From positions 1 through 64,000 of the forward strand of contig JARKQJ010000190.1 of assembly GCA_029973955.1 (NCBI GenBank): a DNA stretch of 64,000 nucleotides. The letters are read 5' to 3'. Shown piece after piece: positions 1 through 64,000 of this stretch (the stretch's first letter is position 1; each line of letters starts with the position of its first letter). The position numbers and the translations under genes were made by a program. The stretch comes from Paludibaculum sp. (GTDB lineage Bacteria; Acidobacteriota; Terriglobia; Bryobacterales; Bryobacteraceae). The notes under the pieces are model-generated. The model was given only the letters and a program-made list of their open reading frames with translations, did not search any database and was not told where the DNA came from.

Positions 1-2
1 CC

Positions 3-419
3 GACGCCCAGGAGTTCATGGACACCCTCGTCGCCCGCGCCACCGGCATCATCGACAACGAGCCCATCGACATCTACGTCAACCCCACATTCATCCCCGA
101 CCAGATCGCCAAGGACTACGACGCGCTCTGGACCGAGGAGCGCATGAAGAAGGTGCTCTCCGCCCTCGCCCGCAACGGCGTGGCCATGGAGATCAACGAC
201 CGCTACAAGCTCCCCTCCGCCAACTTCATCAAGCTGGGCAAGACCATGGGCGTGAAGTTCACCTTCGGCACCAATAACGGCGGGCCCACGGACCTGCGCC
301 GCTGCGACTACGGCCGCCAGATGATCTCCGAGTGCAAACTCACCTGGCAGGACTTCTGGGCTCCCGGCGCCTTCGGCCCGCGCGCCGTCGACCGCAAAGG
401 CTCCGCCCTCAAGGCCTGA
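3..419 (+). CDS. PHP-domain-like protein, C-terminal part (5' truncated by window edge)
   Basis: The frame is open from the left edge, so the N-terminus lies outside the window and the ATG at 18 is probably internal. About 138 residues are visible. The stretch VAMEINDRYKLPSANFIKLGK followed by VKFTFGTNNG resembles the end of PHP-superfamily metal-dependent hydrolases (histidinol-phosphatase-like), where a buried strand and an FTFGTDAH-like strand line the metal site. Here the usual D-A-H after FGT is N-N-G, so the last metal ligand may be missing. The substrate cannot be judged from this fragment. Inference is by motif resemblance only. Confidence 0.6.
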   Translation, partial: DAQEFMDTLVARATGIIDNEPIDIYVNPTFIPDQIAKDYDALWTEERMKKVLSALARNGVAMEINDRYKLPSANFIKLGKTMGVKFTFGTNNGGPTDLRRCDYGRQMISECKLTWQDFWAPGAFGPRAVDRKGSALKA

Positions 420-439
420 GGCGGCGCCCGCCGAAGCGA

Positions 440-445
440 TAAAAT
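440..445 (+). promoter_or_regulatory. -10-like hexamer TAAAAT, possible leaderless promoter
   Basis: TAAAAT ends 6 bases before the TTG start at 452, so transcription would begin at or next to the start codon. No convincing -35 box or Shine-Dalgarno is visible. Six other genes in the window show the same arrangement. Confidence 0.35.
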
Positions 446-451
446 CGTAGT

Positions 452-1000
452 TTGAGGTATTTCATCTCAGAGCACATCCCGGAGTTCCGGCGTGTCGTGC
501 TGGTGGAGAGCGGCTCCCGCTATCTGATTGAGCATCTGCTTCCAGGGCTCTACTCCAACCACCCCAGCAACGAACGCGTGGACCTGATCACCTGCTTTCC
601 GGGCCTGCCCAAGGGCTTCGACGAATCGCGCGGCCAGGTCTTCCGCACCACCGATTATCAAGGCCGCGATGGCCGGAAGCGCCTCTACGCCCATCTGAGG
701 AGAGCTGGCTATGACATCCTCGGCATAGTCTGCGCCGGCGAGCCCATCATGACAAAGTGGAAGTGGGCGCTGGCCCTGCAGGCGCCCTCAAAGGTCTTTA
801 TCCTAAATGAAAATGGAGACTACTTCTGGCTCGACCGTGGCCAGTGGAAGACCATTCGTCACTTCGTCCTGTTTCGCGCGGGCCTGTCGGGCGCCGAGGG
901 CGTAGCCACCCTCACGCGTCTGGCTCTGTTCCCGTTCACTTTCACTTACCTGGTATTGTTCGCAGCATACGTTCACCTGCGGAGGGCCCTTCGAACATGA
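452..1000 (+). CDS. hypothetical protein with one C-terminal membrane segment
   Basis: This 182-residue protein is not assigned to a family. The N-terminal two thirds look like a soluble alpha/beta fold (VVLVESGSRYLIEHLLPGLY, VDLITCFPGLPKGF). A hydrophobic run near residues 155-176 (LALFPFTFTYLVLFAAYVH) is followed by Arg residues, suggesting a tail anchored in the inner membrane. The TTG start has no Shine-Dalgarno but lies 6 bases after a TAAAAT box. The stop overlaps the start of the next gene by 4 bases (ATGA), so the two are probably translationally coupled. A sugar-transfer or surface-polysaccharide role is possible but is only a guess. Confidence 0.7.
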   Translation: MRYFISEHIPEFRRVVLVESGSRYLIEHLLPGLYSNHPSNERVDLITCFPGLPKGFDESRGQVFRTTDYQGRDGRKRLYAHLRRAGYDILGIVCAGEPIMTKWKWALALQAPSKVFILNENGDYFWLDRGQWKTIRHFVLFRAGLSGAEGVATLTRLALFPFTFTYLVLFAAYVHLRRALRT

Positions 1001-1965
1001 AAGCTGTCTTTGTCACCGACTTCGGCGGAACCGACCGGCTCCGCTATGAGGACCTGCCTATCCCCACGCTTGGCGACGGCCAGGCGCTGGTGAAGATCAA
1101 GGCGAGCGGCGTCAACTTCATCGACATCTACTTCCGTACCGGACTCTACCCCGCCCCGCCGCCCGTCGTGCTGGGCATGGAGGCCGCCGGCGTCGTCGAA
1201 CGCGTCTCCGCCGGCGTCACCAACGTGCAACCCGGCGACCGTGTCGCCTACGCCATGGCCCGCGGTTCCTATGCCGAATTCGCCGCCGTGCCGGCCTGGC
1301 AACTCGTCAAGATCCCCGAGGGCATCGGCTTCCGGCAGGCCGCGGCCTCCATGCTCCAGGGCATGACGGCCCATTACCTCACTCACTCCACTTACTCTCT
1401 GAAGCCCGGCGACACCTGCCTGGTGCATGCCGCCGCGGGCGGCGCCGGCCAGTGGATTGTCGCCGCCGCCAAGCTCCGCGGCGCGCGCGTCATCGGCACC
1501 ACCTCCACCGCCGCCAAGGTGGAGGCCGCCCGCGCGGCCGGCTGCGACGAGGTGATCAACTACATGGAGGACGACTTCGAGTACCAGACCAAGAAGCTCA
1601 CCGGCGGCAAGGGCGTGGACGTGGTCTACGATTCGGTCGGCGCCGCCACCTGGGAGAAGAGCCTGAACTCGCTCAAGCCCCGCGGGATGATGGTGACCTT
1701 CGGCAACGCTAGCGGACCGGTGGAGCCCTTCCCCCCGCTGCTGCTGAACCAGAAAGGCTCCCTCTTCGTGACGCGTCCCAGCCTGGGCCACTACGCCGCC
1801 AACTCAGAAGAGATCGAGTGGCGCGCCGGCGACGTCTTCCGCTGGCTGCTCGACGGCAGCTTCCAGCTCCACATCGACCACGTCTACAAGCTCAGTGAAG
1901 CCGGCGCCGCGCAGGATGCCCTGGCCTCGCGCCGCACCACCGGCAAGCTGCTGCTCGAACCATAG
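997..1965 (+). CDS. NADPH:quinone oxidoreductase (zinc-independent MDR family)
   Basis: Predicted 322-residue medium-chain dehydrogenase/reductase of the QorA type, which reduces quinones or enones with NADPH. Seen: the N-terminal GroES-like fold (VNFIDIYFRTGLYPAPPPVVLGMEAAGVVE), then a Rossmann motif AAAGGAGQWIVAAAK and the quinone-reductase pattern GVDVVYDSVG. Zinc-binding Cys residues of alcohol dehydrogenases are absent, as expected for this subfamily. The frame stays open upstream to 844, but ATG 997 is chosen because it begins the canonical N-terminus (MKAVFVTDFGG) and overlaps the upstream stop by 4 bases. The cupin gene follows after 8 bases, so the three may form a small operon. Confidence 0.93.
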   Translation: MKAVFVTDFGGTDRLRYEDLPIPTLGDGQALVKIKASGVNFIDIYFRTGLYPAPPPVVLGMEAAGVVERVSAGVTNVQPGDRVAYAMARGSYAEFAAVPAWQLVKIPEGIGFRQAAASMLQGMTAHYLTHSTYSLKPGDTCLVHAAAGGAGQWIVAAAKLRGARVIGTTSTAAKVEAARAAGCDEVINYMEDDFEYQTKKLTGGKGVDVVYDSVGAATWEKSLNSLKPRGMMVTFGNASGPVEPFPPLLLNQKGSLFVTRPSLGHYAANSEEIEWRAGDVFRWLLDGSFQLHIDHVYKLSEAGAAQDALASRRTTGKLLLEP

Positions 1966-1973
1966 GACCCGCG

Positions 1974-2399
1974 ATGCACATCTCCAGGCGCAACCTGGCG
2001 GCTCTGCTGCCGCTCCTCGCCCAGGCTCAGGCCCAGACGCAGGAACAGGGTCCTCTCAAGTCGCAAACCTGGCGCTTCGAAGACCTGCCCGTCAAGCAGA
2101 ACAAGACCAGCAAAACCCGCGCGGTCTTCAACGGCGCCACCAGCCGCGGCCTCGGAGTCGAACTGCATATGACCGAGATCCCCGCCGGCGAGGCGCCGCA
2201 CGGCTCGCACCGTCACGTGCACGAAGAGCTGGTCTTTGTTCTGGAGGGGACCATTGAGGTGGATATCGAAGGCCACAAATCGCGCATCGGCCCCGGCTCC
2301 GTAGCCTACATGGGCACAAACGAGGAACACGGCCTGCGCAATGCAGGCACGACGCCCGCCCGCTACTACCTCTTCACCCTGGGCCGCGAAAAGGCCTGA
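1974..2399 (+). CDS. exported cupin-domain protein
   Basis: Small 141-residue protein with an N-terminal signal-like segment (HISRRNLAALLPLLAQAQAQ) containing a twin Arg, then one cupin beta-barrel. The cupin motif 1 is visible as GSHRHVHEELVFVLEGTIEVDI, giving His, His and Glu metal ligands, and motif 2 as GPGSVAYMGTNEEHGLRNAG. The domain is complete. It probably binds a metal and a small ligand in the periplasm, but cupin sequence alone does not give the reaction. It follows the quinone oxidoreductase by 8 bases and ends 6 bases before the convergent mqnE. Confidence 0.85.
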   Translation: MHISRRNLAALLPLLAQAQAQTQEQGPLKSQTWRFEDLPVKQNKTSKTRAVFNGATSRGLGVELHMTEIPAGEAPHGSHRHVHEELVFVLEGTIEVDIEGHKSRIGPGSVAYMGTNEEHGLRNAGTTPARYYLFTLGREKA

Positions 2400-2405
2400 C
2401 GCCCG

Positions 2406-3539
2406 TTACACCAGAATCTCGAACGTAGCCTCGGTGCGCTGCACCCGGTTATAGGCCGTGTCCCGCTCCACCGGCTCACGCCCCGCTTCGCGAATCAGCC
2501 TGAGCAGTTCTCCGCGCCGCATGCCCTGTGAAGTCTCTGCGCCGGCGTCGTGGTAGATCTTCTCCTCCACCACCGTGCCGTCGATGTCGTCGGCGCCGAA
2601 GCGCTGCGCCACCTGCGCGATCTTGGGCGTCATCATCACCCAGTAGGACTTGATGTGCGGGATGTTGTCCAACATCAGACGCGCCACCGCGATGTTTTTC
2701 AGGTCGGCAAAGCCCGTCGTCTTCGGCACGTGCTCCAGCGGCGTGTTGTCCGGATGGAACGCCAGCGGGATATAGGTGACGAAGCCGCCCGTCTCGTCCT
2801 GCACGGCGCGCAGTTTCACCAGGTGGTCCGCACGGTCCTCTTCGTTCTCGATGTGGCCGTAGAGCATGGTGCAGTTGGACTTGATGCCCATCCTGTGCGC
2901 CATGGCGGCGATCTGCAGCCACTCTCCGCCGTCGATCTTGTGATCGCAGATGATGCGCCGCACGCGCTCGCTGAAGATCTCCGCGCCGCCGCCCGGCATC
3001 GAATCCATGCCCGCCTCGCGCAGCTTGCGCAGCACCTCTTCGATCGGCATCTTGAAGCGCTTGGCGAAGTAGGCGATCTCCACCATCGTGAACGCCTTCA
3101 GGTGCACCTGCGGGAAGCGCGCTTTCAGCCCGCGCAGCATCTCGCAGTACCAGTCCACCGTGAGTTCCGGATGGAGGCCACCCACGATGTGTAACTCCGT
3201 CACGGCCTCGCTCACGCCATGCGCGGCGCGCGCCCAGACGTCTTCCAGCGACATCGTGTAGGCGTTCGGATCGCGCACCTTCTTGCCGAAGGCGCACAGC
3301 TTGCAGGAGGCCACGCAGACATCGGTGGGGTTGATGTGGCGGTTGACGTTGAAGAAGGTGACGTTGCCGTGGAGGCGCTCGCGCACGACGTTGGCCATGT
3401 AGCCCACGGCCAGCAGGTCCGGCGAACGGAACAGCGTCAATCCATCGTCGTAGGTCAGCCGCTCCTGCCGCCGCACCTTGTCCAGGATCGGCAGCAGGCG
3501 CTGGTCTTCGAAGGCGGGTTGAGAGAGATCAGGCGTCAT
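2406..3539 (-). CDS. mqnE: aminodeoxyfutalosine synthase, radical SAM
   Basis: 377-residue radical SAM enzyme of the futalosine menaquinone pathway; MqnE joins the carboxyvinyl-benzoate product of MqnA to the SAM adenosyl group to give aminofutalosine. Seen: the 4Fe-4S cluster Cys residues at about 75, 79 and 82 in CVASCKLCAF (CX3CX2C), preceded by VNRHINPTDVC, then ELHIVGGLHPEL, AEIFSERVR and FVTYIPLAFHPDNT, all typical of MqnE/MqnC-type proteins. MqnC is the nearest alternative, but length and the HP-rich motifs favour MqnE. The start overlaps the stop of the upstream prenyltransferase gene by 4 bases. This places menaquinone synthesis on the futalosine rather than the Men pathway. Confidence 0.93.
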   Translation of the reverse strand: MTPDLSQPAFEDQRLLPILDKVRRQERLTYDDGLTLFRSPDLLAVGYMANVVRERLHGNVTFFNVNRHINPTDVCVASCKLCAFGKKVRDPNAYTMSLEDVWARAAHGVSEAVTELHIVGGLHPELTVDWYCEMLRGLKARFPQVHLKAFTMVEIAYFAKRFKMPIEEVLRKLREAGMDSMPGGGAEIFSERVRRIICDHKIDGGEWLQIAAMAHRMGIKSNCTMLYGHIENEEDRADHLVKLRAVQDETGGFVTYIPLAFHPDNTPLEHVPKTTGFADLKNIAVARLMLDNIPHIKSYWVMMTPKIAQVAQRFGADDIDGTVVEEKIYHDAGAETSQGMRRGELLRLIREAGREPVERDTAYNRVQRTEATFEILV

Positions 3540-4489
3540 GAATGGAAGCTCCCAGCTCGGAAGAAGAAGATGTCCGCTGCCCAGAACACAAAGAATAGCA
3601 CGCTCACCCAGCCGTTCATGGTGAAGAACGCGGCATCCACGCGCGAGAAATCGTCAGCGCGCACCAGACTGTGTTCGTACATCAGCAGCGCAGCCACGGC
3701 CGCAATGCCCGCCCAGGCCAGCCACCCTAACGCGAAGGCCGGCACCATGGTTACCAGGCAGACGATCATGCCCACGTGAAACAAACGCGAAACCATCAAT
3801 GCTCCGCCCAGCCCCAGCTTCGCCGGCAGGCTGAAGAGCCCTTCGCGGCGGTCGAACTCGTAGTCCTGGCAGGAGTAGATAATGTCGAACCCGGCTGTCC
3901 ACAAGGTCACAGCGACGGTCAGCAGGACGATGCGGACGTCCAGGGAACCGCGCGCGGCAATCCAGGCCGCCGCCGGCGCGATGCCCAGCGCGAATCCCAA
4001 CACCACGTGCGACAACGATGTGAAGCGCTTCGTCCAGGAATAGAAGAACACCACGCCCAACGCCAGCGGCGCCAGCTTCAGGCACAGCGGGTTCAGCATG
4101 CCCGCGGCCAGCAGGAACAGCACGGTGGTCAATCCGATGAATCCCCAGGCAAATGAACGGGATAGCAGCCCAGCCGGGATATGCCGGCCCTGCGTGCGCG
4201 GGTTCCGCGCGTCGATCGCCGCATCCAGCACGCGGTTGAACGCCATCGCCGCCGAACGCGCCGCCACCATCGCCAAAACGATCCACACCAGCTTGCCCCA
4301 CACCCCTGCCAGAGGAAAGCCGTCCTCCCGCCAGCCCAGCAGCGCGCCAGTCAACGCGAAGGGCAGCGCGAAAATGGAGTGCTCGAAGCGGATCATCTCC
4401 AGCGTCAGCACGAATCGCTTCCACAAGGCGGGCATGGCGGCGGTGGCGGAAGTTGCTTGCTGCATTCCAGGTGGGATTCTCGATACCAT
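3536..4489 (-). CDS. mqnP: UbiA-family prenyltransferase (MqnP-like)
   Basis: Integral membrane prenyltransferase of 317 residues with about eight or nine hydrophobic helices. The first Asp-rich motif is NRVLDAAIDARNPRT and the second YSCQDYEFDRREG; both bind Mg-diphosphate of the polyprenyl donor. PAKLG follows, as in 4-hydroxybenzoate octaprenyltransferases. Because it is coupled by ATGA to mqnE, I infer it prenylates the futalosine-derived dihydroxynaphthoate (MqnP) rather than acting in ubiquinone synthesis. The start is uncertain: ATG 4489 sits on a TAAAAT promoter-like box and only 8 bases from the divergent gene. ATG 4465 or 4435 would leave room for a promoter and give a more usual N-terminus. 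Confidence 0.88.
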   Translation of the reverse strand: MVSRIPPGMQQATSATAAMPALWKRFVLTLEMIRFEHSIFALPFALTGALLGWREDGFPLAGVWGKLVWIVLAMVAARSAAMAFNRVLDAAIDARNPRTQGRHIPAGLLSRSFAWGFIGLTTVLFLLAAGMLNPLCLKLAPLALGVVFFYSWTKRFTSLSHVVLGFALGIAPAAAWIAARGSLDVRIVLLTVAVTLWTAGFDIIYSCQDYEFDRREGLFSLPAKLGLGGALMVSRLFHVGMIVCLVTMVPAFALGWLAWAGIAAVAALLMYEHSLVRADDFSRVDAAFFTMNGWVSVLFFVFWAADIFFFRAGSFHS

Positions 4490-4497
4490 TTTAATCT

Positions 4498-4965
4498 ATG
4501 CGTCTCGATGTACTTCGGATGGCCCTGGCCGCCATCCTGGCGCTCGGCCTGATCTCCTGCGGCGAGGAGCAGAAGTCGGTGAAGGCCGAGGACTACCGTA
4601 CGATCCCCTTGAAGTACCCGAACGGCAAGGTGATCCGCGTCGAACAGATGATCAACCGCGACCAGGTGAATACCGGCATGATGTTCCGCGACTCGCTCGC
4701 CCCGGACCGCGGCATGCTCTTCTACCACGGCCGGGAGATGAACCGGGGCTACTGGATGTTCCAGGTGGAGGTCCCGCTCGACCTGGTCTGGCTCGACAAA
4801 AACAAGCGCGTGGTCCAGATCGTCCACAAGGCGCCGCCCTGCCCCGGCCCGTCCAACACTTGCCCGTCTTACGGCGGTGCCTTCCCCGCCGCTTATGTCC
4901 TGGAAGTGCCCGCGGGCAGCGTGGCGGCCAATGGACTGAAGCCCGGCATGCAACTCGAATTCTAG
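4498..4965 (+). CDS. DUF192 family lipoprotein
   Basis: 155 residues with a lipoprotein signal: hydrophobic LRMALAAILALGLISC, lipobox LISC, predicted lipidated Cys about 21. The mature part is a DUF192 domain (residues about 40-155), recognisable from NTGMMFRDSLAPDRGMLF, GYWMFQVEVPLDLVWLDKNKRVV and VLEVPAGSVAANGLKPGMQLEF. DUF192 proteins are small beta-barrel proteins of unknown biochemistry, often envelope-located. An insertion CPGPSNTCPSYGG carries two Cys that could form a disulphide outside the cytoplasm. It is divergent from the prenyltransferase and 18 bases before larB. Confidence 0.88.
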   Translation: MRLDVLRMALAAILALGLISCGEEQKSVKAEDYRTIPLKYPNGKVIRVEQMINRDQVNTGMMFRDSLAPDRGMLFYHGREMNRGYWMFQVEVPLDLVWLDKNKRVVQIVHKAPPCPGPSNTCPSYGGAFPAAYVLEVPAGSVAANGLKPGMQLEF

Positions 4966-4983
4966 GCGCGAGGAGATTTCGCA

Positions 4984-5730
<747 letters not shown>

Positions 5731-5733
5731 AGA

Positions 5734-6120
5734 TTAGACGGCGGCTTGCAGTGCGCTTTCCCGAATCGGTTCGGCGAACACATACACGCCGAAGAGCGGC
5801 TTGGACTCGCCCCGGCCCCAGCGGTTCACTTTCCATTCCACGCGCAGGTACTTGGTCTCCGGCGCGTCGCTGAGATCGAGATACAGGCTGTAAACCCCGC
5901 AATAGAACTTCTGCGGGAATGCAGCCAGCGGTTTGTCGCCCCAGGCCTCGCCGTCCGTGGAGCCCTTGATGCACAGGTCCAGGCTCTCTTGCTCCAGAGT
6001 CCTGTTGATCCCCAGGGTCACCGTGAACGTACCGCTACTCGCCGCGGAGATCTCCACCGCGGGTCCGGCACCGTTTTGCCGGATCTCTTGTTCTGGCAAA
6101 AGGAAGTTCGGTAGCATCAT
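5734..6120 (-). CDS. hypothetical protein, beta-rich
   Basis: 128 residues, unrecognised. Composition and the alternation of residues (GTFTVTLGINRTLEQESLDLCIKGS, YLDLSDAPETKYLRVEWKVNRWGRGE) suggest an all-beta sandwich, perhaps a carbohydrate-binding-like or discoidin-like fold. No signal peptide or membrane helix is seen. AAGG lies just before the double ATG, so translation is plausible. It converges on larB with only 3 bases between stops. Function unknown. Confidence 0.65.
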   Translation of the reverse strand: MMLPNFLLPEQEIRQNGAGPAVEISAASSGTFTVTLGINRTLEQESLDLCIKGSTDGEAWGDKPLAAFPQKFYCGVYSLYLDLSDAPETKYLRVEWKVNRWGRGESKPLFGVYVFAEPIRESALQAAV

Positions 6121-6139
6121 GGCCTTGTGTTGGTCGGAA

Positions 6140-7312
6140 CTAGAACGCTCCCAATAGGAGTCGTCCTGCTTCCTTCAGAGTCTCATACTTTTTGCAGAAA
6201 CAGAAGCGGATAAATCCGGATCCCAGCTCCCTCCGGCTGAAGAAGCTGCTCCCCGGCACTGCAGCAACTCCAATATTTTCAATCAGATGCCGACTCAGGA
6301 CAATGTCATCCGGATATCGAAAGGAATCCGTATCACAAATCACATAATAGGCGCCGCCAGGCAGGTGGAACCGGATGCCCGCCTGCCGCAGGAAGCCGCA
6401 AATCATCTCCCGTCGTTCCTGGTAGTGGGCCGCCAACTCGGCATAGTAACTGTCCGGTAAAGACAGCGCCGTCACCCCTGCCTGTTGCAGCGGAGCCGCC
6501 GCGCCCACCGTCAGGAAATCGTGTACCTTCCGGACCGACGCCGTGATCTCCGGCGGGGCCAGCACCCACCCCACTCGCCAGCCCGTCACCGAGTATGTCT
6601 TCGACATCGAGTTCACCAGCACCGTCCGCTCGCGCATGCCAGGCAGCGTCGCCATGGGGATGTGCCGCGCACCGTCATAGACGATGTGCTCGTAGATCTC
6701 GTCGGTCAGGCACAGCGCGTCAAACTCCTGGCAGAGTCCGGCGATCACCTCCAACTCCTGCCGGCTGAACACCTTGCCCGTGGGATTGTGCGGCGAGTTC
6801 ACGATGATCGCCTTCGTGCGCGGCGAAAACGCGGCCCGCAGCTCCTCCGGGTCGAACGTCCAATCCGGCGCGTGCAGCGTCACATAGCGGCGTTTGGCCG
6901 AGCAAAGGTCCGCATCCGGACCGTAGTTCTCATAGAACGGCTCGAACATCACCACTTCGTCATCCGGATTCGAAGTCGCCAGCAGGGAGGCCACCATCCC
7001 CTCAGTCGAGCCGCATACCACCGTCACCTCGCGCTCCGGATCCACCTCCAACCCATAGTGCCGCCTGTACTTGGCCGCAATCGCGTCACGCAGCGGCTTG
7101 GCGCCCCAAGTAATGGCGTACTGATTAAAATCCTCCTGCACCGCGCGCGCCGCGGCGTCCTTCAACTCCTGCGGCGCTGGAAAGTCCGGGAAGCCCTGCG
7201 CCAGGTTCACGGCGCCGTGCTTCAACGCCAGGCGCGTCATCTCGCGAATCACGCTTTCGGTGAAATGCGCCGTCCGCTGGGCGCGGAAGCGGTCGCTATT
7301 TGCGGGTTGCAC
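6140..7312 (-). CDS. class I/II pyridoxal-phosphate aminotransferase
   Basis: Fold-type I aminotransferase of the kynurenine/methionine/aspartate group, about 390 residues. Seen: N-terminal LALKHGAVNLAQGFPDFPAP, cofactor-site VVCGSTEGM, NSPHNPTGKVFSR, LTDEIYEHIVYDG and the PLP-lysine motif NSMSKTYSVTGWRVGW, then FIRFCFCKKYETL at the C-terminus. The open frame runs further upstream to 7471 but that part is low-complexity shadow of the transglycosylase tail. The GTG at 7312, with AAAGG eight bases before it, gives the normal family length and overlaps the upstream stop by 17 bases. The amino donor cannot be fixed; methionine or glutamine with 2-oxo acids is likely for YbdL/KAT-type members. Confidence 0.9.
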   Translation of the reverse strand: MQPANSDRFRAQRTAHFTESVIREMTRLALKHGAVNLAQGFPDFPAPQELKDAAARAVQEDFNQYAITWGAKPLRDAIAAKYRRHYGLEVDPEREVTVVCGSTEGMVASLLATSNPDDEVVMFEPFYENYGPDADLCSAKRRYVTLHAPDWTFDPEELRAAFSPRTKAIIVNSPHNPTGKVFSRQELEVIAGLCQEFDALCLTDEIYEHIVYDGARHIPMATLPGMRERTVLVNSMSKTYSVTGWRVGWVLAPPEITASVRKVHDFLTVGAAAPLQQAGVTALSLPDSYYAELAAHYQERREMICGFLRQAGIRFHLPGGAYYVICDTDSFRYPDDIVLSRHLIENIGVAAVPGSSFFSRRELGSGFIRFCFCKKYETLKEAGRLLLGAF

Positions 7313-9455
7313 TCGATTTACCTTTGGTGGACTTGGATTTTGAGCTGGCCTTGGCCGGAGCTTTGGCCGTGGACTTTCGGACTGTCGGGGCAGGAGCGGC
7401 GACGGCAGCCGGCGGCTCCGCTTCCGCCGGCACGGCTTCCCCGGCGTAGAGCCAGCGGTAGAAGTCCGCATTTCTCAGGATGATCTGCACGTAGTCGCGC
7501 GTTTGCCCGAACGGAATCGTCTCGACGAACTCGGCCGGCTCGCGATAGTCGCCCCAGGTCTTCCACACCGGCACCCGGCTCGGCCCGGCGTTGTAGCCCG
7601 CCAGCGTCTCCTCCACGCTGCCGTTGCGTGCCTGCAACTGGCGCTGCAGGTAATACGTCCCCAGGTTGAGATTGATCGTAGGGTTCTTCAGCGTCGCGGC
7701 GCGCACGCCCTTCACCCCCACTTTCCGGCCTAACTCGCGCCCCGTCAACGGCATCACCTGCATCAGCCCGATGGCGTTGGCCGGCGACACCGCATTGGGA
7801 TCGAACTCAGACTCCTGCCGGATCAGCGCCGCCACCAGGAATGGATCCAACCCGCGCTGCCGCGAGTAGCTCTCAATCGACCTCCGGAAAGGCATGGGAA
7901 ACGCCAGCTTCCAGAAGCTCCGCGGCGCAGCCTCGCGCGGCACCCACAGGTACTCCGGCACCGTCGCTTTCAATAACCGCAGCCCCACTTCCGGCGCACC
8001 GCGTTTGGTCGCCGTCTCGGCCATCTCCAGCGCCAGCGCATACCGGCTGCCGCCGTTGCGCGCCGCATACCTCAACTCAAACTCCGCCCACTTCTCCAAG
8101 CCCGCCCCTGACAGCACACGGGCCCGCGCGATGCGCTGCGCCGAAGCCGCGTCGGGCCGGAAATCAGGATTCTGATTCCTCGCCGGCCAGCGAATGCCGG
8201 CCAGAAACTTCTCCGCCGAAGCCGACGACCCCGCTCGCTGCAGGGCGGCCCCTTTCAACCGCTCGCCCGCCTGCAACGCGTAATAGTAGTTCGGAAACCG
8301 CGACTGCAACTCTACGTACAGCCGCCGCGCATAGGCCGCATCGCCCCCCTCCTCGGCCAGCCGCCCCAGGAAGTACAGCGCCGCGCCGGCCTTCTCCGAC
8401 GTTGGAAAGCGGTCCAAATGCTCGCGCAGAAGACCCCCGGCCGTGCCGCGCCGGTCCAGGTACGCCCGCCAGGCCACCTTCCAGTGGCAGTAAGGCGCAT
8501 CCGCCGAATCCGGAAACGCCGCCGCGCAGGCCGAATACAGCGGCAGATAGCGATTCGGATCGTTCTGCACCAGCCCTTCATTGCCGGCCAGCACCAGCGC
8601 TTTCAGCCGCCACGGCGAGTTCGGTGCCCGCCGGCTCAGCTCTTCCATCGCCACATACATCTCATCATCGGAATCCTGCCGCCGGAACGACGCCACAATG
8701 TAATACCGCCGCTCGGCATCGGCCTCCGCTTCTGTCACTTCCAACGGCCTCAACCAATCCAGCGCCGCCGCGGCCTTGCGCTGATGATAGAGCGCCGCCC
8801 CCACACGCACCTGCGCCTGCTGACGCTCCAGCCCGCCCAGCATCGGCGCCATGCGCTCGAACTCCTCTTTCGCCTTCGCCGCCTGCCGCCCCTCCATCAG
8901 GATCCGCGCCCGCTCCAGCCTCGCCTGCGGCAAAACCGGCGGATACTTCTCGCCCAGATCCCGCTCCAGCCGCGCCAGCGCCGAGCCGGCCTCTTCCGCC
9001 TCGTCCGACAGCGGATACCCGTAGAACACCGCCTGGTAGCGCGCCGCGGCGCTCAACGCGTCGCCTGTGCCCTCCGACGCCCGCGCCAACAGGAGATTCG
9101 CCTGCGGCTGCGGCAACTGGCTCGCCGGAACTCGCCCCAACGCCCGCAGAGCCGCCTCCGGCTGATCGACCTCCAGCAGAGACTTCGCCGCAAGCACGGC
9201 CGCGCGTCCCGCCAGCGGGGACTCCGGCTTCACCTTCCACAGCGGCTCCAGTGCTGGCGCCACCGCGGCATGCCGCTTCAGTTGCGCTTCGGCCTGCGCC
9301 TGGAAGTACGCCGCATAGTCCGCAACCTGCGGCGTCTCCGCCGCCACTCCGGCCAGCACCCGCGCAGCCGTCGCTCCGTCGCCTTTGTCCAGAGCCTCCG
9401 AGCCCGCCCTAAGCCGCGCCAGGGCATCCGGTCTCGACTGGGCCGCCACCCACAC
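7296..9455 (-). CDS. soluble lytic murein transglycosylase (Slt70-like)
   Basis: Cleaves the MurNAc-GlcNAc bond of peptidoglycan to 1,6-anhydro products in the periplasm. The N-terminal about 500 residues are alpha-helical, TPR-like, forming the expected U-shaped superhelix. The C-terminal SLT domain has the catalytic Glu near residue 548 in IRQESEFDPNAVSPANAIGLMQVMP and the TLAGYNAGPSRV motif. A Lys/Ala/Ser-rich tail follows. The GTG at 9455 used here cuts through a signal peptide. In-frame codons upstream to 9503 encode ARWHRAALLPAALAAVWVAA, and GGGAGAGG sits 6 bases before a CTG at 9503, so the true start may be CTG. Its start region lies 31 bases inside or after the end of the preceding gene. 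Confidence 0.9.
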   Translation of the reverse strand: MWVAAQSRPDALARLRAGSEALDKGDGATAARVLAGVAAETPQVADYAAYFQAQAEAQLKRHAAVAPALEPLWKVKPESPLAGRAAVLAAKSLLEVDQPEAALRALGRVPASQLPQPQANLLLARASEGTGDALSAAARYQAVFYGYPLSDEAEEAGSALARLERDLGEKYPPVLPQARLERARILMEGRQAAKAKEEFERMAPMLGGLERQQAQVRVGAALYHQRKAAAALDWLRPLEVTEAEADAERRYYIVASFRRQDSDDEMYVAMEELSRRAPNSPWRLKALVLAGNEGLVQNDPNRYLPLYSACAAAFPDSADAPYCHWKVAWRAYLDRRGTAGGLLREHLDRFPTSEKAGAALYFLGRLAEEGGDAAYARRLYVELQSRFPNYYYALQAGERLKGAALQRAGSSASAEKFLAGIRWPARNQNPDFRPDAASAQRIARARVLSGAGLEKWAEFELRYAARNGGSRYALALEMAETATKRGAPEVGLRLLKATVPEYLWVPREAAPRSFWKLAFPMPFRRSIESYSRQRGLDPFLVAALIRQESEFDPNAVSPANAIGLMQVMPLTGRELGRKVGVKGVRAATLKNPTINLNLGTYYLQRQLQARNGSVEETLAGYNAGPSRVPVWKTWGDYREPAEFVETIPFGQTRDYVQIILRNADFYRWLYAGEAVPAEAEPPAAVAAPAPTVRKSTAKAPAKASSKSKSTKGKSSATRK

Positions 9456-9486
9456 CGCGGCCAGCGCCGCCGGTAGAAGCGCCGCC

Positions 9487-10626
9487 CTATGCCAGCGGGC
9501 CAGGATAATCCTCTCCCATCAGCGCAGCTTCCTCGTTCGCCAGCGTCCGCACCACCTCCAGATGGAAGTAGTCCACCATCGTCGGAATCGTCATGAACTC
9601 GTGCTTGAACTGCGCCCGCCCGCGGTCCATCTCTCCCCGCAGCGCCGCATAGAGGTTGCCTTGTTCCCGCCCCTTCCTCACCGCCTGCGCCTGATACAAC
9701 CGCATCTCCGCCACGCGAACCCGCGCAAAACGCTGCGCCCGCGCGTGCAACTCCTGCTCATCGCGCGGCAGGTCGTTCCACGCCGGAGAGGCCGCCGCGG
9801 GACGCGCCGCACTGCCGCCCCCGGCCGGGACAATGCTCAGCATCGCGCCCGCCTGAGCCGATGTGGCCGAGCGCTGCGCCGCATGCCGGCAGTCCAGCGT
9901 GGTGCCCGCCAAAGCCGCAATCACCTCCAGAAGGTTGATGTCCACCGACTCTCCGCCGCCCTCGGCATACAGCACCGCGGCCACGCGGCGCTTGCCCTCG
10001 CTCTGCCCCACAATGATCGGCAGCAGGCACACGCGCTTCTCTTCCGCGCCGCCCAGCGCCTCCACCAGCTCCGGCGAAATCTCGCCCGGCGTCGCCATCG
10101 CGATCACCGCGTCCAGTGACTCGATCACTCCGCCGAACGCCGCCGCCTCGGCCACCTGAATCCGCCTGTCGCCCAACTCGCGCACCGGCAGCTCGCCCAT
10201 CGAGCGGTGGTCCTCATACTGCAACTCGCCCCCAACCACGCTGAACAGCACCACGCACGGCGCAACGGCAAATGCGCCGTCCAGCAGCGCCGCCGCCCAC
10301 GCATCGCTGCTCTCGGCATGCTCCAGGCGCCTCGCCGTCTGGTTCAGACGCTCACTGAACATCCGCAGCGCCCCGCCGATCGCCCGCTCATGCTCCTCGG
10401 CCACCCGCGCCGCCACGCGCGCCTCCAGCTCCTGCTCGAACGACACTTCCAGCGAGGCAAAACGATCCTCCAGGGCGCGCTCCACATGCTCGCGCCAGCC
10501 CCGCTCCATCTGGTCCTGCATCGCCTCGACATGCAATTGCCACGCCGCCGCAATCTGCTCCTGCGCCATGCGGCGCTCGGCCTCAAACAACCCTTGCGCC
10601 TGCTGCGGCGCCTGCTCGAATTCCAT
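9487..10626 (-). CDS. hypothetical coiled-coil / GAF-like protein
   Basis: 379 residues, not assigned. The N-terminal about 110 residues are charged and heptad-like (AERRMAQEQIAAAWQLHVEA, LEDRFASLEVSFEQELEARV), predicting a coiled coil. Residues about 115-260 look like a GAF-type sensor fold (AVAPCVVLFSVVGGELQY, RRVAAVLYAEGGGESVDINLLEVIAALAG). The C-terminal part is helical, with Arg-rich segments. ATG 10626 is preferred over GTG 10632 because GAGGG lies 9 bases before it. It sits between the AsmA-like and transglycosylase genes on the same strand, so an envelope-associated role is possible. No catalytic motif is seen. Confidence 0.75.
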   Translation of the reverse strand: MEFEQAPQQAQGLFEAERRMAQEQIAAAWQLHVEAMQDQMERGWREHVERALEDRFASLEVSFEQELEARVAARVAEEHERAIGGALRMFSERLNQTARRLEHAESSDAWAAALLDGAFAVAPCVVLFSVVGGELQYEDHRSMGELPVRELGDRRIQVAEAAAFGGVIESLDAVIAMATPGEISPELVEALGGAEEKRVCLLPIIVGQSEGKRRVAAVLYAEGGGESVDINLLEVIAALAGTTLDCRHAAQRSATSAQAGAMLSIVPAGGGSAARPAAASPAWNDLPRDEQELHARAQRFARVRVAEMRLYQAQAVRKGREQGNLYAALRGEMDRGRAQFKHEFMTIPTMVDYFHLEVVRTLANEEAALMGEDYPGPLA

Positions 10627-10665
10627 GATCACTTTCCCTCGACTGTCATGCAGTGTAGCGCGCTC

Positions 10666-13053
10666 CTACCGGACCGCGGGCGCCAGCTCGAACGGCAGCG
10701 GCGTCAGGGTCAGACGAATCGGATGCCGCGCACCCGGAAACTCCACCAGCATCTTGCCTTCCGCTCCCGCGCTGCTCTGTCCCATCACCCAATCGGCCCC
10801 CATCTGCGCCTCCAGGCAGTTGAACTTCAGGCGCTGCCCGGCGCGCGCCCCGTCGTAGTCCAGGCAGGCGTTCAGCTGCCTTGCCTTGTCCTCGCCCAAC
10901 TCCACGTTCCGGCCGGAAACCTGCGCCGTGCCCGCAAGCCTGGCCGCCACCTCAGCCGACACTCCCGCCGCTTCCAAATCCAACTCGGCGTCAAACTGGC
11001 CCAACTGCGTGTGCGCCCCGTCCAGCTTGCCCTGCACGCGGTACTTCGGCCGCGGCCCGCCCAATCGCACCGACGCCCGGCCCGAGAACCGCCCGTCACT
11101 CCACTGCGCCGCCACGTCCGGCATCTCCACCGCATCGCCATCCCAATACACTTGCGCTTTCAAGTCGGAAAACTCCTCATCCCCCAACGTCAGCTTCCCG
11201 ATCCGCAGCGTCCCCTCGGCGTGCCGGCCACGCAGCCACGCCGGCGCCACCGGTCGCCGCCTCAATGTGCGATCCAGGAAGCCTTGCCTCCTGGACAGTG
11301 CCGGCTCCAAGATCTGGTCCAGATCCGCTCCGTCCAGCTCCTTCACAGCCAGTTCGAAATGGAAGGGCCGCCGCCCAGCCACCCGCGACAGGCTCCCCGA
11401 CCACGCCTTGCCTTCCACTTCCAGCACCGCCTGCTTCAACCCCCACCCACCTTTGCGCAAAGCAAACTGCCCCCGCCGCACCTTCACCGGCTTGGCCAGC
11501 CCTTCCAGCACGCAACTGCTCCCCTCCAACTCCATCTCCCCGCTCCACGACTCCGCCACCTTCTTCCCCTCACCCTCGTCCTGCGCCACCACCCGTTCAA
11601 AGCGCAACCCGCCCCGCACTTCCCCGTCCCGGCAACTCTTGCCCAGCGGGCTCGGAGCCTCAATCCCCAACCGCTCCGCCGCGGCAATCACGTTGTTCAA
11701 TTCGAACTTCCCGCTGGTCAGATCAAACTCCATCGCCTCGGACTGCGCGTCCCACTTGCCCTTCACCGTCGCTTCGGTCCCCGACTGCAGCGTCACCGCC
11801 GCCGGAGCCAGCACCACCAGCGGCCCCGACAGCGTCACCTGCGCCTCAGCCAGGGACACTCTCTCGGAATCCGCCACCGACACTTTGGCGTTGCTCAACG
11901 TCACCGATCCTTCCATCGGCCGGCTCTGCGCATACTTCAACTCACCCGCGATGGCCCCTTCCACGGCCAGCCCCGGCGGCATCCGCGCACCCAGCCTCCG
12001 CGCCAGTTCCAGCACCAGCGGCGCCGGCATTCCATCCAGTGTCAGCCCCGCTTCCCACTCCGGATCCACCATCATCTTCCGCCCCGACAGGGTCACATTG
12101 AAGGGCAGTCCGGCTTTCTTCCCTTCCGGCTTCGTCGATGCCAGGTCCAACGATTGCCCCGTCAGATCCAGCCGCCCCTCATACGGCATCGAAAACTCGC
12201 GCGAACCCAGCCCGAACAGACCCGGGCGGTCCACATCTTCCATCTCCACTGAGCCGCGGATCTTCAACTCGTGAATCGGCCCATCCAGCGTTGCCCGCGA
12301 CGTGAAGCGGCCTTTCACGCCCAAATCGCTGCCAGTCACCAGCGTCAAAAGTTCCGCGATCGCGCTCCGCTCCAGTGCCAGGTCCACCGAGAGCCGGCTG
12401 TTGCCACCCGCCGCCGGCGTCCAGCGCCCGCGGCCCGTGAAGCGGCCGAACCCCTGTTCGAATCGATCCGTGCGCGCCGGCGAGGCCTCATACTTCCACA
12501 CCAGGGCTCCGCCCGGCGTGGACGGCGGCTCCAGATCCACATCCACCGCGTTCAGAAACAGCCCCGATTTCAACGTCCCCGTCCGGAAATTGATCCGGCT
12601 CTCCCGGATCTGCACCTGCGGCGCGTTGCTCCCGTCCTTCACGCCCGTAAACACCCTTTGCAGCAGCGCCGCGAAGTTCCAGCCCGAGTCTTCCTTCCGC
12701 GCCAGGTTCACGCTCGCGTCCACCAGCCGCACCGACGAGACGTCCATGCGCCCGGTGATCATCGCCAGCATCCCCAGGCTCACCTGCATCTCACCCACGT
12801 AGGCCAGCGGCTCATGCCCAAACGCGGGATCGTCCGGAATCACCAGGTCCCGCGCCGTTAGCCCTGGCGCCGGGTAGATCTGGTATCGCACCGACGAAAA
12901 CTCCACCTGCCGGCCCAGCGTCTGCGCCAGCGCGTCCGCTAGCGGCTGGCGAAACCGGCTCGCGTCGATCTCCGGCGCCACCAGCGCGCCCACGGCGCCC
13001 ATCACCACCAGCAGAATCGACACCAACGCCACACGGCCCCAGCGAATCTTCAA
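10666..13053 (-). CDS. AsmA-family envelope protein
   Basis: About 795 residues. A single N-terminal membrane helix (IRWGRVALVSILLVVMGAVGALVA) is followed by the AsmA N-terminal pattern RQPLADALAQTLGRQVEFSSVRYQIYPAPGLTARDL and long beta-repeat stretches. The C-terminal region contains the AsmA_2/DUF3971-like blocks (DGPIHELKIRGSVEM, VSGRNVELGEDKARQLNACLDYD). AsmA-like proteins are thought to bridge the periplasm and move or organise phospholipids. The start is a TTG at 13053 with AAAGGAG seven bases upstream; it overlaps the stop of the preceding gene by 4 bases (TTGA). The upstream frame to 13398 is open but is shadow of the preceding gene. Confidence 0.85.
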   Translation of the reverse strand: MKIRWGRVALVSILLVVMGAVGALVAPEIDASRFRQPLADALAQTLGRQVEFSSVRYQIYPAPGLTARDLVIPDDPAFGHEPLAYVGEMQVSLGMLAMITGRMDVSSVRLVDASVNLARKEDSGWNFAALLQRVFTGVKDGSNAPQVQIRESRINFRTGTLKSGLFLNAVDVDLEPPSTPGGALVWKYEASPARTDRFEQGFGRFTGRGRWTPAAGGNSRLSVDLALERSAIAELLTLVTGSDLGVKGRFTSRATLDGPIHELKIRGSVEMEDVDRPGLFGLGSREFSMPYEGRLDLTGQSLDLASTKPEGKKAGLPFNVTLSGRKMMVDPEWEAGLTLDGMPAPLVLELARRLGARMPPGLAVEGAIAGELKYAQSRPMEGSVTLSNAKVSVADSERVSLAEAQVTLSGPLVVLAPAAVTLQSGTEATVKGKWDAQSEAMEFDLTSGKFELNNVIAAAERLGIEAPSPLGKSCRDGEVRGGLRFERVVAQDEGEGKKVAESWSGEMELEGSSCVLEGLAKPVKVRRGQFALRKGGWGLKQAVLEVEGKAWSGSLSRVAGRRPFHFELAVKELDGADLDQILEPALSRRQGFLDRTLRRRPVAPAWLRGRHAEGTLRIGKLTLGDEEFSDLKAQVYWDGDAVEMPDVAAQWSDGRFSGRASVRLGGPRPKYRVQGKLDGAHTQLGQFDAELDLEAAGVSAEVAARLAGTAQVSGRNVELGEDKARQLNACLDYDGARAGQRLKFNCLEAQMGADWVMGQSSAGAEGKMLVEFPGARHPIRLTLTPLPFELAPAVR

Positions 13054-13658
13054 GACCGGACTCCTTTGACCAGCAGCTCGTACTCCGCCGGCGTGTCGAT
13101 ATCCATCCCCACCCGCGCATCTTCCACATCCACATACCGGCTCCGGCCCGCCTCCGCATGAACCAGTTCCCGCGCCGTCGCTTCCGGCCCCAACTCGAGC
13201 ATCGCCGCCACCCACCGCCCGTCCATCAATACCGGGTGCCCGTGTTTGCCCGCATGCCGCGGGATCACAAATGGCGGCTTCTCTTCGCACTCGCGCCACG
13301 CAGCCGCCAGTCTCTCCAGCGTCCGCGGCTCCACCCCCGGCCCGTCCACCGGCAGGAAGAACACCGCCTCGCAGTCTTTCACCGCGCGCAGCCCGCACTG
13401 CAGCGACGACAACTGCCCGCGCTCCGGCCGCGGGTTCACCACCAGCAGCGCCTCGTCGCCTCGCTTCAATCCCTGCGCCACCCGCTCCGCCTCATACCCC
13501 AGCACGCACACCACCCTCCGGCACACCTGCGAATACACTGCAATCTGCCGGTCCAGCAGCGTCTCGCCTTCCCACTCCAGCAGCGCCTTCGGACGGCCCA
13601 TCCGGCTGCTCGCCCCGCCGGCGAGAATCACTGCCGCAATGTTGGATTCGCCGCTCAC
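13050..13658 (-). CDS. MocA-like nucleotidyltransferase
   Basis: 202 residues of the MobA/MocA NTP-transferase family, which attach CMP or GMP to molybdopterin. Seen: the nucleotide loop LAGGASSRMGRPK at residues 12-24, FFLPVDGPGVEP with the metal-binding Asp, and PRHAGKHGHPVLMD. Context with xdhC directly upstream supports a MocA role in preparing molybdenum cytosine dinucleotide for a xanthine-dehydrogenase-type hydroxylase. GTG 13658 is chosen because it overlaps the xdhC stop by 4 bases and begins the fold correctly; the longer open frame upstream is antisense-like. No molybdenum hydroxylase is encoded in the window. Confidence 0.87.
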   Translation of the reverse strand: MSGESNIAAVILAGGASSRMGRPKALLEWEGETLLDRQIAVYSQVCRRVVCVLGYEAERVAQGLKRGDEALLVVNPRPERGQLSSLQCGLRAVKDCEAVFFLPVDGPGVEPRTLERLAAAWRECEEKPPFVIPRHAGKHGHPVLMDGRWVAAMLELGPEATARELVHAEAGRSRYVDVEDARVGMDIDTPAEYELLVKGVRS

Positions 13659-14491
13659 TTCTCCAGCGCCTTGAGTCCATCCCTGGCGAACATCGACTTC
13701 GATAGCGCCTGCCAGTCGGACTCCGGCGCCCTCCGCACCGCAATCATCTCCGCCGCCACGCTCACCGCAATCTCTTCCGGTGTCAGCGCTCCGATATCCA
13801 ACCCCATCGGCGCCGAAACCCGCGCGAACGCCTCCGCCGGAATCCCTTCCTTCTCCAGCTCCCGCACCACGCTCAGCACTTTGCGTTTGCTGCCGATCAT
13901 CGCGACGTAGCGCGCCGGCGTGGTCACCGCCCACTTCAATACCCGCATGTCATCTCTGTGGCCGCGCGTCACAATCACCAGGTACGACGAGCGGTTCACC
14001 TCCAGCTTTCCGAAGAGCTCCTCGTACTCGCCGGCCAGCACCTCGTCCGCCATCGGGAACCGCTCGCGATTCGCAAACGCCTCCCGGTCATCGATCACCG
14101 TCGTCCGGAAGCCCGCCATCCCGGCCACCTGGCAAAGGCTCTTTGAAATGTGGCCCGCGCCGAAAATGTAGGCCGACGGCTGGGGCTCCAATGGCTCAAT
14201 GAACACTTCCAACTGGCCTCCGCAGATCAGACCGTTATCGTACGCCGCATCCTGCCCCAGCGAAAAATTCAGCCGCCGCGGCTTGCCCGTCTCCATCGCC
14301 TCCCGCGCCGCGGTCCACACTTCGGCCTCCACGCACCCGCCGCCGATCGTCCCGATCATCGATCCGTCGTCCCGCACCAGCAGCTTCGCGCTCGTGTAGC
14401 TCGGAATCGAACCGTTCGCCTGGACGATCGTCGCCAGTGCGCACCGTTGGCCTGCTCTTCGCAGGCGCACCAGTTCCTCAAAAACGTCCAT
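13655..14491 (-). CDS. xdhC: XdhC/CoxI family molybdenum-hydroxylase maturation protein
   Basis: 278 residues with the two XdhC modules: the N-terminal XdhC_CoxI domain (LATIVQANGSIPSYTSAKLLV, GTIGGGCVEAEVW) and a C-terminal Rossmann domain (AYIFGAGHISKSLC, TVIDDREAFANRERFP, VIVTRGHRDDMRVLKW, YVAMIGSKRK). XdhC binds molybdenum cofactor, helps its sulphuration and hands it to xanthine-dehydrogenase-type enzymes. ATG 14491 (MDVFEELVRLR) is preferred over the upstream ATGs at 14500 and 14524: a TACAAT box lies 7 bases before it, pointing to a leaderless transcript. First gene of the minus-strand run ending at 6140. Confidence 0.9.
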   Translation of the reverse strand: MDVFEELVRLRRAGQRCALATIVQANGSIPSYTSAKLLVRDDGSMIGTIGGGCVEAEVWTAAREAMETGKPRRLNFSLGQDAAYDNGLICGGQLEVFIEPLEPQPSAYIFGAGHISKSLCQVAGMAGFRTTVIDDREAFANRERFPMADEVLAGEYEELFGKLEVNRSSYLVIVTRGHRDDMRVLKWAVTTPARYVAMIGSKRKVLSVVRELEKEGIPAEAFARVSAPMGLDIGALTPEEIAVSVAAEMIAVRRAPESDWQALSKSMFARDGLKALEK

Positions 14492-14498
14492 TCCTCTC

Positions 14499-14504
14499 AT
14501 TGTA
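14499..14504 (-). promoter_or_regulatory. -10-like hexamer TACAAT before xdhC
   Basis: On the minus strand TACAAT is followed after 7 bases by the ATG at 14491. This fits a short-leader or leaderless transcript for the xdhC operon. No -35 element could be assigned with confidence. Confidence 0.35.
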
Positions 14505-14558
14505 GCCGCCCCATTCCAGGCCATGCCGCTGAAAAACAGGCCATTCTACCCAATGTGC

Positions 14559-14564
14559 TATCAT
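14559..14564 (+). promoter_or_regulatory. -10-like hexamer TATCAT before the HAD gene
   Basis: TATCAT lies 8 bases before the GTG at 14573. It faces away from the xdhC promoter 60 bases to the left, so the gap between the two genes is a divergent promoter region. Confidence 0.35.
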
Positions 14565-14572
14565 GCCCGCGA

Positions 14573-15250
14573 GTGTTTGAAAATCTGCAGGTTGCCCCCG
14601 GTCTTGCCTTCCTTTTCGATATGGATGGCGTCCTGATCGAATCCACTGACATCCATACCCAGGCCTGGGAGATCTATCTCCGCCGCCACGGCATCGATCC
14701 TACCGGCGTCCTCGCCAAGATGTTCGGCAAACGCAATGACGACATCGTGCGCATTCTCTGGGGCGATGGGCTCTCCCCCGCTGAGGTCTTCCACCACGGC
14801 GCCGAGAAGGAAAAACTCTACCGCGAACTCATGACGCCCGTCTTCGAAGAGCACGTCGTCAAAGGCGTCCGCGGTTTCATACAGGCTGCCGCCGCCCTCG
14901 GCGTCCCCTGCGCCCTCGGCACCAACGCCGAACCCGCCAACGTCGACTACGTCCTGGAGCACACCGGCCTCCGCCCCCTCTTCAGCGCTTTCGTCGACGG
15001 CCACCAGGTGCGCCTCCCCAAGCCCGATCCCGAGGTCTATCTCACCGCCGCCGCCCGCCTCGGCGTCGATCCCCGCAATTGCGTCGTCTTTGAAGATTCA
15101 CCCGGCGGCATGCAGGCCGCCCGCACCGCCGGAGCCCGTGTCGTCGCGCTCCTCACGACGCTCGATCAGGCGCCCGCCGCCGATCTCGCCGTGCCCGATT
15201 TCCTGGACCCGCGCCTCTTGCCATGGCTCTCAAGCTTGACTCCTCGCTGA
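14573..15250 (+). CDS. HAD-superfamily hydrolase, beta-phosphoglucomutase-like
   Basis: 225 residues. HAD motif I is FDMDGVLIES (nucleophile Asp about 16, acid Asp about 18), motif II is around LGTNAEPANVDY, Lys in QVRLPKPDPEVY and motif IV in CVVFEDSPGGMQAA. The cap insertion between motif I and II (TDIHTQAWEIYLRRHGIDPTGV) matches the four-helix cap of beta-phosphoglucomutase/phosphatase members. Likely a small sugar-phosphate phosphatase; substrate unknown. GTG 14573 is chosen because it is 8 bases after a TATCAT box and leaves a normal N-terminus. The 3' end overlaps the next gene by 28 bases. Confidence 0.88.
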   Translation: MFENLQVAPGLAFLFDMDGVLIESTDIHTQAWEIYLRRHGIDPTGVLAKMFGKRNDDIVRILWGDGLSPAEVFHHGAEKEKLYRELMTPVFEEHVVKGVRGFIQAAAALGVPCALGTNAEPANVDYVLEHTGLRPLFSAFVDGHQVRLPKPDPEVYLTAAARLGVDPRNCVVFEDSPGGMQAARTAGARVVALLTTLDQAPAADLAVPDFLDPRLLPWLSSLTPR

Positions 15251-16731
15251 ACCTCGCCACCTTCACCACCGCGCTGATCTCCATCGCGCTGGCGTCGCTC
15301 GTCTGGTGGCGCCGCCTCGCCCGCCTCACCCTCCTCCGCAACCGCATCGCGCGCATCCACACACTCTCCGAAGAGATCCTCGGCCTCACCTCCGCCGAGC
15401 AGGCCGCCGACCTCCTCCACACCCGACTCGCCGAAATCTTCCCCTCCTGCCGCACGCGCCTCTTCGTCCTCGACCCCGCCTCCGGTGAGCTCCAGCTCCC
15501 CAATAACGAAAAGTCCATCCCTCCCGCCGCCACCGAATGCCTGCATTCCGGCCAGCTCCTCACCACCCCCCTAGCCATCTACTTCCCCGCCCTGGCCGAA
15601 CAGAAGGCCGCCGGCGTCCTCGAACTCAGCGGCCTCCAGGAGTGGCGCCCGCAGGCCGACGAGACCGCCGCCCTCCACCACCTCGCCAATCAGACCGCCA
15701 TCGCCATCCGTCTCATGGATCAGCGCCACCTCCGCGAGCAGCTCGCCCGCAGCGAACAGCTCGGCGCCACCGGCGTGTTCGTCTCCAGCATCGCCACTCA
15801 ACTCCGTACGCCCCTTTCGCGCATCATCGCCTCCGCCGCCCAACTGGGCAAAGAGTCACTCGCCGCCGAAGCCTCCGCGGCTATGGAACTGCTCGACCGC
15901 ATCGTCGCCGTCAGCCGCCCCGAGCAGGCCCGCACGCAACCCTTCGATCTCAATCAGGCCGTCTCTCAGCTCGCCGAGTTCCGCGCTCGCGCCTGGCGCC
16001 TCCGCGCCCTCTCCGTCTCGCTCGAACTCGCCCCCGGCCCCTTGCCCGTGATGGCCGCCCGCGGCCAGCTCGAACAGGCCCTCCTCAGCCTCATCGTCAC
16101 CGCCGAGCAGAGCCAGGAAGAGTCTGCTTCGCGCAGCATCCGCATCGAAACCCGGGCACCGGCCGGCCAGCACACTGGCCACGCCATCCTTGCCATCTCC
16201 TGCCCCCCCGGCGCACCCGTGCCTACCGACGCCTCCTCCGGACTGGCCGCCGCCCGCAGTATTCTCAACGCCTCCGGCTGCCGTCTCGAGTTCCACTCCA
16301 CGCCCCAATCCACCTGCTTTGAGATCACTCTCCCGCTCGCCGCCAGTACTGTACCCGCCGAACCTTCCGGCGAGCAGGACGCCGAGCCCGCCCGCCCCCT
16401 CACTCTCCTCCTCGCTCATCCCGACCTCACCGCCCTCCGCCCGCTCGTCGCCGCCCTCGGCGAACGCGGCCACCGCGCCATCCCCGCCGATTCCGCCGGC
16501 CTCGCCCTCGATCTCGCCTCCCACATGCCCTTCGACGCCCTCCTCGCCTCCCGCTCCCTCAGCGACCTCGATTGGCCCGGCCTCGCCTCCGCCTGCCAGA
16601 AGGCCGGCCTCCCCATCGCCCTCCTCTGCGCCCATACCGAACTTCCCCCTCAGGGCATCCCCTCCGTCCACCTCAACCACGACGAGGCCGAGCTCGATCG
16701 CCTCCTCGCCCAACTCTCCGAAACCGCCTGA
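15223..16731 (+). CDS. degenerate histidine-kinase-like protein (pseudokinase with receiver-like tail)
   Basis: 502 residues: one membrane helix (11-29), a GAF-like region (about 45-165), a HisKA-like helix pair, an ATPase-like domain and a receiver-like C-terminus (about 392-500). The architecture is that of a hybrid kinase, but key residues are changed. In ATQLRTPL (191-198) the phospho-acceptor His of HELRTPL is Thr192. The N-box Asn positions are Ser289 and Thr293. The G1 motif DTGPG reads CPPGAP (327-332). The receiver Asp aligns with Ser443. It is therefore unlikely to autophosphorylate and may act as a signalling scaffold. It overlaps the HAD gene by 28 bases. Family placement is by alignment in the head, not by a profile search. 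Confidence 0.75.
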   Translation: MALKLDSSLNLATFTTALISIALASLVWWRRLARLTLLRNRIARIHTLSEEILGLTSAEQAADLLHTRLAEIFPSCRTRLFVLDPASGELQLPNNEKSIPPAATECLHSGQLLTTPLAIYFPALAEQKAAGVLELSGLQEWRPQADETAALHHLANQTAIAIRLMDQRHLREQLARSEQLGATGVFVSSIATQLRTPLSRIIASAAQLGKESLAAEASAAMELLDRIVAVSRPEQARTQPFDLNQAVSQLAEFRARAWRLRALSVSLELAPGPLPVMAARGQLEQALLSLIVTAEQSQEESASRSIRIETRAPAGQHTGHAILAISCPPGAPVPTDASSGLAAARSILNASGCRLEFHSTPQSTCFEITLPLAASTVPAEPSGEQDAEPARPLTLLLAHPDLTALRPLVAALGERGHRAIPADSAGLALDLASHMPFDALLASRSLSDLDWPGLASACQKAGLPIALLCAHTELPPQGIPSVHLNHDEAELDRLLAQLSETA

Positions 16732-16766
16732 GTCCGCAGGCCATCCAAATCGGTGAGAATATCTCT

Positions 16767-17282
16767 ATGCGTACCCTGCTGAGCCGCTCCCTATCCGCCT
16801 CGCTCCTCTTGGCACTCCTCCTCGGCGCCGGCTTGGCTTTCTCACAGACGCAGCGCAAATACTCCGGCCCGCGCCCACCCAAGCCTGACGTCCCCTTCCT
16901 CCTGCACGCCGGCAAACTGATCGAGGCCGAATCCCTCACCGCCACCGAATCTCAGGCCAAGGACGGCACCCAGTACACCATCCCGGGCGCCGCCTCCTCC
17001 GCCCGCACGCCCGTGCCCGAGCCGATCTTCCTCTTTCAGTCCGACAAGATCAACCCGGACAAGCTCACGCTCTTCAAAATGGAATCCCGCGGCGGCAGCC
17101 GCACCCTCCTGCTCCCCGCCGCCGGCAAGCGCAGCAAAAACGGACCGCGGCCCCTCTTCATGCTCGTCTCTCCCCTCGCGCCGGGCCTGTTCAAAGTGGA
17201 GGTCAACGAGATCCTCGCCGACGGCGAATACTGCATGTCCCCGGAAGGCTCCAATCAGGTCTTCTGCTTCGCCGCTTACTAG
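16767..17282 (+). CDS. secreted hypothetical protein
   Basis: 171 residues with a clear Sec signal peptide (RTLLSRSLSASLLLALLLGA, cleavage after GLAFS-Q about 27). The mature protein is polar and contains no recognised motif; FKVEVNEILADGEYCMSPEGS near the end is the most patterned part, with two Cys (about 156 and 168) that could pair. The frame upstream to 16572 is open but lacks a signal peptide, so ATG 16767 is preferred. It lies 35 bases after the kinase-like gene and just before the glycosyltransferase, on the same strand. Function unknown. Confidence 0.75.
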   Translation: MRTLLSRSLSASLLLALLLGAGLAFSQTQRKYSGPRPPKPDVPFLLHAGKLIEAESLTATESQAKDGTQYTIPGAASSARTPVPEPIFLFQSDKINPDKLTLFKMESRGGSRTLLLPAAGKRSKNGPRPLFMLVSPLAPGLFKVEVNEILADGEYCMSPEGSNQVFCFAAY

Positions 17283-17297
17283 CCCGCTCCGGACCCG

Positions 17298-17303
17298 TAC
17301 AAT
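17298..17303 (+). promoter_or_regulatory. -10-like hexamer TACAAT before the GT-C gene
   Basis: TACAAT ends 6 bases before the TTG start at 17310, the same spacing as at 440-452. A leaderless transcript starting at a UUG codon would be unusual, so the start or the promoter assignment may be imperfect. Confidence 0.33.
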
Positions 17304-17309
17304 AGTCGA

Positions 17310-19472
17310 TTGCCCTCTCTGCTCGCCATCGCCGGCGGAGCCGCGCTGGTCCTCGCGGCCTCGGCTGCTCTCGGACGCCTCGCCTGGCGCTTCCGCGCTC
17401 CCCATTCCGTTTACTACCTCTCCTCCGGCGTTCCCCTTCTCTCCCTCTGCTTCTTTGCTCTCCTCAACACCGGCAAGGCCACGCCGCCCATCGCGCTCGC
17501 TCTCTGCTCCGCAACGGCTGCCCTGATCTTCCTCCGCCGGCCTGGCCTGGCCCGGCCAACTCTTCCGCATTGGAGCGCACTCGCTTTTCTGCCCTTCTTC
17601 GTTTTCTATCTGGTGCATGCTTTCGCGCCAGAGATCCAGCCCGATGCCGTCACCTACCACCTCGGCCTGGTCTCGGATTGGATTCGCAACGCGGCCATCT
17701 CTCACCGCATCGGCTTCTACGACCTTCTGCCTTTGGGTCTCGAATCCGTCTTCTTCCCCGCCGTCCTCGCCGGCGGATTCAGCGCCGCCAAACTGGTCCA
17801 CTTCGCCCTGCTCTGCGCCACGGTCCCCCTCATCGTCCGCCTGGGACATCTCCTCGGCCTCGACCGCCCCCAATCGCTCGCCGCCGCCGGCCTCTACGTC
17901 TTCTCCCCCGTGGTGGGCATCTCCGGCTCCGCCGCCTACAACGACGCCGCCCTCGTCTTCTTCAGCCTCGCCGCCTTCGCGCTCCTCCTGGAGGACGCCG
18001 CCGCGCCCCGCCAGGCCCTCCTGTTCCACGCCGGCCTCGCCGCCGGCTTCTGTTACGCCATCAAGATCACCGGGGCCGTCGCCGTCGCCGGCCTCCTCGG
18101 CTGGCTGCTCTGGAAGCGCCGCTGGCGCGGCTCGCTCTGGGCCGCCCTGGCCGCCGCCCTCTCCATCGCGCCCTGGATGCTCCGCGGCTTCCTGCTCACC
18201 GGCAATCCGCTCGCCCCGCTGGCCAACCGCATCTTCCCCAACGACTTCTTCCATGCCTTCAACGAAGAGGTGCTCGCCCGCTACCTCAGCGACTACGGCG
18301 GCCTCGCCTGGCATCGCATCCCCTGGTCTCTCGCCATCGACGGCGCCACGCTCCAGGGCCTCTACGGCCCGCTGCTTCTCCTGCTTCCCCTCGCGCTCTT
18401 CGCTCTGCGCAAGCCCGCCGGCCGCGCGCTCTTCGCTGCCGCCCTCATCCTCGCCCTGCCCTGGACCCGCAACATCGGCGCGCGCTTCTTCATGGCCTCT
18501 TTCGCCCTCCTCGCCATCGCGCTCGTCCTGGCCCTCCCGCGCCGCCTCGCCCCGGCGCTGCTCCTGCTCCAAGCCATTCTCTGCTGGCCCAATACCCTCG
18601 ACCTCTACTCCAACCCCAACTCCTGGCGCCTCCGCGGCTTCCCTTGGGAGGCCGCCCTCCGCATCGAGCCCGAACAGCACTACCTCGCGCGCAGCCTCCC
18701 CGATTACCCCTTCACCCGCAACGTCGCCCTCCACTTGCGCGACAACGAACCCCTGCTGGACCTCACCGCCCTCCCCTTCGCCTACCTCAACACCGTCCCC
18801 ACCGGCCCGCTCTCTTCCGCTCAATTCGACAACATCGTCCAGACTCTCAACTCCGCCTACGGCGAAGCGCCCGAACGCCTCTATCCCGTCCACTGCCGCT
18901 TCCCCCTCACCTTCGCGCGCGCCGCCCGCGTCCGCCTCAACGAACCACTCCCCGGCTCCTGGTCCATTACCGAGGTCTCGGTGGAACGAAACGGCGCCCG
19001 CCTCCCCGTCTCCCGGAACTGGCTCCTCAGCGCCTCCCCCTCACCCGGCGATGCCTGGCTCGCCATCGACGGCAACCGCGCCACCCGCTGGCACTCCCTC
19101 CACAACGGGCAGCCCGGCATGTTCTGGGAACTCCGCTTTGACCGCCCCATCCCCATCGACGGCCTCTCCCTCATCCTCCCCAACTTCCCGCGCACCAACC
19201 TCGCCACCATCGAAATCCAGAACATCGCACGGCAGTGGATCCCCGTGTCCCAAGGAGCCGAAATGAAAGCCGAGATCGGAGTCCCCTGGCGCATGTTCTA
19301 CCGCCACGCCGCCATTCGCTTCCTCAAGCACCAGGGCTTCCGCTGGATCGCCGCCCGCCTGGGCACCGACGGCCACGGACCTACCGCCGAATCTCTCGTC
19401 TCCCTCCGCGAGGCCTGGGGCGTCGACGTCGCCGTCCGCAACGATGACCTCGTTCTGCTCCGGCTCCGCTGA
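17310..19472 (+). CDS. GT-C type membrane glycosyltransferase with C-terminal F5/8-type-C-like domain
   Basis: 720 residues. The first about 430 contain roughly ten to twelve hydrophobic helices. An early periplasmic-loop motif QPDAVTYHLGLVSDW carries the acidic residue and D-x-x-x-Y-H pattern of polyprenyl-phosphate-dependent GT-C transferases. The C-terminal part (about 570-690) resembles a discoidin or F5/8-type-C carbohydrate-binding domain: DAWLAIDGNRATRWHSLHNG then GMFWELRFDRPIPIDGLSL. A sugar transfer at the outer face of the inner membrane is inferred. The TTG start is uncertain. The last 57 codons are repeated in tandem 264 bases downstream, but the gene itself is complete in the first copy. 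Confidence 0.82.
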   Translation: MPSLLAIAGGAALVLAASAALGRLAWRFRAPHSVYYLSSGVPLLSLCFFALLNTGKATPPIALALCSATAALIFLRRPGLARPTLPHWSALAFLPFFVFYLVHAFAPEIQPDAVTYHLGLVSDWIRNAAISHRIGFYDLLPLGLESVFFPAVLAGGFSAAKLVHFALLCATVPLIVRLGHLLGLDRPQSLAAAGLYVFSPVVGISGSAAYNDAALVFFSLAAFALLLEDAAAPRQALLFHAGLAAGFCYAIKITGAVAVAGLLGWLLWKRRWRGSLWAALAAALSIAPWMLRGFLLTGNPLAPLANRIFPNDFFHAFNEEVLARYLSDYGGLAWHRIPWSLAIDGATLQGLYGPLLLLLPLALFALRKPAGRALFAAALILALPWTRNIGARFFMASFALLAIALVLALPRRLAPALLLLQAILCWPNTLDLYSNPNSWRLRGFPWEAALRIEPEQHYLARSLPDYPFTRNVALHLRDNEPLLDLTALPFAYLNTVPTGPLSSAQFDNIVQTLNSAYGEAPERLYPVHCRFPLTFARAARVRLNEPLPGSWSITEVSVERNGARLPVSRNWLLSASPSPGDAWLAIDGNRATRWHSLHNGQPGMFWELRFDRPIPIDGLSLILPNFPRTNLATIEIQNIARQWIPVSQGAEMKAEIGVPWRMFYRHAAIRFLKHQGFRWIAARLGTDGHGPTAESLVSLREAWGVDVAVRNDDLVLLRLR

Positions 19473-19815
19473 GCCCTGCACCGCCCCCGCATCCGCCACC
19501 GGCCTGGGCCGCCGCGCCCGCCGCCCCCGCCCGCCGGTGCCTCCCTGCGTCCAGGCAAGGTCTACCGCCACGCGGCCATTCGCTTCCTCCAGCACCAGGG
19601 CTTCCGCTGGATCGCCGCCCGCCTGCGCACCGGCGGCCACGGACCTACCGCCGAATCACTCGTCTCCCTCCGCGAGGCCTGGGGCGTCGACGTCGCCGTC
19701 CGCAACGATGACCTCGTTCTGCTCCATCTCCGCTGAACCCTGCACCGCCCCACCCCCCGCATCCCGACCCGGCTTGGGCCGCCGTGGCCGCTTCCCCTCG
19801 CCCGCCGCCGGCACC
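19297..19815. repeat. two-copy tandem duplication of a ~264-bp unit at convergent gene ends
   Basis: The block from TCTACCGCCACG at 19297 recurs at 19561. The first 176 bases of each copy align without gaps, with 7 differences, and cover the last 57 codons plus stop of the glycosyltransferase. The following about 80 bases also match, with small indels. Both copies keep the transferase frame open to its TGA (19472 and 19736). On the other strand rluB reads into copy 2 and stops there. No transposase, terminal inverted repeat or target-site duplication is visible. Confidence 0.9.
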
Positions 19816-20597
19816 GGCTTGGCCCCGCTCTTTCTTAGGGCCCGCACTTCCTCATGCGTCAGCAGCCGCCAATGCCCCATCTGCAAACGCTCGATCCGGA
19901 CGCTGCCGATCGAAACCCGCACCAGCTTCAGCACCTGGCTCTCCAGCGCCTCCACCATCCGCCGCACCTGCCGGTTGCGCCCTTCGGTAATGGTGATCTC
20001 AAAGAACGACTTGCTCTCCGAATCGCGAACCCGCTTCACTTTGGCCGGCCGGGTCATGCCGTCTTTCAGCTCCAGCCCGTCGCGCAGCCTGCCCAGTTGC
20101 TCATCGCTCAGCAGCGTGGATGCTTTCACCAGGTAGGTCTTCGGCACGTGGAACTCGGGGTTCGTGATGTGCTCGGCAAAGGCCGTGTCGTTGGTCAGAA
20201 TCAGCAGCCCGGAGGTGTCCTGGTCCAGACGCCCCACCGGAAACACCCACTGGTCGAGCTTCTGCAGCAGGTCATACACGGTCGGTCGCCCATCCGGATC
20301 CTTGTAGGTGGTGAGATACCCCTTCGGCTTGTACAGCAGCACGTAGATCTTCTTCTCGGCCTGCAGGGGACGCCCATCGAGCACCACGGCGTCTCTGTCG
20401 AGGTCCACCCAATGCTCTGGATCGCGGATCGTCTTGGCGTTCACTTTCACCCGCCCGCGCACAATCCACTCCCGGGCCTCGGTGCGCGAGCAGACGCCCG
20501 CCTTCGATAGAACGCGGTCCAGCGTCTTCAGCACGCGCTGTTCCGGTTGCTTCCGCGCGGGGGCTTTCCGTCGTCTGTCTTTGCTGCGGTGTTCCAA
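19656..20597 (-). CDS. 16S/23S rRNA pseudouridine synthase (RsuA/RluB family)
   Basis: 313 residues. An N-terminal S4 RNA-binding domain (TLDRVLSKAGVCSRTEAREW) is followed by the pseudouridine synthase core with the catalytic Asp in FPVGRLDQDTSGLLILTND, then HITNPEFHVPKTYLVK and GRNRQVRRMVEALE. RluB (23S U2605) or RsuA/RluE homologues are the likely orthologues; the exact target is not determinable. The last about 50 residues (GEGKRPRRPKPG onward) are low complexity and antisense to a duplicated piece of the neighbouring glycosyltransferase gene. The stop codon exists only in copy 2 of that duplication. The start is TTG, 7 bases after TAGAAT. Confidence 0.9.
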   Translation of the reverse strand: MEHRSKDRRRKAPARKQPEQRVLKTLDRVLSKAGVCSRTEAREWIVRGRVKVNAKTIRDPEHWVDLDRDAVVLDGRPLQAEKKIYVLLYKPKGYLTTYKDPDGRPTVYDLLQKLDQWVFPVGRLDQDTSGLLILTNDTAFAEHITNPEFHVPKTYLVKASTLLSDEQLGRLRDGLELKDGMTRPAKVKRVRDSESKSFFEITITEGRNRQVRRMVEALESQVLKLVRVSIGSVRIERLQMGHWRLLTHEEVRALRKSGAKPVPAAGEGKRPRRPKPGRDAGGGAVQGSAEMEQNEVIVADGDVDAPGLAEGDE

Positions 20598-20604
20598 GTG
20601 AGCG

Positions 20605-20610
20605 ATTCTA
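20605..20610 (-). promoter_or_regulatory. -10-like hexamer TAGAAT before rluB-type gene
   Basis: On the minus strand TAGAAT is separated by 7 bases from the TTG start at 20597. No Shine-Dalgarno is seen in the short leader. Confidence 0.35.
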
Positions 20611-20620
20611 CCGAATCATC

Positions 20621-21424
20621 CTACGCCTCAGCCAACGACGCGGGAATCCCCTGCCGGAAAGATGGATATTTCAACCCCACCCCCAGCAGCTCCAGAACGG
20701 CGTGGCCATCCACCTGCCGGTCCGCCCGGCGTGTCTCGTGCAACTCTGCGTCGCCGGCCGCCGCCGGCATGGCGCACCCAAGCAATTGGCAGACAAACGC
20801 AGCCACATCGCGCGACCGCGCCGGCTCACCATCGGCCACCGGCCACGCGCCCGTCGCACCGCTGAGCAGCGCCGCCGCCGCCACCGCCGCCAGGTCGTCC
20901 ACATGGATTCGCGACACGAAGTTCGAGCCGTCGCCCCGCAACCGGAACCGGCCCGCCGGAATCGAGAGATGCGCCCCACGCCCCGGCCCATAGATGGCCG
21001 CCGGCCGCAGCACCATCCCGGTCCACGGCCCGTTCAACACCATCTGCTCCGCCAGAACGCGCAGCTTGTTCGACTCGCTGGCAGGCGCCGGCGGAGTGTG
21101 TTCGTCCACCACCTGCGTTCGCCCATAAACACCGGTTGTGGAGAGATAAACCACCCTCGCAGCGTGCCCGCGCAGCAGTTCGACGATCTCCGCCGTCGAA
21201 TCGTACGGTTCATCGGAAACCGGAATCGAGTGCAGCACGGCACATCCCTCCGGAACGTCCAGCTCCGCCCCCGGCAACACCAGCGGCACGCAGCGCACGC
21301 CCGGAACCGGCTGAAAACGCGCGGGATCGCGCACTGTCGCCGTCACGCGATGCCCTTGCGCCGCCAACAGCCGGGCCACTCTCCAGCCCGTGTATCCCGC
21401 CCCGAGAATGAGGATGCCGCTCAA
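20621..21424 (-). CDS. NAD(P)-dependent epimerase/dehydratase family protein
   Basis: 267-residue atypical short-chain dehydrogenase (YeeZ-like). It begins with the dinucleotide motif ILILGAGYTGWRVARLL, followed by VVYLSTTGVYGRTQ (active-site Thr/Tyr region), LRPAAIYGPGRGAHLSI and IHVDDLAAVAAAAL. The start chosen is TTG 21424, which overlaps the stop of the upstream phosphatase gene by 4 bases; a longer open frame to 21766 is antisense-like. Such proteins reduce or epimerise nucleotide sugars or act as sensors; substrate unknown. Two-gene unit with the phosphatase. Confidence 0.85.
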   Translation of the reverse strand: MSGILILGAGYTGWRVARLLAAQGHRVTATVRDPARFQPVPGVRCVPLVLPGAELDVPEGCAVLHSIPVSDEPYDSTAEIVELLRGHAARVVYLSTTGVYGRTQVVDEHTPPAPASESNKLRVLAEQMVLNGPWTGMVLRPAAIYGPGRGAHLSIPAGRFRLRGDGSNFVSRIHVDDLAAVAAAALLSGATGAWPVADGEPARSRDVAAFVCQLLGCAMPAAAGDAELHETRRADRQVDGHAVLELLGVGLKYPSFRQGIPASLAEA

Positions 21425-22140
21425 CGAAATGTCCGCAGCGCCGGGTCGCTGAGATGCGCCACCCCGTTGTAGCCGCCGAGATATGTCTCGCTGCCGCGCC
21501 ACGCCAGAATGGAGACGTTCGAGTTGATGGACGCCCCCGCCAAACCCAGGATATGCGCCGGGTTGCTGCTGCCGAAGATCGAGGCGATGAGGATCGAGAT
21601 CGGCGCCGCCGAAGTGAATACTGCAATCCGCCGCCCGTTGCCGTTCCGCCGCAACTCCTCCGCCGCGCTCAGCACTCGCCGGTTGAACTCCGCCCAGCTC
21701 TCGCCGTCGAAGGTGTAGCGGCCCTCGATCCAGGCGTCCACCACGCGCGAGTCGGTCTCGGTCCATTGGCGGTGGATGCGCAGGTCGCCCTCGCGCATTC
21801 GCCGCTCGATCGCTTCCATCGCCACGCGAAACTCATCGTCCTCGGCCGAGATTTGCGGCACGATGCCGGCAAAGACCTCGTCGAGATCGAACTCATTCCA
21901 AAGCGGATCGTGCCGGATCTCGCCCGGCGCCAGGCCCGCCGCGGTGAGCTTTTCCAAAACGATCTCAGCCGTTTCGCGCTGACGGCGCAGCCCGCCGATC
22001 ACCGCCAGATCGAACCGCACGCCCTCGCGCACCAGGTGCTCGCCGAGCAGCGCCGCCTGGTGGCGGCCGGTCTCGGAGAGGCGGTCGTAGTCGTCGCGCT
22101 GGCCGGCCTGGCCGTGGCGGATCAAATGTACTGTCGTCAA
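21421..22140 (-). CDS. histidine phosphatase family protein
   Basis: About 239 residues of the phosphoglycerate-mutase-like branch. The phospho-His motif is VHLIRHGQAG, followed by YDRLSETGRHQAALLGEHL and a second conserved site near RRIAVFTSAAPISILIA, where the usual second His (TSGG/SHGG) is replaced by S-A-A. This may lower or change activity. A TTG at 22140 with GGGAG five bases upstream is preferred over the TTG at 22167, because it places the RHG motif at the usual distance from the N-terminus. The substrate is not determinable. Confidence 0.85.
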   Translation of the reverse strand: MTTVHLIRHGQAGQRDDYDRLSETGRHQAALLGEHLVREGVRFDLAVIGGLRRQRETAEIVLEKLTAAGLAPGEIRHDPLWNEFDLDEVFAGIVPQISAEDDEFRVAMEAIERRMREGDLRIHRQWTETDSRVVDAWIEGRYTFDGESWAEFNRRVLSAAEELRRNGNGRRIAVFTSAAPISILIASIFGSSNPAHILGLAGASINSNVSILAWRGSETYLGGYNGVAHLSDPALRTFR

Positions 22141-22227
22141 AGTGGCTCCCTGCTTCCATTTCAGCAAATGCGGGCGCGCGGGCGCTGCGCCGCCAACCCG
22201 CTAAACTGGTAGAAGCAAGCCTTTTCC

Positions 22228-23034
22228 ATGAGCCTGCCGCCGATGAGCTTAATCGATACCCATTGCCATCTCGACTCGAAGCCGTTTTCAGCCGACCTCG
22301 ACGCGACCATCCAGCGCGCCCGCGACGCCGGCGTCGACCGTCTGGTGGCCATCGGCACCGGCGACGGACCGCCGGATCTGGAAGCAGGCATTCGACTTGC
22401 CGACGCCTACCCGTTCATCTACGCGACCGCCGGCGTGCATCCGCACGACGCCGCGAAAGCAACCGCGGAGACCTGGCCGCAGCTCCTCTCGCTCACCGCC
22501 CATCCCAAGTGCCTGGCAGTAGGGGAGATCGGACTCGACTACCACTACGACTTCTCGCCGCGTGAGGTGCAGCGCGCGGCGTTCGTCGAGCAGTTGGGCA
22601 TCGCCCGCGCTGCCGGGCTGCCCATCGTCATCCACACCCGGGAGGCGTGGGAGGACACGATTTCGATTCTCAAGGAGCACTGGGACGGCCGGCCCGGCGG
22701 AATCTTCCACTGCTTCTCTGGAGGCCCGAAAGAGGCCGAAATCGTGCTCGAAATGGGGTTTTTCGTCAGTTTTTCCGGCATTTTGACGTTCCCCAGGGCC
22801 ACTGAGATCCACGCAGCGGCCAAGCTCGTACCGGATGACCGGCTGTTGGTGGAGACCGACGCCCCCTATCTGGCCCCTGTACCTTACCGCGGCAAGCGCA
22901 ACGAACCGGCCTACGTAGTGCACACCGCGCAGCGCCTGGCAGAACTCCGCGGAGACACCCCTGAGGCGATTGCGGCCAAGACAACCGCGAACTTCGAGCG
23001 GCTCTGTTTGCAGCGAACCACGGCCAACGGGTAA
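22228..23034 (+). CDS. tatD: TatD-family metal-dependent deoxyribonuclease
   Basis: 268 residues, a complete TIM-barrel nuclease. Metal and catalytic residues are visible: DTHCHLDSKPF, GEIGLDYHYDFSP (Glu), IVIHTREAWEDT (His), FHCFSGGPKEA (His) and LLVETDAPYLAPVPYRGKRNEP (Asp). TatD nucleases act as 3'-5' exonucleases in DNA repair and quality control. An alternative ATG lies six codons in (MSLIDTHCHLD). The polyprenyl synthase follows after 13 bases. Confidence 0.93.
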   Translation: MSLPPMSLIDTHCHLDSKPFSADLDATIQRARDAGVDRLVAIGTGDGPPDLEAGIRLADAYPFIYATAGVHPHDAAKATAETWPQLLSLTAHPKCLAVGEIGLDYHYDFSPREVQRAAFVEQLGIARAAGLPIVIHTREAWEDTISILKEHWDGRPGGIFHCFSGGPKEAEIVLEMGFFVSFSGILTFPRATEIHAAAKLVPDDRLLVETDAPYLAPVPYRGKRNEPAYVVHTAQRLAELRGDTPEAIAAKTTANFERLCLQRTTANG

Positions 23035-23047
23035 ACTTAGGCATTCG

Positions 23048-24049
23048 ATGGCTATCGGCAAGCTGGGCCTCGCCCTCAGCACACGCGAAATCAAGGGTCT
23101 TGTGGAAGACGACCTCGCGCAGGTCGAGGCCGAATTTCGTCTGGAGGCCGTCGGCAGCGTCGATGCGGTCTCTCAGATCGCCCAATACCTGCAAAGCAAC
23201 GGCGGCAAACGGTTGCGTCCAATCCTGTTGCTGGTATCGTGCCGGCTGTTCCGCGAGCCTTCGCCTGAAGCCATCCGGCTGGCGGCGATCGTCGAACTGA
23301 TCCACACCGCCACGCTGGTGCACGATGACGTCATCGACGACGCCAAGACGCGGCGCGGCAAGCCTTCCACCAACGTCCGCTGGGGCAACCAGACCTCGGT
23401 GCTGGCGGGCGACTGGCTCTACATGCAGGCCTTCCAGATCGCTCTGCGGCTGCGCAGCTTCGAGATCCTGGACCTGCTCATCACCCTCACGCAGCAGATG
23501 GTGGACGGCGAACTGTTGCAGCTCGAACGCATCGGCAAGATCGGCATCACCGAGGCCGACGCGCTGGAACTGATCAACCACAAGACGGCAAGCCTCTTCG
23601 CGGCCTGCACGCGGCTGGGCGCCATCGCCGCCGGCGCCACCCAGGAACAGCAGGCCGTGCTGGGCGACTTCGGCTGGAACCTCGGCATGGCGTTCCAGAT
23701 TGTGGACGACATCCTGGACTTCACCTCGAAAGAGTCGGTGCTGGGCAAGCCGGTCGGCAACGACCTGCGGGAAGGCAAGGTCACGCTGCCGCTCACTTAC
23801 GCGCTGCAACAGGCTTCGGCCGACGAGCGCGCGGCGGTGGAAAAGGTCCTGGCCAGCGGCAACTACGATGAGGTGAGCGTGGACGAGATCCGGCGCATTC
23901 TCGACCGTCATGAAGGCATTGAACGGGCCCGGGCGCGGGCGCAGGAGTTCATTGCAAAGTCGCGCGCACTGCTCGAATCGTTCTCCGACAGCCCGGCGCG
24001 CTCGGCGCTGTTTGCCGCCACGGGCCTGATTGCGGACCGCGACCGCTAG
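23048..24049 (+). CDS. polyprenyl diphosphate synthase
   Basis: 333-residue trans-prenyltransferase that lengthens farnesyl or geranylgeranyl diphosphate for quinone side chains. Both Asp-rich motifs are visible: LVHDDVIDDAKTRRGKPS (first DDxxD) and AFQIVDDILDFT (second), with GGKRLRPIL and GKPVGNDLREGKVTLPL flanking. Chain length cannot be fixed; the residues before the first motif are small (IHTATL), which allows long products such as heptaprenyl to octaprenyl. It likely supplies the side chain used by the UbiA-type enzyme at 3.5 kb. TAAACT ends ten bases before the ATG. Confidence 0.92.
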   Translation: MAIGKLGLALSTREIKGLVEDDLAQVEAEFRLEAVGSVDAVSQIAQYLQSNGGKRLRPILLLVSCRLFREPSPEAIRLAAIVELIHTATLVHDDVIDDAKTRRGKPSTNVRWGNQTSVLAGDWLYMQAFQIALRLRSFEILDLLITLTQQMVDGELLQLERIGKIGITEADALELINHKTASLFAACTRLGAIAAGATQEQQAVLGDFGWNLGMAFQIVDDILDFTSKESVLGKPVGNDLREGKVTLPLTYALQQASADERAAVEKVLASGNYDEVSVDEIRRILDRHEGIERARARAQEFIAKSRALLESFSDSPARSALFAATGLIADRDR

Positions 24050-24114
24050 TCCAACTCTCTCTCCGGTTCTCTCTCCGGTTCCTCCCCAAACATCCGCGCT
24101 AGATTGGTAGCGTC

Positions 24115-25944
24115 ATGGATCGCCGCCACTTCACGCTCACGCCCCTGGCGCTGGCTGCCGCCTGCGGCAAACCGGAAACGGCGGAGAGCGGCAGTTGGCC
24201 GAAAGAGTGGGACCGCATCCTCACCGAGAAGGCCGTGCTGGCGGAAGGCCAGAGATGGGATCCGGACAAGGGACTGTTGCAATCGATTCTGGGGCCGGAG
24301 TACCGCTACCACACGAAGATGCGGGAGTGCCGCGTGCATCCGACGCGTGATTCGCTCGAGTACGCGCTGAACCTGCTCGAAGAAGGCTCGCCGAAGAACG
24401 TGCAGCGGGCGTACTCAGTTCTGGAGAAGATCATCGCGCTGCAGGTGACCGACCCGGCTTCGAAGTGGTACGGCATCTGGGGCTGGTACCTGGAAGAGCC
24501 GCCGGACAGGATGGCGCCGGCGGATTGGAATTGGGCCGATTTCAACGGTTCTTTGCTGTTGCTGGTGGAGTTGCGGCACGGAGCCAAGTTGCCCGAGGCG
24601 CTGCGGGGCCGGGTGCGCGAGGCGATCCGGCATGCGGCCTACTCGATCCTGAAACGCAATGTCTCGATGGCCTATACCAACATCGCAGTGAAGGGCACAT
24701 TCGTGACGCTGGCGGCGGCGGAACTCCTGGCGGACAGCGCGCTGGCCGGGTACGCGGCGGACCGCATCGTGCGGCTGGGCCGGCAGATCGATGAGACCGG
24801 GAGCTTCGCCGAGTACAACTCGCCGACTTATGCGCGGGTGACGCTCACGGACCTCACGCGGATCCGGATGTACGTGCAATCGCGGGATGCGCTGTTGCGG
24901 GCAGCGAAGATCGAACGCCGCGCCTGGCTGCATCTGGCCGCGCATTGGGACGCGGCGCGGGCGCAGTTCGCAGGCCCGATGAGCCGCTGCTACGGCAACG
25001 ACGTGGGCTATCCGCTGTGGCTGGAGAAAGGGCTGCAGGGCCGGCTGAAGCTGGCGAACATGGAGAATCGCACGAACGCCGACGGGGAGACGGCCATCCA
25101 CGACTACCGCTGTCCGGAAGATCTCACGGGGCGTTTCCTGCGGCCCGAGCCCGGCCGGCAGCATCGCGAGTGGTTCGTGGCGAAACCGGAGACGGTGGGC
25201 ACGACGATCTACTCGAAGAGCTATTCGTTGGGGTCGGCCAATCGAGGGGATTTTTGGGTACAGAGGCGTCCGCTGCTGGGGTACTTCGGCGACGGGGCGC
25301 GGCCGGCACGGACGGTGCAGTTGAGGGTAGTGAAGGACGGCTACGACTTTTCCTCCGCGCTGTTTTTCAGCGTGCAGGAGCAGAGCCGCGTGCTGGGTTT
25401 GATCAACTTCCGCAACCCTGGCGGCGACAAACACATTTCGCTGGACATGATCGAGAACGGGCAGTTCCAGTGTGGCAGGCTGTTCGCGGAGCTGGATTTT
25501 GACGGGCTGCCGGCAGGATTCACGCATGAAGTAATGGATGGCACGGTGACGTTGAAGGCGGCGGTGTTGCAGGCGCGCTTGCGGCTAGTGGGCGCGGCGT
25601 TCGGCGCCGTCCAGCCGCGTTTGAACGCGGTTGCTGGTCCCGGTAGCCTGACGATTACGCTGGACTTCAAACCGCCGGAGGCGCCGCGGCTGGTGCGCTG
25701 GGCGGAGATTTCGTCGGCGTATGCCGGATTCGCGCTGGAGTTGGCGGAACCGGACGCGGGGTTCTCCCCGGCGGAGGCTTCGCTGCGTGTGGAAAACGGA
25801 CTGGCGAAGCTGGCCTGGGGCGAATTGGGGATGGCCGGCTCAGTGCGGGTGGAGACGGTGGCAGGACACCAGGCGGCGTTCGCGGCGACGCTCGGCGGCC
25901 GGGCGGTGCCGGCGCCGCGCCTGTCGGAAGAGAAACTGGCCTAG
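24115..25944 (+). CDS. putative lipoprotein, alpha/alpha-toroid-like
   Basis: 609 residues. The start MDRRHFTLTPLALAAACGK carries a lipobox (LAAAC, Cys about 17) after a twin-Arg-like pair, so it may be a Tat lipoprotein. The middle part is helical with Trp/Tyr-rich repeats (SKWYGIWGWYLEEPPDRMAP, MAYTNIAVKGTFVTLAAAELL, YNSPTYARVTLTDLTRI) and the rest is beta-rich. This layout resembles heparinase II/III or alginate-lyase-type toroids, but I do not recognise a catalytic signature. It lies upstream of a second Tat-exported protein, fitting a carbohydrate-related exported pair. Function is a guess. Confidence 0.72.
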   Translation: MDRRHFTLTPLALAAACGKPETAESGSWPKEWDRILTEKAVLAEGQRWDPDKGLLQSILGPEYRYHTKMRECRVHPTRDSLEYALNLLEEGSPKNVQRAYSVLEKIIALQVTDPASKWYGIWGWYLEEPPDRMAPADWNWADFNGSLLLLVELRHGAKLPEALRGRVREAIRHAAYSILKRNVSMAYTNIAVKGTFVTLAAAELLADSALAGYAADRIVRLGRQIDETGSFAEYNSPTYARVTLTDLTRIRMYVQSRDALLRAAKIERRAWLHLAAHWDAARAQFAGPMSRCYGNDVGYPLWLEKGLQGRLKLANMENRTNADGETAIHDYRCPEDLTGRFLRPEPGRQHREWFVAKPETVGTTIYSKSYSLGSANRGDFWVQRRPLLGYFGDGARPARTVQLRVVKDGYDFSSALFFSVQEQSRVLGLINFRNPGGDKHISLDMIENGQFQCGRLFAELDFDGLPAGFTHEVMDGTVTLKAAVLQARLRLVGAAFGAVQPRLNAVAGPGSLTITLDFKPPEAPRLVRWAEISSAYAGFALELAEPDAGFSPAEASLRVENGLAKLAWGELGMAGSVRVETVAGHQAAFAATLGGRAVPAPRLSEEKLA

Positions 25945-25966
25945 GCCATGGGAAGAGAAACTGGCA

Positions 25967-25972
25967 TAGGAT
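25967..25972 (+). promoter_or_regulatory. -10-like hexamer TAGGAT before the TIM-barrel gene
   Basis: TAGGAT ends 6 bases before the ATG at 25979. GTGAG just before the ATG could also serve as a weak ribosome-binding site, so this is the least certain of the leaderless candidates. Confidence 0.28.
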
Positions 25973-25978
25973 AGTGAG

Positions 25979-26806
25979 ATGCTGACCCGCAGACATCTCC
26001 TTTCAGGCGCGGCGCTGGCCGGCGCGGCGCCCTTGTTGGCCAGGAAGAGCAACCTCAAGATCGGCGTCACGGACTGGAACCTGCGCCTGGCAGGAAAAGT
26101 AGAGGCCGTGGAGCTGGCGGCACGCCTGGGATTCCAGGGCGTCGAGGTCAGCCTGGGCCGGAAAGTGGAAGGCGACAAGCTGCCGCTCGACAACGCCGAA
26201 CTGCAGCAGAAGTACCTGGCGGCGGTGAAGCAACACAAGATCGCGGTGGCGGGCACCTGCCTGGACGTTTTGCACGTGAATTTCCTCAAGAGCGACAAAC
26301 TGGCTCTGAAGTGGATCGCCGATGGGATCCCGATCACCAGGACGCTGAACGCGCGGGTGATGTTGATGCCGTCGTTCGGCAAGGGCGCATTGGAGGCGAA
26401 GGACCTGGACTACGTCGGAGACGCGCTGCGGGAACTGGGGCCGGCGGCGGAGAAGGCAGGAGTGCTTCTGGCCCTGGAGAATACGCTGTCGGCGAAGGAC
26501 AACGTGAAGATCATGGAGCGTTCGCGGTCCAAGGCGGTGAAAGTTTACTACGACGTCGGGAATTCAACCAACGCCGGCTTCAGTCCCGAGGAGGAGATTC
26601 CGTGGCTGACGGCGGCCCGCATCGCCCAGATCCACCTGAAAGACAAGGGCTACCTGGGTGAGGGGAAGATCGATTTCCCGGCCGTGATGAAACGGATCAT
26701 GGACTTGGGGTTCAACGGCTTTGCCAATCTGGAGACATCCTCACCAAAATCCGTGGAGGAAGACATGGCGCGTAACCTGAAATATGTGCGCGGGCTCATG
26801 CCGTAA
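25979..26806 (+). CDS. Tat-exported sugar phosphate isomerase/epimerase-like protein
   Basis: 275 residues. The N-terminus LTRRHLLSGAALAGAAPLLA is a Tat signal. The mature part is a xylose-isomerase-like TIM barrel (AP_endonuc_2 family): VEAVELAARLGFQGVEVSLG, GVLLALENTLSAKDNVKIM, YYDVGNSTNAGFSPEEEI, IAQIHLKDKGYLGEGKIDF and ANLETSS. Glu, Asp, His and Glu of the metal site are present. The enzyme class isomerises or epimerises sugars, or keto-acids in some members. Export by Tat is common for these in Acidobacteriota and suggests periplasmic sugar processing. Substrate unknown. Confidence 0.87.
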   Translation: MLTRRHLLSGAALAGAAPLLARKSNLKIGVTDWNLRLAGKVEAVELAARLGFQGVEVSLGRKVEGDKLPLDNAELQQKYLAAVKQHKIAVAGTCLDVLHVNFLKSDKLALKWIADGIPITRTLNARVMLMPSFGKGALEAKDLDYVGDALRELGPAAEKAGVLLALENTLSAKDNVKIMERSRSKAVKVYYDVGNSTNAGFSPEEEIPWLTAARIAQIHLKDKGYLGEGKIDFPAVMKRIMDLGFNGFANLETSSPKSVEEDMARNLKYVRGLMP

Positions 26807-27153
26807 CTCCGATGGGTTGGTGGGCGGACTCCCGGGCGCGATGAAGGGGCAGAATAGGCTCTGATTGGCGTTTGTGGGGCGGATCCCGGGGCGGGATAAA
26901 ATGCCTCTCTAGCGGTGTAGAAACAACCACTTGCGACCCGTGGCAAAGTCGATCATAACAGACAACTTAGTCTTGAATTGAGAACCTTTGCACGGGTCGG
27001 CGAAGGGTCAACATTAAGACAGCTAAACAGTTCAATTCGTTGGTGTTGCGGCCGGCGACGGGGTTGACAAACAGGTCCCAATCAGTTTACAGTTGGGTAC
27101 TACTCTAATGTAGTTCCGCTTACTACTCTGCTCTAGTGACACGAGGTCCAGGA
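26807..27153. other. intergenic region before carD
   Basis: About 347 bases without a gene, less GC-rich than the flanks. A possible sigma-70 promoter is at its right end. I see no tRNA-like cloverleaf, no clear terminator for the left gene, and no DnaA-box cluster. Confidence 0.6.
27064..27093 (+). promoter_or_regulatory. candidate sigma-70 promoter for carD
   Basis: A perfect TTGACA at 27064-27069 is followed after 18 bases by TACAGT at 27088-27093 (four of six to TATAAT). The start codon lies about 60 bases on. CarD-dependent promoters typically have weak -10 boxes, so self-regulation is possible but inferred. Confidence 0.45.
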
Positions 27154-27663
27154 ATGACCTTTCAAGTCGGTGAGAAGGTTGTCTACCCGAACCATGGGGT
27201 GGGCACAATCGAGAACATCAGTTCCCGTTCCTTCGGCATTCAATCCGAAAAGTTCTACCTGCTAAAGCTCTCCTACAACAGCCTGACGGTGATGGTTCCG
27301 TTCTCGCACGTGGACCAGGTGGGTCTGCGGCGGGTTACCAAGAATGGTGAAATCACCAAGGTTTTGAATTTTCTGGCGTGTGGCGATTGCAAGTCGGCGC
27401 ATGACTGGAAAGACCGGTTCAAGGAAAACTCCGCAAAGATGCAAAGCGGCAGTCTGTTGGAGATTGCCGAAGTGCTGAAGTGCCTGGTCCGGTTGCAGGC
27501 GCAAAAGCCGCTTTCGTTCCGCGAGAAGAAGATGCTGGATCGAGCCAGGGTCATGTTGTTGACGGAACTGGCGACATCGCGGGCGATGCGGGAGTCCGAA
27601 GCGCTGGATCTCCTGAACAGATCGCTTGGCAAGAGCAATCTGAGATTCCCTGAACCGCTTTAG
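27154..27663 (+). CDS. carD: CarD-type transcriptional regulator
   Basis: 169 residues. CarD proteins bind the RNA polymerase beta subunit and stabilise the open complex. The N-terminal CarD/TRCF RNAP-interacting domain is clear: MTFQVGEKVVYPNHGVGTIE, then SLTVMVPFSHVDQVGLRRV. The C-terminal half is helical and basic (WKDRFKENSAKM, LDRARVMLLTELATSRAM), like the DNA-binding part. A CGDC motif (Cys76, Cys79) at the junction is unlike the usual family and could be redox- or metal-sensitive. ATG 27154 is chosen because GAGG lies seven bases upstream; the GTG at 27136 has no such site. Confidence 0.92.
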   Translation: MTFQVGEKVVYPNHGVGTIENISSRSFGIQSEKFYLLKLSYNSLTVMVPFSHVDQVGLRRVTKNGEITKVLNFLACGDCKSAHDWKDRFKENSAKMQSGSLLEIAEVLKCLVRLQAQKPLSFREKKMLDRARVMLLTELATSRAMRESEALDLLNRSLGKSNLRFPEPL

Positions 27664-27687
27664 AATCAAGGCTCTTTCTCGAGCGAG

Positions 27688-27704
27688 CGCGGCTCGAAGC
27701 CGCG
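27688..27704. other. short perfect hairpin between carD and the enolase-family gene
   Basis: CGCGGCT-CGA-AGCCGCG is a 7-bp stem with a 3-base loop, ending 13 bases before the ATG at 27718. It lacks a U-tract, so a terminator is doubtful; a translation-modulating hairpin or a single REP-like element are alternatives. Confidence 0.5.
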
Positions 27705-27717
27705 AGACGAGGCTCGC

Positions 27718-28863
27718 ATGAAGATCACGTGTATCGAGACGGTGAGGCTGAGACGGGGGCTGACCGTCCATGCGGGTGCGATCGGCTGGTTGTGGGTCCG
27801 TATCCACACCGATGAAGGGTTGATCGGGCTGGGGGAGACTTACCCGAGCCCGGCGGCGGAGCAGGCGGTGATCCTGGAGCGACTGGCTCCGATCCTGATC
27901 GGCCGCGATCCGCTGGCCATAGAGCGGCTGTGGTCGGACTTATTCCAAGCGGTCTCCTATAGCGGATGGGCAGGGGCAGAGATGCGGGCTATCAGCGCGA
28001 TTGACATTGCGCTGTGGGACCTGCTGGGCCAATCCTGCGGCAAGCCGATCCACCAGATGCTGGGAGGGGCTTGCCGGAGTTCGATCCCCGTCTACAACAC
28101 CTGTTACGACCACCTGGACTTTCTGACGCGACCGGTGGAACTGGCGTTGTCGCTGCGGGAGATGGGGATCCGGGCCATGAAGATCTGGCCCTTCGACCCG
28201 ATTGCGCGCGAGAGCGGCGGACAGCGAATTACGGCGGCACAGATTCGCCAGGGGCTGGCGGGGCTGGAGGCGATCCGGGCCGAGTTGGGCGATTCGATGG
28301 ACGTGGCCATGGAGTTTCACGGCTACTGGTCACTGCCTTGTGCGATCCAGATTGCGCGGGCGCTGGAACCCCTGGAGCCGATGTGGCTGGAGGAGATGCT
28401 ACCGCAGGACAACCTGCAGGCCTACGCACGATTGGCCGAATCGACCAGGCTGCCTCTGTGCCTTTCAGAGCGGCTGATGACGATCTGGCAGTACCAGACG
28501 CTAATTGAAATGAGGGCCGCCCGCATCCTCATGCCGGACCTGGCGTGGTGCGGCGGCTTCACCCAGGCACGCAAGATCGCCGCCCTGGGTGAAGCGCAAT
28601 ACCTGCCGGTGGCGCCGCACAATTGTGGCGGGCCGGTGCTGCATTGGGCCAGCGTCCACTTTGCGGCGGCGATCCCGAACCTACACATTCTGGAGACGGT
28701 ACGCCGCCATTATCTTGATGAATATAAAGGTCTTCTGGATCGAGAGCTGATTCCCAGCGGCGGATTGCTGCCGATTCCAGAGGGGGCGGGCCTGGGTGTG
28801 CGGCTGGACGAAGCACGGCTGCGGGAGGCGGATGTGGAAGTGCGGAGCTTCCCTCAGGTTTAG
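27718..28863 (+). CDS. mandelate racemase/muconate lactonizing-type enolase-superfamily enzyme
   Basis: 381 residues. It has the N-terminal capping domain and an enolase-type barrel. Metal ligands appear in MEFHGYWS, WLEEMLPQDN and SERLMTIW; the conserved barrel signatures MPDLAWCGGF and VAPHNCGGP are present. The usual KxK proton-relay motif is KIW (in RAMKIWPFDP), so the second Lys is replaced by Trp and the base may be supplied elsewhere, as in acid-sugar dehydratases. Likely an acid-sugar dehydratase; the substrate is not predictable. No transport gene adjoins it. Confidence 0.88.
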   Translation: MKITCIETVRLRRGLTVHAGAIGWLWVRIHTDEGLIGLGETYPSPAAEQAVILERLAPILIGRDPLAIERLWSDLFQAVSYSGWAGAEMRAISAIDIALWDLLGQSCGKPIHQMLGGACRSSIPVYNTCYDHLDFLTRPVELALSLREMGIRAMKIWPFDPIARESGGQRITAAQIRQGLAGLEAIRAELGDSMDVAMEFHGYWSLPCAIQIARALEPLEPMWLEEMLPQDNLQAYARLAESTRLPLCLSERLMTIWQYQTLIEMRAARILMPDLAWCGGFTQARKIAALGEAQYLPVAPHNCGGPVLHWASVHFAAAIPNLHILETVRRHYLDEYKGLLDRELIPSGGLLPIPEGAGLGVRLDEARLREADVEVRSFPQV

Positions 28864-28966
28864 CACGTAGTACTTTCCCGACCACAGGTCTAAAAACTCA
28901 GGTGATCTCCCCATAGATTCGCACCCGCATCCAGCCGATGAATGCAGTGGAAGGAATCTGTCCGGA

Positions 28967-31462
28967 ATGCGCTGTCTCCACTGCGGGAAACGGATCTCAC
29001 TGCTGCGGAAGCTGTCGGACTCCGAATTCTGCTCCGACGACCATCGACAGGAGTTCAGGCAGCAGCAGAGCGACCTGGCTTTGGCGAGGTTGATCGACGC
29101 GCAGAACCGGCTGGAGCGCGCCGACAAGGAGCGGGCGCGGCCGGCGGCGAAGAGCAAGAAGCAGGAGAAGGCGCCGCAGGAAGCTGTGTTTCCGATGGCG
29201 GAGATCCTGAGAGAGCCGATCCGCGCGGTGGCGACGCCGCTGGTGATGGATGGGTCTTCCAGTATGCCTCCGACGGGGTTGGAGCCGGAATGCCCGAGCA
29301 TCGAATATCCGCTGGTGATGGGTGGATTTGGCGCGGGGAGCGTCGTACCGCTGCAGGAGTCGCTGCCGGCGGCACCGGCGGCGCCACGCTCGAAGCCGTC
29401 CCCGTTGTTCGAGCGCAGAATCGGATTGCCCGCAACGCTAGACCGGACGTGTTTCGATCGGACGGCGGGCGTCGGAGCAGGCGGCGTGTTGCCGCTGACA
29501 ACGAATCCAGCCTGGATGCCGGCAATCCGCGTGGGTCCACGAGCGGTGGGGACCCAGGCGGCGATTCTGCTACCTGGCTCGAAGATCCCGATCGCGACGC
29601 AGGCTGAACTTCCGCACCCTGGCAGCATCGCAGAGATCGGTCCAGGATACCTGGAAGGCAGCGTTGGCGCGCCGGCCTCCGCGGTGGCGGCTCCACCGGC
29701 GGTGGCGGGGCCATCGGTTCCAAAGAGCAGTCTTCAGACAAGCTGGCGGCCGCCCGTCGTGGCGCAGGACCCGGATCCTCCGGTGCAGTGGCGGACCATG
29801 CCATTGACAGAGGAAAGCCAGGCACAGCCCGGCGAACACCGGATGCGGGCTGCGCAGGCTCCGCTTTGGGTAGAGCCGCTGGTACAACTCCCGGCTGCCC
29901 ACGCATTGACTCAGGACGGAGCGCCTTGCGCTCTGAAGGAATGCGAGCAGACGGCGCCCCTGGCCCCGCCGGAGGTGGTCACCGGAGCAAGGAGCACCGT
30001 TTCCAGCGCGGGCCGATGCGAAGTTGCAGCGGATACCGCGACGCCGAGAATGCCGGCGGTGCAACCCGAAGCGCCCAGCCTGAGGAGCGCCAACCGGACG
30101 GCCAAGCTCCGGTTCAAGGCCATGGCGGCAGCGGCGGGTGCCGCCACGCAACGGGAAGCAAGTGCGCCGGCGCGCTACCTGATAGCGCCTCTGGTGACGA
30201 TGGCGCCAGTGGTGGAAGAGGTTGAGGCTGTGCGATTGGCAGAGCCCGGATTGGCAAGCCTGGCAGACCCGGCGGTGTTGGAGAGTGTCGAAGAGACCAT
30301 CGAGACCCGGGAAGACTGGCTCAAGCCTCTCATTCACGCGGCGCAGCACGCCGCCTACCCGATCTCGCCGTTCCGGCCGGAGCCGCCGGAGAGCAGCCAG
30401 CCCGCTATCACGGAACCGGAGGAAGCGGAACCGCCGATGCAGCGGTTGATTCCCGTGCTGCCGCCGCGGCCGGCGGGCCGGGAACAGGCGCCGGCTAGGT
30501 GGAGCGGCCCGGTGATGGCGGTGAAGGAACTGCCGCAGCCGCTGATTCCCGTTTGTCATCTGACCATCGACCAGGCCGACGGTTCGGGACCACGCTCTTC
30601 GTGGACGCCGGAGAAGCGCGTCTTCGCCGGCGACCGGCTGACGAACAGGCTGAAACAACTGCCTGGCAGCCGGTTCTGGATGCATGCTCCGGCCGATTTG
30701 AAGTGGGTGGCTTTGGGGCTGCCGCTCCTGGTGGTCCTTGTGGTTACCAGTTTCCGCCCCAGCAGTGCGCCGCAGGTGGAGAAGCAGAAGTCCGAGCCCA
30801 GTGCCAGCTACTCGGCGATCGGCGGCGAGTTGAATACGATCCAGCAGGTGTTGCTGCGCCGGGCGGCGGTGAAGCTCTATGACGATTTCCGCGGCGGCCT
30901 GGGCGCGTGGAGCGGCAACGATGGGTGGTCAAAGAGTTGGAAGTACGGCGAGGCGGGGTTCCTGGAACCGGGCCAGTTGGCGATCTACGCGCCGACGGTG
31001 AGGATGCAGAACTACACACTCCAGTTCCTGGGGCAGATCGAGAAGCGCAGCCTGAACTGGGTGTTCCGCGCGGCCAACCCGAAAAACTACTACTCGATGC
31101 GCATCGTGATTCAAAGGGCCGGACCGATGCCGGAGGCGGCGCTGATCCGGTCGACGGTGATCGACGGGAAAGAGACAGGCGTGAAGTCACTGCCCATCCC
31201 GTTCCCCGTGCAGCCGGACACGATGTACCTGGTGCGGATGACCGTGGCTGGAGCGGACTTCACCACCTACATTCAGGACCAGGTAGTGGACAGCTTCCAT
31301 GACGAGAGGCTGGTGCAGGGTGGAGTGGGGTTCTACGGAGCCAAGGGAGACACCGGCCGGCTCCGCTGGGTGGAAGTGACACACCAATACGATTTTCTGG
31401 GGAGGCTGTGTGCGATGTTGGCTCCCTACGACGTGACGACGCAAGGTCCCAAAGGGAATTAA
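28967..31462 (+). CDS. zinc-finger / low-complexity / membrane / laminin-G-like protein
   Basis: 831 residues with a mixed layout and no family I can name. Residues 3-26 form a zinc-finger-like CxxC...CxxxH (CLHCGK, FCSDDHRQEF). Residues about 55-560 are Pro/Ala/Glu-rich and probably disordered. A membrane helix lies near 577-597 (KWVALGLPLLVVLVVTSF). The C-terminal about 190 residues resemble a concanavalin/LamG-like fold: LYDDFRGGLGAWSGNDGW, NWVFRAANPKNYYSMRIVI, GGVGFYGAKGDTGRLRWVEV. The topology suggests a cytosolic zinc finger with a periplasmic domain. A TPR gene follows after 19 bases with its own RBS. Confidence 0.75.
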   Translation: MRCLHCGKRISLLRKLSDSEFCSDDHRQEFRQQQSDLALARLIDAQNRLERADKERARPAAKSKKQEKAPQEAVFPMAEILREPIRAVATPLVMDGSSSMPPTGLEPECPSIEYPLVMGGFGAGSVVPLQESLPAAPAAPRSKPSPLFERRIGLPATLDRTCFDRTAGVGAGGVLPLTTNPAWMPAIRVGPRAVGTQAAILLPGSKIPIATQAELPHPGSIAEIGPGYLEGSVGAPASAVAAPPAVAGPSVPKSSLQTSWRPPVVAQDPDPPVQWRTMPLTEESQAQPGEHRMRAAQAPLWVEPLVQLPAAHALTQDGAPCALKECEQTAPLAPPEVVTGARSTVSSAGRCEVAADTATPRMPAVQPEAPSLRSANRTAKLRFKAMAAAAGAATQREASAPARYLIAPLVTMAPVVEEVEAVRLAEPGLASLADPAVLESVEETIETREDWLKPLIHAAQHAAYPISPFRPEPPESSQPAITEPEEAEPPMQRLIPVLPPRPAGREQAPARWSGPVMAVKELPQPLIPVCHLTIDQADGSGPRSSWTPEKRVFAGDRLTNRLKQLPGSRFWMHAPADLKWVALGLPLLVVLVVTSFRPSSAPQVEKQKSEPSASYSAIGGELNTIQQVLLRRAAVKLYDDFRGGLGAWSGNDGWSKSWKYGEAGFLEPGQLAIYAPTVRMQNYTLQFLGQIEKRSLNWVFRAANPKNYYSMRIVIQRAGPMPEAALIRSTVIDGKETGVKSLPIPFPVQPDTMYLVRMTVAGADFTTYIQDQVVDSFHDERLVQGGVGFYGAKGDTGRLRWVEVTHQYDFLGRLCAMLAPYDVTTQGPKGN

Positions 31463-31481
31463 AAGGGTTGAGGAGAGGCTC

Positions 31482-33080
31482 ATGAAAGAACAGAACAAGT
31501 CGCGAGCAAATGCAACACCGGCTGATAGCGGAACAGCCCTGTCACGGGCTGTCACTCTGCACCTGGAGGGGAAAGGCCGCGAGGCGCTGAAGGAACTGGA
31601 ACGGAGCCTCGAATCAGGCGATCCGCCGCGCGAGGTCTACGCGGCGAAGGGGCACATCCAGTTTGAACTGGAGATGTACGAAGACGCCGCGAAGAGCTAC
31701 GAAGGTCTGATCGAACTCGACCCGAACTCGATTTCGGCGCACTTCAACCTGGCGGTTTGCCAGGAGAAGCTGGGCCGCTGGAACGAAGCGGCGGCGAACT
31801 TCCAGCGCGTCCTATCGAAAGACGAGAAGCGGCTGGACGCGCGGCTGGGGCTGGGCATTTGCCTGCTGCACTCGCAGAACGCGGAGAAAGCGCTGGAGTG
31901 CTTCGAAGTGGTGCTGAAAAAGATGCCGGCCGACGAGACGGCGCTGTTCGGCAAGGCGGTGTCGCTGGAGTTGCTGACGCGTTTTGACGAGGCGATGGCG
32001 CTCTACCGGCAGATTATCGCCGCAAATCCGAACGCCGAGGAGGTGATGTCGAACCTGGTGCAGATCGGCATGAAGCGCAGCGACGTGGGTCTGGTGGCGG
32101 AGACCAGCGAGCAGTTGCTGACGCTGCGGCCGTTCTCGCAGACGGCGCTGGAAGGGCTGGCCTGGTGCGCCTTCGCCAAGGAAGACTACGAGGCGGCCTC
32201 GCGGTACTGCGCAAAGCTGGTGGAACTGACTCCGGAGCATCTGGAGCGGCGCTACAACCTGGGGGTGGCCTACCAGAAGCTGGAGAAGCTGGACCAGGCG
32301 GAGCAGACCTACCGGGAAGCGGTGCGCCTGAAGCCGGACCACGCGCAGAGTTGGGCGAACCTGGGCACGGTGCGTCAAACGATGGGCGACGCGCGCGGCG
32401 CCAAGGAAGCCTATGAGACCGCGTTGAAGCTGAACGCGGACCAGCCTGAAGTGCAATCGAACCTGGCCGGAGTGCTCGAAGAGATGGGCCAGACGGCGGA
32501 TGCTGAGGCGCTGTACTCGCAGCTGCTCAGGAGGCGGCCGGAGTGGACCGATGCGCGGTTCCGGCTGGGGTACCTGAAGATCTGCCGGGGCGACGCGCTG
32601 GGCGCGATGGAAGAGTTCCTGGCATGCGTGAAGGAGCGGCCGGAGTGGTTGGAGGCCCGCATAAATCTGGGTCTGGCATACAAGCAGACCGGCGAACTGG
32701 AGCACGCGCAGGAGAGCTTTGAAGCGGCCTTGCAGGTGCAGCCGGAGAACAAGGAAGCACTGCGAGGTCTGGCCGCGCTGGCGCTGGAACGCCACGATCA
32801 GCCGAAGGCGCTGGAGTTGCAGGGCAAGCTGATCGACATGGGCGAGCGCTCTCCGGAGCTGTTCTACAACACCGGATTGCTGCTGCAGAAGCAGGGTCAG
32901 GTGGAGGATGCGGTTTCGCTGTACCGGGAGGCGCTGGGGCTGCGGCCGAACTTCCCGGAGGCACTGCTCAATCTGGGGCATGCGTTGAAATCGCAGGGCC
33001 GGGCGGAAGAAGCGCGCACGTGCTGGCGGCAGGCTCTGGAGATGAAGCCGGAATTGGCGCAGGGGTACTTCGGCGACTAA
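31482..33080 (+). CDS. tetratricopeptide-repeat protein
   Basis: 532 residues made almost entirely of TPR units, about fourteen 34-residue helix pairs with the W/Y-L-G-A-Y-P pattern (YEDAAKSYEGLIELDPNSIS, AHFNLAVCQEKLGRWNEA, AQSWANLGTVRQTMGDARGA, AEALYSQLLRRRPEWTDARF). It has no signal peptide or enzyme domain, so it is probably a cytoplasmic scaffold. GAGGAGAGG precedes the start. It follows the zinc-finger membrane protein closely and may be its partner. A terminator lies 32 bases after the stop. Confidence 0.9.
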   Translation: MKEQNKSRANATPADSGTALSRAVTLHLEGKGREALKELERSLESGDPPREVYAAKGHIQFELEMYEDAAKSYEGLIELDPNSISAHFNLAVCQEKLGRWNEAAANFQRVLSKDEKRLDARLGLGICLLHSQNAEKALECFEVVLKKMPADETALFGKAVSLELLTRFDEAMALYRQIIAANPNAEEVMSNLVQIGMKRSDVGLVAETSEQLLTLRPFSQTALEGLAWCAFAKEDYEAASRYCAKLVELTPEHLERRYNLGVAYQKLEKLDQAEQTYREAVRLKPDHAQSWANLGTVRQTMGDARGAKEAYETALKLNADQPEVQSNLAGVLEEMGQTADAEALYSQLLRRRPEWTDARFRLGYLKICRGDALGAMEEFLACVKERPEWLEARINLGLAYKQTGELEHAQESFEAALQVQPENKEALRGLAALALERHDQPKALELQGKLIDMGERSPELFYNTGLLLQKQGQVEDAVSLYREALGLRPNFPEALLNLGHALKSQGRAEEARTCWRQALEMKPELAQGYFGD

Positions 33081-33111
33081 GAGATTCGTTGTTCCTCCCG
33101 CGAAACGACGG

Positions 33112-33146
33112 CGGCCGCCCCCAAGCGGGGTGGCCGTTGTTGTGTT
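33112..33146 (+). terminator. Rho-independent terminator after the TPR gene
   Basis: CGGCCGCCCC (33112-33121) pairs with GGGGTGGCCG (33127-33136), ten pairs with one G-T, loop CAAGC, followed by the U-rich TTGTTGTGTT. It lies 32 bases after the stop at 33080. Confidence 0.75.
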
Positions 33147-33275
33147 GGGGGAGTGCTGGAGAGGACTTCGGTGCGCCGCTGGGGACGGCCTTTCGACCCT
33201 GCCGGGAGGGCGTGCTGGCGAATGGCGCCGGGGAGTGGTGCCCGGGGGGGATTCGGGCCTGCCGTGCTTGGACGC

Positions 33276-33580
33276 GTGGCCCCGAGACTTTGTCTCGGGG
33301 GAGTACGGCTCCACGGGGAGACGGGCTTGGTCGTGTGGCCCCGAGACTTTGTCTCGGGGGAATACGGCTCCACGGGGAGACGGGCTTGGTCGTGTGGCCC
33401 CGAGACTTTGTCTCGGGGGAACACGGCTCCACGGGGAGACGGGCTTGGACGCGTGGCCCCGAGACTTTGTCTCGGGGGAATACGGCTCCACGGGGAGACG
33501 GCTTGGTCGTGTGGCCCCGAGACTTTGTCTCGGGGGAATACGGCTCCACGGTGGCCCAGAGACTTCGTCTCGGGGGAAAC
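33276..33580. repeat. 59-bp tandem repeat array with six palindromic hairpins
   Basis: Units start at 33276, 33335, 33394, 33453, 33511 and 33551, with steps of 59, 59, 59, 58 and 40 bases. Each contains CCCCGAGAC-TTT-GTCTCGGGG, a perfect 9-bp stem with a 3-base loop; the last copy is CCCAGAGAC-TTC-GTCTCGGGG. Between hairpins is a near-constant spacer (ACGGCTCCACGGGGAGACGG). The array sits between the 3' ends of a TPR gene and metG, so it may stop transcription in both directions. No unique spacers, so it is not a CRISPR. Confidence 0.9.
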
Positions 33581-33615
33581 GGGCGGTCCCGGGCTGGCGT
33601 CAGGGAGAGTTGGAG

Positions 33616-35589
33616 TTACTTGAGGCGGGCTCCTACGGGGACGTCTTCCAGGAAAGCCGCCAGGACGGGCGGGGTGTCCTCGAGGGACGCCGCGACGATC
33701 ATGCCCTGGCTGGTGAGGCCGCGGAGCTTGCGGGGGGCGAGGTTGGCGACAATCACTACTTTGCGGCCAACGAGCTGTTCGGGCGAGTAGGCCTTGGCGA
33801 TGCCGGCAACGATGGTGCGGGGATTCTCTTCGGCCACGTCCACGGTAAGGTGGAGCAGCTTGTCGGCGCCCTTGACGGGCTCGGCGGTGAGGACCTTGGC
33901 GACGCGCAGGTCGACTTTGACGAAGTCGTCGATGGTGATTTCGGGAGCGAGCGGCGCCACACCGGGGGGCGGAGCCCAGGGCTGCTTCTCGGCTTCGGCC
34001 GGGACGTCGGCGGGGGCTTCGGTCTTGCCGAGCAGGACGTTGATGCGGTCCACTTCCATGTCGTCGATCTCCTGAATCCTTTCGATCACCTTGGCGGCCT
34101 CGAGGCGCGGGAAGACGGGGGCGATTTCGCCGATGGCCTGGCCGGCGGGGAGTTGGCCCCAGGCGAGCTGGTCGAGGCGGGTTTCGGCGATGGGTGTGGT
34201 CATTCCCAGTTGGGCCCAGATTTTGGCGGTGGCGTCGGGCATGACGGGGTGGAGCAGCGCGGTGGCGAGGCGGATGACCTCGGCGGCGGAATAGAGGATC
34301 TCGTCGAGCTTGGCCTGGGGCTCGGGGTGGTCCTTCTTGGCAAGGGCCCAGGGCTGGTAGGCGACGATTGCTTTGTCCACCGTGCCGATCAAGCCCCAGA
34401 GGGATTCGAGGGCGCGGTTGAACTCATATTTCTCGAACGACGCGCGGTAGGCGGCAACGGCTTCGGTGGCGGCGGCGGAGATTTCGGCCGCGCCTTGGGA
34501 GGCAGGGATGTTGCCGCCGCGATACTGGCGGATCATGGTGAGGGTGCGCGAGGCGAGGTTGCCGATGCCGTTGGCGAGGTCGGCGTTGATGCGCGTGATG
34601 AGCGAGTCGTAAGAGAAGTTGCCGTCCTGGCCGAAGGGGATGTCGCGGAGGAGGAAGTAGCGCACGGGGTCTGCGCCGATCACCTGGCGGAGCGGCTCGG
34701 GTCGGACGACGTTGCCGCGAGACTTGGACATCTTGACCTGGTCCTTGAGGATCCAGCCGTGGGCGACGATCTTCTTGGGCAAAGGCAGGTCGGCGGCCAT
34801 GAGGAAAGCGGGCCAGTAGATGGCGTGGAAGCGGAGAATGTCCTTGCCGATCAGGTGGAGGTCGGCCGGCCAGTAGTGTTCGTCACGGACGGCAGTGAGG
34901 TAGGAGATGAGCGCGTCGAACCAGACGTAGAAGACGTGGTGGCCGGCGACGGGGACAGGGATGCCCCACTGGAGGTTGGAGCGCGTGATGGAGAGGTCGC
35001 GCAGGCCGCCTTTGACGAACGAGACGATTTCGTTGCGGCGGTAGTCGGGGGTGACGAACTCGGGCTGCTCTTCGTAAAGCTTCAGGAGGCGGTCCTGGAA
35101 GGCGGAGAGCTTGAAGAAGTAGTTCTCTTCGGTGACGGTCTCGGTGGCGCGGCCGCAGTCGGGGCAGGGGTCGCCAGCCTCGGCGTCGTTGACGTAGAGT
35201 TCGCAATTGACGCAGTACTGGCCGGTGTAGGTGCCGGCGGTGATGTAGCCGTTGGCGCGGCAGCGCTCGAAGAGCCACTGGACGGTGGCGTGGTGGCGCG
35301 GGTCGGAGGTGCGGATGAAGCGGTAGGGCACCTCGAAGAGATCCCACTCGCGCTTGAACTCATTGGAGAGTTCGGTGGAGAAGTCGTAGGGCGACTGGCC
35401 TTTCTTGCGGGCGGCGCGCTCGACGTTCTGGCTGTGCTCGTCGGAGCCGGTGACCAGCAGGGTCTCCTTGCCGAGCATGGCCTGATAGCGGCGGATGGTG
35501 TCGGCGGCGAGGGTGCAGTAAGTGGTGCCGAGGTGCGGCGCGGAGTTGACGTAGTAGATGGGTGTGGTGAGGTAGAACTTCTCGCTCAT
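33616..35589 (-). CDS. metG: methionine--tRNA ligase
   Basis: 657 residues, class I aminoacyl-tRNA synthetase. HIGH signature appears as PHLGTTYC (residues about 18-25); KMSKSRGN is the second. A zinc knuckle (QYCVNCELYV ... DPCPDCGRATE) lies in the connective peptide, and the C-terminal about 110 residues are a tRNA-binding OB fold (IDDFVKVDLRVAKVLTAEPV, VGRKVVIVANLAPRKLRGLTSQGM). Complete length for this subtype. Its start overlaps the stop of larC by four bases, making it the last gene of the run ACT-sirtuin-larC-metG. Convergent to the hairpin array. Confidence 0.96.
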   Translation of the reverse strand: MSEKFYLTTPIYYVNSAPHLGTTYCTLAADTIRRYQAMLGKETLLVTGSDEHSQNVERAARKKGQSPYDFSTELSNEFKREWDLFEVPYRFIRTSDPRHHATVQWLFERCRANGYITAGTYTGQYCVNCELYVNDAEAGDPCPDCGRATETVTEENYFFKLSAFQDRLLKLYEEQPEFVTPDYRRNEIVSFVKGGLRDLSITRSNLQWGIPVPVAGHHVFYVWFDALISYLTAVRDEHYWPADLHLIGKDILRFHAIYWPAFLMAADLPLPKKIVAHGWILKDQVKMSKSRGNVVRPEPLRQVIGADPVRYFLLRDIPFGQDGNFSYDSLITRINADLANGIGNLASRTLTMIRQYRGGNIPASQGAAEISAAATEAVAAYRASFEKYEFNRALESLWGLIGTVDKAIVAYQPWALAKKDHPEPQAKLDEILYSAAEVIRLATALLHPVMPDATAKIWAQLGMTTPIAETRLDQLAWGQLPAGQAIGEIAPVFPRLEAAKVIERIQEIDDMEVDRINVLLGKTEAPADVPAEAEKQPWAPPPGVAPLAPEITIDDFVKVDLRVAKVLTAEPVKGADKLLHLTVDVAEENPRTIVAGIAKAYSPEQLVGRKVVIVANLAPRKLRGLTSQGMIVAASLEDTPPVLAAFLEDVPVGARLK

Positions 35590-36737
35590 TTGGAGCTCCC
35601 GTAAGCGGCAATGGCCGCGGCGAAGATTTCTTTGAGAGGCGTGCCGGAAACGGCGGCGAGCTGGCGGCAGTCCTCGAATTCGGGGGATGCGCCGGTGGGG
35701 GTGACCTTGACGCGCACGGCGCCGAAGGGGGTTTGGACTTCGACGTGATGGCGCGGCTGGACGCGGCGCTCGGCCTGGTGGATGCGGAGGCCGGCGGTGG
35801 AGGTTTCGGCGAAGAGGAGCGAGGCGAGGCGCTCCTGGTCCTGCGGGAGGGCGAGGACGGAGAGGCGCGCGGCGGGGCGCTGCTTCTTCATGAAGATGGG
35901 CTCGAGGGTGACGTCGAGGGCGCCAGCGGAGAGGAGTCGCTCGGTGGCGTAGCCGAGGATTTCGGGGGTGGAATTGTCGATGTTGGCTTCGATGACGGAG
36001 ATGAGGGTGGCTTCGGCGGCGCCGCTGGATTCGCCGATGAGGACGCGGACGACGTTGGGGGTGCCGGGGAAGTCCTTGGTGCCGGCGCCAAAGCCGGAGC
36101 GCTCAATGGTGAGGGCGGGCATGGCCCCGAAGCCGCGGGAGAGAGCGGCGAGGAGAGCGGCGCCGGTGGGGGTGGTGAGTTCGGTTTGGGGACCGCGGGC
36201 GTAGGCTGGGATGCCTTTGAGCAGAAGCGCCGTGGCGGGAGTGGGCACAGGCATGACGCCGTGGTCGGCCTCAATGGTGCCGGAGCCTGTATTGACTGCG
36301 GAGGCGTAGACGGCCTCGACGCCGAGGAGGTGGAGGCCGAGGCAGGCGCCGACGATGTCGCAGATGGAGTCGATGGCGCCGACTTCGTGGAAGTGCACCT
36401 TTTCGATGGAAGTACCGTGAACGGAGGCTTCGGCGGCGCCGAGTGTTTCAAACACTTTGATGGCGTTTTGTTTGACTGGTTCGGGCAGCGCGGCGGCCTC
36501 GATCATCTTGACGATGTGGGGGAGGTGGCGGTGCTTCTTCTGGTCTTCGAACTCGACGAGGAAGCGGGTGGCGGCGATGCCCTGGCGCTTGGTCTTTTCG
36601 ATGGAGAAGCGCGCACCGGTGGCGAGCGAGTCGAGCCCGGCGGTGAGGGAGTCGAAACTGGCGCCGGCATCGATCAAAGAGGCGACGGTCATATCGCCGG
36701 CGATGCCGGAAAAGGCGTCAAAGTATGCGATTTTCAT
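35586..36737 (-). CDS. larC: nickel-pincer cofactor biosynthesis protein LarC
   Basis: 383 residues. LarC inserts nickel into the pyridinium dithiocarboxylate of the NPN cofactor using CTP. Seen: MKIAYFDAFSGIAGDM, then VHGTSIEKVHFHEVGAIDSICDIVGA (conserved His/Asp metal site), ALLLKGIPAY and LTTPTGAALLAALS. Unlike the Lactiplantibacillus gene, which needs a frameshift to make one protein from LarC1 and LarC2, this is one uninterrupted frame. It lies between the sirtuin gene and metG with four-base overlaps at both ends. LarB is 30 kb away; LarE and LarA are not in the window. Confidence 0.93.
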   Translation of the reverse strand: MKIAYFDAFSGIAGDMTVASLIDAGASFDSLTAGLDSLATGARFSIEKTKRQGIAATRFLVEFEDQKKHRHLPHIVKMIEAAALPEPVKQNAIKVFETLGAAEASVHGTSIEKVHFHEVGAIDSICDIVGACLGLHLLGVEAVYASAVNTGSGTIEADHGVMPVPTPATALLLKGIPAYARGPQTELTTPTGAALLAALSRGFGAMPALTIERSGFGAGTKDFPGTPNVVRVLIGESSGAAEATLISVIEANIDNSTPEILGYATERLLSAGALDVTLEPIFMKKQRPAARLSVLALPQDQERLASLLFAETSTAGLRIHQAERRVQPRHHVEVQTPFGAVRVKVTPTGASPEFEDCRQLAAVSGTPLKEIFAAAIAAYGSSK

Positions 36738-37483
36738 GAGTCGATCAATTGCGGAAGGATTTCGCCGGAGGCACCGCGGAGCGAGAGGTCGGCCGAGCCG
36801 CTGAGCGGTGTTTCCTCCATGTTAATTTCGATGAGCCGCGCGCCGTGGCGCTGGGCGAGAGGCGCGAGGGAGGCGGCGGGGTAGACGACGGCGCTGGTGC
36901 CGACGATGAGAAAGAGATCGCAGTCGCGGGCGGCGTTTTCGGCCTGCTCCCAGGTGAGGGTGGGGAGAGATTCGCCGAACCAGACGACGCCGGGGCGGAG
37001 CAGGCCGCCGCAGGGGCAGCGGGGCGGGAGTTCGGGGAGCGGGACGCGGAAGTCGGATTGGATTTTATTGCAGGAGAGGCAGAGGGTCCACCAGATGTCG
37101 CCGTGGATTTTGAGGATGCGTTGGGAGCCGGCGCGGTTGTGGAGGCCGTCGACGTTCTGGGTGATGAGGATGAAGCGGTCCTGGAGGCGCTGCTCGAGTT
37201 GGGCGAGGGAGAAGTGACCGAGATTGGGTTTGACCTGGGCAATGAGGGAGCGGCGCCAGTCGTACCACTCCCAGCAGAGCTTGGGGTTGGCGTGGAAGGC
37301 TTCGGGGGTGGCGAGCTGTTCGGGCTTGAAGTCGCGCCAGAGGCCGCCGGGTCCGCGGAAGGTGGGCACGCCGCTCTCAGCGGAGGTGCCGGCCCCGGAG
37401 AGGACGGTGACGCGCGAGGCTTCGCGCAGCCAGGCGCGCGCCTGGGCGAGTTGATCCTGCACGCTGGGTTGGGTCGGGGTCAA
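36734..37483 (-). CDS. cobB: NAD-dependent deacylase (sirtuin, CobB-type)
   Basis: 249 residues. Sirtuin signature GAGTSAESGVPTFRG binds NAD; TQNVDGLH and the catalytic His127 in KIHGD follow. The zinc Cys residues are Cys135, Cys138, Cys156 and Cys158. The Tyr74-x-x-Arg77 pair in WEWYDWRR is the class III hallmark that recognises succinyl- or malonyl-lysine, so desuccinylase activity is likely. The stop and start overlap neighbours by four bases. Sirtuins deacylate metabolic enzymes and may act on proteins such as synthetases; a link with metG is untested. Confidence 0.92.
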   Translation of the reverse strand: MTPTQPSVQDQLAQARAWLREASRVTVLSGAGTSAESGVPTFRGPGGLWRDFKPEQLATPEAFHANPKLCWEWYDWRRSLIAQVKPNLGHFSLAQLEQRLQDRFILITQNVDGLHNRAGSQRILKIHGDIWWTLCLSCNKIQSDFRVPLPELPPRCPCGGLLRPGVVWFGESLPTLTWEQAENAARDCDLFLIVGTSAVVYPAASLAPLAQRHGARLIEINMEETPLSGSADLSLRGASGEILPQLIDS

Positions 37484-37857
37484 ATCTCATTATGACCCGC
37501 AGCGCGCAGGGCCTGCAGAGCGGCATCGATTTTGACGGCTGGAACGAGGACCCAATCGGTGTCGTAGGTGGAGAGGGCGAAGATGGGGACCTGGGCCTCG
37601 GCAAGTGGATTCAGGAAGGACGACAGGATTCCGGTGAGGGTGAAAGGGAAGGGGCCGCGGAGTTCGAGGCAGGCCCAGCCGCGCTCGGCCTGCGCGTTTT
37701 CAGGAACGCAGGCGGCTTCGGAGACGATGGAGAGTTCGGCGGGGGTGCGGGTGATGCTGGAGAAGGGGCTTTGGGCGGCCCAGACGGGGATTGGCGCATC
37801 CGGGGCCAGGCGGCAGACGGCGAACTCGCCGGGATGACGGCGGAAGGAGAGTCCCAT
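37480..37857 (-). CDS. ACT-domain protein
   Basis: 125 residues with two ACT-like halves as in the ACT_7/CASTOR group: residues about 10-55 (GEFAVCRLAPDAPIPVWAAQ) and about 65-125 (CLELRGPFPFTLTGILSSFLNPLAEAQVPIFALSTYDTDWVLV). The pattern FTLTGILSSFLNPLA is the usual helix of these small amino-acid-binding regulators. First gene of the run with cobB, larC and metG; stop overlaps the sirtuin start by four bases. It probably senses an amino acid; which one is unknown. Confidence 0.88.
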   Translation of the reverse strand: MGLSFRRHPGEFAVCRLAPDAPIPVWAAQSPFSSITRTPAELSIVSEAACVPENAQAERGWACLELRGPFPFTLTGILSSFLNPLAEAQVPIFALSTYDTDWVLVPAVKIDAALQALRAAGHNEI

Positions 37858-37895
37858 GGCGACAGGGTAGCAGGGCGCGGCGGCGCGGGCGGGTA

Positions 37896-37901
37896 TATAC
37901 T
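37896..37901 (+). promoter_or_regulatory. -10-like TATACT before the DUF1549/DUF1553 gene
   Basis: TATACT lies 21 bases before the ATG at 37923, within GTATATACTAG. It would initiate the two-gene module reading right. No -35 is obvious. Confidence 0.4.
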
Positions 37902-37922
37902 AGCTCTCAACTGGGATACTCG

Positions 37923-40859
37923 ATGCGATTTCCAATTCTCTGGGTTTTGCTTGCCGTGACCGTGCACGGCGCCGCTCCGGACTTCCAAAAAGAGGTGCGG
38001 CCGATCCTGTCGGACAACTGTTTCCACTGCCACGGCAACGACCGCACAACGCGGATGGCCGGGATGCGTCTGGACACGAAGGAAGGCGCGTTCCAGAAAC
38101 GGCCGAATGGCGTGCCGGTGGTGGCGGGTGACGCGGCAAAATCGCTGATCATTCAACGCATCACTGCCAAGGACCCGGCGCGGCGGATGCCTCCGGCCGC
38201 GGCGCACAAGACTCTGTCGGCGGAGCAGGTGAAGACGCTGACGGCGTGGATTCAGGCGGGCGCGCCCTGGAAGGAGCACTGGGCTTTCACGGCGCCGGTG
38301 CGGCCGCAGCCCCCGGCGGTGGGCGACGCGGCGTGGGCGAAGAACGCGGTGGACCAGTTCATTCTGGCGCGTCTGGAGAAAGAAGGATTGAAGCCAGCGG
38401 CGGAGGCATCGCGGCGAACGCTGGCGCGGCGGCTGGCATTCGACTTGACGGGATTGCCGCCGCATCCAAAGGATGTGGAGGAGTTCTCGGCTTCGAAGGA
38501 TCCGAAGGCGTATGAAGCGCTGGTGGAGAAGTATCTGGCAACGCCGCAGTATGGCGAGCACCGGGCGCGGTTCTGGCTGGACGCGGCGCGCTACGGGGAC
38601 ACGCACGGGATTCACATCGACAACTATCGCGACATCTGGCCGTATCGCGATTGGGTGATCAAAGCCTACAACGACAACATGCCGTTTGACCGCTTCACGC
38701 GCGAACAGTTGGCCGGCGACCTGCTGCCGAACCCGACGCTGGAGCAGCGCATTGCGACAGGGTTCCAGCGCTGCAACGTGACGACGAACGAAGCGGGCGT
38801 GATTATCGATGAGATCGAGGCGATGTATGCGAAGGACCGCGCGGACACGATCGGCGCGGTGTACCTGGGATTGACGGTGGGCTGCGCCACTTGCCACGAC
38901 CACAAGTTCGACCCGATTCCGCAGAAGGACTTCTACGCGATGACGGCGTTCTTCCGGAACACGACGCAGCACGCGATGGACGGCAATGTGTCAGACACGC
39001 CGCCGATCGCGGTGGTGCCGGCGCCGGCGGACCGCGCGCGGTGGGATGCGATTCTGGCGCGGGAGAAGGTGCTGCGGTCGCTGATCGCGCAGAAGCCGAA
39101 GGCCGCCAACGACGCGCAGGGCGACCTGTTCCGGCTGGAGTTGAACGGGCGGATCGGCGCCGTGACGCCGGCCGGACCGGAGGTGGTTCCGTTCCAGACG
39201 GGCGTGTCGCTGGGCGGGGCGCAGGATGCGAACGGGATGGCGGTGTACTTCGACAAGGCGTCGCTGGAACTGCCGAACATCGCGTCGATCGATACGGCGA
39301 CGCCGTTCTCGGTGAGCACGACGTTCTACTTCCCGAAGGGTGAAGAGTATTACCTGATCGCGGCGCAGCAGGACAGCAAAGACAAGGGGCGCGGCTGGAA
39401 CCTGTTCGTTTCGGCGCGCATTCCGGGGGCGCGGTTTTACGGCGACGACGGCAAGAGCGTGGAGATCCGCGCGGGCCATCTGGATCAGTTGGTGCCAGGC
39501 TCGTGGAACCGTCTGGAGATGCACTACGACGGCACGGGTGAGGCGCTGGGCGTGCGACTGCTGGTGAACGGGCAGGAGGTGAATCCGCAGCGGAACTCGA
39601 AGGCGAAGATCCAGGGGTCGATCAAGAACGCCGCACCGCTGAAGCTGGGTAATCCGACGAGGCCGCTGGACGGCGCGATCTCAGAGCTGCGCGTGTACAA
39701 GCCTGTGCTGACGGCGGAAGAGGCGGAGTTGCACGAACTGGAGATGGAGAAGCGGGCGATCCGCTGGCGCGGCACCGTGACGCTGGTGATGGAAGAGCGC
39801 ACGGATCAGAAGCCGTATGCGCACCGGCTCTACCGCGGGATGTACGATGCGCCGAGGGAGAAGCTGGAGGCGAACACGCCGTCGGTGCTGCCGCCGATGG
39901 CGGCGTCGCTGCCGCACAACCGGCTGGGGCTGGCCGAGTGGCTGGTATCAGCGGAGAACCCGCTGACGGCGCGCGTGACGGTGAACCGCTTCTGGCAGGA
40001 GCTGTTCGGCACGGGCCTGGTGAAGACATCGGAAGATTTCGGCTCACAGGGCGAGGCTCCGGTGAACCAGGAGTTGCTGGACTGGCTGGCGGTGGAGTTC
40101 CGCGAGTCGGGCTGGGATACGAAGCACATGATGCGGCTGCTGGTGACTTCGGCGGCGTACCGGCAATCGGCGGAAGCGACGCCGGAGAAACTGGAGAAGG
40201 ACCCGGGCAACCGGCTTCTGTCGCGCGGGCCGCGGTTCCGGCTGGATGGTGAAGTGATTCGAGACGCGGCGCTGGCGGCGTCGGGGCTGCTGGTGGAGGA
40301 AGTGGGCGGGCCGAGCGTGAAGCCCTATCAGCCGTCGGGCATCTGGGAGACGGTGGCGATGGAGAGCAGCGACACGCGGTTCTACAAACAGGACACGGGG
40401 GAAAAGCTGTACCGGCGGTCTCTGTACACGTTCTGGAAGAGGTCGGCGCCGCCGGCTTCGATGGAGATCTTCAACGCGCCGACGCGCGAGACGTGCACGG
40501 TGCGGCGGGAGCGGACGAACACGCCGCTGCAGGCGCTGGTGACGATGAACGATCCGCAGTTTGTGGAAGCGGCGCGGGCGCTGGCGTCGAGGACGCTGGG
40601 CGAGCCGGCGCTGGAGACCCGGCTGGACACGATGGCGGAGCGGCTGCTTTCGCGTCCGCTGCAAGAGCGCGAGCGGACGGTGCTGCGGGCGTCGTACCGC
40701 GAGTTTCTGCGCTACTACGACACGAATCCGGAGCAGGCGAAGAAGCTGATCGCCACGGGCGAATCGAAAGCTCCGGAGCAGGCCAACGCGGCCGAACTCG
40801 CCTCACTGACGATGGTGGCGAGCCAGATTCTGAACCTCGACGAGGCCCTTTCGAAATGA
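37923..40859 (+). CDS. PSCyt1/DUF1549/DUF1553 (planctomycete-type cytochrome) protein
   Basis: 978 residues, exported (signal [16 protein letters not shown]). A cytochrome-like PSCyt1 segment binds heme through CFHCHG (Cys33, Cys36, His37). DUF1549 (PSCyt2) spans about 130-330, including [32 protein letters not shown] and [16 protein letters not shown], which gives a second CxxCH. A LamG-like beta domain lies at about 430-600 ([20 protein letters not shown]). DUF1553 (PSD1) forms the C-terminus, with [29 protein letters not shown] cut as [11 protein letters not shown] and [17 protein letters not shown]. Biochemical role is unknown; polysaccharide degradation is suspected. Coupled to the next gene by ATGA. 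Confidence 0.92.
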
Positions 40860-42289
40860 GAAACGATCTGCTGCCCACGCTCGGCCAACTTTCGCGCAGG
40901 CGCCTGCTGGCACGCGGCGCACAGGGCTTCGGAGCGCTGGCGCTGAGTGAACTGCTAGGCGCGGAGACGCGTCCGACGCTGCCGCACTTTCCGCCCAAGG
41001 CGAAGCGCGCGATCTACCTGCACATGGTGGGCGCGCCGCCACAACTGGAGACGTTCGACTACAAGCCGAAGATGCAGGAGTGGTTCGACAAGGATCTGCC
41101 GGACTCCATCCGGCAAGGGCAGCGTCTGACGACGATGACGTCGGGGCAGAGCCGGTTTCCGATCGCGCCATCGGTATTCAAGTTCGCCAAGCACGGCCAG
41201 AGTGGCGCGGAGGTGAGCGAACTGCTGCCGAACATGGCGAAGATGGTGGACGATATTGCCATCATCCGCTCGATGCACACGGAGGCGATCAACCACGAGC
41301 CGGCGATGACGTTCATTCAGACCGGGTTCATGATCGCGGGCAAGCCGTGCATCGGGTCGTGGCTGGCGTACGGGCTGGGGTCGATGAACAAGGATCTACC
41401 GACGTTCGTGGTGCTGAACGCGTCGCATTCAAATCCGAAGGCGAACGTGCAGGCGATTTCGGCGCGGCTGTGGTCGTCGGGCTTTCTGTCGGGCGAGTAT
41501 TCGGGGGTGGCGCTGCGGTCAGGCGGCGATCCGGTGCTGTTCATCAACAACCCCGATGGCGTACCGCCGGAGATGCGGCGCAAGATGCTGGACGGGCTGG
41601 CTGAGCTGAACCGGATGGAAGACCAGCGGCTGCACGACCCGGAGACGCGGGTGCGGATCGAGCAGTATGAGATGGCGTACCGGATGCAGGCGTCGGTGCC
41701 GGAGTTGACCGATCTCTCGAAGGAGAGCGAGGTGACGAAGAAGATGTACGGCGACGACGTAAACAAGCCGGGGACTTTCGCCTACTCCGCATTGATGGCG
41801 CGGAGGCTGGTGGAACGCGGCGTGCGGTTCGTACAGCTCTACCACCGCGGCTGGGACGTGCACGGCAATCTGCCGGAGGTGCTGCCTTCGCAATGCAAAG
41901 ACGTGGACCAGGCGAGCTATGCGCTGGTGCAGGATTTGAAGCAGCGCGGGCTGTTGGACGACACGCTGGTGATCTGGGGCGGTGAGTTCGGACGGACGAT
42001 CTACTCACAAGGCAAGCTGACGCCGAAGGACTACGGGCGCGACCACCACCCGCGCTGCTTTTCGCTGTGGCTGGCGGGCGCGGGCGTGAAGGGCGGCACG
42101 GTGTACGGCGAGACGGACGATTTCAGTTACAACATCGTGCGTGACCCGGTGCACGTGCGAGACCTGCAGGCAACGCTGCTCAACCGCTTCGGCATCGATC
42201 ACGAGCGGTTCACGTACAAGTACCAGGGGCTGGCGCAGCGGCTGACAGGGGTGGAAAAGGCCACGGTGGTGAAGGGGATCCTGAGCTAG
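40856..42289 (+). CDS. DUF1501 protein, Tat-exported
   Basis: 477 residues. A Tat signal ([19 protein letters not shown]) heads a DUF1501 domain, a sulfatase-like alkaline-phosphatase fold: [55 protein letters not shown]-type pattern in [16 protein letters not shown] and [22 protein letters not shown]. Partner of the preceding DUF1549/DUF1553 protein; the pair is strongly linked in planctomycetes and Acidobacteriota. Start overlaps the previous stop by four bases. The frame upstream to 40493 is open but is shadow of the preceding gene. Substrate unknown. Confidence 0.92.
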
Positions 42290-42300
42290 GCGCCGCGAAG

Positions 42301-42816
42301 CTAGACTTCGCCGACGTAGGCAAGGTCGTCGACGCGGAGATCACTGAGCAGGCCCCACTGGCGTGCCTCGCGGCTGCGGCTCTCGCGCATCGAGTCGCGC
42401 TGCGGCGGCGGGATGGCTGGCCACTTCGCATCTTCCTTTTCCACGCGGCATTCGAAGAGGCGTTCCTCGATGCCGGAGAGCATGGTGAGGCGCTCCATAG
42501 TGGTGACTCGGCCTTCGGCGGCCACGCGCAAGGCCATGCCGACGACGAAGCCGAGGCGGTTCTGCACGCCGCGGCGCTTGGCTTCAGCGACGAGCCATTC
42601 CCAGTCGAGATGTTCGAAGCGGAGGACGAGCCAGGGCAGAGCTTCGATGACGCGCTCTTCCAGCCGCTCACAGGCCAGGGAGGCCATCAGCACGATGCCC
42701 GGATCCTGAAGAAACTCGCGCTCCATCTCTGTGAAGAGGTTCACGAAGCCGGGGTAGCCCAAAGCTCCGAGGGCGTCGCGCAGGGCTCTGGATCGCGCTT
42801 CGTCTTTCTTGCTCAC
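42301..42816 (-). CDS. hypothetical protein
   Basis: 171 residues, no family recognised. The sequence is mostly helical and acidic/basic (EEARSRALRDALGALGY-like start, FVNLFTEMEREFLQDPG, LACERLEERVIEALPWLVLRF, LVAEAKRRGVQNRLGF). This resembles a helical-repeat or Armadillo-like scaffold. GTG start is 6 bases after a TAGATT box. It converges on the DUF1501 gene, 11 bases apart. Cytoplasmic, function unknown. Confidence 0.7.
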   Translation of the reverse strand: MSKKDEARSRALRDALGALGYPGFVNLFTEMEREFLQDPGIVLMASLACERLEERVIEALPWLVLRFEHLDWEWLVAEAKRRGVQNRLGFVVGMALRVAAEGRVTTMERLTMLSGIEERLFECRVEKEDAKWPAIPPPQRDSMRESRSREARQWGLLSDLRVDDLAYVGEV

Positions 42817-42822
42817 CGTAAT

Positions 42823-42828
42823 AATCTA
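42823..42828 (-). promoter_or_regulatory. -10-like hexamer TAGATT before the 171-residue gene
   Basis: On the minus strand TAGATT ends six bases before the GTG at 42816, repeating the spacing seen at 440 and 17298. Confidence 0.33.
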
Positions 42829-42922
42829 CCAACAGCGGGGGTGGCGGCAAAAGCCAGGGGTGCAGGAAGATGGAAAACAGGCTGAACTTCATGAGTAGAA
42901 TCAGAACAGGAGGGCGATCGGA

Positions 42923-43744
42923 ATGATGATGAGACATTGGGCGCCGGCCCTGGTAATGGCGTTAGCGGTTGGGTTCACCGGCTGCGCGAAGAAATCAGAA
43001 CAGGCTGACGCGCAACAGAAGCTGGAAGAGGCGCAAAAGCAACTGGCGGAGGCGCAGAAGCAGGTGGACGCCGCCAAGGTGGCCGCGGAGAAGAGCGGCG
43101 CGGCGGCACAGCCGGGCGGCAGCGCTCAGGGAACGCAGCCGGGCGGCGCGCAGCAGGGTTCCGGCTGGTCCTCAGGCGCACCGGGCCAGCCCGCACAGAA
43201 GGCTCCGGCGGAGCCGCCGAAGCCGAAGGTGGTGACGATTCCGGCGGGTACGACCCTCGCGGTGCGCATCGTCACGGGTCTGACGACAAAGACAGCGCAG
43301 AACGGCACGCCGTTCTCGGCTACGCTGCAGGAGCCGCTGAGCGTGGACGGGGAACTGATCGCCGCGAAGGGCGCTGAAGTGGACGGCGTAGTGGTGCTGA
43401 GCGATCCGGGCGGGAAGGTGAAGGGGAAAGCCAGCATCTCCGTGGCGCTGAAGACGCTGAACAGCCAATACGGCAAGCTGGGCATCACCACCGGAAACGT
43501 GGGTGCGGAAGCCAAGAGCACGGTAAAGAAGGACGTGACGCGCGGCGCCATCATGACGGGCGCGGGCGCGGCTATCGGGGCTATCGCCGGCGGCGGCAAA
43601 GGCGCGGCCATCGGCGCGGGCATCGGCGGCGCGGCGGGCGTGGGCACGGCCATGGCCACGAAGGGCGCGCCGGCCGAGATCCCCTCTGAGAGCCTATTGA
43701 CGTTCAAGCTTTCGTCGCCGGTGACGGTGACGCTTCAGAAATAG
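42923..43744 (+). CDS. glycine-zipper lipoprotein
   Basis: 273 residues. Lipoprotein signal: hydrophobic MALAVGFTGC with lipobox FTGC (Cys about 21). A charged coiled-coil (KLEEAQKQLAEAQKQVDAAK) and a Gly/Gln/Pro-rich linker lead to a beta domain (TIPAGTTLAVRIVTGLTTKT, GELIAAKGAEVDGVVVLSD). Near the C-terminus is a glycine-zipper segment (GAIMTGAGAAIGAIAGGGKG, AAIGAGIGGAAGVGTAM). It probably attaches to a membrane and associates through the zipper. AGGAGGG precedes the ATG. A terminator follows. Confidence 0.85.
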   Translation: MMMRHWAPALVMALAVGFTGCAKKSEQADAQQKLEEAQKQLAEAQKQVDAAKVAAEKSGAAAQPGGSAQGTQPGGAQQGSGWSSGAPGQPAQKAPAEPPKPKVVTIPAGTTLAVRIVTGLTTKTAQNGTPFSATLQEPLSVDGELIAAKGAEVDGVVVLSDPGGKVKGKASISVALKTLNSQYGKLGITTGNVGAEAKSTVKKDVTRGAIMTGAGAAIGAIAGGGKGAAIGAGIGGAAGVGTAMATKGAPAEIPSESLLTFKLSSPVTVTLQK

Positions 43745-43749
43745 CAAGA

Positions 43750-43768
43750 GCGGCCCACGGAGGGCCGC
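43750..43768. other. perfect hairpin downstream of the lipoprotein gene
   Basis: GCGGCCC-ACGGA-GGGCCGC, 7 bp stem with a 5-base loop, 5 bases after the stop. No U-tract follows, so it may protect the mRNA end rather than terminate. Confidence 0.55.
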
Positions 43769-43791
43769 CCTGATCTAGAACGAATGAGAAG

Positions 43792-43832
43792 CGCCAGGTT
43801 TCGCCTTTCGGGGCAGGCCTGGCGTTTTCTTT
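43792..43832 (+). terminator. Rho-independent terminator after the lipoprotein gene
   Basis: CGCCAGG (43792-43798) pairs with CCTGGCG (43818-43824), a 7-bp stem around a 19-base loop that contains a further GCC/GGC match, followed by TTTTCTTT. The U-tract reaches the stop codon of the convergent isocitrate dehydrogenase gene. Confidence 0.7.
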
Positions 43833-44838
43833 AGCCGATGTGGCGAATGACGGCGTCGGTGAAATCCTTGGTGCCGCAGGTGCCGCCAACGTCGCGCGTG
43901 AGGTACTTGCCTTCGGCGAAAGTGGCTGCGATCGCCTTCTGGAGCCGATCCGCAGCGGAGCTTTCTCCCAGGTGGCGCAGCATGAGAATGGCGGAGGACA
44001 TGAGCGCGGTGGGGTTGGCGACGCCGTGACCGGCGATGTCCGGCGCCGAGCCGTGCACTGCTTCGAAGATAGCTTCCTTCTCGCCCATGTTGGCGCCCGG
44101 CACCACGCCGAGGCCGCCGACGAGGCCGGCGGCGAGATCGGAGACGATGTCGCCGTAGAGGTTAGGGAGCAGCAGGACATCGAAGGTCTCCGGCCGCATC
44201 ACGAGCTGCATGGAGGCGTTGTCTACGATGAGTTCGTTGTAGGCGATGTCGGGGTACTCGGTGGCCACTTCGCGGCAGCAGCGAATGAAGAGGCCATCCG
44301 ACAGTTTCATGATGTTGGCCTTGTGCACGGCGGTCACCTTGCGGCGGTTGTTCTTCCGCGCATAGGCGAAGGCGTACTTGGCAATGCGGATGGAGGCGTA
44401 GCGGGTGATGATCTTGAGGCTCTCCACCACGTCCTTCACCACTTCGTGCTCGAGGCCGGAGTAGAGATCCTCGGTGTTCTCGCGGAAGATCACCATATCG
44501 ATGTTGACGTCCTCGAATCGCGTCTTCAGGCCGGGCAGGGTAAAGACGGGGCGAACGTTGGCGAAGAGGTCCAGTTGCTTGCGGAGCGCCACGTTGACGC
44601 TCTTGAAACCACCGGCGATGGGCGTGGTGACGGGTCCCTTGAGGCCGACGCCGGTGCGATGGACGGATTCGAGCACATGCTCAGGGAGCGAGGTGCCGCT
44701 CTGCTCGATGATGGCGGCCGAGAGCTCGGCGCGCTCCCACTCGATCTCGACGCCGGTCGCTTCAATGGCGCGCACGGTTGCATCGGCCACTTCGGGCCCA
44801 ATGCCATCTCCGGGAATGAGCGTGATTTTGTGTGCCAC
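43831..44838 (-). CDS. NAD-type isocitrate/isopropylmalate dehydrogenase family protein
   Basis: 335 residues of the beta-decarboxylating dehydrogenase family. Seen: [20 protein letters not shown]-like [44 protein letters not shown], the metal-site [21 protein letters not shown] and [20 protein letters not shown]. The length and [19 protein letters not shown] fit the NAD-dependent isocitrate dehydrogenase (IDH3-like) rather than LeuB, because leuCD or leuA neighbours are absent. It would supply 2-oxoglutarate and NADH in the citric acid cycle. The GTG start follows TACCAT by six bases and AGGAG by one. Confidence 0.9.
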
Positions 44839-44844
44839 GCTCCT

Positions 44845-44850
44845 ATGGTA
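44845..44850 (-). promoter_or_regulatory. -10-like hexamer TACCAT before the isocitrate dehydrogenase gene
   Basis: On the minus strand TACCAT is followed after six bases (AGGAGC) by the GTG at 44838. The AGGAG within the gap is too close to serve as a normal ribosome-binding site for that GTG. Confidence 0.28.
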
Positions 44851-44883
44851 ACAGCGTGATGGATAGTGTCAGAATGAAAGGTC

Positions 44884-46440
44884 ATGCCCACCGTTAAGCG
44901 CGCACTTCTGAGTGTTACAGACAAGTCCGGCCTCGCCGATTTCGCCAAGGGGCTCGCCGCCCTGGGCTGCGAACTGATCTCCACGGGCGGCACCGCCAAG
45001 CTCCTGCGGGACGCGGGTCTGGCAGTGAAGGACGTGAGCGAGGTGACCGGGTTTCCGGAGATGCTCGACGGCCGGGTGAAGACGATCCATCCGATCATCG
45101 CGGCGGGCGTGCTGGCGCGGCGGTCCGTGCCGGAACACATGGCCGCGCTGGAGAAGCACGGCATCGGCACCATCGACATGATCGTGGTGAACCTCTACGA
45201 ATTCGAGAAAGTCGCCGCGAAGAAGGACGCGCCCGTTGAGGAGCTGATCGAGAACATCGACATTGGCGGGCCGACGATGATCCGCGCCGCGGCGAAGAAC
45301 TTTCAGGACGTAGCGGTGGTCACTTCGGCCGGGGACTATGCGGCGATCCTGGCTGAGTTGCAGGCCAACCGCGGCAGCCTTTCGAAGAAGACCCACTGGG
45401 ACCTGGCGCGCAAGGCATACGCCACCACGGCGAAGTACGATGCGGCGATCACGGCCCGGCTGGCTTCCATCGAAGTGGAAGGCGGGGAGTTCCTGGACGA
45501 GCCCACGCCGCTGCCGAAGACGCTGAACATCCACGTGCCGCAGAAGCAGGCGCTGCGGTACGGGGAGAACCCGCACCAGGGCGCGTCGCTGTATGCGTGC
45601 GGCGAGGAAGGAGTCGCCAACTGCACGCAACTGCACGGCAAGGAACTGAGCTACAACAACCTGGTGGATCTGGATGCCGCGTGGCAGTTGGTTTGTGAGT
45701 TCTCGCGTCCAGCGGTGTCGATCATCAAGCACACCAACCCGTGCGGCTGCGCGGAGCAGGAGAAGCTGGCGGACGCCTATTTGAAGGCGTTCGAAGCCGA
45801 TACTGTGTCGGCGTTTGGCGGCGTGATCGCATGCAACCGCGAGGTGGACACGGCCACGGCGGCCGAGATGTCGAAGCTGTTCGTGGAGTGCGTGGCGGCA
45901 CCGGCGTTCTCACAGCAGGCGATTTCGATTCTCGCTGCGAAGAAGAACGTGCGGCTGGTAACGGTGAAGGGCACAGTGCCGGAAGAGCTGGTGGTGAAGT
46001 CGATCACGGGCGGCTTCCTGGCACAGACCGCGGATTTGTTGACGATCGACAAGGCGGCGGCGAGGGTGGTGACGAAACGGCAGCCGACAGAGGCCGAGTG
46101 GTCGGCGCTGGAGTTCGCGTGGAAGGTGTGCAAGCACGTGAAGTCGAACGCCATCGTCTATGCGCGGGACGGGCAGTTGCTCAGTTCGGGCGCGGGCCAG
46201 ATGAGCCGCGTGTTCTCGGCCGAGATCGGCGCGCAAAAGTCGGTGTTGCCGCTCGAAAACTGCGCGGTGGCATCGGATGCGTTCTTCCCCTTCCCGGACG
46301 GCCTGGAAGTGGTGGTAAAGAACGGCGGGACGTCGGTGATTCAGCCCGGCGGGTCGATGAGGGACAGCGAGGTGATCGAAGCGGCGGACCGGCTGGGGAT
46401 CACGATGATCTTCACCGGGCTGCGGCACTTCCGCCACTAA
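44884..46440 (+). CDS. purH: bifunctional AICAR formyltransferase/IMP cyclohydrolase
   Basis: 518 residues catalysing the last two steps of IMP synthesis. The N-terminal methylglyoxal-synthase-like IMP cyclohydrolase domain reads LLSVTDKSGLADFAKGLAALG, EVTGFPEMLDGRVKTIHP and VVNLYEFEK. The C-terminal formyltransferase has RYGENPHQGASLYA, IIKHTNPCGCAE (catalytic Lys-His), YLKAFEADTVSAFGG and VSSGAGQ-like LLSSGAGQMSRV. Complete. AAAGG lies close to the ATG. The stop overlaps the convergent ATP-grasp gene by four bases. Confidence 0.96.
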   Translation: MPTVKRALLSVTDKSGLADFAKGLAALGCELISTGGTAKLLRDAGLAVKDVSEVTGFPEMLDGRVKTIHPIIAAGVLARRSVPEHMAALEKHGIGTIDMIVVNLYEFEKVAAKKDAPVEELIENIDIGGPTMIRAAAKNFQDVAVVTSAGDYAAILAELQANRGSLSKKTHWDLARKAYATTAKYDAAITARLASIEVEGGEFLDEPTPLPKTLNIHVPQKQALRYGENPHQGASLYACGEEGVANCTQLHGKELSYNNLVDLDAAWQLVCEFSRPAVSIIKHTNPCGCAEQEKLADAYLKAFEADTVSAFGGVIACNREVDTATAAEMSKLFVECVAAPAFSQQAISILAAKKNVRLVTVKGTVPEELVVKSITGGFLAQTADLLTIDKAAARVVTKRQPTEAEWSALEFAWKVCKHVKSNAIVYARDGQLLSSGAGQMSRVFSAEIGAQKSVLPLENCAVASDAFFPFPDGLEVVVKNGGTSVIQPGGSMRDSEVIEAADRLGITMIFTGLRHFRH

Positions 46441-47351
46441 AGCGGGCGGATGCGCCCCATGCCGTTCAGGCGGCGCATGAGGTATTCGACGAAGACGCGG
46501 TGGGGGTTGAAGCCGACCACCTGCTCGGCGCCGGCGACGAAATTGGAGAGAGCGTTGAGGTCGTAGAAGACAGGCTCGCCGTTGCGGTGGTCGATGATGT
46601 ACTCGACGCCGCAGACGTCGAGTCCGCCGCGGCGGGCGATGGAGACGGCGGTAATGGCGGCGTCGGGATGCGGCTCCACACGCGTGAACGTTGGCTTGGC
46701 GGCGGATTCGCAGACGTCGGCGGGACAGAGATTGTAGCCGGAGCCGTCGCGCTGGATGCGGACGCAGTAGAGCACTTCGCCGTCGAGCACTTCGACGCGG
46801 TAGCACGCTCCATCTCGCGAGGGGATGTGTTCCTGAATGAGCGCGGTGTGGTCGCAGCCGAATTCGATGGTGGAGGCCTTGGCGGCGAGTTCTCCCGCGG
46901 AGTCGAAACGCTGGATTCCGCTGCCGGCGCCGCCGCAATTCGGCTTCACCAGGACGGGGAAGGACATCGATTCGGCCGCCCCGGCGGCGAGTGAGGCCAT
47001 GTTGATGACCTTGGTGCGCGGCACGCGCGCGCCGACACGGCGGAAGAGATCCAGTTGGCGAACCTTGCTGACCTCGAGTTCGTACGCGCGGGAGCCGTTC
47101 ACCACCGCCACGCGCCGCTCTTCGAGTACGGCAAGGAAGTCGCGCACGGCGAACTGGCCGTGTCCGTGGCCGCGCCACACGGCGGAGGGGCTCATTCGAT
47201 TGAGCACAAGGTCAGGAAACTCGCCGTCCTCGAGACTGTACGCCAATGCGTCCGCGCGCCACTCCTCGAAGTTGACGCCGGCGCGGCGAAGTTCCTCAAA
47301 GAGCGGTTTGAACCAGTGCGGATGTTCGTAAAGGACTGCGAGTCGTGCCAC
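46437..47351 (-). CDS. RimK-like ATP-grasp protein
   Basis: 304 residues. The ATP-grasp core is shown by MSFPVLVKPNCGGAGSGIQRF (phosphate-binding Lys and Gly loop), ALIQEHIPSRDGACYRVEVLDG and GEPVFYDLNALSNFV (metal ligands Asp and Asn). The N-terminal part (LAVLYEHPHWFKPLFEEL, LVLNRMSPSAVWRGHG) matches RimK/LysX/GshB-type ligases, which join a carboxylate to an amine using ATP. Substrates cannot be predicted. It overlaps purH at the 3' ends by four bases, and its GTG start is 6 bases before the ABC gene stop reading the same way. Confidence 0.85.
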   Translation of the reverse strand: MARLAVLYEHPHWFKPLFEELRRAGVNFEEWRADALAYSLEDGEFPDLVLNRMSPSAVWRGHGHGQFAVRDFLAVLEERRVAVVNGSRAYELEVSKVRQLDLFRRVGARVPRTKVINMASLAAGAAESMSFPVLVKPNCGGAGSGIQRFDSAGELAAKASTIEFGCDHTALIQEHIPSRDGACYRVEVLDGEVLYCVRIQRDGSGYNLCPADVCESAAKPTFTRVEPHPDAAITAVSIARRGGLDVCGVEYIIDHRNGEPVFYDLNALSNFVAGAEQVVGFNPHRVFVEYLMRRLNGMGRIRPL

Positions 47352-47357
47352 GGAAGC

Positions 47358-48062
47358 CTAATTCCAATCTTCCGGCTTCTGGCCCTCCGGAAGCAAGGCG
47401 CCCTTGTCGATGTAGAGGATCTTGGTGGCGAAGTGAGCGGCGTGCGGGTCGTGCGTCACCATGACGATGGTCTTCGCATGTTCCTTGTTGAGCCGCGCTA
47501 GCAGAGTGAGAACCTCCTGGGCAGACCTGGCGTCGAGGTTGCCGGTGGGTTCGTCGCAAAGCAGGATGTCGGGATCGGTGACGATGGCGCGCGCAATGGC
47601 GACGCGCTGCTCCTGGCCGCCGGAGAGCTGCCGCGGATAGTGGCCCATGCGGTCGTCCAACCCGACCAGCTTCAAGGCGGTGGCGGCGTGCTGCATGCGC
47701 TCACCCTTCTTGAGGTGCGTCAGCTTCAGGGGCAGTTCCACATTCTCTAGCGCGGTGAGCACTGGGATCAGGTTGAAGCTCTGAAAGACGAAGCCGATGT
47801 GCCGGTTGCGCCACTTGGCGATCTCGCTGTCTGAGAGGCCATTGAGCTTTGCGCCGAGCACTTCAATCTCGCCGCCGGTAGGACGGTCCATGGCTGCCGC
47901 CAGGTGCAGCAGCGTGGACTTGCCTGAACCCGAAGGGCCCATCAACGCCAGGAAGTCGCCCTGCCGCACTTCGAAGTTGGCATCTTTCAGCGCCACGACC
48001 TGGAACTCGTCACGCACGTATTCCTTGGTCAGGCCACGGGTCCGGATCACGACATCGCTCAT
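47358..48062 (-). CDS. ABC transporter ATP-binding protein, MacB/LolD type
   Basis: 234 residues. Walker [11 protein letters not shown]-loop [13 protein letters not shown], signature [14 protein letters not shown] and Walker [13 protein letters not shown] are intact. The ATPase belongs to the MacB/LolD/FtsE group whose permeases are of FtsX type. It drives export with the adaptor and two permeases encoded behind it. The order on the minus strand is permease - permease - adaptor - ATPase, with 4-7 base gaps, so one operon. Confidence 0.93.
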
Positions 48063-48065
48063 CGC

Positions 48066-49418
48066 CTATTTCCTTGCATTTGGGATCACCTGTACTTTCA
48101 TGCCGTCTTTCAATTCGGCGGGAGGATTCACCACCAGATCCTCACCACCGATCAGGCCATCTTCCACCCGCAGACCCTGCGGCGTGTTGCCGCTGGTGCG
48201 GATGGCGCGTTCCACCACCTTCCCGTTCACCACGATGTAGACCTTGTCGCTGCGCACGGTGGAGGGTGGAATGAAGACCACAGGCTTGCCGGCCTGGACG
48301 GAGGCGCCGGGCCTCTCCTCGGCAAGGAAAGCCACGGACGCGTTCATCTCCGGCCGCAGGTACTGGTCGGGATTCAGCACTTTCACCTTCACCTGCACGG
48401 TGGCCTTCTGCCGGTTGGCCTCGGGCGAGATCTCATCGATGGCGCCTTCCCACTTGCGGTCGGGGTAGGCATCCACAGTGATGACGCCTTTTTGCCGGGG
48501 GCCGAGCTTGCTGAAGTCGTTCTGGGAGATATCCAGTTCGACGCGCAAGTCGTTCAAGTCGGCCAGCGTAACGACGTAGCCCTTGGCGCCGCGCTCGCCC
48601 ACGAAGCTGGTGGTGACGAACTCGCCCTTCTCCACGCCGCGTTCGAGGATGGTGCCGCTGACCGGCGCCTTGATGAGGGTATTCTCGAGTTGCGTCTGAG
48701 CCAGAGCCACGGCGCCGCGCGCCTGTTCCACCTGTCCGCGCATAGCGTCGATCACTTCCTTGCGCGGCCCGATGCGCACCAGTTCGTAGGTCTTCTGCAG
48801 CGAATTGACGCGCGCCACGGCGGCATCGTAACGAGCCTGCGCATCGTCCAGGCTCGACTTCGAAAGCACCTTATCCTGCGCCAGTTGCTTGGCGCGGCCG
48901 AGCTGCACGTTCGCGTTTGCGAGATCGGCCTGCGCCTGCGCGACGTTCGCCTTGGCGGTGGCGATCTCCTCCGGCCGCGAGCCGGCTTCGAGTTCGGCCA
49001 GCCTCGCCTCCAGCGTGATCAACTGCCCGCGCGCCTGCTGCATCTGGGCCCTATATTCGTCGTCTTCCAGGCGAACGATCACCTGTCCGGCCTGCACCGA
49101 ATCGCCCTTCTCCACGCCGATCCACTGCACTTTGCCCACCACCTTGGAAGCCACCTGGATCTTGTGCGCCGCGATGACGTAGCCGGTGGCGTTCAGCACC
49201 ACGGCACCGGAAGATGCTCCGGCCGCCTGTTGCGCCTGCGCGCGGGCGGTGGACACTTCCAGAGCCGCGGTGAGTTTCCGGTAGGCCATCGCGCCGCCGG
49301 CAAGCACCGCGATTACGATCGCGGCCAGCACGATCCACTTGGCGGCAACGCCGCTTCTGCGCGACGAGTGCGCCTCCGGGCTCCGGTCAATTCTCAGACT
49401 CTTAAGTTCGTGATCCAT
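48066..49418 (-). CDS. HlyD/RND-type periplasmic adaptor protein
   Basis: 450 residues. An N-terminal membrane helix (KWIVLAAIVIAVLAGGAMAY) is followed by a barrel-sandwich half (VLNATGYVIAAHKIQVASKV, GKVQWIGVEKGDSVQAGQVIV), a long coiled-coil hairpin (about 120-260) and a second half (APVSGTILERGVEKGEFV) with a beta-barrel domain. This is the membrane-fusion protein of the tripartite MacA type, connecting the ABC permeases to an outer-membrane channel. No TolC gene is seen in the window. Three bases separate it from the ATPase gene. Confidence 0.92.
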   Translation of the reverse strand: MDHELKSLRIDRSPEAHSSRRSGVAAKWIVLAAIVIAVLAGGAMAYRKLTAALEVSTARAQAQQAAGASSGAVVLNATGYVIAAHKIQVASKVVGKVQWIGVEKGDSVQAGQVIVRLEDDEYRAQMQQARGQLITLEARLAELEAGSRPEEIATAKANVAQAQADLANANVQLGRAKQLAQDKVLSKSSLDDAQARYDAAVARVNSLQKTYELVRIGPRKEVIDAMRGQVEQARGAVALAQTQLENTLIKAPVSGTILERGVEKGEFVTTSFVGERGAKGYVVTLADLNDLRVELDISQNDFSKLGPRQKGVITVDAYPDRKWEGAIDEISPEANRQKATVQVKVKVLNPDQYLRPEMNASVAFLAEERPGASVQAGKPVVFIPPSTVRSDKVYIVVNGKVVERAIRTSGNTPQGLRVEDGLIGGEDLVVNPPAELKDGMKVQVIPNARK

Positions 49419-49425
49419 ATCGAGT

Positions 49426-50592
49426 TCAAACCTGCCGCAGCGCGTCCAGAATCTGTTTCCTGGCCGCGCCGAAGGCAGGCAAAAGTCCTCCGAACGCGCC
49501 CATGAATAGGGCGAAGAGCATGCCTCGCATCGCCGTGCCCGCGGTCACCCGCAACTGGAAGGCGGTCTCCGCGAAGGTGACATTGCTGCCGATCCCCGTG
49601 GTGAGTCCGTTCAACGGCAACACTAGAAGAATGCCGAGAAGGCCGCCAAGCACTGAGAGCAGGATGGATTCGAGCAGGAAGCTCACCAGAATGGAGGTAC
49701 GCGAGAAGCCCAGCACACGCAGCGTGCCGATCTCCTTCGAGCGCCGCGCTACGGCGGCATACATGGTGTTCATGGCCGCGAAGCAGGAGCCCACGGCCAT
49801 GATGATGGCGACAAATGTGCCGAGGTAGCGCACGAGGTCGCCCGAAGAGGTCTGCTGTTGGTAGTAGTCTTTTTCGGGCCGCGCCTGCACGTTCAACCGC
49901 GTGTCGAAGCTGAGGTCGTTGACCAACGCCTGGTGGGCCACTTCGTCGGTGGCGCGGATGAGGGCGGAACTCAGCACCTCCTCGCGCTGGAAGTCGCTGG
50001 CAGCCTGATTGAGGTCTGTGAGGATTTCGGAGTTCCGCGCGGGCTGGTCACTCTGGAAGACCCCCACCACATCCCACTCGCCGCGGCCGAACTTGAGCTT
50101 GCGCCCGATCTGCGCGTCAGGGTAGCGCTTGGCGATGGCACTGCCCACGGTGACTTCGCGGCGGCCGGGCGTGAACCAGCGTCCGGAAGCGAGGCGCGTG
50201 TCTTCCCGCATCTCAATCCCCAGGGGCGTGACGCCACGCACGGTGATGTTGGAGCCCTCCGGAAACTCGGTGCTGACCAGACTGATGACGGTTACGATCT
50301 CCAGCGAAGCCAAGGGTTCGCCTTGTTTGCCGCGGGCGATGCCCTGTTTGAACTTCATATCGTTGAAGACGCTGCGCTGGAAGTTCGAACTCAGCTCAGA
50401 GTCGGAGCCTTTGCGCGTCACCAGGATGTTCAGCGGATGGCCGGAGGCCTCAAAGGCCAGGCGCAGGCCATCCACCAGGGCGAAGGCCGCCACGAGCACG
50501 GCGACAGTGAGCGCGATGCCGAGGGCCGTCATGGCCGTGGTGGTCTTGCGCACGGCCAGGTTTCTCAGGTTGTAGGAGAGTGGAATTGCCAT
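49426..50592 (-). CDS. FtsX-like ABC transporter permease
   Basis: 388 residues with an N-terminal membrane helix ([21 protein letters not shown]), a large periplasmic domain of the MacB_PCD type (about 60-245) and three C-terminal helices forming the FtsX domain ([59 protein letters not shown]). [12 protein letters not shown] is the coupling helix typical of FtsX permeases. ATG 50592 is used; the longer frame to 50790 has no membrane signature. It lies four bases after the upstream permease gene. Confidence 0.92.
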
Positions 50593-50596
50593 GGCG

Positions 50597-51760
50597 CTAG
50601 TCCGTAAACCGCAGTGCGTCGATGATGTTCTCGCGGGAGGCGTTCCAGGCGGGGACAATCGCGCTGGCCACGCCAATGAAAAGGGCGAGCAGCGTAAGCG
50701 CCAGGAACACCGGCCATTCGATGGCCAGCGTCTTGGTCTGCTGCAGGATGGCCGGCCCTTGCCGGATGGCGGCGCAGAGGCCTTGCGCAATCAACACGCC
50801 CAGGGCGCCGCCGAGCAGCGAAATGAACGCGCTCTCTCCCAGAATCAGCAACAGAATGGTGCCTTTCTGGAAGCCCAGGGTGCGCAGGACGCCCACTTCG
50901 CGCACGCGTTCTCGCACGCTCATGGCCATGGTGTTCGCGCTGATCAGCAGCACGGTGAACGTCACAGCGCCGCAGATGCTCATGAGGATCACCTTGATGT
51001 TGCCGAGGAAGGAAAGGAAGGAAAGGCCGAAGGCGTACTCGCTCTCGGTCTTGGTGGGCGCGGTGGAGTTGGCGAACATGTCATCGACGGTGCGGCAGAT
51101 GGACGGCACGTCGTCGGTCGATTTCGCCAGCAAGGTGAACGTGCCGGCGGAAAGCCGCGAGGAATTACGCAGGGCGTTCTCGAGGTACTTGAAGTTGAAC
51201 CAGAGCGAGTCGTCGTCGAAGTCCGAGGAAGTGTAGATGCCGCGTACGGTGAGGTCGAGGTCAAAGGGGAAGATGTCGCCTTTGATGAGGATCTTGTCGC
51301 CCAGTTTGAAGCCGTGGCGATCGGCCAGCGCTTTGTTCACCACGCAGCCGGCGGGGTCCTGGATGAACGCGCGCTTCTGATCTTCGGGCATCTGGTAGTC
51401 CTGATAAACCTGGAAGAGTTTGTCGGCCTCCACGCCGAGGCGGGCGAAGAAGTTGCGTTGGTCCCGGGAGTCCTTGTAGACGCCGCCGAACCACTGCCAC
51501 ACCATCACCTCGTCAACGCCGGGCACCTGCTTCAACTTCTCGCGGTAGTAGAGCGGCATGGGGAAGACAATGGAGACCTTGTGGCGCACCACCACGCGCC
51601 GCGCCTGGGCCTTGGCCGGCTGGCCGCCGATGAAGAGCGCGTAGTAGAGCGCCATCATGACGCCGAGCAGGCAAAGTGAAATCGCCAGACTCGCCACGGT
51701 GAGGATACTGCGCCTGCGATTGCGCAGGCAGTTCTTCACAATTAGGGACAGGAATTTCAT
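50597..51760 (-). CDS. FtsX-like ABC transporter permease (second)
   Basis: 387 residues, same layout as the neighbouring permease but only distantly similar: N-terminal helix ([21 protein letters not shown]), periplasmic MacB_PCD-like domain (about 60-240) and C-terminal FtsX helices ([58 protein letters not shown]) with [14 protein letters not shown]. Two different permeases probably make a heterodimer. First gene of the efflux operon. Substrate unknown: macrolides, lipids or lipoproteins are candidates in related systems. Confidence 0.92.
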
Positions 51761-51807
51761 GGGACACTCCTATCTTAGGGCCCAACCCAGACGGTTCTAC
51801 GTGAACA

Positions 51808-52287
51808 ATGGATGATTTTGCGAAGATAACACGATTGGTCGATCAGGACGAACTCTGGATGACGGAGGCCATTGCGCTGGCGCGCGAAGCGGAAGCTGCC
51901 GGCGAGGTGCCGGTGGGCGCAGTTCTGGTGCTGGACGGCGCCGTCATCGGCCGGGGCCGCAACCAGCCCATCACGTTGGGCGACCCCACGGCCCACGCCG
52001 AGATCGACGCGCTCCGCCAGGCTGCGGCGGCCGTGAACAACTACCGCCTGGAAGGCTCCACGCTCTATTCCACGCTGGAGCCCTGCGTGATGTGCGCCGG
52101 CGCGCTGGTGCATGCGCGCGTCCGGCGGCTGGTGTTCGGTGCTCGTGATCTGCGCTTCGGCGGCGTCCGGTCGAAGTTCCGGCTGTGCGACAGCGAGATC
52201 CTCAACCACAGGATGGAGATCACGGAAGGCGTACTGGGAGCGGATTGCGCGGAACTGCTGGAACGCTTCTTCCGTGCCAGGCGCTGA
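51808..52287 (+). CDS. tadA: tRNA-adenosine deaminase
   Basis: 159 residues. TadA makes inosine at the wobble position of tRNA-Arg(ACG). The zinc deaminase site is HAEIDAL (His63, catalytic Glu65) and PCVMCAGAL (Cys93, Cys96). VPVGAVLVLDGAVIGRGRN and GARDLRFGGVRSKF are also typical. An extra N-terminal segment precedes the core; the ATG at 51859 (MTEAIALAREA) is an alternative start. It abuts the convergent glycosidase gene with no gap. Confidence 0.93.
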   Translation: MDDFAKITRLVDQDELWMTEAIALAREAEAAGEVPVGAVLVLDGAVIGRGRNQPITLGDPTAHAEIDALRQAAAAVNNYRLEGSTLYSTLEPCVMCAGALVHARVRRLVFGARDLRFGGVRSKFRLCDSEILNHRMEITEGVLGADCAELLERFFRARR

Positions 52288-54396
52288 TCAGAGCACCGGC
52301 CTCAATCCAGTCGAAGCCACCTTCCAGCCGCTCTTGGGGAACCCGGGCGCGGCCTCCGCGGGACCGCCTTCCCAACCGGCGGCCATGCAGGCGATGGCGG
52401 CCAGCAAGCCGCCGTTGCCGGGCAGGTAGAGATGCAGCCCCTTGCGCTGATAGTTGTGGCCATTGGGGAGGTAGCGGTTCTTGGGGGTGTCGAGGAGAAG
52501 CAGGTCCACAGCCATCTCCCGCTCACCCAGGCGCGCGGCGGTCATGGCGGCCATGGGATAGTCCCAACCCCAGGTATCGGCCCAGCGCCATTCCTTCATC
52601 ACCTTCCTGAGGGTACGGCGCATCGTTTCGCGGTCCACCATGACACCGGGCAGCACGCCCAGTGCTCCCAGCATGGAGGGATGATCCCGGTTGCGCTCCG
52701 TGTAAGTCTGCGGGCAGTTCTCATGGGCCAGGTAGACACCGTCGCGAGCCGGCAGCTTGGATAGTTTCGCGATGACGTCGTCCCACTTCCCTTCGCGCGG
52801 CATCCCGAGCGCGACGCGCCATTTCTGAGCGATTTCCAGGCCCCAGCGCCAGTATTCGAGCTCGTAAGTGGGATTCCAGGTCTCCTTGGGCGGATGGTTT
52901 TCCTGCGCGGGAATCACCGGCGGGCCCAGCACATACTCGCCGCGCTTGGCATCGAGGTAGGCGAATGAGGCCATGAACTCCGCGCTCTGCAGCACAATGT
53001 CCTTGTATCGCCGTAGCGAACCGGGCGCGTCGCCGAACCGGCGGCACAGTTCTGCGTAGTAGATGGGATGCGGCTGCTGCCAGATGAGCAGTGGGCCGAT
53101 GTTGGACGGGCTGTCCCGGCCGTCTTTGGCGGTCATTTTGGGCCAGCGCGCGCCGGCATAGCCCTGCTTCGCCGCCCAGGCCTGGGCGCTGGGCAGGATG
53201 TCGCGGTAGTAGTGCAGGCTGCGCTCTAGCAGCGGCAAGCGGCCCCAATAGGCGAAGTGGACGGCGTGCCACCAGTGCATCTCCAGGTGGAACTTCCCAT
53301 ACCAGCTATTGCAGGTAAGCCCGGTCTCCTGCGGCGGCAGTGAGCCGGCGCATTGGATGGCCGTCAGGTATTGCGAAAGCACAATGCGGCGTTCCAGCTC
53401 TTTCCAACGGGCATCACTGCTCGCTGAAAGGTCGATGGCGCCGCCGCTGGTCCAAAACTTCTCCCAGTGAGCGGCGCTGGCGCGGAAGATCTCCGCCGCC
53501 GCCGGCACTTTCTGAACGTGGCCCTGGTTGAAAAAGCCGACGGAAGCCTCCAGCCGGGCCCCGGAGCCATGCGGCCGCAGGACGAAGCGATGCGCGGCCT
53601 CCTGCTTCAGCCGCGCGCCGGCGGCCGGCACCACCACTACCGTATAGGCGGTCTCATCCAGGGTCCGCTCGATCACCAGATTGCGCAGCACGGACTTGTG
53701 CCGGTCCGCCGCCTTCCAATTGGAAGCGGCAACGTCAGGGGAGCCGTAGGGGAACTCGATCTCGACGGCCAAAGCCCCGCTCGCCACCAGTTCGGATTCG
53801 ACGCAGAACGCGATTCCGTCGATGGCCGGATGGCAGGCGGTCTGTACGCGAACCGCTTTGCCTTCCAGTTCGAATTGACTGTGGAGCATGCCGCTCCAGA
53901 GGTCCAGACGCTGGTCCACCGCCTTGACGTCCGCAGCCGCGGCTGGCTTGCCGTCACGCTTTGTCATTCGCAGCCCGATGCGCGCCAGATTCAGACGATG
54001 CGGATTCTCCCGCAGCCAGTTGAAGAGCTGTTGCTGCCCGTCACCCCGGGTGGGATAGCCCACCATCCGGCCGTGCGTCTCATACTCCGTCATGCGAAGC
54101 GCGTTCGGATCCAGCCCGGCTGGAAGCGGCACGCTGTGCCAACCCCACTGCGACTGCGTGCAGAGCGGGATCCCTTCCGCATAGGCCGCGGGGAAGCTCT
54201 GAAGGCCGGTGATGTCCGCGGTAAATGCAAATTCGCCGTTTCCCACCGACAGCGGAGCCATCGGATCGAGCGACTGCAGCTTGGGATCGTGCCGCCCAAT
54301 TGTCGCTTTCCGCTCCTGCGCGCCAGGCGCCGTCACCCCCAGCAGCGGCGCTCCCCATAGGGGCGCCGACATCAACTCGCGTCTCGTGATTGCCAC
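52288..54396 (-). CDS. Tat-exported six-hairpin (GH65/GH95-like) glycosidase
   Basis: 702 residues. The N-terminus AITRRELMSAPLWGAPLLG is a Tat signal. A beta-sandwich occupies about 40-290, and an alpha/alpha6 barrel the rest: LTCNSWYGKFHLEMHWWHAV, FAYWGRLPLLERSLHYYRDI, YAGARWPKMTAKDG, LEYWRWGLEIAQKWRVALG, WGWDYPMAAMTAARLGE. The E in KFHLEMHWWH corresponds to the general acid of GH65-type toroids. It probably acts in the periplasm on a short oligosaccharide; the exact linkage is not predictable. No sugar transporter adjoins it. Confidence 0.83.
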   Translation of the reverse strand: MAITRRELMSAPLWGAPLLGVTAPGAQERKATIGRHDPKLQSLDPMAPLSVGNGEFAFTADITGLQSFPAAYAEGIPLCTQSQWGWHSVPLPAGLDPNALRMTEYETHGRMVGYPTRGDGQQQLFNWLRENPHRLNLARIGLRMTKRDGKPAAAADVKAVDQRLDLWSGMLHSQFELEGKAVRVQTACHPAIDGIAFCVESELVASGALAVEIEFPYGSPDVAASNWKAADRHKSVLRNLVIERTLDETAYTVVVVPAAGARLKQEAAHRFVLRPHGSGARLEASVGFFNQGHVQKVPAAAEIFRASAAHWEKFWTSGGAIDLSASSDARWKELERRIVLSQYLTAIQCAGSLPPQETGLTCNSWYGKFHLEMHWWHAVHFAYWGRLPLLERSLHYYRDILPSAQAWAAKQGYAGARWPKMTAKDGRDSPSNIGPLLIWQQPHPIYYAELCRRFGDAPGSLRRYKDIVLQSAEFMASFAYLDAKRGEYVLGPPVIPAQENHPPKETWNPTYELEYWRWGLEIAQKWRVALGMPREGKWDDVIAKLSKLPARDGVYLAHENCPQTYTERNRDHPSMLGALGVLPGVMVDRETMRRTLRKVMKEWRWADTWGWDYPMAAMTAARLGEREMAVDLLLLDTPKNRYLPNGHNYQRKGLHLYLPGNGGLLAAIACMAAGWEGGPAEAAPGFPKSGWKVASTGLRPVL

Positions 54397-54497
54397 GACC
54401 GCATCTTATCCCCTCTCCGCCTTGCAGGCGACCCCCGCGCCGGGCCCCCGCGCCAGGCGCGGCCGTCCTCGTGGCCACGCCCGGCGCGACTGCCGCC

Positions 54498-55076
54498 TCA
54501 GGCAGCTCGTCTGACCGGCACTTTGAGCCTCGCGTTCAGCGAGCCTCTGCGGATCGAAACCACTTTCTCCGGCAACGGCCAATCGTTTTCCGTACGGCCC
54601 GCGAAGTACTCATCCACCGGGTAGAGCGCGTAGGGCCGCAGTTCTCTGTAAACCTTCCCGAGGAGTCCGGCGATCCGGTAGATCTGGTGGAAGAAGAACC
54701 CCCTGTCCATGCCGAGCTTGCGGGTGCAGAGCTGCCAGTCGGCACCGAGCAGAAAGTAGTACCGGAAAAGCTTCCAATCTTCGGCGCAGAGGTTCCGCTT
54801 CGTCACGAGGAGGAAGTCAGCGATGTACTCCTCATCCTTCCGCCCCCAGGTCATTCTGCCGCCGCCCGTGTGGCTGCGGTCCAGCGTTACCCGGCTCAGG
54901 CTCTTCTCTTTCTCGATGGTCTGCCGGAATCGCGCGTAGCAGGCGCGGAAGATCGCGCGGTAGACGCAGGCGCAGGCAACTTCGCTGTCTCCGCGGCCCT
55001 GCCGCATTCCTACCCCCTGGCAGATCGTGCACTTCGTTGCCGCCATTCCAAATGTGTCGCTTCGGGTCCACTCCAT
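54498..55076 (-). CDS. zinc-ribbon / HTH-like protein
   Basis: 192 residues, unrecognised. The N-terminal part carries four Cys in CTICQGVGMRQGRGDSEVAC and CACVYR (about 16, 19, 34 and 36), like a rubredoxin- or DnaJ-type zinc ribbon. Residues about 90-135 (CAEDWKLFRYYFLLGADWQL, TRKLGMDRGFFFHQIYRIAG) look like a helix-turn-helix, as in sigma region 4 or phage-type regulators. It is divergent from an XRE regulator across a 275-base region. A DNA- or RNA-binding regulator is plausible. The GTG/ATG start position is not certain. Confidence 0.7.
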   Translation of the reverse strand: MEWTRSDTFGMAATKCTICQGVGMRQGRGDSEVACACVYRAIFRACYARFRQTIEKEKSLSRVTLDRSHTGGGRMTWGRKDEEYIADFLLVTKRNLCAEDWKLFRYYFLLGADWQLCTRKLGMDRGFFFHQIYRIAGLLGKVYRELRPYALYPVDEYFAGRTENDWPLPEKVVSIRRGSLNARLKVPVRRAA

Positions 55077-55304
55077 TGTGTTTGTCCTTTGTTGATCACT
55101 GGGGCTTCCGGCCTCACTCCGGGTGCCCTCTTAAGTTCTGTGTAGAGATTCTCGCCTCCTCTCATGCAGGTCAACGCGGGAGGGCCTCAGCGCAACGGCG
55201 GCGCCCCGGCAATCCCTTGTCTTGCTGAGCTATCCCTCTGACCGGACAGGGCTTAATTGAGATGTGAATGTCCGGATTAAAACTTCTAAACAATCAGATC
55301 GAGT

Positions 55305-55333
55305 TTGAGAAACGTTAGTACTAGTACTATCCT
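55305..55333 (+). promoter_or_regulatory. candidate promoter of the XRE gene
   Basis: TTGAGA (55305-55310, five of six to TTGACA) is 17 bases from TATCCT (55328-55333, four of six to TATAAT). The gene starts 18 bases later at 55352, and the leader contains AAGGA as a ribosome-binding site. Confidence 0.5.
55316..55329. promoter_or_regulatory. palindromic operator candidate TAGTACTAGTACTA
   Basis: A perfect 14-base palindrome spans the spacer and first bases of the -10 box of the XRE promoter. Such a position is typical for an autorepressor operator. The only XRE protein in the window is encoded directly downstream. Confidence 0.55.
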
Positions 55334-55351
55334 ATTTCCTGAAGGAATCAG

Positions 55352-56086
55352 ATGCTTTCTCCCCCTCCGCTGACCTTCGAAATGCTCTTAACCCGCCTGC
55401 TTGGATTCGTTGGCGAGCGGATTCGCAATGGCGAGATGACCGAGCGCGCCATGGCCCGGCTGGTGAGCCTCTCTCAGCCGCATCTGCACAATGTACTGAA
55501 GGGCAAGAAAGGCCTCACGCTGGAAGCGGCCGATGGCATGCTTCATGGGCTCTCCTTATCGCTCTTTGAATTCTTGGAGGCCGAGGAACTGGGCCAGGCG
55601 CTGCTGGATGGCCAACTGCGCCAACAAGCCAAGCGCCACCTGCCGGTATTGGAGGGCAGGCTAGGCCCCGAAGATCCCTTCCCCGATTGGCGGGCGGTGC
55701 GGGAGTGGCTTTCGATTCAGTCCCACCTCCTGGAGAGCTGTTATAAGCCGGCCCTGGTCGAATGCGGGCCGGATTCTGAGAACCTCCACTTTCCGGCCTC
55801 CTCATTTGCGCTGGTGGAACAGGAGGAGTCCGCGCGCATGATGTTGAACGGAGAGCACTGGTTCGCCATCCGCTGGCGCGGCGTGGGCTTCATTCGCCGC
55901 CTGCGCTGGGAATCCGGCGGACTGCGCGTGCTGGGGCAGACCCCGGTAGGCGAGCCGTCGCTGGCGCCACGGATCGAACTAAATGGAGGATCGGTGCTGC
56001 AGGTGGTCCGCGCGCGAGTGCTGTGGGTGGGCCGCGACCCGCGGCTGGTGGACCCATTTGAAGGGCCCTGCGGCGTCTACCTCTGA
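55352..56086 (+). CDS. XRE-family transcriptional regulator
   Basis: 244 residues. An N-terminal lambda-repressor-like HTH (about 16-62) reads ERIRNGEMTERAMARLVSLSQPHLHNVLKGKKGLTL, here in part as MARLVSLSQPHLHNVLKGKK. The C-terminal half (about 150-240) is beta-rich (HWFAIRWRGVGFIRRLRWES, LQVVRARVLWVGRDPRLV) and could be a LexA/CI-like S24 remnant, though no Ser/Lys dyad is evident, so it is probably a dimerisation or ligand-binding domain. A 14-bp palindrome over its own promoter suggests self-repression. The stop overlaps the convergent glycosyltransferase by 10 bases. Confidence 0.82.
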   Translation: MLSPPPLTFEMLLTRLLGFVGERIRNGEMTERAMARLVSLSQPHLHNVLKGKKGLTLEAADGMLHGLSLSLFEFLEAEELGQALLDGQLRQQAKRHLPVLEGRLGPEDPFPDWRAVREWLSIQSHLLESCYKPALVECGPDSENLHFPASSFALVEQEESARMMLNGEHWFAIRWRGVGFIRRLRWESGGLRVLGQTPVGEPSLAPRIELNGGSVLQVVRARVLWVGRDPRLVDPFEGPCGVYL

Positions 56087-57243
56087 CCCAGCAGCGAGTC
56101 GTAGACTGCCAGCACCTCCCGGGCGGTCTCTTCCCAGCGGAAGTGCAGACAGCGCTCGTGGCCGCGACTGATGAGTTCCTGCCGCCGTTCGTCGTTTAGC
56201 AGCACTTCCCGGATGCCCCGTGCGATATCGAAGACGTTGTCGGGGCTGACGATCTCGGCGGCGTCGCCCACCACTTCCGGCAAGGAGGTGGTGTTCGAAC
56301 AGACCACCGGCGTGCCGGACGCCATCGCCTCCAGCGGCGGCATGCCAAAGCCTTCGTAGAGCGACGGAAAGACGAAAGCCGATGCAGCGGCGTAGAAGAC
56401 GCGCAGCGTGTCCAACGGGACAAAGCCCAGAAAGCGGACATACTGCTCGACGCGAGAGTGGATGACAGTCTGCCGGACGGTAGGGAAGCGCGAAATCTCA
56501 TCGCCGATGATGATCAGACGGAGCCCCTTCCAGCGCTCGTCGTGCTGGAGTTCAGAGCGGACGAAGGCGAACGCCTCCACCAGGCGCGGAATGTTCTTCT
56601 GCGGCCGGATCGTGCCCGAGTAGAGCAGGAAGGGGTAGTTCACCTGGTAGCGCTCGAGGACACGGGTACGCTCATGCTGCCAGGCCGCCGGGCCGGCCGC
56701 GCGAGCGCCCAGGCCGGGCGCCTGGTGGGTGAACCGAGGGTCGACCGCGCCATAGATGCGGCGCACTTTCGAAGGAGGCATGCCCATCAGGCTCACCACG
56801 TCGTGCCGCGTGGATTCGCTCACCGCCATCACACATTCGGCCCGCATCAGCCCGCGCCGCAGGTAGACCTGCCGCATCTCGCCCTGCCAGCCCGGTCCGG
56901 CGTCAATGATCAGGCTGGAGAGGTCGTGCACCGTCACCACATAAGGGCGAGGCATGAGCACGGGAACGCGCGCCAGGGGGATGTGCGTCAAGTCAGGCCG
57001 GCACTTCCGCACGAAAGCGGGGAAGGCCAATTCGTTCACCAGGCCGGAGTCTTTGCGCTCATACTCCACGCGGCGAAAGTTGGCGGGAAGGCCATCAAAC
57101 TCGTGCTGGTCGGCTTTGTAGCTTGCCAGCAGGAACTCGTGCTGAGCGCGGTTGGCCGCGAAGCCGCGCAGGAGGTTGCGGATGTACGTGCCAAAGCCGA
57201 AGTCCCTCACGTGCCGGGCATCGAGAAGGATTCGCGCGGGCAT
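56077..57243 (-). CDS. GT4-type glycosyltransferase
   Basis: 388 residues of the GT-B fold. The N-terminal domain binds the acceptor (VRDFGFGTYIRNLLRGFAANR, YVVTVHDLSSLIIDAG, VMAVSESTRHDVV). The C-terminal domain contains FLLYSGTIRPQKNIPRLVEA, LRLIIIGDEIS and the EX7E-like site FPSLYEGFGMPPLEAMASGTPVV with SLPEVVGDAAEIV. It transfers a sugar from a nucleotide donor with retention. Acceptor unknown; glyA is the next gene upstream on the same strand, 11 bases away. Convergent overlap of 10 bases with the XRE gene. Confidence 0.9.
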   Translation of the reverse strand: MPARILLDARHVRDFGFGTYIRNLLRGFAANRAQHEFLLASYKADQHEFDGLPANFRRVEYERKDSGLVNELAFPAFVRKCRPDLTHIPLARVPVLMPRPYVVTVHDLSSLIIDAGPGWQGEMRQVYLRRGLMRAECVMAVSESTRHDVVSLMGMPPSKVRRIYGAVDPRFTHQAPGLGARAAGPAAWQHERTRVLERYQVNYPFLLYSGTIRPQKNIPRLVEAFAFVRSELQHDERWKGLRLIIIGDEISRFPTVRQTVIHSRVEQYVRFLGFVPLDTLRVFYAAASAFVFPSLYEGFGMPPLEAMASGTPVVCSNTTSLPEVVGDAAEIVSPDNVFDIARGIREVLLNDERRQELISRGHERCLHFRWEETAREVLAVYDSLLGQR

Positions 57244-57254
57244 GGTTCAGGCTC

Positions 57255-58538
57255 TCAGCGGGCCGCCGCGGCCGCCTGCTTCCAAGAGTAGAGCGGGTAC
57301 TTCCCGGTCAGCACCGACACGCGCTTCCGGACTGCGGCCAGGTTTTCTTCCGAGGCCGGCGCCTCCAGCACCTGGGCGATGAGCGCCGCCACTTCCTTCA
57401 TGTCCTGTTCCTGGAAGCCGCGCGTGGTCACCGCGGGGCTGCCCAGGCGAATGCCGCTGGGGTTCAACGGCGGGTTCTGATCAAAGGGGATGGAGTTCTT
57501 ATTGACGGTAATCCACGCCTCGTCCAGCGCCTTTTCGGCCTCCTTGCCGCGCAGGCCCTTGGAGAAGATATCCACCAGCATCACATGCGAATCAGTGCCG
57601 CCGCTCACCACGCGGAAGCCGGCGGCCTGCATGCCGGCGGCGAGCGCCTGGGCATTGGCCACCACCTGCTTCTGGTACTCCACAAACTCGGGCTGCATGG
57701 CTTCGAGGAAGCACACCGCCTTGGCCGCCATGATGTGAACCAGCGGGCCGCCCTGCATGCCGGGGAACACCACCTTGTCGATGGCCGTGCCGAATTGCGC
57801 CTTGGCCAGGATCATGCCGGAGCGCGGCCCGCGCAGCGTCTTGTGCGTGGTGGAGGTGACGATGTCGGCCCACTTGCAGGGGTTGGGATATATGCCGGCG
57901 GCCACCAGGCCGCTGAAGTGCGCCATGTCCACCAGGAAGAGGGCGCCCACGGAGTCTGCAATCTCGCGGAACCGGGCGAAGTCGATGATCCGCGAATAGG
58001 CGCTGGCGCCGGCGATGATCAGCTTCGGCCGGTTAGTCTCAGCCAGCTTGGCCACTTCGTCGTAGTCGATAGTCTCCACGCCCGGCTTCACGCCGTAGGG
58101 GATGATCTTGTAAGTCTTGCCTGAGAAGTTGAGCGGGTGGCCATGCGTCAGGTGGCCGCCATGGGCCAGGTTCATGCCGAGGATCGTGTCACCCGGCTCC
58201 AGCACCGCCGCGTATGCGGCCTGGTTGGCCTGCGAGCCGGAGTGGGGCTGCACGTTGGCGTATTCGGCCTCGAAGAGCTTCTTGGCACGGTCGCGGGCCA
58301 GGTTTTCCACCACATCGGTGTGCTCGCAGCCGCCATAGTAGCGCTTGCCGGGGTAGCCTTCGGCGTATTTGTTTGTGAAAACGCTGCCGGCGGCTTCCAG
58401 CACGGCTTCTGACGTGAAGTTCTCGCTCGCAATCAGTTCCAGCCGCGAGTGCTGCCGTTCCGCTTCTTTCCCAATCGCCTCGGCGATCTCCGGATCCACG
58501 GCCGCCAGCGGCCTTGCCATCTTGTCGCTCACGCTCAT
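57255..58538 (-). CDS. glyA: serine hydroxymethyltransferase
   Basis: 427 residues. GlyA converts serine and tetrahydrofolate to glycine and methylene-tetrahydrofolate. Seen: [80 protein letters not shown], the PLP Lys in [17 protein letters not shown] and [20 protein letters not shown]. Complete and without oddities. It is followed on the minus strand by the GT4 gene and preceded by rpiB, 15 bases away; the three may be cotranscribed. Confidence 0.96.
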
Positions 58539-58553
58539 CTCCCTCTTGTCTCC

Positions 58554-59000
58554 TTATTCCGCCGACAGTCCCGGTTTTTCCAGCTTGTCCACCCGGCGCT
58601 GGTGGCGCCCACCCTGAAATTCCGTAGTCAGGAAGATCCGGACCCACTCAAGGGCCTGCTTTTCCTTGACATAGCGCGCTCCCATGGCCAGCACGTTCGC
58701 GTTGTTGTGCAGCCGGGTAAGCGCCACCTCGTCTGAGTTGTAGGCCAGCGCGGCCCGAATCCCCTTCACCTTGTTGGCCGCGATAGAGATGCCCACCCCT
58801 GTGGAGCAGATCAGAATGCCCCGCTCGGCCTCGCCGGCGGCCACGGCCTGCGCCACGGCCCGGCCATAATCCGGGTAGTCAGTGGATGCTGGCGAACTCG
58901 TACCAAAGTCAGCCACCTCATGCCCTTGCGCCGCCAGTTCCGCGCGCAGTGCTTCCTTCAGGAAGAACCCGGCATGATCGGCTCCGATCGCGATTTTCAT
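58554..59000 (-). CDS. rpiB: ribose-5-phosphate isomerase B
   Basis: 148 residues. RpiB interconverts ribose 5-phosphate and ribulose 5-phosphate. Family motifs: IGADHAGFFLKEALRAEL at the start, DYPDYGRAVAQAVAAGEA, and the active-site Cys in ILICSTGVGISIAANKVKGI; NDANVLAMGAR appears as NNANVLAMGARYV. Length normal. Directly upstream of the ATG are two copies of GCATGGTAAAC on the minus strand, described under proS. Confidence 0.93.
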   Translation of the reverse strand: MKIAIGADHAGFFLKEALRAELAAQGHEVADFGTSSPASTDYPDYGRAVAQAVAAGEAERGILICSTGVGISIAANKVKGIRAALAYNSDEVALTRLHNNANVLAMGARYVKEKQALEWVRIFLTTEFQGGRHQRRVDKLEKPGLSAE

Positions 59001-59013
59001 GGGGGAACTCTGA

Positions 59014-59045
59014 GTTTACCATGCCCCCCGCGTTTACCATGCCCC
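59014..59045. repeat. two copies of GTTTACCATGCCCC upstream of rpiB
   Basis: GTTTACCATGCCCC occurs at 59014-59027 and again at 59032-59045, 18 bases apart. The core TTTACCATGC is one arm of the perfect inverted repeat at the proS start. On the rpiB strand the copies read as GGTAAAC, which could be weak -10 boxes. Confidence 0.7.
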
Positions 59046-59070
59046 GCTAGGGGCTCGCCGGGGCTCCCAA

Positions 59071-59487
59071 CTACTCGGTACTCTCGGCGTTCTCTCCGCG
59101 CTGCTCCACCAGGGCGATCAGGTCCAGTTGCGGAACGTCTTCGCCCAGGATGCCCTTCACGGCATCGGCCTCGGTGGCGTACAGGTGAAAGACGTTGCTC
59201 AGCTTGGTCAGCAACATCAGATCCACCGCGCGCTCGGTGAGATTGAACATGCCCAGCTTGCCGCCGGCATCCTCCGCCACACGGTGCGCCACCACCAGGT
59301 AGCCCATGCCGCTGGAGTCGATGTACTCGGTGTGGCCGAGGTCCAACCCGATGCGGGCGCGCCCTGCCTTGATGCCGTCATCTACTTTCTGCCGGAAAGC
59401 CTCCACCGGGTCGCCGATGACAAACCGTCCCTCCAATCCGAGGATCAGCACCTCACCTTGCATCCGTTCAGTTACTTGGAAGCTCAT
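59071..59487 (-). CDS. STAS-domain anti-sigma-factor antagonist-like protein
   Basis: 138 residues: one STAS domain (about 1-110) and a charged tail. MSFQVTERMQGEVLILGLEG leads to the phosphorylation site Ser in YIDSSGMGYLVVAHR. Such proteins bind an anti-sigma kinase until phosphorylated. The kinase partner is not in the window. ATG 59487 is chosen because GGAAAG lies just upstream and it starts the domain; the open frame to 59526 adds only unstructured residues. Target sigma pathway unknown. Confidence 0.87.
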   Translation of the reverse strand: MSFQVTERMQGEVLILGLEGRFVIGDPVEAFRQKVDDGIKAGRARIGLDLGHTEYIDSSGMGYLVVAHRVAEDAGGKLGMFNLTERAVDLMLLTKLSNVFHLYATEADAVKGILGEDVPQLDLIALVEQRGENAESTE

Positions 59488-59556
59488 AGAACTTTCCACT
59501 CTATCCAAACCGGCGCTGGACCGCACGTGCCTTTCCGACGGGTTCCGGCAGACCCC

Positions 59557-59584
59557 GCATGGTAAAATTCAAGGTTTACCATGC
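59557..59584. promoter_or_regulatory. perfect inverted repeat enclosing the proS start codon
   Basis: GCATGGTAAA (59557-59566) and TTTACCATGC (59575-59584) are exact reverse complements around an 8-base loop ATTCAAGG. The proS ATG (59581-59583) lies in the right arm and the only Shine-Dalgarno-like AAGG is in the loop. TAAAAT at 59563-59568 could be a -10 box. Either a DNA operator or an mRNA hairpin controlling translation is possible. Confidence 0.65.
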
Positions 59585-61305
59585 TGTGGTCCCGTCTCTT
59601 TATCCCTACCCTGCGCGAAAACCCCGCCGAAGCAGAGGTCATTTCGCACCAGATGCTGCTCCGCGGCGGCTACATCCGCCAGCTCGGCGCCGGCATCTAC
59701 AACTACCTCTATCTCGCCCAACGCTCGCTCCTGAAGGTGCAAGCCATCGTCCGTGAAGAGATGGACGCCATCGGCGCGCAGGAGTTTCATCTTCCTGCGC
59801 TCAATCCCGCCGAAGTGTGGCAGGAGTCCGGCCGGTACGAAGTGATGGGCGACAACATGTTCCGCCTGAAGGACCGCTTCGGCCGCCCCCTCTGCCTCGG
59901 CATGACGCACGAAGAGGTGATGACCACCATCGCCCGCGGCGAGATCCGCTCCTACAAGCAATTGCCCCAGCTCTGGTATCAGATCCAGACCAAGTTCCGG
60001 GACGAGCCCCGCCCCAAGTCCGGCCTGCTGCGCGTGCGCCAGTTCATCATGAAGGACTCCTACTCCTTCGACCTCGCGCCAGAAGGCCTCGACGTCTCCT
60101 ACGAGAAGCACCGCATCGCCTACTGCCGCATCTTCGATCGCTGCGGTCTGGAATACGTCGCCGTCGAAGCCCACTCCGGCGCCATGGGCGGCTCCCAATC
60201 CCAGGAGTTCATGGTTGCCACCAACGCCGGCGAGGATTACGTGGTCTCCTGCAAACAGACCGGCTACGCCGCGAATCTCGAGAAAGCAGTCTCCCGGCCC
60301 GTGCCGCCCGTCACGCCCGACAACGAAGCGGCGCTGGACCCCACCGAAGTCCACACCCCCGGCCAGAAGACCATCGAAGAGGTTTCGGCTTTCCTCAAGG
60401 TGCATCCCACGGCCATTATGAAGAGCCTCGTGCTCATCGCCGATGGCAAGCCCTACCTGGCCTTGCTGCGCGGCGACCACCAGCTCTCCGAAACCAAGTT
60501 CCAGACCGCTACGGGCTGCCAGGAGTTCCGTCCCGCACATCCTGAAGAGGTGCGCGAACTGCTGGGCGCGAACGTCGGCTCGCTGGGCCCCATCCGCGTT
60601 GCCAACATCCCGGTGCTGATCGACGAAGCGCTGAAGGACCGCAAGAACCTCGTCTGCGGCGCCAACAAGGACGACTACCACCTCATCAACGCCACGCCGG
60701 ACGAAGACTTCCAAGGCGCCTGGCACGACCTGCGCCAGGTGGCCGAAGGCGACACCGAGATCGAAACCGGCGCGCCGCTGGAAGTCCGGAAGTGCGTCGA
60801 GATCGGCCATATTTTCAAGCTTGGCTACAAGTACTCGCACTCCATGGGCCTGAACGTCCTGGATCACAACGGCGTGGAAACGCCCGTCATCATGGGCTCC
60901 TACGGCATCGGCATCGAACGCGTGCTCTGCGCCGCCGTGGAGCTCTTCTCCGATTCGAACGGCATGAGCCTGCCGGTCTCCATCGCGCCATTTGAGGTGG
61001 TGCTCACGCCGGTGAAGATCGCCGACGCCTCGCTGCGCGAGGCCGCCGACAAGCTGTACGCCGACCTGAAGGCCGCCGGTGTCGACGTCCTCTACGACGA
61101 CCGCGAACTCAGCCCCGGCGTGAAGTTCAAGGACGCAGACCTGATCGGTATCCCCTTCCGCGTCAACATCGGCAAGAAGCTGGCCAACGGCATGCTCGAG
61201 CTGGTAAACCGGCGGACCAAGGAGATGGTGGAGATCCCCGCCGCGGAGGCGGTGGCCTACATCCGGAAGGCGATCGACGCCGCCCGGCCCACCGCGGCGC
61301 ACTAA
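59581..61305 (+). CDS. proS: proline--tRNA ligase
   Basis: 574 residues, class IIa synthetase of bacterial type. Motif 1 and 2 regions are visible in [20 protein letters not shown] and [20 protein letters not shown], with [20 protein letters not shown] between them. An editing (INS) domain about 220-400 includes [16 protein letters not shown] and [18 protein letters not shown]. Motif 3 is [11 protein letters not shown] and the anticodon-binding domain is C-terminal. Complete. Its ATG lies inside an inverted repeat. The next gene starts directly after the stop. Confidence 0.96.
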
Positions 61306-62376
61306 ATGGCGGACTGGCCCAGCGTCCGTGCGCTCTTCCCTGCCCTGCGGCAATGGACGTTCCTGAACACGGCCACCTTCGGCCAGCTCTCCGTGCGTTC
61401 CACGGAGGCCGTCCAGCGCCACTTCGAGCACCGCAACGAAACCGCGTGCACGGACTTCCTCTCCTGGTTCACCGACCACGACCGGCTGCGCGCCAAAATC
61501 GCCACGCTCATCCACGCCGGGGCCGCCGACATCGCCTTCATTCCGAACGCCTCCACCGCGCTCGGCATCCTCATGAATGGATTGCCGTGGCAGGATGGCG
61601 ACGAAGTGCTGACGCTGGAGCATGAGTTCCCCAACAACATCTACGCTCCGCTGCACCGCGACATCACGCTCCGCGAAGTAGCGCCGGAGCGGCTGCTGGA
61701 AAGCATCACGCCGCGTACGCGCATGGTGGCGATCAGCGCCGTCAACTACACCACCGGCTACCGCGCACCGCTGGAAGAGATCGCCGCCGAGTGCCGCCGC
61801 CGCAACGTCGTCTTCTACGTGGACGGCACACAGATGCTGGGAGCGCTCGAGTTTGACTTTTCGCGCATCCAGCCGGACTTACTGGCTGTCAACTGCTACA
61901 AGTGGATGCTGGCTCCCAACGGCATTGGCTTCCTGGCCGCGCATCCACGCTTGCGCGAGCGGCTGGCCCCGCTCAGCATCGGCTGGCGCTCGCACCATGA
62001 TTGGCGCAACGTCAACCAACTCTGGAACGGCAAACCGGAGTTGAAAGACACCGCGGAGAAGTACGAAGGCGGAATGTTGCCTTCGTCACTGCTCTACGCC
62101 CTGGAAGCCAGCGTCGACCTGATGCTGGAGCTCGGCCCGGCCGCCATTGAAGCCCGCGTGCTGGACCTGGCCTCGCAAGTCCGCGCGCTGTTCCCCTCGG
62201 CGCTGCCTTATTCGAACTCGGCAATCATTGCCGCACCCGTGACGGACGCCGCCGCGCTCTCCGCACACCTGAAGGAGAGGCGCGTGCTCACCTCCGCCCG
62301 CCAGGGCATGCTGCGCGTCTCCACGCACTTCTACAACGACGAATCCGACATCGCCGCCCTTTCCGCTGCGCTCTAG
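61306..62376 (+). CDS. class V aminotransferase-like protein
   Basis: 356 residues, fold-type I PLP enzyme of the class V (NifS/CsdA/isopenicillin epimerase) group. Seen: FLNTATFGQLSVRSTEAVQR, AFIPNASTALGILMNG, VDGTQMLGALEFDFSRIQPD and the PLP Lys in AVNCYKWMLAPNGIGFLAAH. No catalytic Cys of cysteine desulfurases is apparent, so a selenocysteine-lyase- or epimerase-like reaction is more likely. The ATG follows the proS stop without a gap, so translation is probably coupled. Substrate unknown. Confidence 0.87.
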   Translation: MADWPSVRALFPALRQWTFLNTATFGQLSVRSTEAVQRHFEHRNETACTDFLSWFTDHDRLRAKIATLIHAGAADIAFIPNASTALGILMNGLPWQDGDEVLTLEHEFPNNIYAPLHRDITLREVAPERLLESITPRTRMVAISAVNYTTGYRAPLEEIAAECRRRNVVFYVDGTQMLGALEFDFSRIQPDLLAVNCYKWMLAPNGIGFLAAHPRLRERLAPLSIGWRSHHDWRNVNQLWNGKPELKDTAEKYEGGMLPSSLLYALEASVDLMLELGPAAIEARVLDLASQVRALFPSALPYSNSAIIAAPVTDAAALSAHLKERRVLTSARQGMLRVSTHFYNDESDIAALSAAL

Positions 62377-62413
62377 GGGGACTCAGCGCCGCGTTTCGTG
62401 ATAGGAATAACTC

Positions 62414-63379
62414 ATGCAGGAACTCCTATCCCGCCGCACGATCCTTGCAGCCCCGCTCGCCGCGCCCGCGTTGGCTGCCGCCGCTCCCTCTTCCGATAAG
62501 AAGTGGGAAGGCATCTTCGTCATCATGCAGACACCCTTCCTGCAAACGCTGGAGATCGACGAAGAGAGCCTCCGCCGCGAGACGGACTTTCTTGCCCGCG
62601 GCCGCGTACACGGCGCCGTTTGGCCCGCCGGAGCCGGCGAATCCGTTTCTCTCTCGCACAGTGAGCGCTTGAAATACTCTGAAGTCGTCGTCAAAGAGGC
62701 CAAAGGACGCATCCCCGTGCTCATCGGCGTGCACGGCGCCAACAAGTTCGAAGCCATGGAATATGCGCGTTACGCCGAAAAGATCGGCGCCGACGCACTG
62801 CACGCCCTCGGCCCAACGAGCGACGCCACCGATCAGGAGATCCTCGCGGACTACTTCACCTCCATCGCCTCCGTCTCATCCCTGCCGATCTGCATCCAGG
62901 TCTCCAACGCCGGCATGACCACGGACTTCCTGCTGAAACTGGCTGACCGCCTGCCCACCGTGAAGATCCTCAAGCTGGAAGCCGGCAATGTCCCGCATGA
63001 GGTAACCAAGGTCCTGCGCGAACGCAAGCGCACGGTCATCCCCTCCACCGGCGGCGGCGCCATGAACCTGATCAATGAGATGGAGCGCGGCTCCGGCGGC
63101 ACCATGGCCGGTGCTGGCTTCGCCGACATTCAGGCCGAGATCTGGGACCTCTTCCACGCCGGCCGCAAACCCGAAGCCGAGTCTCTCTTCCTCAAGTTCC
63201 TGCTCTCCGCCGTACTGGAGCGCCGCTCCACCTACGTCCTGCAGAAAGAGATCCTGCGCCGCCGCGGCATCTTCCGCACGGTGGTGATGCGCAATACGCG
63301 CAAGTTCAATCTCGATGAGGCGGACCTCAAGGAACTGGACCACATTATGGAGCTGCTCAAGCCCCATTTCCGCGCTTAG
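62414..63379 (+). CDS. exported DapA/NAL-family protein with altered active site
   Basis: 321 residues. LSRRTILAAPLAAPALAAAA is a Tat signal. The rest is a dihydrodipicolinate-synthase-type TIM barrel, with the Schiff-base Lys in KILKLEAGN. The family Tyr in YNVPGRT is replaced (VSNAGMTT), and the Thr-Thr near GTTGE reads AGAGE. It should form a Schiff base but lacks the proton relay for pyruvate condensation. Cytoplasmic DapA is not expected to carry a signal, so a periplasmic aldolase-type or sugar-acid role is suspected. Overlaps the convergent TPR gene by 4 bases. Confidence 0.83.
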   Translation: MQELLSRRTILAAPLAAPALAAAAPSSDKKWEGIFVIMQTPFLQTLEIDEESLRRETDFLARGRVHGAVWPAGAGESVSLSHSERLKYSEVVVKEAKGRIPVLIGVHGANKFEAMEYARYAEKIGADALHALGPTSDATDQEILADYFTSIASVSSLPICIQVSNAGMTTDFLLKLADRLPTVKILKLEAGNVPHEVTKVLRERKRTVIPSTGGGAMNLINEMERGSGGTMAGAGFADIQAEIWDLFHAGRKPEAESLFLKFLLSAVLERRSTYVLQKEILRRRGIFRTVVMRNTRKFNLDEADLKELDHIMELLKPHFRA

Positions 63380-64000
63380 TTCGCGGCTTGCGCATCCATC
63401 TGTTCCAACCGCTCCAGCAGCGCCTGGAACCGCGGCATCCCACGCAGCGGGTCCAGGTTGCTGTCGTGCTGGTACCAGCCCTTCAGCGTGAGCCCCGCCT
63501 CGAGCGCGCATTCCATCGTCTCGATGGCCCGCTCCAGTTCACCCGCCATGGAAAAGATGCAGCCTACGTTGTAGAGCACCATGGGTTCGCCGGGCTTCAT
63601 CCGCAACGCGCGCTCAGCCCATTCCAGGCCGCGCGCCGTCTGTCCCAGCGCCACCATGCCATTGGCGGCCATGTACACGGCCCGGCAATCATCTGGGTTC
63701 GACTCCAGGCTCTGCTCGGCAATCCGCACGCCGAGCTCGCGCATCCGCCGCCCCTCCTCTGGCCGGCCCAGATCATCGTAGCTCTGCGCCACCAGCAGAG
63801 GCGCCTGGTAGTCTTCCGGCCGTAGTTCAATGGCGCGCGAGTAGAGCTGGATCGCCTTCGCCAAATCGCCTTCCGCGAAGGCGTGCCGCGCGTAGAAGTA
63901 GTGGGCCTCAAACAGTTTCGGATCGCGCCGGATGGCCTGCTCAAAGGCGCGCTTCGCCGCTTCCGGCCGCCCGCAGATGTCCAGCGCCGATCCTCGCGCC
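63376..64000 (-). CDS. TPR-repeat protein, 3' part (5' end outside window)
   Basis: The frame is open to the right edge, so the start is outside; at least 207 residues are visible. Repeats of the TPR type include AFEQAIRRDPKLFEAHYFYA, AIQLYSRAIELRPEDYQAPL, VLYNVGCIFSMAGELERAIE and ECALEAGLTLKGWYQHDSNL. The last resembles the C-terminal repeat of adenylate-cyclase/CadC-associated TPR proteins in Acidobacteriota, where a kinase or DNA-binding domain often lies at the N-terminus. The TTG at 63864 is internal. Function unknown. Confidence 0.85.
   Translation of the reverse strand, partial: ARGSALDICGRPEAAKRAFEQAIRRDPKLFEAHYFYARHAFAEGDLAKAIQLYSRAIELRPEDYQAPLLVAQSYDDLGRPEEGRRMRELGVRIAEQSLESNPDDCRAVYMAANGMVALGQTARGLEWAERALRMKPGEPMVLYNVGCIFSMAGELERAIETMECALEAGLTLKGWYQHDSNLDPLRGMPRFQALLERLEQMDAQAAN

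Follow-up and report, generated by a model that had tools for sequence, protein, structure and literature searches.

Overlapping genes can form by the loss of a stop codon, which is route a in one of the general accounts of such genes (PMC2268670; further general accounts in PMC2478687 and PMC3887535), and in gene fusions born from deletions a structural change brings remote gene pieces together and creates a new coding end (PMC12803068). Among the titles listed for overlapping genes and deletion-born fusions, none concerned the locus described here. The locus lies in a window of 64,000 nucleotides, the whole analyzed stretch of contig JARKQJ010000190.1 of a Paludibaculum genome, wherein the convergent genes of a membrane glycosyltransferase (GT) and of a RluB-like pseudouridine synthase meet at a tandem repeat (Table 1). 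Based on the gene order in related genomes, we propose that a reciprocal rearrangement with two breakpoints, most simply an inversion, very probably left this locus as one of its two scars, and that a unit spanning the join was probably duplicated in tandem thereafter.

The GT and rluB-like genes and the tandem repeat at their junction

The GT product matches the GT-C/PMT-like models PMT (PF02366; 27.5 bits, cut-off 22.7) and PMT_2 (26.3 bits, cut-off 26.1), and its ortholog is 82% identical in the relative G008 and 69% in G005. The protein encoded on the opposite strand belongs to the RsuA/RluB/RluE/RluF family, with an S4 domain (PF01479, 39.5 bits) and a PseudoU_synth_2 domain (PF00849, 77.9 bits) above their cut-offs and a match to the NCBIfam model TIGR00093 at 175 bits (cut-off 109). 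The model of the RluB equivalog acting on 23S rRNA U2605 (NCBIfam PRK10700) gave 130 bits, below its curated cut-off of 290, so rluB is used here as a label only. The RluB structure 4lab matches residues 24-256, and the alignment with the solved relatives stops at about residue 259; therefore, the RluB tail lies outside the matched fold.

The earlier note had described a 264-base unit that occurs twice, the copies differing at 7 of the first 176 bases, which two repeat searches and a comparison position by position bear out. Tandem Repeats Finder reported 19297-19818 with a period of 264, 2.0 copies and 88% matches, the second search found 242 nt at 87% with a spacing of 264, and the 7 differences (about 4%; 0-based indices 13, 29, 65, 72, 97, 165 and 166) all fall in GT-coding bases. 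The last part of the unit is more diverged and contains indels; a gapped alignment pairs 19474-19536 with 19738-19807, to which none of 1000 mononucleotide shuffles came as close, and leaves the final 24 bases of copy 1 unaligned to copy 2. A 29-base probe occurs exactly twice in the window (0 expected), and a DNA search of the whole 6.5 Mb assembly did not find the unit elsewhere, so that a dispersed element was rejected on account of this single location. No terminator was found within 19250-19900. A further tandem repeat of the window, at 33266-33551, comprises 4.9 copies of a 59-base unit at 95% match.

Since the spacing of 264 is divisible by three, copy 2 follows the GT stop (TGA, 19470-19472) in the same frame as GT, and the rluB frame runs exactly opposite the GT codons. 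The GT stretch of copy 2 looks like a relic, presumably devoid of function, and its translation differs from that of copy 1 by K>Q, G>R, D>G and R>H, plus F>V at the edge codon. Among the 720 GT codons, TCA occurs once and neither CTA nor TTA occurs, and therefore the antisense register opposite GT stays open; the locus thus illustrates how codon bias can clear the way for long antisense tails, this register being almost free of stops. A minus-strand ORF of 683 codons at 16842-18893, antisense to GT and to the gene upstream of it, was considered as a functional gene and set aside, as it has no Pfam match at E 0.001 and codon bias may explain it.

Table 1. Features of the GT/rluB junction and of the reciprocal junction (window positions unless another contig is named)
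Feature	Position	Strand	Remarks
GT-C type (PMT-like) membrane glycosyltransferase (GT) gene	17310-19472	+	Pfam PMT; ends inside copy 1
Repeat copy 1	19297-19560		3′ end of GT and spacer; keeps the G008 base at 5/5 differences polarized by G008
Repeat copy 2	19561-19824		apparent GT-end relic, inferred join and rluB tail
GT C-terminus, apparent relic	19560-19736	+	GT frame, downstream of the GT stop, within copy 2
rluB-like pseudouridine synthase gene	19656-20597	-	313 codons, TTG start as listed; Pfam and NCBIfam
rluB stop codon TGA (TCA on the plus strand)	19656-19658	-	opposite a serine codon; TCT in copy 1
RluB residues 288-313 (26 residues)	19659-19736	-	antisense to the apparent GT relic
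RluB residues 283-287 (GAVQG)	19737-19751	-	resembles the last codons of lon (APVQG-stop in G008)
Interval with the inferred rearrangement join	19748-19808		limits of GT-side and rluB-side similarity
PadR regulator and ADOP permease pair, 3.0 kb	9284-12296 of L095 (contig C186)		between lon and ligase; TIGR03433, TIGR03434

Ancestral gene order and the reciprocal junction

Eight relatives from the genus (G001-G008) were compared; all of them have rluB, and seven (G001, G002, G004-G008) have a GT ortholog, G003 being left out for GT since its best match, 34% identical, was taken as a paralog. At the fetched GT loci, GT and rluB occupy separate places in 7/7 of the GT-bearing relatives. To the left of the join, contig C12 of G008 carries, in the same order, 8 matches of window ORFs between 9487 and 19472, some of which are overlapping shadow ORFs; to the right, 10 matches between 19656 and 29628 keep their order on its contig C99.

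G008 and G005 both possess the two old junctions, namely GT converging on lon, with an overlap of 4 bp in either genome, and rluB converging on a ligase-like gene. The gene facing GT in G008 is lon (TIGR00763), followed by a gene that we take to be clpB, while the one facing rluB encodes a membrane protein without an NCBIfam match, which we read as O-antigen-ligase-like (hereafter ligase), followed by a presumed phosphatase gene, a CCA-adding enzyme whose best NCBIfam model stays below its cut-off, and a presumed transporter. Because both old junctions are common to G008 and the more distant G005, judged by the GT identities given above, the order in the window genome is derived.

These two are the only ones of the seven GT-bearing relatives where GT abuts lon. 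Among the other six genus relatives, none has GT abutting lon and three have rluB facing the ligase, which makes 5/8 for the latter junction. GT and lon are convergent and 11-38 kb apart in G001, G002, G004 and G007, and divergent at about 291 kb in G006; a ligase downstream of rluB was not found within 8.3-8.7 kb in G002, G006 and G007. In G007, one contig carries all three genes, GT (+) at 1.74 Mb, lon (-) at 1.78 Mb and rluB (+) at 4.11 Mb, in the orientation that an inversion would need, a support that extends to those three genes only. Symmetry of the proposed inversion about the origin was set aside as a line of evidence after dnaA-like genes had been located in G007 and G006, since gene order has diverged.

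The window's own genome (G000) is a draft of 282 contigs, 94.5% complete and 6.05% contaminated, and its contig C186 carries lon and the ligase facing each other, 3.2 kb apart. The order there, clpB and lon on one side converging on ligase, phosphatase, CCA-adding enzyme and transporter on the other, is that of G008 on both sides, with identities of 92% (clpB), 94% (lon), 84% (ligase), 89% (phosphatase), 78% (CCA-adding enzyme) and 94% (transporter). Both new junctions are thus present in one genome, with synteny on all four sides.

The draft state of the assembly, its 6% contamination and the strain-like difference of about 4% between the copies over their first 176 bases would fit an assembly artefact, either a chimera or the head-to-tail scaffolding of two strain variants, which would make a single copy look like two. 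However, the reciprocal junction, located on another contig with the order of G008 on both sides, speaks strongly against a chance chimera, as a random one would not produce it. This junction alone would still allow a false second copy, but copy 2 carries four protein-changing differences at sites where G008 agrees with copy 1, and the unaligned last 24 bases of copy 1 likewise argue against it, so that we regard an artefact as very improbable.

The PadR-ADOP pair within the reciprocal junction indicates that the rearrangement may have been more complex. By E-value, the best matches of its permease reach identities of 33% (G008), 34% (G005) and 46% (G004), and a close ortholog was not found in these three genomes. 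As a signature of inverted duplication at the breakpoints, the 3′ part of copy 2 was compared with the sequence beyond the ligase end on C186, and 5 of 1000 shuffles were as good; being one of nine comparisons and in a GC-rich stretch, this similarity was not used.

Order of the join, the duplication and the stop codon

Under the proposed rearrangement, the ancestor would have had the two convergent pairs GT-lon and rluB-ligase, and breakage where the 3′ ends of each pair met could have produced the convergent pairs GT-rluB in the window and lon-ligase on C186. Upon losing its old stop, the rluB frame would have run antisense into the open register of the GT end. A 264-base segment across the new join would then have been tandemly duplicated, whereby copy 1 would have remained the GT end and copy 2 the rluB end, with the two genes no longer overlapping and copy 2 drifting as GT sequence; a TCA at one serine codon ends RluB at 313 residues.

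Similarity to G008 on the GT side extends to 19483 in copy 1 and 19747 in copy 2, and similarity on the rluB side starts at 19777 (G005) or 19809 (G008). As the copies align to 19536 and 19807, respectively, past 19777, the unit seems to hold about 30 bases from the rluB side, which suggests that the join probably preceded the duplication. Compared with rluB ends, the 3′ part of copy 1 alone gave no significant match (107 of 1000 shuffles as good for G008 and 153 for G005), and that of copy 2 a weak one (15 and 34 of 1000, respectively); therefore, this order rests on the copy-to-copy alignment past 19777. The stretch coding for GAVQG, also present in copy 1 at 19473-19487, is a possible breakpoint remnant of lon, the former neighbor, of which about 10 bases would be left.

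With G008 as the outgroup, 5/5 of the polarizable differences are changes in copy 2; four of these, K>Q, G>R, D>G and R>H, alter the encoded protein. G008 does not polarize the remaining 2/7, which include the stop-codon site. G005 agrees with G008 at 4/5 of the polarized sites. The base of copy 2 is absent from all 10 GT relatives only at R>H, and at the other four sites some more distant relative has it. At third codon positions the copies differ at 3/58, and copy 1 differs from G008 at 21/58, which indicates, small numbers and gene conversion aside, that the duplication is much younger than the split from G008; gene conversion could make it look young. This is the outcome of the alignment with related genomes by which the earlier note had suggested dating the duplication.

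The claims that the rluB stop lies on a T/A difference and that the frame in copy 1 stays open for another 600 bases are confirmed, as copy 1 has TCT there and, in place of the present stop, the next in-frame stop would come at 19041, 205 codons on. At this codon, TCA occurs in 0/10 GT relatives, 8/10 having TCG or TCC and 2/10 a codon other than serine, and on this comparison the rluB stop codon is lineage-specific and new. We attempted to polarize the T/A difference by the relatives, and this failed, as they have G or C there. With TCG in G008 and TCC in G005, the T of copy 1 and the A of copy 2 are both derived, so that the order of stop and duplication cannot be read from these bases; as the copies are equally old, a silent change may have occurred in either of them with about equal probability.

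These results bear on the account in the earlier note, wherein rluB owed its C-terminus to a tandem duplication of the GT end and its stop to a T that later became A in copy 2. What this account drew on is real, namely the repeat, the T/A difference and the open register antisense to GT, and the lineage-specific stop fits it as well. However, GT is not beside rluB in the relatives, so something else must have joined the pair, a single unit would yield the same tail, and either T>A in copy 2 or A>T in copy 1 may have occurred. We therefore consider this account very unlikely and attribute the neighborhood of GT and rluB to the rearrangement, after which one unit would suffice for the tail; that the stop is new holds, and it may have been set after the duplication.

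The notion of overprinting has to be narrowed in the same way: the rluB tail is indeed read on the strand opposite a copy of the GT end, but the GT gene ends 183 bases before rluB, which overlaps copy 2 only, behind the GT stop, and the antisense part comprises 26 residues, not about 30 as had been estimated. Under the proposed rearrangement, the GT end and the rluB tail would at first have shared at least 81 antisense bases, a minimum that would be larger if the present stop codon was then absent, and the duplication might have resolved this overlap by giving each gene a private copy, a suggestion that we put forward tentatively and with somewhat less than even confidence.

The RluB tail in relatives and comparison with known systems

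The window's RluB extends 57 residues beyond K256. Among 40 surveyed loci, 39 with a stop and, since five are contigs repeated under a second identifier, 34 of them distinct, the tail after K256 measures -1 to 36 residues in 38 and 73 in G013, which is the comparison of rluB length that the earlier note had recommended. The tail of the window was absent from all the relatives examined, that is, the 8 aligned from the genus and the 39 loci; neither this tail nor, as given above, the stop is thus shared with relatives. We take the tail to be neutral.

The sequence downstream of rluB was surveyed at 36 loci for ligase neighbors only; 10 have a convergent ligase, 25 do not within the 564 to 8732 bp covered, and in one rluB runs off the contig end. 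As three of these 10 (L098-L100) duplicate the contigs of G003, G001 and G004, there are seven distinct ligase-facing relatives, and in 7/7 of them rluB and the ligase overlap antisense, by 4-198 bp (G008 57, G005 57, G003 4, G001 15, G013 198, L102 30, G004 21). Therefore, the habit of an antisense tail at the end of rluB is older, and the window genome changed the partner. In G013 (L041), a 73-residue RluB tail with 198 bp antisense to the ligase is a longer case of the same habit. One record, L117 (CALQCC020000012.1), is titled as a Bordetella parapertussis MAG, and its rluB is 66% identical to that of the window, like Bryobacterales records; its label may be wrong.

The locus, for which both scars and the ancestral state are available, exemplifies in nature how a conserved enzyme can exchange its C-terminal tail through a rearrangement, and it suggests that a small duplication can then undo an overlap created by the rearrangement. 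If the duplication did resolve the overlap, this could be a general route for undoing overlaps made by rearrangements.

Compared with the known systems, the locus resembles the overlaps formed by stop loss (PMC2268670) in that the old stop of rluB would have been lost and its frame extended antisense to a new in-frame stop; however, here a rearrangement would have both removed the stop and changed the neighbor, and a tandem duplication would later have separated the genes. With the deletion-born fusions described in PMC12803068 it shares a structural change that joins distant pieces into a new coding end, whereas here the exchange would be reciprocal and the added piece lies antisense to a gene end. 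A further likeness is the overlap of rluB and the ligase in G013, wherein the RluB tail likewise runs antisense across the end of a convergent neighbor, although the neighbor in the relatives differs from that in the window.
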